Shown in pieces: positions 1 through 42,334 of a stretch of 42,334 nucleotides of DNA. The notes below the pieces were generated by a model that saw only the letters and a program-made list of their open reading frames with translations, did no database searches and had not been told where the DNA came from. Every line of letters starts with the position of its first letter. Within the stretch, counting starts at the first letter, position 1. Source of the stretch: Bacillota bacterium (GTDB lineage Bacteria; Bacillota; Halanaerobiia; B1SED10-174); contig SKTZ01000069.1 of assembly GCA_007122335.1 (NCBI GenBank), positions 1 through 42,334 on the forward strand, in the 5' to 3' direction. Position numbers and translations under genes: made by a program.

Positions 1-996
1 CCCCATACCATGGACCGGCTGAATGAAATAGTAGAAAAAAGCTGCACCGGTAGGGTCCTGGAACTGGAAGCCGACCGTTTTGATGTACCCAGATTGCCCA
101 TAAAAAGGGAAAGCAGTTTCCGGGCCTGGGTCTCAATTATAAAGGGTTGCGAGAATTTTTGTGCGTACTGTATCGTCCCGTATGTCCGGGGAAAAGAAGT
201 CAGCAGGCCTCCAGCAGAAATAGTAGCTGAAGTAGAGGAGCAAATAGAATCCGGAGTTAAGGAAGTAGTCTTACTGGGCCAGAATGTTAATGCCTACGGA
301 AGGGATACAGGTAAGGTTGATTTTGGCCGGCTCCTGAAAAAGGTTAATCAGGTTCCGGGCCTGGAAAGGTTGCGCTTTATGACCAGCCATCCCCGAGATT
401 TTTCCCTGAAATTGGTTGATGCTATCAGCGAAATGCCCCGGGTCTGCGAACACTTACACCTCCCCATTCAGGCCGGCAGCAACAGGATCCTAAAAAAAAT
501 GAACCGGGGCTATACCAGGGAAGACTATCTCCGCCTTGTAGAGCATATTCGAAATAAAATTCCCGGGGCCAGCATCACCACTGATATTATTGTAGGATTT
601 CCGGGAGAAACAGATGAAGATTTTGCCCTTACCATGGATGTTGTAGAAAAAGCCCGGTTTACTTCCGCCTTTACTTTTCTCTATTCCCCGCGCGAAGGAA
701 CTCCAGCTGCAAATTATTCTGAACAGGTTCCGGGGGAGGTTAAAAGGGAACGCCTTAACTATTTGATGAAAAGGCAGAACCAAATCAGCCTGGATTATAA
801 CCAGGTTTTAATGGGAACCGTTACAGAAATCATGGTAGAAGGTCCCAGCAAAAAGGACAGCGAATTTTATATGGGTAGGACCAGAACCAACCGACCTGTT
901 GTTTTTTCCGGTAAAGCCCATCCGGGTAGCCTGCAACAGGTTAAGTTGACGGATTGTAATGCCCATACTCTTTATGGTGAACTGCAGGAGGATTAG
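1..996 (+). CDS. miaB: tRNA-2-methylthio-N6-dimethylallyladenosine synthase MiaB (5' partial)
   Basis: Radical-SAM methylthiotransferase that adds a methylthio group to i6A37 of tRNAs, acting after MiaA. The open frame runs off the left edge of the window; the first ATG inside it (position 10) is internal, because the bases before it continue the reading frame. Missing is most of the N-terminal UPF0004 domain with its three cluster-binding cysteines. Visible are the radical-SAM CxxxCxxC motif (CENFCAYC), GQNVNAYG and MTSHPRDF, which distinguish MiaB from RimO and MtaB, and a C-terminal TRAM domain with GRTRTNRPVVF. The stop is 3 nt before mutS, so the two are probably one transcript. Family assignment is firm. 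Confidence 0.95.
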   Translation, partial: PHTMDRLNEIVEKSCTGRVLELEADRFDVPRLPIKRESSFRAWVSIIKGCENFCAYCIVPYVRGKEVSRPPAEIVAEVEEQIESGVKEVVLLGQNVNAYGRDTGKVDFGRLLKKVNQVPGLERLRFMTSHPRDFSLKLVDAISEMPRVCEHLHLPIQAGSNRILKKMNRGYTREDYLRLVEHIRNKIPGASITTDIIVGFPGETDEDFALTMDVVEKARFTSAFTFLYSPREGTPAANYSEQVPGEVKRERLNYLMKRQNQISLDYNQVLMGTVTEIMVEGPSKKDSEFYMGRTRTNRPVVFSGKAHPGSLQQVKLTDCNAHTLYGELQED

Positions 997-999
997 CTC

Positions 1000-3630
1000 A
1001 TGAATGAAAATGCTACCCCCATGATAAAACAGTACCTGAAACTTAAGGAAGAATACCCCGGTTGTATTCTTTTTTTCCGCCTGGGTGATTTTTACGAAAT
1101 GTTTTTTGAAGATGCGGAAACTGCAGCCAGAGAACTTGGCATAACCCTTACTTCCCGCCAGGCAGGCGGAGGAGAGAAGGCAGCAATGGCCGGGGTTCCC
1201 TATCATGCCGTCGAAGGATATATAGCCCAGTTAATTGAAAAGGGCTATCGGGTTGCCATCTGCGAACAGATGGAAGATCCCCGCCAGGCTAAAGGTATTG
1301 TTTCCCGGGAGGTAGTTCGAGTAATCAGTCCAGGGACCCTGGTGGAAGAAGAACTACTGGCGGCAGGAGAAAATAACTTCCTGGTAACCATCCTAAAAAC
1401 AGAAAATAGCTGGGGTCTTGCCTACAGCGATATTTCTACCGGGGAAATTGGGAGCACTGAAATCGATCTTAATGATACCGGGACCCTCTGGGGAGAAATT
1501 GCCCGCTTTCAACCACGGGAATTATATGTTTGTCGGGATCTTCTCGGAGATCAAACCTTCCGGGAAATATCGTCGAATCTGAATAATCCCCTGATAAATT
1601 CCATTGAAGAAGATATATCAGTTAGCCAGGCCAGGAAATTTCTAAAAGATCAATTCGGAGTGGCCAATCTGGAAGGGTTTGGGCTGGAAAAGAAACCCAC
1701 TGCCAGTAAAGCCACTGCAGTCCTGGCTGAATACCTACTGCATAGCCAGAAACGGCCCCTGGAGTATTTGCGAAACATCCATTACTACAACCTTGAGGGC
1801 TACATGGTTTTAGATCCCCACACCAGGCGCAACCTTGAAATAAACAGGGGTCTGGTCCACGGTTCAACCAGGGGTAGTCTTGTCGGTATTCTGGACCGGA
1901 CCAAAACGGCAATGGGCAGCAGGTTGGTAAAAAAATGGATCAATCAACCCCTGCTCAATATTGCTACTATAGAGGCCAGGCTTGATTTTGTTGAAGAATT
2001 AATTAGCAAAGATAAAAGCAGAGATCAACTGGCTAAAATGCTGGGTGACGTGTACGACCTGGAAAGGCTTTTAACCAAAGTTGGTTACGGCACAGCAAAT
2101 GCCCGGGACCTGGTGGCCCTGCAGAAATCCCTGGTTCACCTTCCCGAAATTAAAAATATCCTGAATTCTCTGGACAGCGGAAAGTACCTGCTCCAGGGAG
2201 AAGAACTTGATGACCTGAGCGATCTGGAATCTCTTTTATCCCGGGCCCTGGCTGCAGAACCTCCGTTAACCTTAACTGAAGGAGGGTTAATCTGCGAGGG
2301 CTTCAATGAAGAACTCGACAATCTCCGAAACGAGGCCAAAAAAGCCCGGGTCTGGATTGCCAACCTGGAAAATTCGGAAAGGAAAAGGACCGGAATTAAG
2401 TCTCTCAAGGTTGGATACAACAAGGTTTTCGGTTATTACCTTGAGGTTACCAGGGCTAATTTGCACCTGGTGCCCGAAGAGTATGTCCGCAAGCAAACCC
2501 TGGCCAATGCCGAACGCTATTTTACTCCAGAGTTAAAAGAAAAAGAAAACCAGATTTTGGGTGCTGAGGAAAAAATAAACGCCCTGGAATATGAAATTTT
2601 TACCGGCCTCCGCGACCAGGTGGAAAAAGAAATGAGTAGAATCCAGCGGGTTGCTTCAATTCTGGCTGCACTGGATGTTTTACTTTCTTTTAGCCGGGTT
2701 GCTTTGGACCGGAATTATTCCCGACCGGAGCTGAATAATTCCCGGGAAATTAAGATAAACAAGGGACGCCACCCGGTAGTGGAAGCCGCAATGGGTGAAG
2801 ATAGCTTTGTCCCCAATGATACGACAATGGATGGCCAGGAAAATCGTTTCCACTTGATTACAGGCCCAAATATGGCCGGGAAATCAACTTACCTACGCCA
2901 GGTCGCTTTAATAGTTTTGATGGCTCAGATCGGCTGTTTCGTCCCCGCCGAGGAGGCCAGAATTGGTCTCGTTGACCGCATATTTACCCGGGTAGGAGCA
3001 ACAGATGATTTAACCAGGGGCAAGAGCACCTTCCTGGTGGAAATGAATGAAGTAGCCCAGATAATTAATTCTGCTTCCTCCCGGTCTCTGATTTTACTTG
3101 ACGAAGTAGGGCGGGGGACTTCTACCTATGACGGACTCAGCATCGCCTGGGCTGTAACCGAGTATATTAACAATCCCAACAGAATTGGAGCCCGGACCCT
3201 TTTTGCCACTCATTATCATGAACTCACGGTTCTTGATCAAAAGGAAAAGGGTCTGCGCAATTACAACGTTGCAGTAGAAGAACAGGGCGAGGAAGTAATC
3301 TTTTTGCATACAATAAAAGAAGGCAGTACTGATGAAAGCTATGGAATTCATGTTGCTCGGCTGGCGGGCATTCCTCCCGAGGTGCTTTTCCGGGCAAAAG
3401 AAATTCTTAATTCCCTGGAAAAGAAAGACCACAGGGTTCAACCACCACCTCCCAGGCGGGTTCCTCTTTTCCCGGATTCCGACAGGGAAAATATGAAAAA
3501 AATCCTCAAAGAACTTTCTTCAATTGATTTCATGGAACAATCCCCCCTGGAATCTTTAAATCAGGTCCATAAATTGCAGAAAAAAGCTCAAAAATTAATT
3601 AACGGGGATGGTAAAAATGGCCAAAATTAA
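1000..3630 (+). CDS. mutS: DNA mismatch repair protein MutS
   Basis: Mismatch-recognition ATPase, 876 residues, a normal length for MutS1. The N-terminal mismatch-binding motif Phe-Tyr-Glu lies at residues 31-33 (GDFYEMF). The connector and lever/clamp domains follow. The C-terminal ABC-type ATPase has Walker A GPNMAGKST near residue 622, Walker B DEVGRGTSTYDG near residue 700, and ATHYHEL. The tail ends in a short helix-rich segment. The ATG at 1000 sits 8 nt after an AGGAGG ribosome binding site that overlaps the end of miaB. The 3' end overlaps the mutL start, so MutS and MutL are translationally coupled. Confidence 0.98.
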   Translation: MNENATPMIKQYLKLKEEYPGCILFFRLGDFYEMFFEDAETAARELGITLTSRQAGGGEKAAMAGVPYHAVEGYIAQLIEKGYRVAICEQMEDPRQAKGIVSREVVRVISPGTLVEEELLAAGENNFLVTILKTENSWGLAYSDISTGEIGSTEIDLNDTGTLWGEIARFQPRELYVCRDLLGDQTFREISSNLNNPLINSIEEDISVSQARKFLKDQFGVANLEGFGLEKKPTASKATAVLAEYLLHSQKRPLEYLRNIHYYNLEGYMVLDPHTRRNLEINRGLVHGSTRGSLVGILDRTKTAMGSRLVKKWINQPLLNIATIEARLDFVEELISKDKSRDQLAKMLGDVYDLERLLTKVGYGTANARDLVALQKSLVHLPEIKNILNSLDSGKYLLQGEELDDLSDLESLLSRALAAEPPLTLTEGGLICEGFNEELDNLRNEAKKARVWIANLENSERKRTGIKSLKVGYNKVFGYYLEVTRANLHLVPEEYVRKQTLANAERYFTPELKEKENQILGAEEKINALEYEIFTGLRDQVEKEMSRIQRVASILAALDVLLSFSRVALDRNYSRPELNNSREIKINKGRHPVVEAAMGEDSFVPNDTTMDGQENRFHLITGPNMAGKSTYLRQVALIVLMAQIGCFVPAEEARIGLVDRIFTRVGATDDLTRGKSTFLVEMNEVAQIINSASSRSLILLDEVGRGTSTYDGLSIAWAVTEYINNPNRIGARTLFATHYHELTVLDQKEKGLRNYNVAVEEQGEEVIFLHTIKEGSTDESYGIHVARLAGIPPEVLFRAKEILNSLEKKDHRVQPPPPRRVPLFPDSDRENMKKILKELSSIDFMEQSPLESLNQVHKLQKKAQKLINGDGKNGQN

Positions 3631-5344
3631 AGCCCTGCCGCCGGAAGTAATCAATAAAATTGCAGCCGGAGAGGTAATCGAAAGGCCTGCCTCTGTGGTG
3701 AAAGAACTCATAGAAAATAGCATTGACGCCGGCGCGAAGAACATCCAGGTGAGCTTTACTGACGGCGGCAGAGACAGAATCCAGGTTACTGACGATGGCG
3801 AGGGGATGACCGCAAAAGACCTCCAGCTTGCGGTTCAGAGCCATACTACCAGCAAGCTTGAAGGTATAGAGGATCTCTGGCGGCTTACTTCCCTGGGTTT
3901 CAGGGGAGAAGCCCTTGCTTCCATAGTTAGTATAGCCCGGGTAAGTATTACCTCTCGAACCCGAGACAGTGCCGGGGGGATGCGGCTGGAGGTTGAAGGA
4001 GGGGAAAAAGGGGAACTCATGCCGGTAGGGGCCCCGCAGGGGACTACCATCCAGGTCCAGGACCTTTTTTATAATACTCCCGCCAGGAAAAAATTCTTAA
4101 GTGATCCCCGGCGGGAAACAGCCTTCATCTTACAACAGGCCATCCCCCTGGCCCTGGCTCATCCCGAGATCAGGGTTAAGGTTTTGAATAATAATAAACA
4201 GGTAATCAGAACAGGAGGCAGAGGGGAAGTTTTATCTGCCTGGGGTGATATTTTCAACCACGAAGAAAAAGAAAACTTCCTGGAACTGAAACCATTAGAA
4301 AAAAATTACGTGGAAATGGAAGGTTTTCTGGGGCTGCCTCCAATCGCCCGCTCTACCCGAAGAGGGATTTACCTTTTTGTCAATGGTCGACCTTTTTATA
4401 ACCGGCGTTTGACCCAGGCGGTTGTCGATGGGTATGATGAAATGCTACCCCCGGGGAAAGTACCCCAGGCTTTAATTTTTTTCCGGGTCAATCCCATCCA
4501 CCTGGATATTAATGTTCACCCAACCAAAAGAGAAATCAGTTTCAGCCAGCTGGAAACGCTGGCTAAAAACTTAACCGACCTGATCAAAGAAAACCTCCCC
4601 CAAAAGGTTGGGGGTGGAAAAAAACAAACCCCGGACACCCCTGGAGAAGAAAAAAGACAAAAACCACCTGAAAAAAGCCATCTCTTCACCCCTCGAACTT
4701 TTAGAGAAAAGGTTGGGGGGCAAAAAGATTTAGAGGTGAGGGATAAAACAGCGACTCCTTATGACCCTGTCTATAGAATTTTCCAGGTTCGCCAGGCCTA
4801 TCTTTTCGTTGAGTTTGCCGAAGGCATATATATAATTGACCAGCATGCAGCCCATGAACGCCTGCTTTACAACCAGTTACAAAGAGAAATCAGCCAGAAA
4901 AAATCCCCCCGGGAAAACCTTTTAACTCCAATTCCCATCTCCCTTGACCCCACCCAGGTAGAACATAAGGAAGAAATAATTTCTTACCTGGAGGGGTTGA
5001 ATTTTACAATAGAAGAATTCGGGACAAAGGACCTTTTACTCCGGAGTGTTCCCCTCAGTATAAAGCTTTACCTGAAGGGAAATGCAGAAGGCCTTATCAG
5101 GGATCTTATCGATATTTTTTCTGAAGATCAAAAAAGAACTGACCTGCTTGCAATCCAGAAACAGGCTTTAAAGACAATGGCCTGTCACCGGGCTGTTAAA
5201 TTTGGGGGAGAACTTTCTTCTGAAGAAAGCAGGCAGCTGGTTGAAGAATTGTTTTCCGCAGAGCAAAACAGCACCTGTCCACATGGAAGACCGGTTTTTA
5301 AGGTTTTCAACTGGTCTGAACTGGAAAGGATGTTCGCACGTTAA
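3617..5344 (+). CDS. mutL: DNA mismatch repair protein MutL
   Basis: GHKL ATPase that couples MutS to strand incision, 575 residues. N-terminal motifs are KELIENSIDAGA, DDGEGM and GFRGEALAS. A charged linker covers about residues 320-375. The C-terminal dimerisation/endonuclease domain has DQHAAHE near residue 408, ACHRAVKFGG and CPHGRP. The endonuclease consensus DQHA-x2-E-x4-E is not complete: the last glutamate position is Asn (DQHAAHERLLYN). ATG 3617 gives the classical MutL N-terminus (MAKIKALPPEVINKIAAGEV) with GGGG 9 nt upstream; an in-frame ATG at 3608 abuts that GGGG and is less likely. It overlaps mutS by 14 nt. Confidence 0.97.
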   Translation: MAKIKALPPEVINKIAAGEVIERPASVVKELIENSIDAGAKNIQVSFTDGGRDRIQVTDDGEGMTAKDLQLAVQSHTTSKLEGIEDLWRLTSLGFRGEALASIVSIARVSITSRTRDSAGGMRLEVEGGEKGELMPVGAPQGTTIQVQDLFYNTPARKKFLSDPRRETAFILQQAIPLALAHPEIRVKVLNNNKQVIRTGGRGEVLSAWGDIFNHEEKENFLELKPLEKNYVEMEGFLGLPPIARSTRRGIYLFVNGRPFYNRRLTQAVVDGYDEMLPPGKVPQALIFFRVNPIHLDINVHPTKREISFSQLETLAKNLTDLIKENLPQKVGGGKKQTPDTPGEEKRQKPPEKSHLFTPRTFREKVGGQKDLEVRDKTATPYDPVYRIFQVRQAYLFVEFAEGIYIIDQHAAHERLLYNQLQREISQKKSPRENLLTPIPISLDPTQVEHKEEIISYLEGLNFTIEEFGTKDLLLRSVPLSIKLYLKGNAEGLIRDLIDIFSEDQKRTDLLAIQKQALKTMACHRAVKFGGELSSEESRQLVEELFSAEQNSTCPHGRPVFKVFNWSELERMFAR

Positions 5345-5360
5345 AGAGGAGGAGGACGGG

Positions 5361-6299
5361 ATGGGTAAAATACTCATTTTAACAGGGCCCACTGCAGTTG
5401 GAAAAACTGATCTATCTATTTACCTGGCCCGGAATTTGGGTGGAGAAATAATTTCTGCAGACTCCATGCAGGTTTACAAAAAGATGGATATTGGAACAGC
5501 CAAACCAACCCCAACTGAAAGAAAAAAAGTTCCCCATCACCTTATAGATTTTTTTGATCCCCGGGAAAGTTATTCTGCCGGGGATTTCCAGCGGGATGCC
5601 CGCCGGTGTATTGAGGATGTATTAAAAAGAAAACACCTCCCCCAGGTGGTTGGGGGCACCGGTCTTTATATTCAATCCCTGTTAACTGGCTTGCCACCGG
5701 CGTTTGATAAAAAGGACCCCAACCTCCGAAAGAGTTTAAGAGAAATTGCCGATAGAGAGGGAAGGGAGGCAGTGCATAAAAAACTTCGGCAGTGTGATCC
5801 CGAACTGGCCTCCCGGATTCACCCCAATGATATCCAGAGGACAATCCGGGGTCTCGAGGTTTACAGATTGACCGGCCAACCCCTATCCGAACTTCAAAAA
5901 AAAGCCCGGGCAACCCGACTCCCCTACCAGGTAACAGGGTACATTCTTTTCCGCCCCCGGGAAGAATTATATAGTTTGATTGACACTAGAGTTGACCAGA
6001 TGGTTGCTGCAGGCCTGGAAAAAGAAGTCCAGGAATTAATTGCAATGGGCTGCAACTCAACCCACACCTCGATGCAGGGTCTCGGTTACCGTGAATTTTA
6101 TTATTATCTCCAGGGGAGCAATATCACAAGAGAAGAAGCAATTGACCTGATTAAACGAAACACCCGCCGGTTTGCCAAAAGACAGCTAACCTGGTTTCGC
6201 AACCAGTTTGACTTTCCCTGGATCCGGGTTGAGAATGAGGAAAGCTTCTTCCCTGAAATGCTCAGCAGGGCAAAAAAGGATTTAAACCTGCCCGGGTAA
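5361..6299 (+). CDS. miaA: tRNA dimethylallyltransferase MiaA
   Basis: Transfers the dimethylallyl group to A37 of tRNAs, producing the substrate of MiaB, whose gene is at the start of the same cluster. 312 residues. The P-loop GPTAVGKTDL is at residues 8-17; DSMQVYKKMDIGTAKPT and VGGTGLYIQSLL follow, with the C-terminal LGYREF and RRFAKRQLTWFR motifs. The ATG at 5361 is 16 nt after the mutL stop and follows GAGGAGGA, and it gives the expected MGKILILTGPTAVGKT start. A longer in-frame reading from 5202 lies inside mutL and adds no conserved sequence. Confidence 0.97.
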   Translation: MGKILILTGPTAVGKTDLSIYLARNLGGEIISADSMQVYKKMDIGTAKPTPTERKKVPHHLIDFFDPRESYSAGDFQRDARRCIEDVLKRKHLPQVVGGTGLYIQSLLTGLPPAFDKKDPNLRKSLREIADREGREAVHKKLRQCDPELASRIHPNDIQRTIRGLEVYRLTGQPLSELQKKARATRLPYQVTGYILFRPREELYSLIDTRVDQMVAAGLEKEVQELIAMGCNSTHTSMQGLGYREFYYYLQGSNITREEAIDLIKRNTRRFAKRQLTWFRNQFDFPWIRVENEESFFPEMLSRAKKDLNLPG

Positions 6300-6422
6300 A
6301 ATGGGTTTTATTCCCATATTTATTTCGCAAAACAAAACCCTTTCCTTTTGATAGAGCAGGATAAGAATGGTGGTTGTCGAATTAGGAATATATATAAACA
6401 GAGAAAGAGGAGGTTGATTATT

Positions 6423-6665
6423 TTGAAACCCCAACAAAACCAGCAGGACGCAATGCTTAACGCTATCCGCCGGGACAATGCTTTTGTAACTATTTATCTG
6501 GTTAATGGTTTGCCCCTAAGGGGAACGGTTAAGGGTTTTGATAACTTTACTATTTTGCTGGAGAGCGAGGGCAAACAACACATGGTCTACAAGCATGCCG
6601 TGTCAACGATAACTCCGCAAACACCTATTAACCTGCTGGAAGAGCAGTCTGGAGAGGAAAAATAA
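6423..6665 (+). CDS. hfq: RNA chaperone Hfq
   Basis: Sm-like RNA chaperone, 80 residues, the usual length for a Firmicute Hfq. Sm1 signature: VTIYLVNGLPLRGTVKGFDNFTILL. Sm2 signature: QHMVYKHAVSTITP, containing the YKHA core. A TTG start at 6423 is chosen because it lies 9 nt after AGGAGG and gives the typical MKPQQNQQDAMLN beginning; the frame is open further upstream (to 6348) but that stretch resembles nothing. The gene follows miaA, the usual place in clostridia and many diderm bacteria, but with a 123-nt gap, so it may have its own promoter. dapF starts 5 nt after its stop. Confidence 0.96.
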   Translation: MKPQQNQQDAMLNAIRRDNAFVTIYLVNGLPLRGTVKGFDNFTILLESEGKQHMVYKHAVSTITPQTPINLLEEQSGEEK

Positions 6666-6670
6666 AATTA

Positions 6671-7501
6671 ATGCTCAAATTTAAAAAATATCACGGTTTA
6701 GGTAATGACTTCATTATTATCGACACTCAGGATGAGGAAAATAACTGGAGTTCAATTGCTAAAATCCTCTGTCAGCGAAGATTTGGGGTGGGTGCAGACG
6801 GTTTGATGACCTGTACCATCAGGGATGGAAAACCCTTTATGCGCATTTTTAATTCGGATGGTAGTGAGGCCGAAATGTGCGGTAATGGATTGCGCTGTTT
6901 TGTCCATCACCTTCGGAGAAATAATAACTTTCCCGGAGAAGAAATCGATGTCCATACTGGAAATGGCTGGCTCCAGGCCAGATTACTGCAAGAGGAAGGG
7001 AAAAAAGTCAGGGTAGCAAATATTCTAGGGGTTCCCAGTTTTGAACCCGAAAAAATTCCTGTCTCCTTTGCAGGTAATATATTCCTGGAAGAAAAGGTAA
7101 AAGCAGAAGACAGGGAGTTTTCAGTTTCGGCTGTAAAAACGGGTCCCCCCCACGCCGTTATTTTTCTCGAGGATCTTGACCAATTTCCCTGTGATTACTG
7201 GGGGCCAATTCTGGAAAAAAACCAGGTATTTCCCCGGAAGGCCAACATAAATTTCACCCAGATCCTTTCACCTGAACGGGCCCGGGTAATCGTCTGGGAA
7301 CGAGGAGTTGGCTTAACCCAGGCCTGTGGGACGGGAGCCGCTGCAGTAGCCGTTATTGGACAGCAACTGGGTAAACTCGGGAAAAAACCCAGGATTGAAT
7401 TACCTGGGGGAACCCTGGAAATAGAGTGGGACGGCCCGGAAACGCCGGTAACCATGATTGGAAATTCTGAATTTGTTTTTTCGGGTGAAGCTGACTTATA
7501 A
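6671..7501 (+). CDS. dapF: Diaminopimelate epimerase DapF
   Basis: Converts LL- to meso-diaminopimelate for lysine and peptidoglycan. 276 residues, normal length. The two catalytic thiols are visible: Cys70 in EMCGNGLRC and a second near residue 219 in QACGTGAAAV. The N-terminal KYHGLGNDFI is also typical. The gene is 5 nt behind hfq with only a weak purine stretch as ribosome binding site, which suggests coupling to hfq translation. Confidence 0.97.
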   Translation: MLKFKKYHGLGNDFIIIDTQDEENNWSSIAKILCQRRFGVGADGLMTCTIRDGKPFMRIFNSDGSEAEMCGNGLRCFVHHLRRNNNFPGEEIDVHTGNGWLQARLLQEEGKKVRVANILGVPSFEPEKIPVSFAGNIFLEEKVKAEDREFSVSAVKTGPPHAVIFLEDLDQFPCDYWGPILEKNQVFPRKANINFTQILSPERARVIVWERGVGLTQACGTGAAAVAVIGQQLGKLGKKPRIELPGGTLEIEWDGPETPVTMIGNSEFVFSGEADL

Positions 7502-7592
7502 ATAGGTTTTTGTCCTTGAACCTGGGGAAAATCAACCTCTCCATTGGGCAGGGCAACAAAACAAAACAAGCAGGAAACTTGGGAGGTTGACA

Positions 7593-7805
7593 ATGGAGAA
7601 CAAAGTTAAGGTTGTGGCAATCGGCCTCTTTATTGGTCTTTTTCTGATCCCATTTTTGGGAGTTTTTCTGGGTCGCGCTACCGGTATTGGAGAACTTTGG
7701 GGTTTTGTGGCGGGAGGTTTAATTGGTTTTTTCCTCTTGTTATGGGTCTTTATGGTTCACTTAAAAGTCAAGGAAGAAAGCAGCGAGGATGAGGAAGAAG
7801 AATAA
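7593..7805 (+). CDS. Small two-helix membrane protein, unknown function
   Basis: 70 residues with two hydrophobic segments (about residues 7-27 and 34-55) separated by a short loop, and a tail made almost only of Glu, Asp and Ser. No family recognised. The ATG at 7593 is preferred over an in-frame TTG at 7587, because GGGAGG abuts the TTG but is 6 nt from the ATG. It sits between dapF and the TPR gene in the same direction. The acidic cytoplasmic tail is in keeping with a salt-adapted proteome but does not indicate a function. Confidence 0.7.
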   Translation: MENKVKVVAIGLFIGLFLIPFLGVFLGRATGIGELWGFVAGGLIGFFLLLWVFMVHLKVKEESSEDEEEE

Positions 7806-7870
7806 AGGAAGAGTTTGTAGAACATCGGGTGTTAAAAAATTTTCAACTGGTTTAATCTGGAGGGAAACCC

Positions 7871-8506
7871 TTGTTTGTTAAATTTTTTCCCATTTTATTT
7901 TTTATCTTAACCCTGGCCCTGAGTTGGCAGGGAAATGCCCAATCGTTATACGAAGAAGACTGGCTTGCTTTTCTGGCAGCAAATCAGATGGTCCTGGAAG
8001 AGGAACCAGATAACCCAGAGGCCCGCTTTCAACTAGCCGTAGCCCAGGCCAACCTGGGCTTTGTTGAAAAGGCCATGGAATCTTTTTCTCATTTCGAAAA
8101 GACCCATGAATCGGGGCAATCGCAAAAGATGTTAAATAAAACCCAGCGGGAACTGGAAGAAACTCCAGACAATTTTTTACTTTTAAATCAAAAGGGTTTT
8201 CTGCTCTTTTCTCTTGAGAGACATGAAGAAGCAGAAGAAATTTTTCATGAACTGGTCCAAAAAGACAGGGAAAACCCCTGGCTTTATAATTTTCTTGCCA
8301 TAACCCAATTTGCTCAAATTAAAACAGAAGAAGCCCGGTCTACCCTGCATAAATCCCTTGAAGTTGAAAACAATAATTACACTCATGCCCTTTTAGGCCA
8401 GTTTTACTGGGTAGAGGGCAAATATTTCCGGGCCTGGAGGCATTTTTTGCAAACCGGTTCCTTATTACTCTCAATCAGACAGTCCATTCGACCGGAGGTG
8501 GATTAA
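7871..8506 (+). CDS. Exported tetratricopeptide-repeat protein
   Basis: 211 residues. It starts at TTG 7871, 6 nt after GGAGGG. The first 23 residues form a signal peptide (FFPILFFILTLALSWQGNAQ), probably cleaved after NAQ. The rest is helical with TPR-like units, for example at residues 37-70 (PDNPEARFQLAVAQANLGFVEKA), 88-120 and 122-150. Such proteins act as protein-interaction scaffolds; no partner can be named. Its TAA is directly followed by the TTG start of the uracil-DNA glycosylase gene, so they are cotranscribed although function and cell compartment differ. Confidence 0.75.
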   Translation: MFVKFFPILFFILTLALSWQGNAQSLYEEDWLAFLAANQMVLEEEPDNPEARFQLAVAQANLGFVEKAMESFSHFEKTHESGQSQKMLNKTQRELEETPDNFLLLNQKGFLLFSLERHEEAEEIFHELVQKDRENPWLYNFLAITQFAQIKTEEARSTLHKSLEVENNNYTHALLGQFYWVEGKYFRAWRHFLQTGSLLLSIRQSIRPEVD

Positions 8507-9106
8507 TTGTTCTGGGAAGAAACACCCAAGCCTGCTTCGCTTTTTTCCAATCAAAACAACAAATCCTATCCTGAAGTAAAAAAGGAAGCTTTAACCTGCA
8601 GCCGCTGCCATTTAAGGGAAGGGGCCCAGCAGGTTGTTTTTGGTGTGGGAGACCTGAATAGTTCGTTAATGCTTGTTGGAGAAGGGCCAGGCGCCAGAGA
8701 GGATGAACTGGGAGAACCCTTTGTCGGTAAAGCAGGTCAGCTCCTGACAAAAATCCTTGCCGCCATAAGCTTAAAAAGGGAAGAAGTGTACATAAGTAAT
8801 ATTGTTAAATGCAGGCCGCCCAATAACCGGCAGCCATCTCCCCAGGAAATGGAAGTCTGCATGCCCTGGTTAAAAGAAGAATTCCGCTTGATCAGGCCAA
8901 AAGTTCTTGTGCTTCTGGGTGCTACTGCCTACAAGGGGTTAATTGATCCCCAGGGGAAAATAACAAAGGATAGGGGAAAATGGATTGAAAGGAAAGGCCT
9001 TCTGATCATGCCCACGTTTCACCCTGCGGCTTTATTAAGAGATCCTCGGAAAAAAGTTCCGGTATGGGAAGACTTTCAAATGGTGGAAAAAACCCTAAAA
9101 ACCTGA
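8507..9106 (+). CDS. Uracil-DNA glycosylase, family 4 (iron-sulfur type)
   Basis: Removes uracil from DNA at the start of base-excision repair. 199 residues. The active-site motif GEGPGAREDELGEPFVGKAG and the C-terminal TFHPAALLR are those of family 4. Four cysteines at 31, 34, 102 and 118 (CSRC, KCRPPNN, EVC) match the [4Fe-4S] ligands of this family, which is common in anaerobes and thermophiles. The TTG start at 8507 abuts the previous stop codon, with GGAGGTGG 5 nt before it. Confidence 0.94.
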   Translation: MFWEETPKPASLFSNQNNKSYPEVKKEALTCSRCHLREGAQQVVFGVGDLNSSLMLVGEGPGAREDELGEPFVGKAGQLLTKILAAISLKREEVYISNIVKCRPPNNRQPSPQEMEVCMPWLKEEFRLIRPKVLVLLGATAYKGLIDPQGKITKDRGKWIERKGLLIMPTFHPAALLRDPRKKVPVWEDFQMVEKTLKT

Positions 9107-9123
9107 GTTGGGAGGGGATTATT

Positions 9124-9855
9124 TTGTCAAAAAAAACTGTGTTATTAATTTTTGTTTTTTTGTTTGCTTTTTCTATTTCCCTGCAGGCTGATAATCTGGA
9201 ATTTTTAGATGAAGCCTGGGAAAATAGAGGTGAGATGGATCCGGTTATTCAGGCTTTAGAAAGAGCCCGGTCAATGCCAGAGGAAATGGATAATCCGGAG
9301 TTCCTCTGGAAAAAAGCCCGCCTTTATTACTTTTACGGGGACAACATCGCCCAGGAACGAGACTACAAGCTGGAAAATTTCGAACGGGGCCTGGAGCTTT
9401 TAGAAATTGCCGAAGAACTGGACGACCAGAACCCTGATATTTTTTACTGGAAAGCTTCCCTAACCGGAATGAGAGGACAGACCAGGGGTGTTTTACAGAG
9501 TCTTTTTATGGTAAATCCCATGAAAGAAGCACTGGATAAAACAATAGAACTGGATCCGGATTACGATTCTGCTTATTTCGTTTTAGGAATTCTTTACAGG
9601 GAAGTTCCGGGCTGGCCTTTGAGTATTGGAGATGATAAAAAGAGCGTTGAATATCTCGAAAAAGCCCTCTCTTACCGCCCCAATGATCTTGAATGGAAAT
9701 ATGAACTGGCTTTGAGTTTAATTGAAAATAAAGAAAGAGAAAGAGCCCGGCAGCTTCTTGAAGAAATTGTTAATACTGACCTTGCCCCTGATGCCTCCTT
9801 TGAGTGGTTAAGGGCACAGGAACAGGCCAAAAAGTTGCTGGAAGAGGACTTTTAA
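9124..9855 (+). CDS. Exported TPR protein of the TatT / RMD-like type
   Basis: 243 residues from TTG 9124, which follows GGGAGGGG by a short gap; the frame is open to 9064 inside the glycosylase gene but the signal peptide fixes the start. The signal peptide (VLLIFVFLFAFSISLQA) is probably cleaved before DNLEF. Helical repeats follow. The segment with IELDPDYDSAYFVLGILYR, then PLSIGD and AVEYLEKAL-like KSVEYLEKAL, resembles the repeat pattern of TRAP-transporter T components (TatT) and microtubule-dynamics-regulator-like proteins. No TRAP transporter gene is in the window, so the role is open. Confidence 0.7.
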   Translation: MSKKTVLLIFVFLFAFSISLQADNLEFLDEAWENRGEMDPVIQALERARSMPEEMDNPEFLWKKARLYYFYGDNIAQERDYKLENFERGLELLEIAEELDDQNPDIFYWKASLTGMRGQTRGVLQSLFMVNPMKEALDKTIELDPDYDSAYFVLGILYREVPGWPLSIGDDKKSVEYLEKALSYRPNDLEWKYELALSLIENKERERARQLLEEIVNTDLAPDASFEWLRAQEQAKKLLEEDF

Positions 9856-9908
9856 CCATTTCAGAGGAGAACGAGGCAGGAAGTGAAAATAATAAAAACT
9901 CATCAATT

Positions 9909-9971
9909 GGCCATCAGTTTATCTGCTTTTCCGATTTCAAAGGAGTAAGCTGACCTGATGGCCTGATTTTT
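9909..9971 (+). terminator. Probable intrinsic terminator with a large branched loop
   Basis: GGCCATCAG (9909-9917) and CTGATGGCC (9955-9963) are perfect inverted repeats, followed by TGATTTTTAT. The 37-nt interval can form an inner helix, TCAGTTTA with TAAGCTGA, that competes with the outer stem. It lies in the 179-nt gap between the TPR gene and the amidase gene. The sequence shows the repeats; the terminator role is inferred. Confidence 0.45.
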
Positions 9972-10034
9972 ATAATAAAAGGATTTTATTCGGAAAAACC
10001 TAATTGTCTGGAAAAGACCCCGGGAGGCTAAAAA

Positions 10035-11294
10035 ATGAAACAGAAACAAGTTACACCGAGTAAAACAAGGATTGAAGAGCGCATTTCACACCTCAGCACT
10101 TATAATCTGACCCCGGGAGAGGGCACAACCAGACCAACCTTTTCCAAGCCATATATAGCGGCCAGCGAATATCTTTCGGAAATAATGGCTGGCCTGGATC
10201 TCAAAGCTGGAGTTACCTGCCACGGCAATATGATTGCTACCTGGCCTGGAGAGAAAAACCAGCCTGGTATCCTGGTGGGATCCCATATTGATACTGTCCC
10301 TCACGGAGGAAATTATGATGGGGTTACAGGGGTAATAGCTGCCATTGAAGCCATTCAGTGCTTAAAGGAAGAAGATTTTAAACCTCTTAAGCCTGTTCAT
10401 ATTGTAATTTTTGCCGAAGAGGAGGGAGCAGCTTTTGGTCACATGTTAGCCGGGAGCAAAGCTTCGGTGGGGAAAATTGACAGGAAAACACTGGCCTCGC
10501 TGAAAAACGAAGAGGGAAAAAACTACCTGGAGTGTGCAGAAAATTTTCAGGAATTATTCGGAAAGGCCTCCTTTGATTATATTGAGCCCCAGATGGCCCA
10601 AGCAATGCTGGAATTGCATGTAGAACAGAGTGTGGTCCTGGAAGAAAAAAATATCCCCGTAGGAATTGTAACAGAAATAGCAGGTGCCCGAGAGTTCATT
10701 TTTTCAATCAGGGGAATGGCCAATCACGCGGGAGCAACTCCAATGCAATTTCGCCAGGATGCCGTAGCCGGACTGGGAGAGGCCATTGTCGGTATTGAGG
10801 AAACCGTAAAAAAACATAAATCATCTCGAGCTGTGGCTACTGTGGGGGTAATTTCCTGTTTTCCCGGCGCGCCCAACATTATACCTGGGGAAGCTTCTTT
10901 TTCTCTGGATATTCGGGATATTAGGCAAGAATACCTGGAAATACTGGAACGAAATATGCTAGCGGAAATAGAGAAGATTATGGAGAAAAGGAAGCTCTCT
11001 CTTGAGGTTAATAGGACCTCCAGTTCAATTCCCGTTCCCCTGGATGAGGAAATAATAGGGTTGCTGGAAAAGGTGGCAGAGGAAAACAATATACCGGCAT
11101 TGAAAATGCCCAGCGGAGCAGTCCATGATTCAGCAGAAATAGCCCGCTTTATCTCCACTGGTATGATTTTTGTCCCCAGTAAAAATGGGCGAAGTCACTG
11201 TCCGGAAGAATATACTTCTGCCGAAGATATCGCCCTGGGCTGCACAATCCTCAAGGAAACAATAATCAGGCTTTCCCTTGACCCTAATTCTTAA
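10035..11294 (+). CDS. Hydantoinase/carbamoylase-family amidase (N-carbamoyl-amino acid hydrolase or allantoate amidohydrolase)
   Basis: M20/AllC-type metalloamidase, 419 residues. Metal-site motifs: GSHIDTVPHGGNYDG (His, Asp), FAEEEGAAFG (Glu pair) and LHVEQ (His). The inserted dimerisation domain contains GMANHAGATPM. The C-terminal motif SGAVHDSAEIA and the NGRSHCPEE stretch carry the remaining ligand. Members hydrolyse N-carbamoyl-amino acids, ureidoglycine-like compounds or allantoate; the substrate cannot be read from sequence. No hydantoinase or purine-degradation genes are nearby. The ATG at 10035 follows GGGAGG. The gene appears monocistronic, with terminators on both sides. Confidence 0.9.
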   Translation: MKQKQVTPSKTRIEERISHLSTYNLTPGEGTTRPTFSKPYIAASEYLSEIMAGLDLKAGVTCHGNMIATWPGEKNQPGILVGSHIDTVPHGGNYDGVTGVIAAIEAIQCLKEEDFKPLKPVHIVIFAEEEGAAFGHMLAGSKASVGKIDRKTLASLKNEEGKNYLECAENFQELFGKASFDYIEPQMAQAMLELHVEQSVVLEEKNIPVGIVTEIAGAREFIFSIRGMANHAGATPMQFRQDAVAGLGEAIVGIEETVKKHKSSRAVATVGVISCFPGAPNIIPGEASFSLDIRDIRQEYLEILERNMLAEIEKIMEKRKLSLEVNRTSSSIPVPLDEEIIGLLEKVAEENNIPALKMPSGAVHDSAEIARFISTGMIFVPSKNGRSHCPEEYTSAEDIALGCTILKETIIRLSLDPNS

Positions 11295-11415
11295 GAATGA
11301 TTAGATTTGGTTTTTTCATCTGGTGGAATAAAACATTTTTTCCAAGCTTTTAAAAATCCAATCTGGGGTAAATAAGGATTAAAGAGTTTATTTCTTTTCC
11401 CTGCAGCCGGGGAAA

Positions 11416-11446
11416 ATCAGGTTTGTGGAAATAAAAAAAACCTGAT
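11416..11446. other. Stem-loop in intergenic region
   Basis: ATCAGGTTT (11416-11424) pairs perfectly with AAACCTGAT (11438-11446) around a 13-nt A-rich loop. No T-run follows on either strand. It lies after the amidase gene and may be a 3'-end stabilising hairpin. Confidence 0.35.
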
Positions 11447-11514
11447 CCAAAAACAGGGCAAAATTTTTATGGGAAAAAATCTAAAAGTTTTTTTCATTCT
11501 CTAAAATCCTTTTC

Positions 11515-11545
11515 AAGAGGAGCTTTTTTGCTTCTCTTTTTTTTG
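11515..11545 (+). terminator. Intrinsic terminator after the amidase gene
   Basis: AAGAGGAGC (11515-11523), a T6 loop, GCTTCTCTT with one G-U pair, running into eight T residues (11537-11544). It separates the amidase transcript from the promoter of the usher operon immediately downstream. Confidence 0.75.
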
Positions 11546-11557
11546 TTCAGCTAAGCT

Positions 11558-11618
11558 TGTGACTCAAATTTGACTCTGTTGTGATTTCGATGTGACTATA
11601 ATCTGGTAATATTTGACC
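11558..11618 (+). promoter_or_regulatory. Activator-type promoter with four 11-bp-phased direct repeats upstream of the usher operon
   Basis: Heptamers TGTGACT (11558), TTTGACT (11569), TGTGATT (11580) and TGTGACT (11591) are exactly 11 bp apart with 4-bp spacers. A fifth, TTTGACC, is at 11612, two helical turns later. TATAAT (11597-11602) overlaps the end of repeat four, and no good -35 hexamer exists 17 bp upstream. This is the geometry of PHO boxes and other OmpR/PhoB-family operators that replace the -35 element. The regulator is not encoded in the window. Transcription from here would give a leader of about 170 nt before the ATG at 11780; apart from a poor promoter look-alike near 11739, I see nothing in that leader. 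Confidence 0.6.
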
Positions 11619-11779
11619 TAAAGGGAAGGAAAATGGTAGGAAAGATAGTTTTATTCTTGTTTTTTCCTCTCCCTTCACAAAAAAGTATTGACTGGCTTAA
11701 ATGAGGGAGTTTTTCAGATTGGTGTTGGTTCCTGGTTTTTGGCTTACTTGGCTTAAAAGGATATAAGGGGAGAGATGTA

Positions 11780-12658
11780 ATGGAAATTAAAGTTAATTTT
11801 TTAAAACAATTGGCTGGGATAGTTACCATCTTTACGATTTTTTCTTCAATTATTTTCAGTCAGGCTTCCTTAAGTGCCCCCGGGCAGGAATTAAATTTTG
11901 GCCAGGTAAAAGCAGATGAAGTTCAAACCAGAAAAATTATAATTAACTACCACCCCGAATTTGATAACCCGGATAAATTAGAAATCTGGGCCGAGGGGAA
12001 CTTTTTGTCACCGGAAAAAAACCAACAACTGCCAGCAAATAGAGTTAGGGTCTACATAGCGGATGAAATTTTAACTCTCGAAGAAGACCCCTCTAATTTA
12101 ATTCAAATAGACCCAAAAAACCAAATCCAAATAGTTTTTGAAATTTCCCTAAAGCCCGAAGATCTCCAGGGAGAATATAAGGGGTTGGTTTTCATCAGGG
12201 AAACAAGTGCAAAAGGAGAAAAATCTCAACTGAGAAAGATCCCCCTTCGGGTTAAGGTTGAAGCCTGGCTTAATGTTGAAATAGATTTTTCTGGACCACT
12301 GGTTTTAAGGCACCCTTTAAATGGAGGTACTCAGGTTTTAACTGAAGTTCCCGGCAAAATAAAAGTAAGCGGAAATATCCCCTGGGAACTTCAGGGTTAC
12401 CTCGAAGAAAAATTCCTTTTTGATACTTCTTTAAATATCCAGGTTTTTGCTCATCAGGGAAACTTATTTGAAAAAATTCATTCCGATTGGGTTAATTTAG
12501 GGGAGGATCCAATCCCTCTGGCCATAGGCGATTCTCCCGCTTTGCAACCGGAAAATTATATTGAAGTTGAATTTTCTCTGAGCATTGAAGATTTTACCCG
12601 GGTTAGAGGAGGAGCCCACCAGTTCCCCCTTTCGATTATTGCCCAACCTCGCTCTTAG
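11780..12658 (+). CDS. Secreted two-domain beta protein, first gene of the chaperone-usher-like operon (minor subunit or adaptor?)
   Basis: 292 residues, with an N-terminal hydrophobic signal (about residues 11-32, ending SQASLSA). Two beta-sandwich-like halves follow: residues 36-160, starting with ELNFGQVKADEVQTRKI and closing with GEYKGLVFI, and residues 165-290, closing with GGAHQFPLSII. The closing strands resemble the terminal 'G-x-Y' strand of spore-coat-U and pilin-type subunits. No cysteine is present. It is the first gene after the 11-bp-repeat promoter, and AGGGGAGAG precedes the ATG. A role as tip or minor subunit, or as a second chaperone-like factor, is inferred from position and fold pattern only; no family was recognised with certainty. 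Confidence 0.6.
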   Translation: MEIKVNFLKQLAGIVTIFTIFSSIIFSQASLSAPGQELNFGQVKADEVQTRKIIINYHPEFDNPDKLEIWAEGNFLSPEKNQQLPANRVRVYIADEILTLEEDPSNLIQIDPKNQIQIVFEISLKPEDLQGEYKGLVFIRETSAKGEKSQLRKIPLRVKVEAWLNVEIDFSGPLVLRHPLNGGTQVLTEVPGKIKVSGNIPWELQGYLEEKFLFDTSLNIQVFAHQGNLFEKIHSDWVNLGEDPIPLAIGDSPALQPENYIEVEFSLSIEDFTRVRGGAHQFPLSIIAQPRS

Positions 12659-12662
12659 CGCC

Positions 12663-12700
12663 AACAACTTCACAGCCCCTTGCCCGGGGAGTGAGTTGTT
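12663..12700 (+). other. Strong stem-loop between first and second operon genes
   Basis: AACAACT (12663-12669) pairs with AGTTGTT (12694-12700); inside it CAC pairs with GTG and CCCC with GGGG around a TTGCCC loop, about 14 pairs with small bulges. It starts 5 nt after the stop of the 292-residue gene. Downstream is A/T-rich sequence without a real T-run, so an mRNA processing, stability or attenuation element is more likely than a full terminator. Confidence 0.55.
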
Positions 12701-12731
12701 AATATAAATAATTATATCAGGGAGGTGTTAA

Positions 12732-12836
12732 ATGGAAGAGTTACAACGCCCCAAAAAACTTCATTCGGTGTTTTGGCAAAGGGAAAAAACAGGAGGCGGA
12801 GAACCACCCAATCCTAAACTGGTCACCAACGATTGA
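12732..12836 (+). CDS. Possible 34-residue peptide upstream of the major subunit gene
   Basis: ATG at 12732 follows GGAGGTG with ideal 6-nt spacing. It encodes 34 polar residues (MEELQRPKKLHSVFWQREKT, then GGGEPPNPKLVTND) and a TGA at 12834. No signal peptide, no recognised family. It lies between the stem-loop at 12663-12700 and the subunit gene at 12890. It could be a leader peptide, a small protein or chance; the ribosome binding site is the main support. Confidence 0.35.
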   Translation: MEELQRPKKLHSVFWQREKTGGGEPPNPKLVTND

Positions 12837-12889
12837 GTGGGGAGCCAATGGTGAAACCGGCCAAAATCCAATGAGGAGGTTTTTTAAAA

Positions 12890-13681
12890 ATGAAAAAAAT
12901 GTTAATTCTTAGTCTTGTGATGGTGTTTGTCCTGGGTCTTAGCCTTAGTGTAATGGCTGAAGCTCCTGATCCAATTGTTCCCGGAGAAAATGATCCGGAA
13001 TTTGAAATTGGTAAAGGAATATTCAAAAATTATGAGGGGATCGATAACTTCGCACTTGAAGAAACCGACACTGGTTCAAAATACACTGTTATCTCTGGAG
13101 CAAGAACAACCGGTAGCACAGATGAAATATTCGTAGAACAGGGCGACCAGAAGGTAAAGGTAATAATTAACACCGTAGCCAATATTCCCTGTTACTTAGA
13201 AATGGAACTGACCGGAAACGCAGGCTATAGCCATGGAATCAGCTTTGGTCCTGAAGCAGAAGCTCTTATGGACAGAAGAGGCGAATCCCACTGGATGCTC
13301 TTCCATAGCGATTTCGGCGGATTCCTCAATGAAAACTGGGAATCTGTTGCCCAGGATGATGTAGAAGCCGGAGCCGGGCTTTTCTTACATGCCTGCGATA
13401 TGTGGGAAGCCCGCATATATGGCAATATTGACCACCGGTTTGAGGTAATAGCTGATCCTTTAAAACACGTAGAATATGAAGAAGAGATCCTTATGGATAT
13501 GCGCTATACCTTTGACGGTAGCCCCAACTGGGTTGAAAACACTGAAATCGGGGCAGTAACCGTTGGAGATTTCGGTTACCTGGAAGAAAATACTGTCTAT
13601 ATGCAATTTAGAATTCCTTTTGACGACATTCCTGCAGGTCAATACGAAGGCGACATTACCTTTAAAGCCTATTCTATCTAA
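12890..13681 (+). CDS. Secreted subunit-like protein (probable major fibre/coat subunit of the usher operon)
   Basis: 263 residues. ATG 12890 follows GAGGAGG. The signal peptide covers residues 1-23 (MLILSLVMVFVLGLSLSVMA), with cleavage predicted before EAPDP. The mature protein is acidic and beta-rich, with two cysteines (in IPCYLEM and HACDMW) that could form a disulfide. It ends in DIPAGQYEGDITFKAYSI, a pattern like the C-terminal strand of spore-coat-U and pilin subunits (P-A-G-x-Y then alternating hydrophobics), which in such families is handled by the chaperone. It has its own strong ribosome binding site and a hairpin on each side, as expected for the most abundant product. No exact family recognised. 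Confidence 0.65.
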   Translation: MKKMLILSLVMVFVLGLSLSVMAEAPDPIVPGENDPEFEIGKGIFKNYEGIDNFALEETDTGSKYTVISGARTTGSTDEIFVEQGDQKVKVIINTVANIPCYLEMELTGNAGYSHGISFGPEAEALMDRRGESHWMLFHSDFGGFLNENWESVAQDDVEAGAGLFLHACDMWEARIYGNIDHRFEVIADPLKHVEYEEEILMDMRYTFDGSPNWVENTEIGAVTVGDFGYLEENTVYMQFRIPFDDIPAGQYEGDITFKAYSI

Positions 13682-13714
13682 ATACTAGGCTTGATAAACT
13701 GAGAATTAAAATTA

Positions 13715-13743
13715 AGGGGCTGATGTTTAATGCATCAGCCCCT
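13715..13743 (+). other. Perfect 11-bp stem-loop behind the subunit gene
   Basis: AGGGGCTGATG (13715-13725) and CATCAGCCCCT (13733-13743) pair perfectly around a 7-nt loop, 33 nt after the subunit stop. A-rich sequence follows rather than a T-run, so it is not a normal intrinsic terminator. It would protect the 3' end of the subunit message and reduce downstream expression, as hairpins do behind major pilin genes. Confidence 0.6.
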
Positions 13744-13770
13744 AAAAATAGAAGCGGAGGGATGGTCGTG

Positions 13771-14559
13771 ATGGCCAAAATGGGAAAAATTTTAATGATG
13801 TTTTTTTTACTCTTTGGATTTGTTATTACCACAGAAGCCAGCATTAAGGTTGATCCTTCCCGCGTAATTTTCCACATGGAACAGGGCCAAAGAAAAACAG
13901 GGTCAATTCAGGTTTACAATAACTCCAACCGGGAACTTGACCTTATTGCTGTTCTTTATGATTGGGAGCTGGATGAAGCAGATAATCTGGTTAATTACGA
14001 AAGCGGAACTCTTGAACATAGCCTTGATGATTTAATTCGGTTTAATCCCCGGCAATTCACCCTGGGACCAGGTGAATCCCAGCTGGTTAGGTTTACAATA
14101 ACTTTTCCGGAAGAAGAAAACCCTTTTGAAAGAAGAGGAATAATATTTTTTGAGCATGAGGACCCTCTTGATGAAGAAGATGTAATGGGAGCCCAGCTCC
14201 GAACAATGATCGGAACAACTGTTTATGCTCTGCCTGAAATTTATGAAATTTCTCTTTATTATCTCGAAGGTTTGGTCCATGAGAGTGAAGATGGAACCTT
14301 CTGGGGTGCATTTCTTTTAGGCAATAATTCTCCAGTTCACACTCGGTTAGAAGTTGATTACAATATTATTAATCATCGCGGCGCGGTCATTGAGGAAGGG
14401 CGTTCCGAAGAGAAGGTTATCCTGCCTCAGGACGTTCGGGGAATTTATTTCCCTCTGGAAGAAGATTTCGAACCGGGAAATTATCAACTACTATTCGATA
14501 TCAACCTGGTAGGAATTGATTTTACTATTTCCGAATCTATTTCGTTCGAAATTGAGTGA
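13771..14559 (+). CDS. PapD-like periplasmic chaperone (fimbrial/coat assembly)
   Basis: 262 residues. Signal peptide MAKMGKILMMFFLLFGFVIT, ending in TEA before SIKVDP. The N-terminal Ig-like domain (mature residues 1-125) has the chaperone pattern: SIKVDPSRVIFHMEQGQRKT with a GSIQVYN strand, then an F-x-L-x-P-G-E-S-Q-L-V-R-F-T stretch corresponding to the donor strand region. The second Ig-like domain ends with IDFTISESISFEIE. This matches DUF916/PapD-like assembly chaperones rather than a structural subunit. ATG 13771 is chosen, 9-10 nt after GGAGGG; upstream in-frame ATGs lie on the ribosome binding site or inside the hairpin. Its TGA overlaps the possible GTG start of the usher gene. Confidence 0.75.
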   Translation: MAKMGKILMMFFLLFGFVITTEASIKVDPSRVIFHMEQGQRKTGSIQVYNNSNRELDLIAVLYDWELDEADNLVNYESGTLEHSLDDLIRFNPRQFTLGPGESQLVRFTITFPEEENPFERRGIIFFEHEDPLDEEDVMGAQLRTMIGTTVYALPEIYEISLYYLEGLVHESEDGTFWGAFLLGNNSPVHTRLEVDYNIINHRGAVIEEGRSEEKVILPQDVRGIYFPLEEDFEPGNYQLLFDINLVGIDFTISESISFEIE

Positions 14560-14564
14560 TAAAA

Positions 14565-17500
14565 ATGGAACCCATTTTTCTGGATAAACTCCAAAAGCAA
14601 CCGAAAAAAAGGTTCCCAGTTAATTTCTTTTTAATTTTATTAATATTGCTTGCCCTGGGTTTTCCTGTGAAAGGAGCCCACTTTGAAGATGTTAGCTTCG
14701 TAACCCTGGAAATTAAAAAGAATGATTATGTTTTCCAGACAGAGGAATTCTTTGAAATTATAGACCTTTTTGATTATATCCTGATCCCTGTTAATCAGCT
14801 TTCCGTTTTTTTACCGATTGAGTTGAACTTTGCCAGAGAAAATGAAACCCTGGAAATAACTCACAAAACCTCCGGTACTTCGGGTAAAGTGGATTTCAAA
14901 AAGGGCTTATATTCAGAGTTTCCAGATCTAAAAACCAAAACACCCATTTTATATGAAGGAGACTTTTTTGTAGCACCTGAATTTTTGGAGAAAATAACGG
15001 GAAAAAGTTTGGAATGGAATTCAAGAAGGCAGGAACTTTATGTTCATGTTGACTGGGAAATTCCTGAAACAGAAAAAGGAAGAGCAGAAGAACCAGGGGA
15101 ACGTGACCGACCTCATGAACTGGAAACCCTTGAGTTAAAACCAACCCACTACGGCCGGGATATTTCCCTGGGATCAATCCATTATAAAATAACTGGAGAA
15201 GGGCGCTGGGATAAGGATGGTGATTTTAGTTCCCATTCCCGGCAGGAGGTGTACCTCCACGGTAGGTTTCATGATTGGGCGGTTTCATTAGGATTTTCTT
15301 CCAGGTTAAACTTTTTAGAAAAGGGAATAGAAAGCCACCTATCAGTCCCTTTAATCAGGGCCCTTTATCTTGATGAATACCGCATTGTTATTGGTGATTC
15401 CAGGGTAGAATTCCCTTTAACCGTGGGAAATAAAAACCTGCGGGGAATTCTTTACAGTAACCCCGCTTTTTTAACCAGAAAAGACACCCCCAGGGTGAAG
15501 GTTACCGGTGAAGCCAGGGAAGACGAATGGGTATATTTACTGGTTAATGGAGAAAAGACCAGTAAAAAATATATGGCAGAAGATGGCCGTTATTCCTTTG
15601 CAAACGTTCCGTTGATAAACAAAAGAACAAACCTTATTCAAATAATCAGGGAAAGACCCGATGGAGAACTGATTGAAGAAAGACGGGAGATCGGAGGACA
15701 TGTTAGGATCCTCGAAGAGGGAATCAGCGAGGTTAAATTTGTTGCGGGTAGTTATCAAAGAAGCAATGAAGAGGAAAGCCAGGGAAGGTTAATCGGCTTG
15801 CAGTTGAATGAAGCGTTGGATAAACGCAGCTCTTTCAACCTGGAATTGTTAGGCCGAGAGGTCCTGACTCAAGACAGTTGGGAGCCATTTGAACTCGGGG
15901 GAATAGCTGGTTTTTCTCTACAACCTTTGCAGTCCCTAATCCTTACCGGAGATTTTTTATTCGGTGGAGAAGTTGAAAATTTAAAAGGAGGCTTTGCCAG
16001 TTCCCTTATTTATACCCTTTCCCGTGGTTATTTAAGTTCTTCCTATAGGTATATCCCCCACGAAATAACCGAGATTGTAGATAAAAATGCTGGAAAACAA
16101 TTGCAGGTGGCCGGGGAATATGATTTTTCTCCCAGGTGGAGTTCTTTTTTCCAGGGTAATTATCGAGAATCAATTGGAACTATGCTTTTTTATTCAATAA
16201 CACAAGGCCAACTTGGATTTTCCTACAGAGATGTCTGGGATGGAACAACTACTGTTTCCGGAATTCTGGGAACAGGCCAGCGGGATCTGGAAACGGGTCA
16301 GGACCAACTTACAAGAGCTGATTTTGATAAATACGGCCTTAATATAAGCAGGCAGAGAAGGACAGAAGTTTTCTCTTCAAGGACAAATTTGAATTATACC
16401 AAAACTGATTTTGATTTCCAGCAAGCTTCTTCCCATTCAGAACAGAGATTGGAATTAACCAGTAATATATCCCGGAGAATCGGGGAAACCGTTCGTTTAA
16501 CTAATAACCTTGATCTTTCCTTGTTCTGGCTGGAAAAAGAACTGATCCAGGGAGAAGGAGAAATTAATTCGGGTTTTAGATGGAATCCAACCCTGAATAC
16601 ATTCGTCAGAGGAACTGGTTCCGCACTGTTCCAGGTGGGAAACAACCTGCCCGCTGGCTTTAACCTAAGAGAATCAAAAGCAAGTTTTTCCTTGCGAAGA
16701 TTTTTGCGAAGAACCGGTTCTTCTTTTGGGGTTGAAGGAAGCTACAATTTTCTCCATTACATTGAGGATTCCTATTTCACCCTGGGATTTGACCTGGCTC
16801 ATCAATGGCAGGATGAAAAATATACTGCCGGGTTAAATTTCACAGCCAAGTCCCCCGTTGAAAGAAGAGAGACCTATCAACTCTCTGCAGGATTGGAGTT
16901 TGGCTGGAGACTTCCTTCAGAAGCCTTAATAGAATTTCAGGCGCAGAGAATTTACCAAAATCTTTTTGAGGAACAACCGGAACATTCGGTTTCTGTTTCC
17001 ATTAACCATGCTCTGGGTTTTTCGGGGAAAGAAATCTTTGGCCAGAGCTACTCCTCCAGAGGCACCCACCAGCCCACAATCGCAGGAATTGTCTACCTGG
17101 ATAAAAACCAGACCGGGGAATTTAATGAAGGGGATCCCGTTCTAGAAAATATTCCCATGGCTCTCGGAGGCAGAAGGACAGAAACGGATGGAAGCGGAGA
17201 ATTTAAATTTGAGCGGGTTAAACCCGGTGTCTACCCCTTACATTTTGATCTTGGTTCCTTGCTTGCTGATTATTCGGTAATTACCGAGGAGAAGATCGTG
17301 GAAATCAGGGAGAACGAAAATCTATTTTTCTATTTTGGTTTAACCCTGAATGGATCTATTTCCGGCCGGGTATTCATGGACAGAAATGCTTCAGGAACCT
17401 TTGATGAGGGAGATGAGCCCTTATCCTGGGTTGCTTTAGAACTGGCCACAACTGGAGAAAATGCTTATTCAAGAAGTAATGGCGAGTTTTATTTTGAAAA

Positions 17501-17654
17501 TGTTCCCCTGGGCAAGCATGAAATAAAAGTTTCAACAGAGGGGCTTCCACCCAATACCGTGCCTAAAGAGGATAGCATCACTGTTGAAATAGCCCGGGAA
17601 GACCTGGAAAAAGGAGAGATATTGATCCCAATTCGGTACAGGGTTGATAATTAA
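14565..17654 (+). CDS. Usher-like outer-membrane assembly protein with two C-terminal SdrB-type domains
   Basis: 1029 residues; signal peptide in the first 38 (FFLILLILLALGFPVKG). In order: a small alpha/beta domain (about 40-165) with ILIPVNQLSVFL, resembling copper-amine-oxidase-N-like modules; a charged linker; barrel strands from about 195; a plug/Ig-like region (about 300-380) with GILYSNPAFL, RVKVTGEA, VYLLVNGE and YSFANVPL, the usher pattern; then long alternating-hydrophobic beta strands to about 840. The end carries two Ca-loop modules, DKNQTGEFNEGD near 848 and DRNASGTFDEGD near 938, as in SdrD B-type repeats. ATG 14565 is used; a GTG at 14556 overlaps the chaperone stop. Usher function is inferred from motif pattern, size and neighbours. 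Confidence 0.72.
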   Translation: MEPIFLDKLQKQPKKRFPVNFFLILLILLALGFPVKGAHFEDVSFVTLEIKKNDYVFQTEEFFEIIDLFDYILIPVNQLSVFLPIELNFARENETLEITHKTSGTSGKVDFKKGLYSEFPDLKTKTPILYEGDFFVAPEFLEKITGKSLEWNSRRQELYVHVDWEIPETEKGRAEEPGERDRPHELETLELKPTHYGRDISLGSIHYKITGEGRWDKDGDFSSHSRQEVYLHGRFHDWAVSLGFSSRLNFLEKGIESHLSVPLIRALYLDEYRIVIGDSRVEFPLTVGNKNLRGILYSNPAFLTRKDTPRVKVTGEAREDEWVYLLVNGEKTSKKYMAEDGRYSFANVPLINKRTNLIQIIRERPDGELIEERREIGGHVRILEEGISEVKFVAGSYQRSNEEESQGRLIGLQLNEALDKRSSFNLELLGREVLTQDSWEPFELGGIAGFSLQPLQSLILTGDFLFGGEVENLKGGFASSLIYTLSRGYLSSSYRYIPHEITEIVDKNAGKQLQVAGEYDFSPRWSSFFQGNYRESIGTMLFYSITQGQLGFSYRDVWDGTTTVSGILGTGQRDLETGQDQLTRADFDKYGLNISRQRRTEVFSSRTNLNYTKTDFDFQQASSHSEQRLELTSNISRRIGETVRLTNNLDLSLFWLEKELIQGEGEINSGFRWNPTLNTFVRGTGSALFQVGNNLPAGFNLRESKASFSLRRFLRRTGSSFGVEGSYNFLHYIEDSYFTLGFDLAHQWQDEKYTAGLNFTAKSPVERRETYQLSAGLEFGWRLPSEALIEFQAQRIYQNLFEEQPEHSVSVSINHALGFSGKEIFGQSYSSRGTHQPTIAGIVYLDKNQTGEFNEGDPVLENIPMALGGRRTETDGSGEFKFERVKPGVYPLHFDLGSLLADYSVITEEKIVEIRENENLFFYFGLTLNGSISGRVFMDRNASGTFDEGDEPLSWVALELATTGENAYSRSNGEFYFENVPLGKHEIKVSTEGLPPNTVPKEDSITVEIAREDLEKGEILIPIRYRVDN

Positions 17655-17694
17655 AAATTCTTAAAACTTTGCTTTCCCTCACCCCATCCCTCAT

Positions 17695-17734
17695 AGATAT
17701 ACCCTGCTCTTTGTTGCAGGGTATATCTTTTTTT
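17695..17734 (+). terminator. Intrinsic terminator of the usher operon
   Basis: AGATATACCCTGC (17695-17707) and GCAGGGTATATCT (17716-17728) form a perfect 13-bp stem with an 8-nt loop, followed by a T-run to 17734. It lies 41 nt after the usher stop. Confidence 0.92.
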
Positions 17735-17742
17735 GTCTGTCT

Positions 17743-17772
17743 TTGACTGTTTAGAGTTTATTATGGTAAGAT
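17743..17772 (+). promoter_or_regulatory. Candidate promoter of the molybdopterin oxidoreductase gene
   Basis: TTGACT (17743-17748) and TAAGAT (17767-17772) with an 18-bp spacer, just after the terminator at 17695-17734 and 79 nt before the ATG at 17851. No operator is evident. Confidence 0.45.
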
Positions 17773-17850
17773 AACTTTGTACTAATAAAACTTTACTCGG
17801 AAGAACTGTTTTAGATTAATTAACTTTTCCTTGGATTGGAGTTGGTTGTA

Positions 17851-19839
17851 ATGGCTACTGAAAAGGTAATAACCGCCTGCCCCAGAGACTGTCAGGATTG
17901 TTGTTCTCTTGAGGTTGAAGTTCAGGAGGGAAAAATAATCCGGGTTGATGGGGATAAAAATCACCCGGTAACCAGGGGATTTGCCTGTCCCAGGGGGCGT
18001 TCTTACCCGGAACTCGTTTACAGTTCAGAAAGAATTTTGAAACCATTGTTAAAAAAAGAAGGTAACTGGGAAGAAATTTCCTGGAAAGAAGCTCTGGACC
18101 TGATAGAAAAAAAAATAAGAGGGTATCTAGAAACCTATGGACCAGAATCAATTTTCAATTACCACTACAGCGGTTCAGAATCCATAACCAAAAAAGTTAC
18201 CATGCGTCTCTTTGACCGGCTTGGAGCAACAGGGGTAACCGGGGATCTTTGCATGCAGGCCGGCGTTTCAGCCCAAAAATATGATTTTGGCGGCCTGGAG
18301 CAAAGTGATTTAACTGACCTCCCCAATGCCCGCGGTTGCGTTGTCTGGGGCAGAAACGTTCGGGTAACTCATCCTCACGCCCTTCCTTTTATCCGGGAGG
18401 GAAGGGACAAGGGAATGAGCCTGGCTACAATAAATCCCCTTTCCACCGGGATCGAGGATATTTCCGATTTAATCATTCGACCAAAGCCGGGAACCGATGC
18501 AGCCCTGGCCCTTGGTACAGCCAATTACCTGATCCAAAAAGAACTTATTGATAGAGATTTTATTTTTGAACATATTCACGGTTTTGAAGCCTTCCGAGAG
18601 GCAGCTGAAGAGTACGACCTGGAGAAAACAAGTGCAATCACTGGAGTAGAAGAAGAGAATATAGTTAAACTGGCCTGGTTTTACAAAAATCATAAACCAG
18701 TAACCACCCTTTTGGGTTATGGTTTAACGAGATATAGAGGTGGGGGAAATATCATCCGGGCCATTGACGCCCTGGCGGCGATCACTGGAAATATCGGGGA
18801 AGCAGGGGCCGGTGTTTCCTATTGTTCTGACCGTTTCTGGTTTTTGGGAAAACACCTCCAGGGCCAAACCAATCCCTACCGCAGGAATTTAGATATGGCC
18901 AACCTGGCCGAGGAAATCCAAAATTCGAAAAACCCTCCTTTGAAAATGGGCTTTATTAACGCCGCAAACCCGGTGGTAAATGTCCCGGATACCGATGAAA
19001 TGCAAAAAGCCCTGCAGGGACTTGATTTTCTGGTAGTTGTAGACCTTTTCCTGACCGATACTGCAAAAGAAGCAGATCTGTTCCTCCCCTGTACTTCATT
19101 TTTCGAGGAGGAGGGGGTTCGAGTAAGTTCCTGGAGTCCCTGGGTTTTCTACTGCCCCAAAATTATTGAACCCCTGGGTGAAGCCCGGCCCGACGAAGAG
19201 ATCATGATTGAACTGGCTAAAAGACTTAGAATTAAAGATTTTCCCTGGTTAAATAGAAAAGAACTATTAGAATGGGCCGCAGAACCCCTGGAAGAGATAG
19301 GATTAAACCTGGAAGAGCTCAGAGAAAAAGGACATATCCTGCCTAGTAACCATAACCCGATTGCCTGGGAAGGTCGTCATTTTAAAACACCCTCTCGCCG
19401 AATTGAACTGTTTTCAAAGAAGGCCAAAGAAGAAGGAAATTCTCCGGTTGCCAATTATTTACCACCCCTGGGCGATAACTACGAATTGCCTTTCCAGCTT
19501 ATTTCTGCTCATTCCCAGTACCGCATCCATTCTCAGTTTCAGGTTACTCCTTATATTAAGAAGCTAAACCCGGAACCAAGGGTAATTATTAATCCAGACA
19601 TTGCTGAAAAAAGAGGACTTGAAGAAGAAGATCTTGCTGTAATTTTCAACGACAGGGGAGAAATAACTGCCCGGGTAGAAATTGATAACCGGATCCGCCC
19701 GGGTGTTATCCAGGTGGAATCCGGCTGGGATATAAGCAGCGGAGCCTGCGTGAATTCTCTATTGCCGCCCCATAAAACTGAAATGGGCGATTGTGGGGCC
19801 CTTTATGATGTCAGGGCCGATATAAAGAAAAAAGAATAA
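17851..19839 (+). CDS. Molybdopterin-dependent oxidoreductase (DMSO-reductase superfamily), stand-alone
   Basis: 662 residues. The N-terminal [4Fe-4S] site has CPRDCQDCC and a fourth cysteine in GFACPRGRSYPE. Typical following motifs are RILKPL, GDLCMQAG, NAANPVVNVPD, DLFLTDTAKEADLFLP and a C-terminal cofactor-binding domain with SAHSQYRIHSQ and NPDIAEKRGL. No twin-arginine signal is present, so it acts in the cytoplasm. Substrate unknown: related proteins include formate dehydrogenases, thiosulfate/polysulfide reductases and uncharacterised clades. No iron-sulfur or membrane subunit gene is adjacent. ATG 17851 lies 9 nt after GGAG and gives the MATEKVITACPRDC start; an in-frame TTG at 17836 has no good binding site. 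Confidence 0.9.
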   Translation: MATEKVITACPRDCQDCCSLEVEVQEGKIIRVDGDKNHPVTRGFACPRGRSYPELVYSSERILKPLLKKEGNWEEISWKEALDLIEKKIRGYLETYGPESIFNYHYSGSESITKKVTMRLFDRLGATGVTGDLCMQAGVSAQKYDFGGLEQSDLTDLPNARGCVVWGRNVRVTHPHALPFIREGRDKGMSLATINPLSTGIEDISDLIIRPKPGTDAALALGTANYLIQKELIDRDFIFEHIHGFEAFREAAEEYDLEKTSAITGVEEENIVKLAWFYKNHKPVTTLLGYGLTRYRGGGNIIRAIDALAAITGNIGEAGAGVSYCSDRFWFLGKHLQGQTNPYRRNLDMANLAEEIQNSKNPPLKMGFINAANPVVNVPDTDEMQKALQGLDFLVVVDLFLTDTAKEADLFLPCTSFFEEEGVRVSSWSPWVFYCPKIIEPLGEARPDEEIMIELAKRLRIKDFPWLNRKELLEWAAEPLEEIGLNLEELREKGHILPSNHNPIAWEGRHFKTPSRRIELFSKKAKEEGNSPVANYLPPLGDNYELPFQLISAHSQYRIHSQFQVTPYIKKLNPEPRVIINPDIAEKRGLEEEDLAVIFNDRGEITARVEIDNRIRPGVIQVESGWDISSGACVNSLLPPHKTEMGDCGALYDVRADIKKKE

Positions 19840-19840
19840 A

Positions 19841-19881
19841 AAAAAGCCTCTGTAACCGGTTCTCCCGGCCAGGGGCTTTTT
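19841..19881. terminator. Bidirectional terminator between the oxidoreductase gene and lexA
   Basis: AAAAAGCCTCTG (19841-19852) pairs with CAGGGGCTTTTT (19870-19881) with one G-U pair; an inner CCGG/CCGG helix caps it. A-run on the left and T-run on the right serve both converging genes. Confidence 0.85.
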
Positions 19882-19889
19882 AATTGGTT

Positions 19890-20537
19890 TTAATATTTTC
19901 TCAAAAGACTGATTAATTTCCCGAGAATGGTAACCTCGCGGGTATAAATAGGATCCATGGAGGCATTTTCCGGTTGCAGGCGGAAAGAATCGTTTTCTTT
20001 ATAAAATCTCTTTAGGGTTGCTTCATCCCCAAGGAGAGCAGCAACTATATCCCCATTTTCAGCGTTTTGCTGTTTGCGAATTATCGCCAGGTCGCCGTTG
20101 TAAATGCCGGCTTCAATCATGCTGTCTCCCTGGACCCGTAAAACAAAATGTTCGCCTCCTCCTGTAACGAGATCAAGAGGTAGAGGAAGGGTATCTTCAA
20201 TATTTTCCTGCGCCAAGATGGGCTGGCCTGCAGTAATACTCCCAACAAGGGGGACATGGACAATTTCTCTATCGCCATATATACTCTCCTGCTGAGTGGG
20301 ATATTCTTCTTTAATCAGGCCAATGGTTCTGGGTTGAGCGGGATTTTTTTGGATATAACCAAATTTTTGCAATCTTTCCAGGTGGTTATGAACGGTAGAA
20401 GGGGAACGAAGCCCAACGGCTTTCCCAATTTCTCGAACAGAAGGGGGATAACCTTTTTCTTTAATATTTTTACGAATGAATTCGAGGATTTCAACCTGGC
20501 GGGGACCAAGTTTTTTCTTGGTAGCCTTTTTATCCAA
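19890..20537 (-). CDS. lexA: LexA repressor (SOS regulator, self-cleaving)
   Basis: 215 residues. An N-terminal winged helix-turn-helix (LGPRQVEILEFIRKNIKEKG, then PPSVREIGKAVGL) is followed by the S24 peptidase domain. The cleavage site is Ala103-Gly104 (SITAGQP) and the catalytic dyad Ser139 (QGDSM) and Lys176 (EATLKRFY). The TTG start at 20537 is chosen because GGAGG (20546-20550) is 8 nt upstream; the frame stays open to 20669 through the promoter. RecA-stimulated self-cleavage lifts repression. Tandem LexA boxes overlap its own -35, so it is self-regulated, and the yneA-like gene is divergent, as in Bacillus. Confidence 0.96.
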   Translation of the reverse strand: MDKKATKKKLGPRQVEILEFIRKNIKEKGYPPSVREIGKAVGLRSPSTVHNHLERLQKFGYIQKNPAQPRTIGLIKEEYPTQQESIYGDREIVHVPLVGSITAGQPILAQENIEDTLPLPLDLVTGGGEHFVLRVQGDSMIEAGIYNGDLAIIRKQQNAENGDIVAALLGDEATLKRFYKENDSFRLQPENASMDPIYTREVTILGKLISLLRKY

Positions 20538-20559
20538 GACAAGCACCTCCTTTTCCCAT

Positions 20560-20613
20560 ATTATACCACAGGAAAAAACCCTATGCAAACCTTTGTTCCA
20601 AAAACATTTGTTT
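20560..20613 (-). promoter_or_regulatory. lexA promoter with two LexA boxes
   Basis: Read on the minus strand: TATAAT (20560-20565) and TTGCAT (20583-20588) are 17 bp apart. AAACCTTTGTTC (20587-20598) overlaps the -35 and AAACATTTGTTT (20602-20613) lies upstream, 15 bp apart. Both fit the Firmicute GAAC-N4-GTTC type with one or two deviations. Confidence 0.75.
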
Positions 20614-20740
20614 GGTTTAATTTTTTTTCTTAAAATTTTGTGAAATTCGTTAATTCTGTGGGAGAACACTTTTATTGCAATTTCTGGGGGCTAACCCTCG
20701 CAAAGGTATAAAACCATTAACCAGGACTTCCAATGGCCTT

Positions 20741-20765
20741 AAAATGACTCTGAGGAGGTCATTTT
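20741..20765 (+). other. Stem-loop between lexA and yneA control regions
   Basis: AAAATGAC (20741-20748) pairs with GTCATTTT (20758-20765) around a 9-nt loop. Short A/T-ended stem; possibly a weak terminator insulating the divergent promoters. The remainder of the 414-nt lexA-yneA gap (20538-20951) holds only the two promoters and their LexA boxes. Confidence 0.3.
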
Positions 20766-20855
20766 ATTCCTTCCTTGCAGAGAAGTATCCAAAAATAAAA
20801 AGGGACTTTAGATTTTCCGATTTCCATCCCCGAAAAAATAAGAAGGAAAAAATAA

Positions 20856-20905
20856 AAACATTTGTTCTAAAAACACTTGTTCTCCGAACATTTGTATGGT
20901 ATAAT
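20856..20905 (+). promoter_or_regulatory. yneA promoter with three LexA boxes in tandem
   Basis: AAACATTTGTTC (20856-20867), AAACACTTGTTC (20871-20882) and GAACATTTGTAT (20886-20897) are exactly 15 bp apart. They cover the -35 (TTGTTC, 20877-20882) and spacer of a promoter whose -10 is TATAAT (20900-20905, 17-bp spacing). Repression by LexA would occlude the whole core promoter. Confidence 0.75.
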
Positions 20906-20951
20906 TTAAAATAGTTAAAGGATAATTTGAAAAAAGCAAGGAGGGGATCGA

Positions 20952-21215
20952 ATGCGTTGGCGTTACCCGTTTATTGTTCTGGTCCTGGCCCTGATTTTTA
21001 TAGCTCTCTTTACAATTTTTGCTCATAGCGAGGAACCAGTTAGGTTTGCAACTGTTACAGTCAGGTCAGGGGATACACTCTGGAGCCTGGCCCGGGAACA
21101 CGGAAACCCGGAAACAGATCCGAGAAATACCGTTTACGAAATGCGCCAGATCAACAACCTGGAGAGCCCCCAAATTTATCCCGGGCAAAAATTACAAATT
21201 CCAGTAACCAACTAA
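20952..21215 (+). CDS. YneA-like SOS-induced cell-division suppressor (membrane-anchored LysM protein)
   Basis: 87 residues. One membrane-spanning segment (about residues 6-25) then a single LysM domain (about 33-85: VTVRSGDTLWSLARE to IYPGQKLQIPV). Size, topology, divergent position next to lexA and the triple LexA-box promoter match Bacillus YneA, which blocks division after DNA damage. AAGGAGGGG is 5 nt before the ATG at 20952. LysM proteins are common and the identity rests largely on context. It is followed by a terminator, so it is probably monocistronic. Confidence 0.8.
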   Translation: MRWRYPFIVLVLALIFIALFTIFAHSEEPVRFATVTVRSGDTLWSLAREHGNPETDPRNTVYEMRQINNLESPQIYPGQKLQIPVTN

Positions 21216-21301
21216 GCAAGAATAAAACAGAAGATAGAAGAACATAAATTTCTAGGTGATCCAGGTAAGCAAATTATAAAACCCAAACTTTTTAAAGTTA
21301 A

Positions 21302-21356
21302 AAGCCAACCGATAGGGATTTGAAAAATCCAACCCCATCGTTTGGCTTATTTTTTT
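21302..21356 (+). terminator. Intrinsic terminator after the yneA-like gene
   Basis: AAGCCAA (21302-21308) pairs with TTGGCTT (21342-21348), then CGAT with ATCG and GGG with CCC across single mismatches. TATTTTTTT follows the right arm. It lies 87 nt behind the stop codon. Confidence 0.75.
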
Positions 21357-21463
21357 AGCCAGAAGCAAATTAAAGGAAGGCCAATCAGAAAAGTTGGGGG
21401 TATAAAATTAATTTTGGAAATTTTGCAGGAGAATTGGTTGTTTTGTAGTAATTTAACTATAAG

Positions 21464-21491
21464 ATTTCGCAAAATTATTATTTTGCGAAAT
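21464..21491. promoter_or_regulatory. 28-bp palindrome upstream of the tyrosine recombinase gene (dif-like site or operator)
   Basis: ATTTCGCAAAAT (21464-21475) and ATTTTGCGAAAT (21480-21491) are perfect inverted repeats separated by TATT. Read as 11 + 6 + 11 bp this has exactly the layout of a Xer core site. It ends 28 nt before the recombinase ATG. It could be a recombination site or an autoregulatory operator. The rest of the 304-nt gap 21216-21519 holds only the terminator at 21302-21356. Confidence 0.5.
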
Positions 21492-21519
21492 TAATTCAAG
21501 CCAAAAAGGAGTTTTCAAA

Positions 21520-22446
21520 ATGAATTTCGACCGGGCCCTGGAGTTCTATCTCAAGTATTTACAGACCGAACTGGGATATTCTCTCCTTACTGTCAAAGAA
21601 TACAAAAGCGACCTCAAACTTTTTTCCCGTTACCTTCGCCAGAAAAAAAATTTAAAGGACCCCCAACCCCTTTCGGTCTCCTCTATCGATAAATTTGACC
21701 TGGGGGATTTTCTGGCCGATCTTATTCTGGAAAGAAATAATGATCCAAAAACTCGCAACCGAAAATTATTCGCCCTCCGTTCTTTTTTTCTATTTCTGGT
21801 TCGCCAGGAAGTACTTTCTGATGACCCCACCCGAGCTTTCCGTTCATCCAAAATCAGGACCTCTGCCGAGCCCATATACCTTCGCCTGCCCCAGGCAAGG
21901 GTATATATGGATACCATCTCCCGTTCGGGGCTTAAAACAGCTATTAGGGACCTTGCCATTATGAAACTTTTCCTTTACTGTGGTCTTCGCCTGAGCGAAC
22001 TTGTAAATCTTGACCTTAAAGATTTGCAATTAACGGATGAACCTTCAATAAAAGTTATTGGTAAAGGAAACAAAGAAAGACGTGTTCCCCTACATGGCGA
22101 AGTTGCAACTACCTTAAAAGAATATCTTCCCTGGCGAAATGAACTTAAACCGAAAGGAAATGATGCCAACGCCCTTTTCTTGTCCCTGCGAAAACGCCGC
22201 ATCAATCCCCGCACCATCCAGGTCATGGTAAAAAAATATGCCAAAAAATCCGGGCTGGATAATGCCGGTGAAATTACTCCTCACAAACTCCGGCACACTT
22301 TTGCCTCTCTTCTTTATAAAGAAACAAAAGATTTAAGGGTCCTCCAGGAACTTTTAGGCCACAGCAGTGTTTCAACAACCCAGATTTACACCCACACCGA
22401 TCCTGAACAGCGCCGGAAAACAGTAGATCAGATGCCCAAACTATAA
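21520..22446 (+). CDS. Xer-type tyrosine recombinase (XerC/XerD family)
   Basis: 308 residues, the usual size of XerC/D. N-terminal SAM-like core-binding domain (residues 5-100, with TELGYSLLTVKEYKSDLKLF). The catalytic domain has all expected residues: Arg157 (CGLRLSEL), Lys182 (GKGNKER), His255 and Arg258 (HKLRHTFASLL), His281 (LLGHSSVSTTQIY) and the nucleophile Tyr290. It could resolve chromosome dimers or be a relative with another target; no partner Xer gene, phage or integron genes are nearby. ATG 21520 follows AAGGAG. A 28-bp palindrome lies just upstream. No terminator separates it from the next gene's promoter. Confidence 0.9.
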   Translation: MNFDRALEFYLKYLQTELGYSLLTVKEYKSDLKLFSRYLRQKKNLKDPQPLSVSSIDKFDLGDFLADLILERNNDPKTRNRKLFALRSFFLFLVRQEVLSDDPTRAFRSSKIRTSAEPIYLRLPQARVYMDTISRSGLKTAIRDLAIMKLFLYCGLRLSELVNLDLKDLQLTDEPSIKVIGKGNKERRVPLHGEVATTLKEYLPWRNELKPKGNDANALFLSLRKRRINPRTIQVMVKKYAKKSGLDNAGEITPHKLRHTFASLLYKETKDLRVLQELLGHSSVSTTQIYTHTDPEQRRKTVDQMPKL

Positions 22447-22456
22447 AAGAAAAATA

Positions 22457-22514
22457 TTGACAGAAATCCAAATTTCGGTGATAATAATACCAAGGCGGTG
22501 CACAAGTTGTGCAC
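22457..22514 (+). promoter_or_regulatory. Promoter and palindromic operator of the oxoamine synthase-dehydrogenase pair
   Basis: TTGACA (22457-22462) and GATAAT (22480-22485) with 17-bp spacing form a near-consensus promoter. GTGCACAA-G-TTGTGCAC (22498-22514) is a perfect 17-bp palindrome placed just after the expected transcription start, where a bound repressor would block it. The regulator is unknown. Confidence 0.75.
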
Positions 22515-22545
22515 ATTATTTTGAGCATTCAAAGGAGTGTCTAAT

Positions 22546-23772
22546 TTGGGAGAATTTGAAAACCGGATTGAAAATTTTGACCAGGTTTACCGTAATTACA
22601 AAGAAACCGGCACTTATTTTTATCTTCAGGAAGTAGAGAAGCTTAACGGGGCTCGAGTTCAGATTAGCGGCAAGGAATATGTAATGTTTTCCTCATACAG
22701 TTACCTCGGGCTTTTACAGCATCCTGAAATTGATGCGTTTGCAAAAGAAGCTGTAGATCGTTTTGGCACCGGGACCCATGGAGTAAGAGTTCTGGCTGGA
22801 ACCACTTCCCTTCATGTTGAACTGGAAAAGAAAATTGCAGATTTTATGAAGGTTGAAGATTCGATTGCCTATAGCAGCGGCTTTATAGCCAATGTTGCTT
22901 CCATTGCCTCGCTTCTGGGCCGTCATGACATTGTAATAACTGACAAGTTATGTCATGCCAGTATAGTTGACGGGTGCCTTCTTGCCCAGGCCAAATTTCA
23001 AAGGTTCAAACATAATGATCTTAAGGATTTAGAAAATCAGCTTATCCGGGCAGAAAAAGATGGCTGCAAAGGAAAACTGGTTATCGTTGACGCTGTGTAC
23101 AGCATGGATGGTGATGTTTGTCCCCTTCCAGAAACCCTGGAAATTTGTAATAAGTACGATGCCTGGCTTATGGTTGATGAAGCTCATTCTCTTGGGGTTT
23201 TGGGTGAAACCGGCCGGGGTCTTGCTGAATATTTTGGAATGGATCCGCGGGAAATTCACCTGTACAGCGGGTCACTTTCCAAAACAATACCTGCAGTTGG
23301 GGGTTATGTTGCTGGGGATAAAAAAACCATTAATTATTTTCGCCATAACGCTCGGGGCTTTGTTTTCTCTGCAGCCCTCCCCCCTGCTGCTGTTGCTGCC
23401 GCCATTAAATCTTTTGAAATAATTGACACGGAAAGGTGGCGCCTGAAGCAGGTTCGAGAAAATATCGATTACTTTATTAAAAACCTGAACCAGATTGGCT
23501 TTGATACACTGAATACTCAGAGTTGCGTAATTCCTATAATAATTGGCCAGGAAGAGCCCACCCTTCAACTTACAGGCCTATTACATCGGGACGGGATGTT
23601 TGTCTCCCCCATCCTGCCTCCCGCGGTTCCGGTAAATACCTGCCGCCTGCGGGCCAATGTCATTGCTTCTCATACAAAAGAAGACCTTGATTTCGCCCTT
23701 AATCTCCTGGAGAAGCACGGAAAAGCCCTGGGAATTATCGGAGGAGAAAATAGTGCAAGCTATTCAGTTTAA
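22546..23772 (+). CDS. Alpha-oxoamine synthase family PLP enzyme (Kbl / BioF / serine palmitoyltransferase type)
   Basis: 408 residues. Condenses an amino acid with an acyl-CoA, or runs the reverse cleavage. Motifs: YSYLGL, GTHGVRVLAGTTSLHVELE, HASIVDG (His stacking on PLP), VDEAHSLGVLG (Asp to the pyridine N) near residue 210, and the PLP lysine in SGSLSKTIPAVGG near residue 245. Next to a zinc dehydrogenase it could be 2-amino-3-ketobutyrate CoA ligase in threonine breakdown, but the GTHGVRVLAGT motif is not the KBL form, so BioF- or SPT-like roles remain possible. TTG 22546 is 8 nt after AAAGGAG. Its 3' end overlaps the next gene by 20 nt. Confidence 0.88.
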   Translation: MGEFENRIENFDQVYRNYKETGTYFYLQEVEKLNGARVQISGKEYVMFSSYSYLGLLQHPEIDAFAKEAVDRFGTGTHGVRVLAGTTSLHVELEKKIADFMKVEDSIAYSSGFIANVASIASLLGRHDIVITDKLCHASIVDGCLLAQAKFQRFKHNDLKDLENQLIRAEKDGCKGKLVIVDAVYSMDGDVCPLPETLEICNKYDAWLMVDEAHSLGVLGETGRGLAEYFGMDPREIHLYSGSLSKTIPAVGGYVAGDKKTINYFRHNARGFVFSAALPPAAVAAAIKSFEIIDTERWRLKQVRENIDYFIKNLNQIGFDTLNTQSCVIPIIIGQEEPTLQLTGLLHRDGMFVSPILPPAVPVNTCRLRANVIASHTKEDLDFALNLLEKHGKALGIIGGENSASYSV

Positions 23773-24976
23773 GGGGTCAATTCCCCGTTATGCTTTTTCA
23801 ATGGCCCTGGGTAAATTAACTAAGAGTGCTTTTTTTAATTCTTTTTCCAATATTCAGCTGGAAAACCTCCCCCCTCCCTCCTTTCCCAACGGAGAATGGG
23901 TGGAGGTTAATCCCTATTACGGTGGAATCTGTGGTAGTGATATGGGTTTGATTTTACTCCACGATTCTCCATATACTTCTCCTTTTGTCTCTTTTCCCTT
24001 CGTTATCGGCCATGAAAACTGTGGGACCATTTCCAGGGTTGGGTCTGAAGTAAAAAACCTGAAAGAAGGAATGCGAGTTGTGGTCGATCCCCTGCTCCCC
24101 TGCCGGACCAGGGGAATTAAAAACATCTGTCCTGCCTGCCAGGCCGGAAATGAATCTCGGTGTATCAATTTTTCCAGGGGAAATCTTTCCCCTGGTTTAA
24201 TGACTGGAACCTGTCGAGATACCGGGGGCAGCTGGAGTGAAGCATTTATAGCCCATGAAAGCCAGGTTATAACCCTCCCCGACGAAATTTCCTTTGAACA
24301 GGGAGCCCTTCTGGACTCTTTTGCTTCTGCATTACATCCTGCTGCCCGTAATTTTCCCCGAAAAGAAACGGATCGAGTCCTGATTATTGGGTCAGGACCC
24401 GTTGGAATATGCTTAGTCTATGCCCTGCGGGCTCTTGATTATCAGGGGGAAATCACCATTTTAGCAAAATATGATTTCCAGGCCAGAGCTGCCCGACTTG
24501 CCGGGGCGGATACGGTAATTTTTTCCGGGCCAGGTACTCCCCAACAGGTTGCAGACCACTTCGGTCTGGAAATGTTAAAACCTTTAATGGGGAAAAATAT
24601 CCCTCTGGGTGGTGTAAATTTAGTCTTTGATTGTGTTGGCAATTCCCGCAGTATTAAAGACGGCCTTTACTGGACCGCACCCGGGGGTGATTTAGTTCTT
24701 GTAGGCCTGGCTTCTTTTCCCAAAGGAGTTGACTGGACCCCTATCTGGCTGAAAGAATTAAATATTAAGGGAATTTTTGCCTACAGTTCAGAAAAGTACA
24801 TGGGGAAACAGCTATCAACTTATCAACTTGCCCTTAATTTAATCTGTGATAAAGGAATTGACCTTGCCCCTCTGCTTACCCATACCTTTTCTCTTAATGA
24901 ATACAAAGAAGCTATTAGGGCAAATCTGAATAAAAAAGAAAACGGCATAATTAAAAGCGCTTTTAAGATTAGATAA
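23753..24976 (+). CDS. Zinc-binding medium-chain dehydrogenase
   Basis: 407 residues. Catalytic zinc ligands: Cys in GGICGSD, His-Glu in IGHENCG. Four structural cysteines occur, but the first is moved apart from the others (C-x8-C-x2-C-x7-C instead of the usual even spacing). Rossmann motif IGSGPVGICLVYAL. It starts at GTG 23753, 6 nt after GGAGGAG, inside the synthase gene, so the two are coupled. A threonine 3-dehydrogenase role would suit a Kbl partner, but the N-terminus is unlike Tdh; oxidation of another alcohol product is equally possible. Confidence 0.85.
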   Translation: MQAIQFKGSIPRYAFSMALGKLTKSAFFNSFSNIQLENLPPPSFPNGEWVEVNPYYGGICGSDMGLILLHDSPYTSPFVSFPFVIGHENCGTISRVGSEVKNLKEGMRVVVDPLLPCRTRGIKNICPACQAGNESRCINFSRGNLSPGLMTGTCRDTGGSWSEAFIAHESQVITLPDEISFEQGALLDSFASALHPAARNFPRKETDRVLIIGSGPVGICLVYALRALDYQGEITILAKYDFQARAARLAGADTVIFSGPGTPQQVADHFGLEMLKPLMGKNIPLGGVNLVFDCVGNSRSIKDGLYWTAPGGDLVLVGLASFPKGVDWTPIWLKELNIKGIFAYSSEKYMGKQLSTYQLALNLICDKGIDLAPLLTHTFSLNEYKEAIRANLNKKENGIIKSAFKIR

Positions 24977-24980
24977 AAAG

Positions 24981-25004
24981 AAAAAGCCCGCAAAGGGCTT
25001 TTTT
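24981..25004. terminator. Intrinsic terminator, usable from both sides
   Basis: AAAAAGCCC (24981-24989), loop GCAAA, GGGCTTTTTT to 25004. It lies directly behind the dehydrogenase and faces the converging uppP homologue. Confidence 0.9.
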
Positions 25005-25065
25005 CATTTGGAAATACTGGCCTCAAATTAAACTGCTAAATAAATCCCCAAAGGGAGCCTTATTA

Positions 25066-25926
25066 TCAGAGATTAAATAAAAATGAAATTATAATAATTC
25101 CAGCCAGGGTCCAGACATAATAGGAGAAAAACCGAAATTTTGCCCGATAAAGCAGGGTAATTACAATATACAGGGCAAAAATCCCTACAACAGCTGCAAC
25201 CACAAAACCAATTACCAGGGCAAACCAGTCAAGATTTGCGATTCCAGAACTGAAATGAATTTCCAGTCCATGCAAAAAAGCTGCTCCCAGGATAGTTGGA
25301 ATGGCAATAAAAAAGCTGAATTCGGCAGCCCAGCGTCTTTTTAGCCCTACCAAAAGCGCAGCAACAATGGTAATTCCGCTCCGGCTAATTCCGGGTAGTA
25401 AAGCCACTGCCTGGGCCAGGCCAATAATAAGGGCCATCCACAGAGCGAAATCGCGCAATCCCCTGGGTCTGCGGGGTAAAACATCTGTAACCCAGAGTAA
25501 AATACCTGTTGTAATCAGAGTGAAAGCGATAAATATAGGTTGGGCAAAAGCCCTTTCAAACTGGTTTTTCAGGGGAAACCCAACAAGGCCTGTTACCAAA
25601 ACAGAAAAAAGCCCCAGCCCCATTAATTTAAGGTGCAGGGTTTCTTTTAAGGAAATATTTCCTTTCCGCCAGTTCTGGAAATCCTTCCAGGTATCCCGAA
25701 ACAATTGCCACAGGCTTTTTCTGAATACAAAAATTATAGAAACAACAGTTCCCACATGCACAACCAGGTCAAAAGCAATCATTTCAGGAGATTCCGGGAG
25801 AGAAAAACCTGCTCCCCTGTTTAATAACCAGTGTTGGACCAAAACCAGGTGGCTGGTCGAACTAACTGGAAAAAACATAAAAATTCCCTGGATAATTCCC
25901 AGGAGAATAGCTTCCCATACTGCCAT
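25066..25926 (-). CDS. Undecaprenyl-diphosphatase UppP/BacA homologue with altered active-site motif
   Basis: 286 residues, about eight membrane segments. UppP recycles undecaprenyl-PP for cell-wall synthesis and gives bacitracin resistance. The second conserved motif is intact (LLPGISRSG). In the first, the family pattern (E/Q)-x3-E-F-L-P-x-S-S-T-G-H reads Q13-GIF-M17-FFPVSSTSH: the second glutamate, important for catalysis, is methionine, and the Gly before His is Ser. It may be a diverged or non-classical member. ATG 25926 is 8 nt after GGAGG; an in-frame TTG at 25941 overlaps that site. Confidence 0.85.
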   Translation of the reverse strand: MAVWEAILLGIIQGIFMFFPVSSTSHLVLVQHWLLNRGAGFSLPESPEMIAFDLVVHVGTVVSIIFVFRKSLWQLFRDTWKDFQNWRKGNISLKETLHLKLMGLGLFSVLVTGLVGFPLKNQFERAFAQPIFIAFTLITTGILLWVTDVLPRRPRGLRDFALWMALIIGLAQAVALLPGISRSGITIVAALLVGLKRRWAAEFSFFIAIPTILGAAFLHGLEIHFSSGIANLDWFALVIGFVVAAVVGIFALYIVITLLYRAKFRFFSYYVWTLAGIIIISFLFNL

Positions 25927-25959
25927 CTTTGTTGCCTCCAACCAAAAAGGAATTATTAA

Positions 25960-25993
25960 AATAAATCGGCCCGCCTGAGCAGGCCGATTTATT
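25960..25993 (-). terminator. Stem-loop terminator behind the ferritin-like gene
   Basis: AATAAATCGGCC (25960-25971) and GGCCGATTTATT (25982-25993) form a perfect 12-bp stem with a 10-nt loop. Read on the minus strand it is followed by TTTAATAATT, a modest T-rich tail. Confidence 0.65.
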
Positions 25994-26010
25994 ATCTTTC
26001 CTGCTGTTTT

Positions 26011-26493
26011 TTAACCAAGCAGGGTTTCGAAATCGTCTTCGTGTTCTACTTCTTCCTGCATAATGTGGCGGATTACGTGGAAGGTAATCGGGTCTTTAAT
26101 ATCGGTCTTTAATTTTTCCATAATTTCTTCGTATACTTTAATTGCACACTGCTCGGCTTCGATTCCTGCCTCGAGGAAAGCCTTACAATCGGTGGGGTCT
26201 TCAGGGAGGTTCACAGTTTTGCAGTTAGCCATAGCTTTAAGCTGGTCGAATTCCCTGATTACTTCGCCACCGAGCTGACCGATTCTCTCGGCAAGTTCCT
26301 CGGCATGCTCAAGTTCTTCGTCAGCAATTTCACTGAATTTGCTGGCGACAGCTTCTCTATTTATACCCTCTGCAATTTCAGCAGCGGTTTTATAATAGAA
26401 GAATGCCAGCCATTCATCAGCGTACGCCTTATTCAAATCCTCGATCAACTCATCCACTTTTGGTCCTACCATTTTTCTTGCATATTCACCCAT
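26011..26493 (-). CDS. Ferritin-like diiron protein (bacterioferritin/DPSL type)
   Basis: 160 residues, four-helix ferritin-like fold. Metal ligand pattern: Glu27 (ADEWLAFFYY), Glu-Glu-x2-His (ADEELEHAEEL), a Glu in AGIEAEQCAIKVYEEI, and EEVEHEDDFETL. It has no rubredoxin domain, so it is not a classical rubrerythrin. Cysteines in ANCK, TDCK and EQCA recall the thiol-containing Dps-like (DPSL) proteins. It probably stores iron or removes peroxide. ATG 26493 follows AGGAGG. It is 40 nt downstream of the superoxide reductase gene and very likely in one transcript with it. Confidence 0.85.
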   Translation of the reverse strand: MGEYARKMVGPKVDELIEDLNKAYADEWLAFFYYKTAAEIAEGINREAVASKFSEIADEELEHAEELAERIGQLGGEVIREFDQLKAMANCKTVNLPEDPTDCKAFLEAGIEAEQCAIKVYEEIMEKLKTDIKDPITFHVIRHIMQEEVEHEDDFETLLG

Positions 26494-26533
26494 TAAGTAT
26501 CTACCTCCTATTTATATAGTTTATTATTTTGGA

Positions 26534-26926
26534 TTAAAAACCTATGTCTTGTTCGCCTTCCCAGAGCCCATGAATGTTACAATAACTAACTGCCATTAAC
26601 TTACCGGGCTTTTCGAGAGTAATGGTTGTTTTTACCGAAGGCTCACATTTCGCTGGCCCGGTGTCAGGACCCTGAACCGATTCCCCGTGCGCTTCAAAAT
26701 GAAAAGACCCCAGGTGATAGGTAAACTTATCACCTTCTGGCTGGAAAAATAATTTTATCCAGCTAATATGGTGCTCAGTTGTATGGGGGTGGGGAATTTC
26801 AGCGCCCACCGCAAGATGGACGTCAAATGGTTTGCCTTTTTCAGGCTGGTCCTCGATTTTGATTACGGGAACGTGTTTTTCGTTCTTCCAATCAGCCGTT
26901 TGTATATAATTGCCGATGGTTCCCAT
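26534..26926 (-). CDS. Superoxide reductase, neelaredoxin (class II) type
   Basis: 130 residues. Reduces superoxide to peroxide without making oxygen, as in strict anaerobes. Ligands of the Fe(His)4Cys centre are visible: Glu16/His18 (NEKHVPVI), His46 and His52 (IPHPHTTEH), Cys116 and His119 (YCNIHGLWEG). The N-terminal FeCys4 domain of desulfoferrodoxin is absent, so electrons must come from a separate rubredoxin, not encoded nearby. The ATG at 26926 follows AAAGGAGGGG. It precedes the ferritin-like gene, which could deal with the resulting peroxide and iron. Confidence 0.95.
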   Translation of the reverse strand: MGTIGNYIQTADWKNEKHVPVIKIEDQPEKGKPFDVHLAVGAEIPHPHTTEHHISWIKLFFQPEGDKFTYHLGSFHFEAHGESVQGPDTGPAKCEPSVKTTITLEKPGKLMAVSYCNIHGLWEGEQDIGF

Positions 26927-27008
26927 TAAATCACCCCTCCTTTCGGAATCTATATACTATTTCTATTTACAAAAAGGTTTTCCTTCCTAAATTAGAATAA
27001 TTATTTTT

Positions 27009-28367
27009 CTAACTTTTCTCTTTTTCCCAGAAAGGTAGAATAATGGTTATTATAGGTAAAAGCCAGTTCATAAAAGCAAAGGGCAGGTAAGCAAGAACGT
27101 CTACCCCCAGGACACTAACCACAAGCAAAGCATTTATGTTCCAGGGAATCAGCGGAGAAAAAACAAGGCCTGTGTCAGCGAGGGTTCTCCCCAAAAGGGG
27201 TAGAGCCTTTTTTTCTTTAAAAACCGGGAAAAAGGTATGCCCGGGTAATAAAACAGCCAGCAGTTGATTGCAACCTACCATGGCAACAAAAATTCCTGAT
27301 AATCCTGTATAAAAGACGAGTCCGGTAAGACGTTGCACCTTTTTCATCAGACTTTGTAAAACCAGGGAAAAAACGCCCAACCCCTCCAGGATTCCCGCCA
27401 GGCAGGAGGCCAGCATAATCAGGGCTAGTAAATCCAGCAGGCTGAGAATCCCTCCCCGGGAAAACAATTGGTCCAGGAAAGGCTCTCCGGTAGCAAGGGT
27501 TAAACCATCATACATACTTTCCAGGATCCCGATAACCTCACCCGGGAGAATAATAAATCCCAATATGAGGCTGAGGATAAGGCCTGCAGCCAGGTTGGGT
27601 AAGGTTGGGAGCCGAAACAGTGCCGCGACAATGATAAATACCGGCGGCAGCAGGGCCCAGGGGGTTACAGAGAAGTTTTCCGCAACAAAAGTCAATAATT
27701 CAGTCCCTGCAGATCCCAGATAGTCAGTATCATCACTCAAATTTCTTCCCAGCCAGAAATAAAGCCCCCCGGAAATTAAAAAAGCAGGAACTGTAGTCAA
27801 AACCATTTTACCAAGAAGATCTCGAATGGAAATCCTGGCAGTGTGAGCTGTAAAAATGGCGATGGCTGAAACCGGAGAAAAACGATCCCCAAAATAAGAC
27901 CCGGAAACAATTGCTCCTGCAACAATAGGCAGGGGCAGGCCCAAGCTGCTTCCAATACTGAAAAGAGCCAAACCCATGGTACTTATCGTCCCAAATCCGG
28001 TTCCCATTGCCAGGGAAACTATCGAGCACAGTAAAAAAGAAATAAGGTAAAAAAACCGGGGACTGATTAAATCCAAACCAAAAAAAACCATTGTTGGAAT
28101 GGTCCCCATATACATCCAGACCCCAATCAGGGCCCCAATCAGCATCAGAATGAGAACAATAGGCCCTGATTTTTGTAATCCTTTTAAGATCATTTCTTCA
28201 ACTTTGATCCAGTCTCCACCCCATATTACCGCCAGAAAAGCCGTAATAATTAACTGGAAAAGAATGGGCAGGTGAAGAGGTAGCCCCAGAAGGCCAAACC
28301 CTACAAAAACAAGAACTGCCATTATGATTAGAATTAAGATTGCTTTTCTTAAGCTAATTGCAGGCAT
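27009..28367 (-). CDS. nhaC: NhaC-family Na+/H+ antiporter
   Basis: 452 residues, 11-13 predicted membrane segments. Family signatures: GTGFGTISTMG, IVSGSYFGDRFSPVSAIAIFTAHTA, and a C-terminal ADTGLVFSPLIPWNINA. It exports Na+ in exchange for H+. GGGGG is 7 nt before the ATG. It is 37 nt downstream of the small MetS-like gene and reads the same way, so it probably belongs to the NSS symporter transcript: the symporter brings in Na+ with an amino acid and the antiporter removes it. Confidence 0.93.
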   Translation of the reverse strand: MPAISLRKAILILIIMAVLVFVGFGLLGLPLHLPILFQLIITAFLAVIWGGDWIKVEEMILKGLQKSGPIVLILMLIGALIGVWMYMGTIPTMVFFGLDLISPRFFYLISFLLCSIVSLAMGTGFGTISTMGLALFSIGSSLGLPLPIVAGAIVSGSYFGDRFSPVSAIAIFTAHTARISIRDLLGKMVLTTVPAFLISGGLYFWLGRNLSDDTDYLGSAGTELLTFVAENFSVTPWALLPPVFIIVAALFRLPTLPNLAAGLILSLILGFIILPGEVIGILESMYDGLTLATGEPFLDQLFSRGGILSLLDLLALIMLASCLAGILEGLGVFSLVLQSLMKKVQRLTGLVFYTGLSGIFVAMVGCNQLLAVLLPGHTFFPVFKEKKALPLLGRTLADTGLVFSPLIPWNINALLVVSVLGVDVLAYLPFAFMNWLLPIITIILPFWEKEKS

Positions 28368-28404
28368 AACGGCCCCCTAAAAAAGCCATGAAATATTGTA
28401 ATTT

Positions 28405-28521
28405 TTACTCTCTGGGATCATATTTTTTTTCGGATTTTATTGCGATACCGGTGAAATAAAACAATCCCCCAAAAATTACTATCAAGCCAAAAAGCAACAT
28501 CAAAATGGCATCAAATGGCAT
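28405..28521 (-). CDS. MetS-like small subunit of the NSS transporter
   Basis: 38 residues, not previously delimited because of its size. ATG 28521 follows GGAGGG with 6-nt spacing. One membrane helix (about residues 5-25, ILMLLFGLIVIFGGLFYF) and a short charged tail (KSEKKYDPRE). It lies 15 nt after the stop of the NSS symporter gene. This arrangement is that of MetP-MetS of Corynebacterium and similar pairs, where a tiny membrane protein is needed with the symporter. The assignment rests on size, topology and position. Confidence 0.75.
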   Translation of the reverse strand: MPFDAILMLLFGLIVIFGGLFYFTGIAIKSEKKYDPRE

Positions 28522-28536
28522 GTCCTTCCCTCCTAT

Positions 28537-30033
28537 TTAATCTGAAGGCCGATCAAGAAAATCTGGACGGGATGCTTTTTTCCGGGCAAAGATAAATGCA
28601 ACCGGAATTAAAACAAGGACAACGGCCCAACCACCAAAGAGAAGACTGGTTGTTGGGTAATCACGGTACGGTACCACCAATCTTTCACTCAAGCTTAGAA
28701 TAATGGAAATTCCAAGAATTAAAGGGGTGACATATTTTATCATTATATCCCACCAGACGCCTACCTGAACGTCAGAAACAGGGTTAATAAATTTCCGCAT
28801 TTTATCAGCCTTGTAGACCCAACCAATGAAAATGCATTCCAAAAGCCCCACAACTGCCAGGCCAAAATTATTAACAAAATGATCGACAATATCCAGCCAC
28901 CAGAGGCCGGCGCCAGTTGAAAAAACAAGACCCAAAAGAAAACCGAATAGACAGACCAGAGAAACCAAGATAGACCTATTTACCTTAAATTTGTCGTCGA
29001 GACTCGTAATAACCGATTCCGCAAGAGAAAAAGCAGAATCGATTCCCAGTGTAAGCAGGGTCAGGAAAAAAATAAATCCAAAGAAAGCTGCTCCGAATGG
29101 AAGAAGAGAAATTGCCTCGGGATAAGCAATAAAAGCCAGCCCAATTCCTTCTTCAACGACGCTTTCAACGCCCACATTTTGCACTCCAGCCATGTAACCC
29201 AGAGTTCCAAAAACCGCAAATCCCGCAAGGAAACTTATCCCAGCATCTGCAAGGGCAGTAATAATAGCATTGTTATTGATGTCACTGCTGCGGGGCAAAT
29301 AGGAAGCATAGGCAATCATCACTCCAAAACCCAGACTCAGGGTAAAAAATACCTGGGAATAAGCTGCAACCCAGACATTATAATCCAGCAGAGCGGAAAA
29401 ATCTGGCTGCAGGTAATAATTAAGGCCTTCAATTGCCCCCGGAAGAGTAACTGCTCTTGCACTTAGGATCAACAGCAGAATAATCGGCAGCGGAACAGTT
29501 ACCAGAACAACCTTGCCTAAAAATTGCACCCCTCTGTGCAGAATAAACCAGATTACAAACCAGGTTAAAAGCAGTCCAATCATAACCGGAACACTGATAG
29601 GGCCAAATTGCAGGGGCCCATCTGTTGAATTTAAAATATCTCTATAGAAAAATTCAAGGACCTTGCCATCCCAGGCTACTGAAAGGGCAGCATAAATATA
29701 GTTCCAGGTCCAGGCCATTATAACCGCATAATAGGACATTATAATAAAACCAATAAAAACAGCCCACCAGCCCAAACCTTCCCAGATTTTTTTTATCCTG
29801 GCAATTGCGCCGGGGGCACCAGCCTGCATTTTTTGGCCAAGCCCATATTCTAAAATAAGCAAGGGTATCCCGGCTGTGAAGAGGGCGATAAAAAAAGGAA
29901 TTAAAAAAGCTCCTCCTCCATTTTGATATGCTATGTAAGGAAATCGCCAGGCATTACCCAGTCCTGCAGCGGACCCTATTGCGGCAAAAACAAAGGCAGG
30001 TCTATTCAACCAGCGCTCCCTTTTTATGGCCAT
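28537..30033 (-). CDS. Sodium-dependent amino-acid symporter (NSS/SLC6 family)
   Basis: 498 residues, about 12 membrane segments. The N-terminal signature WLNRPAFVFAAIGSAAGLGN, then WRFPYIAYQNGGGAF, is typical for the family and includes the unwound part of TM1 that binds Na+ and substrate. TM6 shows SQVFFTLSLGFGVMIAYASY and TM8 TLGIDSAFSLAESV. Substrate unknown; pairs with MetS-like subunits include methionine/alanine transporters. The start ATG 30033 follows GGAAAGGA. Downstream are the MetS-like subunit and NhaC. Confidence 0.93.
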   Translation of the reverse strand: MAIKRERWLNRPAFVFAAIGSAAGLGNAWRFPYIAYQNGGGAFLIPFFIALFTAGIPLLILEYGLGQKMQAGAPGAIARIKKIWEGLGWWAVFIGFIIMSYYAVIMAWTWNYIYAALSVAWDGKVLEFFYRDILNSTDGPLQFGPISVPVMIGLLLTWFVIWFILHRGVQFLGKVVLVTVPLPIILLLILSARAVTLPGAIEGLNYYLQPDFSALLDYNVWVAAYSQVFFTLSLGFGVMIAYASYLPRSSDINNNAIITALADAGISFLAGFAVFGTLGYMAGVQNVGVESVVEEGIGLAFIAYPEAISLLPFGAAFFGFIFFLTLLTLGIDSAFSLAESVITSLDDKFKVNRSILVSLVCLFGFLLGLVFSTGAGLWWLDIVDHFVNNFGLAVVGLLECIFIGWVYKADKMRKFINPVSDVQVGVWWDIMIKYVTPLILGISIILSLSERLVVPYRDYPTTSLLFGGWAVVLVLIPVAFIFARKKASRPDFLDRPSD

Positions 30034-30099
30034 ATTTACACCATCCTTTCCGGGGAAACGGATTTGTTTCTGTCAATATATTTCTGCACCTGTTATTAT

Positions 30100-31035
30100 T
30101 TACCTGCTTGAGGACTGGCAAAGCTGACCCAGCAGTTCTTTTATTATTTTAAAATCGTCTCCAGCCCCTTTAAAACCAACGAAATTTTCATCACCCCAGA
30201 GATTCTCCACCTTGCTATCCCCTATTCCCTTTTTCATAACTTCCAAAAGATCAATTTCTTCTTCGTAGGCGGGGTTTTGAACCAGCCTGATACTGATATC
30301 TTCCCCTTCCTGGGAAAAAACCATTGCGATATCAGCACCCAGTTCGATCAACATCATGGCAACATAATAAACATAATCGGGGCTGGTCCTGGTAAAAACC
30401 AGGAGTTTATCTTTTAACCAGAACAGCTCGGCATCAATAGCAGCTTTAAGTTTGGTTTCCCGGGAGAGCTTGCGGCTAATCCTGAGAACTTCCAGGGCTT
30501 TTTTAAAATTAATCGAACCTTCTTCTAAAATTTCCCCAAGAATAATAATTGTTTCATTTTTGGCCTTTTCTAAATAAATGGTATCCCCAAGAATTCCCGC
30601 TGACAGGGCCAGGGCGATATTTTCATCTATGGGAAATTCCATTTCCCGCAACACCTGATAAACCATCTGACAGGTGGAATCAACTTTTTCATGGTAATAA
30701 GCTTCTGCCCCTTCTAAAAGCTTATTGTTGGAGTGATGGTCAATTACGGCATATTTGCCCAGTTGAATATCTGGAAGTTGCTGCATATCTGCGGTATCGG
30801 CAATTACAATTTTCTCTTCACTCAGATCAAGGGGACCATAGTCCACTTCGAAACCAATTTCATCCATTAATTCCTGTCCGTGCTCAGAAACACTTTTGGG
30901 AACCACAATATAGCCGCCGGTAAGGCGACTTAAAACATAACCGGCTGCCAGGGCGTCTGCATCCGAGTCATCATGAATTAAAATAGCTGGCTTTTTATCA
31001 CTTATTTCCCGGATAAATTTAATAAATTCTTTCAT
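30100..31035 (-). CDS. DHH-family phosphoesterase
   Basis: 311 residues. DHH motifs: LIHDDSDADALAAG (metal ligands Asp), IADTADM, and VIDHHSNN. Substrate-binding DHHA1-like region at the C-terminus with MAMLIELG-like MMLIELGADIAMVF and a final KGAGDDFKIIKEL (usually GGGH in nanoRNases). Related proteins are oligoribonucleases, c-di-AMP phosphodiesterases and inorganic pyrophosphatases; which substrate it uses is uncertain. ATG 31035 is 6 nt after CAGGAGG; the frame remains open to 31062. Divergent from polX with a 78-nt gap. Confidence 0.85.
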   Translation of the reverse strand: MKEFIKFIREISDKKPAILIHDDSDADALAAGYVLSRLTGGYIVVPKSVSEHGQELMDEIGFEVDYGPLDLSEEKIVIADTADMQQLPDIQLGKYAVIDHHSNNKLLEGAEAYYHEKVDSTCQMVYQVLREMEFPIDENIALALSAGILGDTIYLEKAKNETIIILGEILEEGSINFKKALEVLRISRKLSRETKLKAAIDAELFWLKDKLLVFTRTSPDYVYYVAMMLIELGADIAMVFSQEGEDISIRLVQNPAYEEEIDLLEVMKKGIGDSKVENLWGDENFVGFKGAGDDFKIIKELLGQLCQSSSR

Positions 31036-31113
31036 GTTGTTATCCTCCTGTTCTTTACTCAAGAGAAGGGAATTTCTTCTTTCCTGACGAAATATTTATT
31101 TTGAGGTGATAAA

Positions 31114-32841
31114 ATGGACAAAAAAGAAGTCGCTGCATTGCTTAAGGAAATAGCTTTATTCATGGAAATTCAGGAAGAAGAACCCTTCCGGGCCCAGTCT
31201 TACCAGAGGGCAGCCCGGGCCCTTGACGATTCAGAAGAAGACTTAGATACATTAATTCAAGAAAATAAACTCCAAACCCTGCCAGGTATTGGAGATAATT
31301 TGGAGAAAAAAATTAAAGAAATTTATTCCACAGGAACCCATCCCCTCCACCAGGAGTTAAAAAACCAGGTTCCTGAGGGTCTTCTGGAAATTCTTAAAAT
31401 TCCCGGCCTTGGAGTTAAAAAAGTTAAGGTTCTTTTCAGAGAACTGGGAATTTCCAACCTCGGAGAACTGGCTTACGCCTGCGAGGAAAACAGATTGATA
31501 GAAATCCCGGGTTTTGGAAAAAAAACACAGGATAAAATTTTGGAAGGAATTGAAACCCTGCTCCATTACCAAAAATCCTTTTTACTGCTGACCGCCAGGG
31601 AAGTCCTGAACAGGGTTCAAAAGGATCTTCTTTCTTATGACCGGGTTGAGAATTGTGTTGCAACCGGTTCTGTCCGCCGGTGGTGTGACATTGTTCATGA
31701 CCTGGATATTCTGGTTTCCGGGATCAGCGCTGAAGATTTAATACCACTTTTAATTGAGATGGAGACCATAAAAGAAACAGAGCTTGTCAACGAAAGGCTT
31801 GTCGTTGGGAAAACACCCGAAGGAATTCCCATCGATTTTCACATAGGTGATAAAAAAGCCTGGGGCAGCTGGCTGGTTGCCACAACCGGAAATTCTTTAC
31901 ACCTGGGTCTAATCCAGGAAAATGAAGGCGATCCCCCTCCTGTTTTAGATCTTAGAGACGGAAAGGTCCCCCATCCCCCCATACAAACCGAGGAAGAATT
32001 TTACCAGTACTACTCCCTTCCCTTCATCCCTCCGGAGTTAAGAGAGGGTTCCAAAGAAAAAGAATTTTTCCAAAACAATTCTGCTCCCCGCCTGGTCGAA
32101 CCGCAGGATATTAAAGGGATTTTCCATGTCCATACAACTTATAGTGATGGAGCAGCTACTTTGAAAAAGGTTGTGGAGGAATGTCATCATCTGGGCTGGA
32201 AATTTGTCGGAATTTCTGATCACAGTCAATCTGCTTTTTATGCCAATGGTCTGGAAAAAAAAGACCTGGAAAGACAGGCCAAGGAACTGGAAAATTTAAA
32301 TAAAAAATATGGTGGAGGAATTAAGCTTTTCCACGGTGTAGAATGTGATATTTTACCAGATGGCTCCCTGGATTACCCCGATTCTGTTCTTGACGAATTA
32401 AACCTGGACTTTATAATTGCCTCTGTTCATTCTAATTTCCGAATGTCCAGGGAGGATATGACTAAAAGGATAATAAAAGCCCTTCAGCACCCACGGGTTA
32501 CCATGCTGGGCCATCCAACGGGGAGACTTCTTCTGGCCAGGGAAGCTTATTCCCTTGATCTTGAGGAAATAATAAAGGTTGCTGTTGAAAATGAAGTCGT
32601 CCTGGAAATCAACGCCAACCCCTATCGACTGGATTTGAACTGGGAGTGGGCAGATTACGCCTACGAACAAGGATCTCTTTTGGCAATTAACCCTGATGCC
32701 CATCGGCTGGATGGGTTAGAACACCTGGAATATGGAATTGCTGTAGCCCGCAAGGCTGCCCTGCCTCCCCAGGCGATTATTAATTCTTTTTCTCTGGAAA
32801 ACATCGAAAAACTTTTCAAACGGAAGAGAACAGGTCAATAA
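31114..32841 (+). CDS. polX: DNA polymerase/3'-5' exonuclease PolX
   Basis: 575 residues, the usual length of bacterial family-X polymerases. Order: N-terminal helix-hairpin-helix domain (LPGIGDNLEKKI, IPGLGVKKVKVLF, IPGFGKKTQDKIL); polymerase palm with ATGSVRRW and HDLDILVSG (catalytic Asp pair) and the third Asp in IPIDFHIG; C-terminal PHP nuclease domain with HVHTTYSDG, GISDHSQS, GVECDI, ASVHS, GHPTGR and NPDAH, which look complete. Role: gap filling in base-excision repair, together with glycosylases such as the family-4 enzyme in this window. GAGGTG precedes ATG 31114. Its last 26 nt overlap the converging HAD gene. Confidence 0.96.
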   Translation: MDKKEVAALLKEIALFMEIQEEEPFRAQSYQRAARALDDSEEDLDTLIQENKLQTLPGIGDNLEKKIKEIYSTGTHPLHQELKNQVPEGLLEILKIPGLGVKKVKVLFRELGISNLGELAYACEENRLIEIPGFGKKTQDKILEGIETLLHYQKSFLLLTAREVLNRVQKDLLSYDRVENCVATGSVRRWCDIVHDLDILVSGISAEDLIPLLIEMETIKETELVNERLVVGKTPEGIPIDFHIGDKKAWGSWLVATTGNSLHLGLIQENEGDPPPVLDLRDGKVPHPPIQTEEEFYQYYSLPFIPPELREGSKEKEFFQNNSAPRLVEPQDIKGIFHVHTTYSDGAATLKKVVEECHHLGWKFVGISDHSQSAFYANGLEKKDLERQAKELENLNKKYGGGIKLFHGVECDILPDGSLDYPDSVLDELNLDFIIASVHSNFRMSREDMTKRIIKALQHPRVTMLGHPTGRLLLAREAYSLDLEEIIKVAVENEVVLEINANPYRLDLNWEWADYAYEQGSLLAINPDAHRLDGLEHLEYGIAVARKAALPPQAIINSFSLENIEKLFKRKRTGQ

Positions 32842-33478
32842 TTTTCGGAAAACTATCTATCTTATAATCAGCCTCCCGCAATTCCCGGGGGTCACCGTAG
32901 CCATAAAGGCAGCCCACGGTAATCAGGTTGTTAGCCTGCCCTGCCTCAATATCAGACTTTCTGTCCCCAACCATAGCCTGTAAACCGGGGAACCTTTGCC
33001 TGGAAATACGCACAAGGTCCCCTTTTTCTTTTGTTTGATATTCTCCAGCACTATAAACCCCCGCGAACAGAGGGTTAAGGCCATGGACTTCAATTACGGA
33101 CTTAACATAGCCCTCTCCCCCATTGGAGGCAATTAAAAACTCCCAACCCTGGCCTTTGAGTTTTTCCAGGGTTTCTTTAACTCCGGGATAGAGATTGCCC
33201 AGGCCCCTTTTCAAGTATTCTTTTTCAATTGCTTCCAGAAGTTGATCTGCCCTTTTTTGAACCTCCCTGTCGGAACCCGGTAAAAGTAGATCCCAGATTT
33301 CTTCACTGATCATTCCTAAAACAGAGAGGCATTCTTCCCGCTCCGGCTTAGGGCGGGAATATAACCCTTCTTGTTTGAGCTTTTCCATGGTTTCCTGAAC
33401 AGAAGTAACTGCCAGTTCTTCTGTTTCAAATATTGTCCCATCAAGGTCGAAGGCAATTAGTTTTTTTTCAGTCATCAT
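32816..33478 (-). CDS. HAD-superfamily phosphatase (phosphoglycolate-phosphatase-like)
   Basis: 220 residues. HAD motifs I to IV: FDLDGTIFETEE, IASNGG (motif II variant), TKEKGD (Lys), and MVGDRKSDIEAG. The helical C1 cap between motifs I and II is typical of Gph/PpaX-like enzymes. Substrate unknown. Its ATG at 33478 shares a base with the stop of the upstream MFS gene (TAATG), so the two are translationally coupled. The 3' end overlaps polX by 26 nt tail to tail. Confidence 0.88.
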   Translation of the reverse strand: MMTEKKLIAFDLDGTIFETEELAVTSVQETMEKLKQEGLYSRPKPEREECLSVLGMISEEIWDLLLPGSDREVQKRADQLLEAIEKEYLKRGLGNLYPGVKETLEKLKGQGWEFLIASNGGEGYVKSVIEVHGLNPLFAGVYSAGEYQTKEKGDLVRISRQRFPGLQAMVGDRKSDIEAGQANNLITVGCLYGYGDPRELREADYKIDSFPKIIDLFSSV

Positions 33479-34725
33479 TAAGAAATATCCTCCTTCTTTT
33501 CAACAATAAAAAATGAAGCAACAAAACCCACCAGGGCAAAAATTATAAAAATTGAAAAAGCCTCCTGGTACGCGGATAGGGGATAAAGACGGAAGCCCTC
33601 AACAAGTTCCCCTTCCCACCTTTTATCAAGCATATAGCCGATTATCAGGGTTATAATTGCCCCAAAACTAAAGGATCCAAAATTGATTACACTGGTTGCA
33701 ATTCCGGAAAACCTTTGAGGGTTAACCTGGGTTACATTGGTAAAACAAAGGAAAAAAACAATGGAGAAAAACCCAACACCAAAATAGAGAAAAGGCCACA
33801 ACCAGCCAGGAAGACCGGGGAAAAATACTATTAGAATCCAGATAAAAGTTGCGACCCCCCCGCCAAAGTTAATGATTGGTTTTACCTTACCCCAGCGGGA
33901 ACCCAGGGTTCCGTAAACAGGAGAGCCCACCAACAAACCAAGAAGAACCAGGAGTATGTAGGATGAGGCTCGATCCTGGCTCCAGTCCTGGACTTGCATC
34001 AGGTAAGTAACCCCCCAGACTCCAGCCAGAGACATGCTGCTTCCCATTAAACCTGAAATTGTCAGGAAATTAGGCCAGGTTTTCGGATTTTTTACTACAC
34101 CCAAAAACCCTTCCCATACGCTTTTTGCAGTTTCAGTATCCTTACCAGAATCGCTATCAGGCCTGGGAAATCTGGATAAGAGGTAAATCCCCAGGGCAAT
34201 CAGCCACGAAATAAGGGCCAGAACCAAAAACGTGCTCCGCCAGCCCAGGGCTATAACCACAATGGCAAAGGGAGCTGAGGCCAGGACCGCCCCCAGGTTC
34301 CCCACCGCAGAAGTAATCCCTGTTAAGCGGGGGAAATCTCTGGGGGGAAACCAGGTAGACTGAACCTTCAGGATAGAAAGAAAAATCACAGAAACTCCCA
34401 GTCCCACAAGGAGTCGGCCAGAGAAAGCGAGAAAGTAGTTATTGGCAAAACTAAACAAAAGTGAACCAAATCCTGCTCCAGCCATTCCCAGGGCGGAAAT
34501 TCGTCTCGGACCAATTTTATCTATCAATAGCCCCGAGGGAATTTGCATAAAACCATATACGTAAAAGTAAACTGCTCCCAGATTGCTAACTGCAGCCCCT
34601 GTCAAATTAAGTGCTCCACCAATATCTGAAGCCACAACACCAAAGGCAAAACGGTGGAAAAAAGAAATCAAAAGCCCTGCCAGTAAAACAATCCAGGTTA
34701 AAAGGGCTAGTTTTTCTTTGTTCAA
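33478..34725 (-). CDS. Major facilitator superfamily transporter
   Basis: 415 residues, 12 membrane segments in two halves around a cytoplasmic loop (about residues 190-215, PRPDSDSGKDTETAK). The MFS loop motif appears as GLLIDKIGPRRISALG. The NHP/anion-symporter-like N-terminus (LISFFHRFAFGVVASDIGG) recalls sugar-phosphate or nitrate/hexuronate-type permeases, but the substrate is not clear. The TTG start at 34725 follows AGGAGG by 9-10 nt. The gene lies 12 nt after the MATE gene stop and is coupled to the HAD gene. Confidence 0.88.
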   Translation of the reverse strand: MNKEKLALLTWIVLLAGLLISFFHRFAFGVVASDIGGALNLTGAAVSNLGAVYFYVYGFMQIPSGLLIDKIGPRRISALGMAGAGFGSLLFSFANNYFLAFSGRLLVGLGVSVIFLSILKVQSTWFPPRDFPRLTGITSAVGNLGAVLASAPFAIVVIALGWRSTFLVLALISWLIALGIYLLSRFPRPDSDSGKDTETAKSVWEGFLGVVKNPKTWPNFLTISGLMGSSMSLAGVWGVTYLMQVQDWSQDRASSYILLVLLGLLVGSPVYGTLGSRWGKVKPIINFGGGVATFIWILIVFFPGLPGWLWPFLYFGVGFFSIVFFLCFTNVTQVNPQRFSGIATSVINFGSFSFGAIITLIIGYMLDKRWEGELVEGFRLYPLSAYQEAFSIFIIFALVGFVASFFIVEKKEDIS

Positions 34726-34737
34726 GATCTGTTCCTC

Positions 34738-36138
34738 CTAACTTCCGGTATTTTCCTTGGGTTTAACTTTTAAAGCCAGCTTTTTCCAGTAACCTGAACG
34801 GAAACGCATCAGAGTCAGGAAAAATCGTATTAAAAAATCTGCAGACAAACCAAGCCAGGCTCCTAATAGCCCCAGATTGAAGACAAAGGCCAGGACATAG
34901 GATAAAGCAATTCTTGCTCCCCAAACTCCAAAGGCCGTAATATACATTACCCATTTGGTATCTCCCGCACCACGAAGTGCACCCGCAAGGGTAATAGTGG
35001 AACCCAAAAAGGGCATGGTCAGCGCCACAATCCTTAAAACCTGGGCCGACTGGAAAACAACCTCTTCATCGGGGATGAAAAGCCTTGTAAATTGAGGAGC
35101 AAAGATAAATAAAGTGCCTCCTAAAATTCCCATAGCCAGCATAGCGATTCTATTTGCAGTAAAACCACTTTCTTCTGCCCTTGAAAAGTACCCTGCTCCC
35201 AGGTTTTGCCCTACCAGTGTCGTAGCAGCAAGGCCAAAGCCGAAAGCCGGCATGAAAGCGAGGGAAAGACCCCGCATGGCAATCTGATGAGCAGCAAGAG
35301 GTATGGTTCCCAGCCCGGCTACCAGGATGGTTAAAATGGTTTGCCCGCTTGAGCGAATTAACTGCTCCATTGCTGCGGGAACGCCAATTTTTAAAATACT
35401 CTTAATCAGGGGGAACTGTAAATGCATCGAAGCCCGGGACAGGCTAATTTTAAAATAATGGTTCCCCCTGAGTAAAAGCAGGAAAGCAGCAATAGCTGCA
35501 AAAACCCGCGCTGAGCTAGTGGCAATCGCAGCTCCCCTGACTCCAAGTTCGGGGAAAAAACCTATCCCAAAAATCAAAAAATAATCCATTACAACATTGT
35601 AAACATTGGTAAAGGCCATAATAATAAGGGGAGTTTTCATATCCCCTGCTCCCTGGAAAATACCGTTAAAAAGAATCAGGCTGAAAAAGAAAGGCACTGA
35701 GAGAGAAATAATCCGCAAATAGATTCCCCCATAGGCAATTACATCCGGATCTGACTCCTCCATCCTGCTAATTAAAAATTCTGTAATCTCATAAGAAAAG
35801 ACATAACCAAAAAGTCCTATAGCCATAGAAAGCAATAGGGTTACCATCAGGGATTGAATGGCGACTTCCTGGGCTTTTCTTTTTCTTTCCGCTCCAATAA
35901 ATTGGGCCACTAGAGTGGTGGTCCCAATAGAAAAAGCCGTTATAATGCCAATAAGGAAAAAAACAATCTGATTGGAAAGACCAACTGCGGCAATAGCCGC
36001 AGGGCCAATTCTACCAACCATGGCTGTATCAACCAGGCCAACAATTGATTGCAGGGACATTCGGGCCACCACTGGGATGGCTAAAATTAAAACGCTTTTT
36101 CTGATATCCATTTCCGTCAATTTGGGCATCGCCAACAT
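34738..36138 (-). CDS. MATE-family multidrug/Na+ efflux transporter
   Basis: 466 residues, 12 membrane segments. MATE hallmarks in both halves: SLQSIVGLVDTAMVGRIGP, FNGIFQGAGDMKTPL and the repeat equivalent LAGALRGAGDTKWVMYI. It exports drugs or metabolites, usually driven by Na+ or H+. The frame is open to a GTG at 36177; ATG 36138 is preferred because AGGA lies 4 nt upstream, and ATG 36129 (MPKLTEMDIRK) is also possible. First gene of the MATE-MFS-HAD run. Confidence 0.9.
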   Translation of the reverse strand: MLAMPKLTEMDIRKSVLILAIPVVARMSLQSIVGLVDTAMVGRIGPAAIAAVGLSNQIVFFLIGIITAFSIGTTTLVAQFIGAERKRKAQEVAIQSLMVTLLLSMAIGLFGYVFSYEITEFLISRMEESDPDVIAYGGIYLRIISLSVPFFFSLILFNGIFQGAGDMKTPLIIMAFTNVYNVVMDYFLIFGIGFFPELGVRGAAIATSSARVFAAIAAFLLLLRGNHYFKISLSRASMHLQFPLIKSILKIGVPAAMEQLIRSSGQTILTILVAGLGTIPLAAHQIAMRGLSLAFMPAFGFGLAATTLVGQNLGAGYFSRAEESGFTANRIAMLAMGILGGTLFIFAPQFTRLFIPDEEVVFQSAQVLRIVALTMPFLGSTITLAGALRGAGDTKWVMYITAFGVWGARIALSYVLAFVFNLGLLGAWLGLSADFLIRFFLTLMRFRSGYWKKLALKVKPKENTGS

Positions 36139-36220
36139 CCAATCCTGTTTTTTAAATCCAATTAAATATTTTATCACTTATCACAGGTGATGTCTACTTT
36201 CAGAGAGGGAGGGCAGCAAA

Positions 36221-37411
36221 ATGAACCTAAAGGGTTTAAACATAATCTGGGCTCCGGGGAAGGATTACATTATTCACCAGGGCCATCCCGAAAGTCCAGC
36301 CAGAATGGATTTGTTCCAAAAAATAATCAAGGAAATTGGTTTCGAGCTGCAAACTCCTCTTTCCCTGGGGCGGGCAGAACTTGAAAAGGTCCAGTTTATT
36401 AGCCCGGAAACCAAATTACATCCAGCCCATCAAATGGCAGCCGGTGCAGTAAAAATGGGCTGTGCCAGGTTGCTGGAAAATCAGCGGGCCCTGATTCTGG
36501 CTCGCCCACCAGCCCACCACTCCCCCCGCCTCAGTTATGGCACCAGGGGTTTTTGCACGATAAACAATGATGCTATTGGGATCTCTCACCTGTTAAAAAC
36601 CAGACCTAATCTTCGCCTTGTAGTCCTTGACACTGACGCCCACCACGGAGATGGGAATGAAGATTTCTTTTTTTACGAACCCCGGGTTAAGCATTTCTCA
36701 ATTCATCAGGATGGGCAGACTATTTTCCCTGGAACCGGTTTCCCTGAGGTTATCGGACCCTTTAATAATATCTTTAATATTCCCCTGCCTCCCGGGGCAG
36801 GAGATTCCTTCCTATATCAGGCTGTAACTGAGCTGGTTGTGCCCGAAATAATAAGGTTTGCTCCGGATTTCATTATTCATATAACGGGTTTCGATGGTCA
36901 CAGGGCCGATTACCTATCCGCTTTAAATTATTCTGACCAAATTCTGGCTCTGATTTCCCTGATTATAAAACCAGATTTGACAATAATTGAAGGCGGTTAC
37001 GACCTGGATTTTGCCCTGCCCGGGGCTTTCCCGCCTTTGATTAAATCGTTAACCCAAAAGGATTTTTCAATCACTCCTCCCCCCTACTCCGGTAAAATAA
37101 ACAGGAGGCTAGAAGAAATAAGAAATATTCGGGAAAAAAGTTCTCGCGAGCAAGAAGAAAATAAGAACGAGACTCTAAAGAGAAACATTTCATTTTTTTA
37201 CGACGAAGCTTTTTTTGCCGAGGAACGGGAAGAAACCTTTTACCCCTGTAAAAAATGCCGGGGACTTATCTATATCAAGTCCAATTGTTTTACCAGCAGG
37301 GAATTTCTCTATACACCCGAAAATATCTGCCCCCAATGCAAAAAAAGGAAGGAAGCCTTGCAGAAGGAAAAAAGAGCCGCCCCTCTGATTATAAGGGACG
37401 ACTCCTTTTGA
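36221..37411 (+). CDS. Histone-deacetylase-family amidohydrolase with C-terminal zinc ribbon
   Basis: 396 residues. The HDAC/AcuC/acetylpolyamine-deacetylase core spans residues 8-285. GHPESPAR, His99-His100 (RPPAHHS), GFCTINNDAIG, the zinc ligands Asp139/His141 (DTDAHHGDG) and Asp225 (TGFDGHRAD), and Tyr260 (EGGYD) are all present, so it should be catalytically active on an acetylated amine. After a charged linker (290-325) comes a four- to five-cysteine tail: Cys343, Cys346, Cys356, Cys370 and Cys373 (CKKC...CPQC), a zinc-ribbon pattern not usual for this family. GGAGGG precedes ATG 36221. Its stop directly abuts that of the converging amidohydrolase gene. Confidence 0.9.
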   Translation: MNLKGLNIIWAPGKDYIIHQGHPESPARMDLFQKIIKEIGFELQTPLSLGRAELEKVQFISPETKLHPAHQMAAGAVKMGCARLLENQRALILARPPAHHSPRLSYGTRGFCTINNDAIGISHLLKTRPNLRLVVLDTDAHHGDGNEDFFFYEPRVKHFSIHQDGQTIFPGTGFPEVIGPFNNIFNIPLPPGAGDSFLYQAVTELVVPEIIRFAPDFIIHITGFDGHRADYLSALNYSDQILALISLIIKPDLTIIEGGYDLDFALPGAFPPLIKSLTQKDFSITPPPYSGKINRRLEEIRNIREKSSREQEENKNETLKRNISFFYDEAFFAEEREETFYPCKKCRGLIYIKSNCFTSREFLYTPENICPQCKKRKEALQKEKRAAPLIIRDDSF

Positions 37412-38968
37412 TTACTTTTTAAAAACAAATTCTCCGTTAACAATCGTTCCCAGAACTTCAATTTTCTTAAGGCTCTCAGGGTTCTGCATGAAATCTGTGC
37501 TAAAAACGGTCATATCAGCCAGTTTTCCCGGTTCAATCGTCCCCTTTATCTTTTCCTCCCCGGAAGCAAAGGCTGGAGCAAAGGTATAAGCACGCAGTGT
37601 TTGAGCAGGTGTGAGGGCCTGTTCCATGTTTTTGCCCCGCCGATAAATTGCATAGTACATTCCTTCAACAGGGTCAATAGTTTCCACGGGGGCATCAGAA
37701 CCAAGCACAAGTTCTGCTCCACCATCAATCAGGCTTCTGCAGGCAAAAGCCCTTTTCCCCCTCTCCTCTCCCCAGTGTTTGTCGATCAGTTCCTGATCAC
37801 TTTTCAGGTGCACTGGTTGCATGGAGGGCATAATATTCAGGGTGCCAAATTTGGCCAAATCCTCCGGCCTTAATAACTGGGAATGTTCAATTCGATGCCT
37901 TAAACCAAAGAACCTGGTTTTTTCCAAATTTTTCTCTAAAACCTCAATGGCAAGTTTATTTACCCGATCCCCGATCGCATGAACTGCCAGGGCAAAACCA
38001 TTTCCAATTGCTTTTTCCGCCAGTTCCTGAAATTCCTCTTCTTCCATTGTGGGAATTCCCCGGTAATCTGGTCTGGAAGAATAGGGATCAATCAGGGCAG
38101 CCGTCTGGGAACCCAGAGCGCCATCTAAAAACAATTTAATCGGGCCAATTCGCAGAAATTCATCCCCAATCCCCGTACTTATACCCAGACCTACTGCAGC
38201 ATCGAGCTGAGGAGAAGGAATTCCCACCAGAAATCTCATTTTCAGTTTTTCCATTCGATTCAACTGCTGCAATCCCTGGAGAGTTCTGAATCCTTCAAAG
38301 GAATGGACACCTGTAAGACCTTTACCTGTTGCATCCTCCATTCCTTTCTGCAGGGCATGAATTGCCACTTCCAGGGTTGGGGGTGGAACTTTTTCCAAAA
38401 TCAAGTCGTTAGCATTTTCCATGAGAATCCCTGTAGGCCAGCCCTCTTTATCCCGGACAATTTCTCCACCTGCAGGAGTCGGAGTATCAGCAGTAATTCC
38501 TGCTGCTTCGAGCCCCGCTGTATTGACCCAGAGGCTATGGTGGTCCTTACTGAAAAAAGCCGCGGGGACATTACCGGTAACTTCGTCAAGGTCTTTTCTT
38601 CCCGGCAACCCTTCCGGCCAGAAATTGTGGTCCCAGCCTCCCCCCAAAAGCCAGCCCCCAATGCGGGGCTTTTCTTTTATTCCAGAAGAAACTACCTCCT
38701 GGGCTTCTTTCAGGCTCTTACAATGGCCAAACCTAAAAGAAAGAAGCTGCAGACAGTGCATCAAGAAGTGAGTATGCCCGTCAGTTAATCCAGGGGTTAA
38801 GGTTGCTCCATCCAGGTCAATTTTTTGGGTTTCCCGGTCAAGATGGGGTTCTAAGTTTTCTTTGTAGTCAACTGCCTCGATTTTCTTTCCCCGGACAAGC
38901 ACGCTATCATAAAGTTGCTCAGTATCTTTTCCGTTATAAACGCGGGCATTGTAAAAAAAATTTTTCAT
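37412..38968 (-). CDS. YtcJ-like metal-dependent amidohydrolase
   Basis: 518 residues. TIM-barrel amidohydrolase with flanking beta domain. Metal motifs: TPGLTDGHTHF, a VHSF strand, AVHAIGD, RIEHSQL, and LGSDAPVETIDPVEGM. The C-terminal ADMTVFSTDF strand is typical of the superfamily's second beta domain. It is probably extruded from the same transcript as, or lies behind, the M42 peptidases and may cleave amide bonds of N-substituted amino compounds; the substrate is unknown. ATG 38968 is 7 nt after AAGGAGG; the frame stays open to 39001. Confidence 0.9.
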   Translation of the reverse strand: MKNFFYNARVYNGKDTEQLYDSVLVRGKKIEAVDYKENLEPHLDRETQKIDLDGATLTPGLTDGHTHFLMHCLQLLSFRFGHCKSLKEAQEVVSSGIKEKPRIGGWLLGGGWDHNFWPEGLPGRKDLDEVTGNVPAAFFSKDHHSLWVNTAGLEAAGITADTPTPAGGEIVRDKEGWPTGILMENANDLILEKVPPPTLEVAIHALQKGMEDATGKGLTGVHSFEGFRTLQGLQQLNRMEKLKMRFLVGIPSPQLDAAVGLGISTGIGDEFLRIGPIKLFLDGALGSQTAALIDPYSSRPDYRGIPTMEEEEFQELAEKAIGNGFALAVHAIGDRVNKLAIEVLEKNLEKTRFFGLRHRIEHSQLLRPEDLAKFGTLNIMPSMQPVHLKSDQELIDKHWGEERGKRAFACRSLIDGGAELVLGSDAPVETIDPVEGMYYAIYRRGKNMEQALTPAQTLRAYTFAPAFASGEEKIKGTIEPGKLADMTVFSTDFMQNPESLKKIEVLGTIVNGEFVFKK

Positions 38969-39012
38969 TTTCCGGCCTCCTTGCACGGTTGTATTGGTCA
39001 TTCACCTGAAAA

Positions 39013-39064
39013 TTTCCCCCTCTGGCTTTATCCTTTCAGGGTTTTTTGTGCCTGAAGGGGGAAA
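39013..39064 (-). other. Stem-loop between M42 gene 3 and the amidohydrolase gene
   Basis: TTTCCCCCT (39013-39021) pairs with AGGGGGAAA (39056-39064). On the minus strand ATTTTC follows, a weak T-run. It may attenuate read-through from the peptidase genes into the amidohydrolase gene. Confidence 0.4.
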
Positions 39065-39078
39065 AGGCAATTGGGTTT

Positions 39079-40080
39079 TTAAAAATCAATTTTCTCTTCT
39101 ATCATTTTTACAAGCAGTTTTACTGCTGCTTCAACATCACCCTTATCAACCATTTCTGCTGGGCTGTGAACGTAACGGCAGGGAATTGATATACAACCCG
39201 CCAGAATACCTTCTCTGGTTAAATTTATGGCCCCGGCATCTGTTCCTCCCCGGGAAAGAACTTCGAGCTGATATTTAATTTTTTCTTTTTCCGCTATCTC
39301 AACCATTTTATCTTTAACAATGGGACTGGTAATCAGAGAGCTGTCCTTGACTTTAATCGCTGCTCCCCCACCCAATTTTACATCCATTTTTTTTGCTTCT
39401 GGGGTATCTCCAGTCATGGTTACATCAACTGCAATCCCCAAACCGGGATTCAGGCCAAAAGCAGAAGTTTTAGCTCCCCTGATGCCGACTTCTTCCTGGG
39501 TAGTAAAAACAAAATAAATATCGTTGGGATTATTTTTTATTTTCTTTAAAGCCTCAATTAAAACCACGCAGCCAATTCTGTCATCCATAGCTTTCGCGAT
39601 CAGGCGATTTCCGAGGCTAACCATTGGTTCATCGGCTACAGCAATATCTCCAATAGTTACGTGTTTTTTGGCTTCTTCCTGGTTTTCGGCTCCGATGTCA
39701 AGGTACATCTTTTCCAGGTCCAGTTCTTTAAGTTCTTTCAGGGGTTCGTGAAAGACAACCCCTTTTTGCCCCGACGGAAGAACAAACCGGGCTCCAATTA
39801 ACCTGGCCGGGGTTAGCCCCCCCACATTTGTGATCCGCAAAAACCCTTCTTTATCAATATGAGTGATCATTATCCCAATTTCATCCATATGGGCAGCAAG
39901 CATTACAGGTTTGGTTTGTTCAGAAGCGGTTCCTTTTTTCAGAACAATCAGGTTGCCCAGATAATCAGTCCGGATTTCATCGGCAAGCTTGGATACTTCT
40001 TCTTTAATCACTTCCCTTATTCTATCTTCCCGGCCCGATGGGCCGTAAGTTTCGGTTAACTTTTTAATAATTCTTTCCAA
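39079..40080 (-). CDS. M42-family metallopeptidase (third of three in tandem)
   Basis: 333 residues. TET-type aminopeptidase or endoglucanase-M homologue. Ligands: His-x-Asp (AAHMDEIG), Asp (AMDDRIG), Glu-Glu (TTQEEVGIRG), Asp (AVDVTMTGD) and His (CRYVHSPAEM). The PDZ-like insert domain covers about residues 70-160. Members form dodecamers that shorten peptides. TTG 40080 is chosen, 8 nt after AAGGAGGG, so it overlaps the preceding M42 gene by 17 nt; the frame is open to 40101. Confidence 0.92.
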   Translation of the reverse strand: MERIIKKLTETYGPSGREDRIREVIKEEVSKLADEIRTDYLGNLIVLKKGTASEQTKPVMLAAHMDEIGIMITHIDKEGFLRITNVGGLTPARLIGARFVLPSGQKGVVFHEPLKELKELDLEKMYLDIGAENQEEAKKHVTIGDIAVADEPMVSLGNRLIAKAMDDRIGCVVLIEALKKIKNNPNDIYFVFTTQEEVGIRGAKTSAFGLNPGLGIAVDVTMTGDTPEAKKMDVKLGGGAAIKVKDSSLITSPIVKDKMVEIAEKEKIKYQLEVLSRGGTDAGAINLTREGILAGCISIPCRYVHSPAEMVDKGDVEAAVKLLVKMIEEKIDF

Positions 40081-41098
40081 GGGGGAACCCTCCTTCGGCA
40101 ATATCCTTTAAAATTGTTGTTACCAGGTCAACCATGCCCTGCCAATCATCCATGTTTAAAAGAGATACAGGGCTGTGAATATACCTGCAGGGAAGGGAAA
40201 GCCCAATAGTTGGTATTCCCTCTTCCACCAGGTGGATCCGGCCGGCATCTGTGCCTCCAATATTGGAACGCCGCAATTGATAACGTATGCCTTCTTTTTC
40301 AGCCAGTTCAATTACCCTTTTATTCAGGTTTTGGTTGGCCAGAAAAGATCGATCCATAAGTGTGATGGCTGGTCCTTCTCCCATTGTAGTTGAATATCGG
40401 TGTTCGGGGCTTTCGGGAACATCAGAAGCAGTTGTGCCTTCAAGGACAATAGCCAGATCCGGTTTTACATTGCTTGCTGCCACACCTGCCCCTCGCAGTC
40501 CAACTTCCTCCTGGACCGTAAAAGCCCCGCAGACATTAACGGGAGGTTTGCTCTTAAGGATTTCCAGTATGGCAGTACAACCAGCCCTATCATCAAAAGC
40601 CTTACCCTTCATTACCCTATCACTAATAAATTCTGTTCGGGTGGCGAAGGTAATCTGGTCTCCTATTTTTGTCTTGTTTTTTGCTTCCTCTTCGCTGCTC
40701 GCTCCTATATCAATAAAAAGTTCCTGGCGGGAAAAAGGCTTGTTCCTTTCATTTTTCTTCTGAAGGTGAATAGGTTTGGCTCCAACAATACCCAGAGTTT
40801 TTTCCTCACCAATGTATACTTTTTTCCCTACAACTACCCTCAGGTCAATCCCGCCAACTGGAGCAAATTTTAATAACCCGCTGGACTCATACCCCATAAC
40901 CATGAAACCAACTTCATCCATGTGGCTGGCCAGCATAACAAGGGGCGTATTTTTTGCTTCGTGCCGGGCATACATATTGCCCATGGCATCAACACTCAGT
41001 TTTAGTTTTTCCAAAGCAAGTTTTTCCTTTAAAAAGCTACGAACCTGACCCTCTCGACCGGCGATTCCTGGCAGCTCAGTTAGCTCTTTTATAAGCAT
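40064..41098 (-). CDS. M42-family metallopeptidase (second of three in tandem)
   Basis: 344 residues. Ligands: ASHMDEVG, AFDDRAG, TVQEEVGLRG, VLEGTTASD (Glu rather than the Asp of its neighbours) and CRYIHSPVSL. The EGTTASD form is the common one in TET peptidases and endoglucanase-like YsdC/FrvX types, so this paralogue differs in metal site 2 from the other two. ATG 41098 follows GGAGGG and overlaps the preceding gene's last 10 nt. A paralogue clearly distinct in sequence from genes one and three, suggesting different substrate preference. Confidence 0.92.
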   Translation of the reverse strand: MLIKELTELPGIAGREGQVRSFLKEKLALEKLKLSVDAMGNMYARHEAKNTPLVMLASHMDEVGFMVMGYESSGLLKFAPVGGIDLRVVVGKKVYIGEEKTLGIVGAKPIHLQKKNERNKPFSRQELFIDIGASSEEEAKNKTKIGDQITFATRTEFISDRVMKGKAFDDRAGCTAILEILKSKPPVNVCGAFTVQEEVGLRGAGVAASNVKPDLAIVLEGTTASDVPESPEHRYSTTMGEGPAITLMDRSFLANQNLNKRVIELAEKEGIRYQLRRSNIGGTDAGRIHLVEEGIPTIGLSLPCRYIHSPVSLLNMDDWQGMVDLVTTILKDIAEGGFPLGKNY

Positions 41099-42141
41099 GT
41101 CAATCCCTCCACTAATTCGGCATCGGCCTCCTGACAGAACTTTGCAATCAATTTCCCGGTCCTGCGGACGTCCCTGATATCAATAACTTCCAGGGGAGAA
41201 TGCATATTGGCCAGGGGAATAGATAGTAAAGCTGTGGCAACCCCGCATCTGCTCATCTGAATGGCGTAAGCATCGGTCCCTCCAGGATGAGGAGATGGTT
41301 CCAACTGGGTCGGGATATCATTTTCGCCTGCAATTTTCTGAAGGCGGGCAAAAAGATCCGGATGAACATGGGGACCAATTCCCAGGGCAGGCCCTTTATT
41401 GGCCTCAATACTCTGTTCCTTTTCCTGTCCCGGTCTTTGAGCAAACCCCACGTCAACTGCAATGCCCAGGGCAGGGTTAAGTTTGAAGGAACTGGCAATT
41501 GCCCCTCTTACCCCAACCTCTTCCTGAACTGTGGCCACAAAGGCCACATCAAAGCCAGGGGTAATATCTTCCAGGTCAAGAAGGGCCTGGTGTAAAGCAG
41601 CTACTCCTGCTCTATCATCAAGGCTTTTCCCTGTACAGACATTTTCATTGAACCATTGCAGTTCCTGATTAAAGGTTATGGGATCTCCAACCCGGATTTT
41701 TTTTGCAAGAGGCTCCTTTTCCATACCGCAATCCACGAAAATTTTATCCAGGGGAATAGCTTTTTCCCTCTCCTCCGGTTTCTGAAGATGGGGAGGTTTT
41801 GCTCCAATTATCCCATGAACTTTTTCTTTTCCCCAGATGATAACTTCCTGGCCTGGAAGCAGGCGGGGGTCAATCCCTCCAATTGGTTCTAAGCGAACAA
41901 AACCCTCTTTATCAATTTCATTAACTAAAAAACCAATTTCGTCCTGATGAGCTGCGACCATAATAGGAGGTTTGGAATTATCTTTTCCTTTTTTCCAGGC
42001 AATAACATTGCCCAGAGTATCAACTTCAACCTCGTCAGCAAGCTCTTCCCAGGCTTTGACAATATGTTTCGTTACTTCTCTTTCCAGCCCTGAAATTCCA
42101 GGGGTATTACTGAGAGTTGCTATGAATTTTTTTAAGTCCAT
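41089..42141 (-). CDS. M42-family metallopeptidase (first of three in tandem)
   Basis: 350 residues. Ligands: AAHQDEIG (Gln in place of the usual Met between His and Asp), SLDDRAG, TVQEEVGVRG, AVDVGFAQRPG and LANMHSPLEV. AGGAGG is 5 nt before ATG 42141. First gene of an overlapping three-gene set. Upstream (42142-42334) no convincing promoter hexamers were found in the A/T-rich stretch, which reaches the window edge. Confidence 0.92.
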   Translation of the reverse strand: MDLKKFIATLSNTPGISGLEREVTKHIVKAWEELADEVEVDTLGNVIAWKKGKDNSKPPIMVAAHQDEIGFLVNEIDKEGFVRLEPIGGIDPRLLPGQEVIIWGKEKVHGIIGAKPPHLQKPEEREKAIPLDKIFVDCGMEKEPLAKKIRVGDPITFNQELQWFNENVCTGKSLDDRAGVAALHQALLDLEDITPGFDVAFVATVQEEVGVRGAIASSFKLNPALGIAVDVGFAQRPGQEKEQSIEANKGPALGIGPHVHPDLFARLQKIAGENDIPTQLEPSPHPGGTDAYAIQMSRCGVATALLSIPLANMHSPLEVIDIRDVRRTGKLIAKFCQEADAELVEGLTCL

Positions 42142-42334
42142 TGCTTACCTCCTCTTCCAGTTGCTAATACTATTAACTTCTTTAAGATTTTTATTCTCCC
42201 TGCTAATATTTGAAAAGGTTTAAGTAATTTTTCACACCCCTACCGTAAATATCTTAATAAAAAAAAGGGAAATTTAAAAACTGGAAGAATATCTAATAGG
42301 ATTGAAAAATTACCGAATTGATTTTTGCAAAAAA

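Follow-up and report, generated by a model that had tools for sequence, protein, structure and literature searches.

Chaperone-usher machines build hair-like surface fibres in Gram-negative bacteria. Known sources of these fibres are Proteobacteria, Cyanobacteria and Deinococcus-Thermus (PMC4654587), and in the open-access literature searched we found no earlier report of a chaperone-usher fibre in Firmicutes, or of one controlled by a riboswitch. For the WxL/WxLIP clusters of monoderm Firmicutes, a published AlphaFold model shows the beta-sandwich of WxL being completed by a parallel strand from WxLIP (PMC10599100), an arrangement that resembles the donor strands of chaperones. In C. difficile, a class II c-di-GMP riboswitch controls type IV pili (PMC11477304), which are unrelated to chaperone-usher fibres. 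Here we describe a four-gene operon, A-B-C-D, from a diderm Firmicute. In our judgement it quite probably encodes a chaperone-usher fibre system that has diverged strongly, and a c-di-GMP-II riboswitch aptamer lies in front of gene B. The system resembles the alternative and archaic pathways (Ecp, CfaA, Csu) in its two-Ig periplasmic chaperone with Pro60, Arg89 and Arg148, in the plug and C-terminal domains of its usher and in its subunit-chaperone-usher gene order; unlike them, its chaperone has V/I/L in place of Tyr169 and retains a classical-type Arg8, the N-domain of its usher is unrelated by profile, its putative subunits are larger and do not resemble pilin families, and it lies in Bacillota with a riboswitch.

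The operon was found in a stretch of 42,334 nucleotides (hereafter the window), part of a 2.4 Mb assembly from a two-membraned relative of Clostridia with a preference for salt or soda. A sequence-only reading had described four exported proteins encoded in one direction and closed by a perfect terminator, and we recovered all of these: the four ORFs lie at the stated positions on the + strand, each with a signal-peptide-like N-terminal stretch on direct reading of the sequence, and an intrinsic terminator (17695-17728, + strand) with a 13-bp stem followed by TTTTTT closes the operon. Gene A (11780-12658) encodes a secreted beta-rich protein of 292 aa, a putative minor or tip subunit of the fibre, and gene B (12890-13681) a secreted protein of 263 aa, the putative major subunit. 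Gene C (13771-14559), for a periplasmic two-domain Ig chaperone, lies in a frame that is open from 13723 (278 aa); we consider the ATG at 13771, downstream of GGAGGG, the more likely start, because the upstream ATG falls inside a hairpin. Gene D (14556-17654) encodes the usher-like outer-membrane protein, with 1032 aa from a GTG that overlaps the stop of C, or 1029 aa from an ATG three codons downstream.

Protein C is, as judged by its profiles, a remote homologue of PapD-type chaperones. Against 11 E. coli chaperones, profile-profile comparison gave 97.4% (E 9.5e-12) and 0.6% with the reversed profile; the E-values of such hhalign runs are those of single comparisons, and reversed profiles are therefore given as controls throughout. 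A profile built from Halanaerobiia alone had a single match in the whole PDB, EcpB (E 0.026), and a wider profile matched EfmWxLIP1 best, over both domains (E 1.7e-8), as well as EcpB (1.9e-6), another pilus chaperone and CfaA (0.049). In Pfam and NCBIfam, C exceeded the cut-off of no curated family; its best Pfam match, below cut-off, was WxLIP_PGBD, and eight members of its family matched PapD_N at E <= 0.1. Scoring the family against the residues tested in PMC4654587, we found equivalents of Pro60 in 17/17, of Arg89 in 17/17 and of Arg148 in 16/17 sequences. Arg89 (numbering of CsuC/EcpB), which is the most characteristic residue of non-classical (archaic and alternative) chaperones (PMC4654587), corresponds to R138 of C and is Glu in the classical E. 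coli chaperones. The Tyr169 (EcpB) or Tyr196 (CsuC) anchor was not found, all 17 sequences having V/I/L at that site, and neither was the classical Lys112, replaced by T/V/L in the same set, while a classical-type Arg8 occurred in 16 of the 17. As C keeps Arg8-like, Pro60, Arg89 and Arg148 residues and lacks Tyr169 and Lys112, its anchor is of a mixed type.

For protein D, profile evidence likewise indicates a remote homologue of ushers. An extended D profile matched nine E. coli ushers at 98.1% (E 8e-14, 660 columns; reversed controls 6-10%). We divided D into an N-domain (residues about 42-190), a predicted barrel (195-830) with a plug region inside it (313-376), and two C-terminal SdrD_B/CarboxypepD_reg domains (840-1032). 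Upon domain-wise profile-profile comparison, the plug region (94.6%, E 6.5e-8) and the C-terminal domains (86%, E 5e-6) matched their usher counterparts independently and in the same order, and no profile signal was obtained for the N-domain against the usher N-domains (PapC_N; 1.8%) or for the second barrel half (0.5%). Cu_amine_oxidN1 matched 21 of 38 relatives of D at E <= 0.1, at the N-domain wherever the position was displayed. Within D itself, SdrD_B and CarboxypepD_reg, at the C-terminus, alone exceeded their Pfam cut-offs; the Pfam Usher model, PF00577, had no match in D of the window and none over cut-off in the 59 genomes of the class, and D had no match to the usher chains in the PDB. 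The AlphaFold model of D, made from an alignment of only two sequences (those of the window and locus L003), was unusable, with a pLDDT of 27.8. In genome G058, PF00577 had one match inside D; the other proteins that it matched there we rejected as ushers since they are barrel-bearing peptidase-like proteins. The PapD-like chaperone and the usher-like protein proposed from sequence alone are both borne out by these comparisons, and the profile search suggested with them, against usher, PapD and SCPU families, returned the remote usher and chaperone homology and neither PF00577 over cut-off nor SCPU.

The gap between C and D and the known systems is bridged by operons of Polaromonas, Pseudoalteromonas and Deinococcus, whose homology to the window operon we read from profile scores (44-80 bits for C, 7-63 bits for D; plasmid operons). 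These share a similar gene order, a homologous chaperone and usher, and SdrD_B C-terminal domains, and differ in their subunits, some of them DUF4402 pilins (160-200 aa) and others proteins without a family name. Plasmids of Polaromonas sp. JS666 and Pseudoalteromonas xiamenensis carry DUF4402-pilin operons with a PapD_N chaperone and an SdrD_B/CarboxypepD_reg usher; in both, the chaperones that accompany the DUF4402 pilins exceed the PapD_N cut-off. PF00577 also misses the scanned ushers of the Polaromonas, Pseudoalteromonas and Deinococcus operons. Membership in an archaic or spore-coat-U-like group, which had been suggested for the window operon, was not supported: no SCPU match was found, the best match to a solved chaperone is EcpB, of the alternative clade, and the nearest systems use DUF4402 pilins.

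The operon is not a chance arrangement, because the A-B-C-D order recurs in many genomes, at pairwise identities of 16-89% across the recurring loci. A survey for this order, proposed on the basis of the sequence, found D in 22 of the 59 genomes of the class (Halanaerobiia), a few of the matches being weak, and many of the D-bearing genomes keep A-B-C-D; three other Bacillota families outside the class (f18, f31 and f36) have the order as well. Among named records, the nearest is a MAG of Halobacteroidaceae with all four genes, its D being 82% identical, and scans of viral contigs found no further relatives. A second system in the genome of the window lies on two contigs: C14 carries D, and C27 carries A, a riboswitch and the beginning of B. 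The lineage also has the outer-membrane assembly protein Omp85, in agreement with the earlier view of the host as a diderm Firmicute. Omp85 exceeded the cut-off in 77 of 300 Bacillota genomes overall vs 19 of the 20 in which C matched strongly (Fisher p 1.5e-11, a value that overstates independence, as the genomes are related); the one exception, the draft genome G082 (7% contamination), carries C together with a pilin-like gene and lacks D.

From these homologies we infer donor-strand assembly and fibre formation: C would bind the secreted A and B in the periplasm, donating its G1 strand to the open Ig-like domain at the C-terminus of each, and D, as a plugged outer-membrane barrel that also has C-terminal domains, would thread the subunits to the surface as a fibre. 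At high c-di-GMP, the aptamer upstream of B would probably release the Shine-Dalgarno sequence of B from an anti-Shine-Dalgarno helix, so that the fibre would be made in the sessile state. If this explanation is right, an outer-membrane fibre machine overlooked by standard models extends across several diderm Firmicute lineages, the debate over a diderm ancestor of Firmicutes gains an outer-membrane system, and c-di-GMP acting through RNA on a pilus subunit becomes a testable case.

A c-di-GMP-II riboswitch aptamer (12783-12871, + strand), missed by the sequence-only reading, ends 18 nt upstream of B. It scored 41.2 bits against RF03169 (gathering score 40) and 45.5 bits (E 4.1e-9) against RF01786, under the gathering score of 53.5 of the latter, against which the copies before B in genomes G001, G002, G003 (contig C136) and G004 scored 56-64 bits. 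A 34-codon ORF (12732-12836) that overlaps the riboswitch was set aside as a gene. Of the loci in the two nearest genera where the A-B or pre-B region is retained, 7/7 have the riboswitch upstream of B; besides the window, it was found before B in L041, L043, L044, L045, L049 and C27. About 110 nt of the A-B spacer, with the riboswitch within, are nearly unchanged between the window and L049. In genome G041, a DUF4402 pilin-chaperone-usher operon likewise has a riboswitch in front of it, and nine riboswitches adjoining usher loci were observed vs 0.18 expected, the expectation being computed from rounded values of genome size and locus span. By inspection, the riboswitch is absent before B in Halanaerobium-like and f18/f31 loci, and the link is therefore lineage-specific. 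The genome has 16 GGDEF matches, 15 of them over cut-off.

The flanks of the aptamer are predicted to pair across it, covering part of the Shine-Dalgarno sequence of B (AGGAGG, 12874-12879), which lies partly within the predicted 3' strand. The predicted 5' strand of this anti-Shine-Dalgarno helix (12758-12777) pairs with 12861-12877 at -15.4 kcal/mol, a value that none of 300 shuffles equalled, and the pairing beats shuffles in 4 of 7 loci, the exceptions being L041, L044 and L045. We infer that c-di-GMP turns on the synthesis of B. The alternative of an OFF switch, or of an antiterminator acting on B-C-D only, with the fibre then belonging to the planktonic state, is unlikely but the strongest of the rivals: folding alone does not fix the direction of the switch, but the 5' strand beside the aptamer is predicted to be able to pair with CCAAUGAGGAGG over the Shine-Dalgarno sequence, the + strand from the aptamer to B showed no terminator-like site, and the class II c-di-GMP riboswitches of C. 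difficile are ON switches (PMC11477304). The same riboswitch class stands before a fibre operon in both organisms, its action being transcriptional in C. difficile and apparently translational here.

We call A and B subunits because of their position, their export and their match to pilin-like neighbours, a set picked by neighbourhood and partly by eye, whose members occupy the equivalent place in the operons of related loci. The C-terminal half of A (95.2%, E 2.6e-8) and the C-terminal 105 aa of B (95.7%, E 8.9e-9) matched these neighbours, with reversed profiles below 1% in both cases, and the neighbours in turn matched E. coli pilins at 65.8%, over the last strand only. A further set of Bacillota genomes encodes, beside homologues of C and D, proteins of 160-205 aa whose C-terminal strand resembles that of pilins. 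Direct profile-profile comparison of A or B with E. coli pilins gave no signal past the signal peptide, and, in line with the earlier remark that the subunits match no nameable family, neither protein matched a Pfam family at E <= 1, SCPU (PF05229) included, or, for A, any NCBIfam model. The profile of the small pilin-like proteins yielded only weak antibody light-chain matches among the 60 PDB matches listed, and the AlphaFold model of B, from an alignment of only two sequences, was likewise unusable (pLDDT 39). B has two invariant Cys and a C-terminal strand F-R-[VI]-P ... G-x-Y-x-G-x-[VI]-x-F.

B is likely the major subunit of the fibre, since it alone is flanked upstream by the c-di-GMP-II riboswitch and downstream by a conserved hairpin (13715-13743, + strand). 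This hairpin shows compensatory changes, with both sides changed in 5/11 pairs and 97.7% of cells paired vs 33-53% in slid controls; its conservation had escaped the sequence-only reading. In pilin operons, the mRNA of the major subunit is held more stable than the remainder, and the hairpin may serve such a greater stability of the B message. The sizes of A and B, which exceed that of pilins, and the solitary ushers of several genomes (L051, L055), each accompanied by one large secreted protein with its gene downstream of a c-di-GMP-II riboswitch, would also suit a secretion device derived from a chaperone-usher system, its cargo being one or two proteins, soluble or anchored at the surface, that are not polymerised into a fibre. 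We regard this as improbable, as the C-terminal strand pattern, the two conserved Cys and the 3' hairpin of B are those expected of an abundant, repeating subunit, and relatives use typical DUF4402 pilins. Still less credible is a reading with C as a WxLIP-type scaffold, A and B as cell-wall surface proteins, D as an unrelated barrel with SdrD_B domains, and no pilus: EfmWxLIP1 and WxLIP_PGBD are the best solved and Pfam matches of C, and SdrD_B/CarboxypepD_reg the strongest Pfam matches of D, but no WxL domain exceeded its cut-off in the 10 chaperone-usher-bearing genomes tested (that of the window included), D matches ushers at plug and C-terminus in the correct order, related chaperones exceed the PapD_N cut-off, and the operon partners are pilin-like.

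WxLIP also differs from C in carrying a C-terminal transmembrane helix (PMC10599100). A more tentative proposal, which we think rather doubtful, is that the WxLIP/WxL pairs of monoderm Firmicutes descend from the chaperone-usher system described here after loss of the outer membrane and the usher; WxLIP would then be a former chaperone and WxL a former subunit, with strand donation retained, and the operon of diderm Firmicutes would be a living intermediate.

Returning to the operon as a chaperone-usher fibre system, we note two further features of its loci. In four of them, a tandem second usher follows the first. Upstream of A in the window, we read a putative promoter region (11559-11602, + strand) from the sequence, conserved in L049, in which the direct repeats TGACT/TGACT/TGATT/TGACT (at 11560, 11571, 11582 and 11593), spaced by exactly 11 bp, run into a TATAAT at 11597-11602.

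The closest solved relative of the PapD-like two-Ig chaperone C (window 13771-14559) proved to be EfmWxLIP1 (PDB 9i25/9i1y), a WxL-interacting protein of the monoderm Enterococcus. Their match spans both Ig domains and takes in the pair GAQLRTMIG/GAQIKNRIA, located at the predicted donor strand.

Solitary ushers (L051, 5509-7812; L055, 11164-12906), with no A, B or C nearby, adjoin large secreted proteins that in two genomes have a c-di-GMP-II riboswitch in front, suggesting that such a pair represents a one-substrate version of the system. Tandem usher pairs occur at L043, L044, L046 and L047, where the second usher is without the last SdrD_B-like domain. At L048 (G005:C133, 5590-10813), we observed a disrupted copy of the operon, in which the putative fibre-subunit gene A has been split and joined to C, and the usher gene D is broken into pieces; a transposase-like gene unrelated to the system, some 400 aa long, lies within it.

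Upstream of A, a TGACT-type motif occurs four times in the window at intervals of exactly 11 bp, leading into a TATAAT (11559-11602), an arrangement kept in the related locus L049; these candidate regulatory repeats resemble the direct-repeat boxes of OmpR-type regulators. Ahead of the genome's second system (L155, G000:C27, 1288-3293) lie two small proteins (94-96 aa) that showed no Pfam match, together with a BTAD-domain transcription factor, with the same noted upstream of A in L043, L044 and L048. Within family f31 (L133, L136 and L144), the A-B spacer holds another conserved hairpin-like motif, GGTTACA...CCGG...GTAA, in place of the riboswitch.
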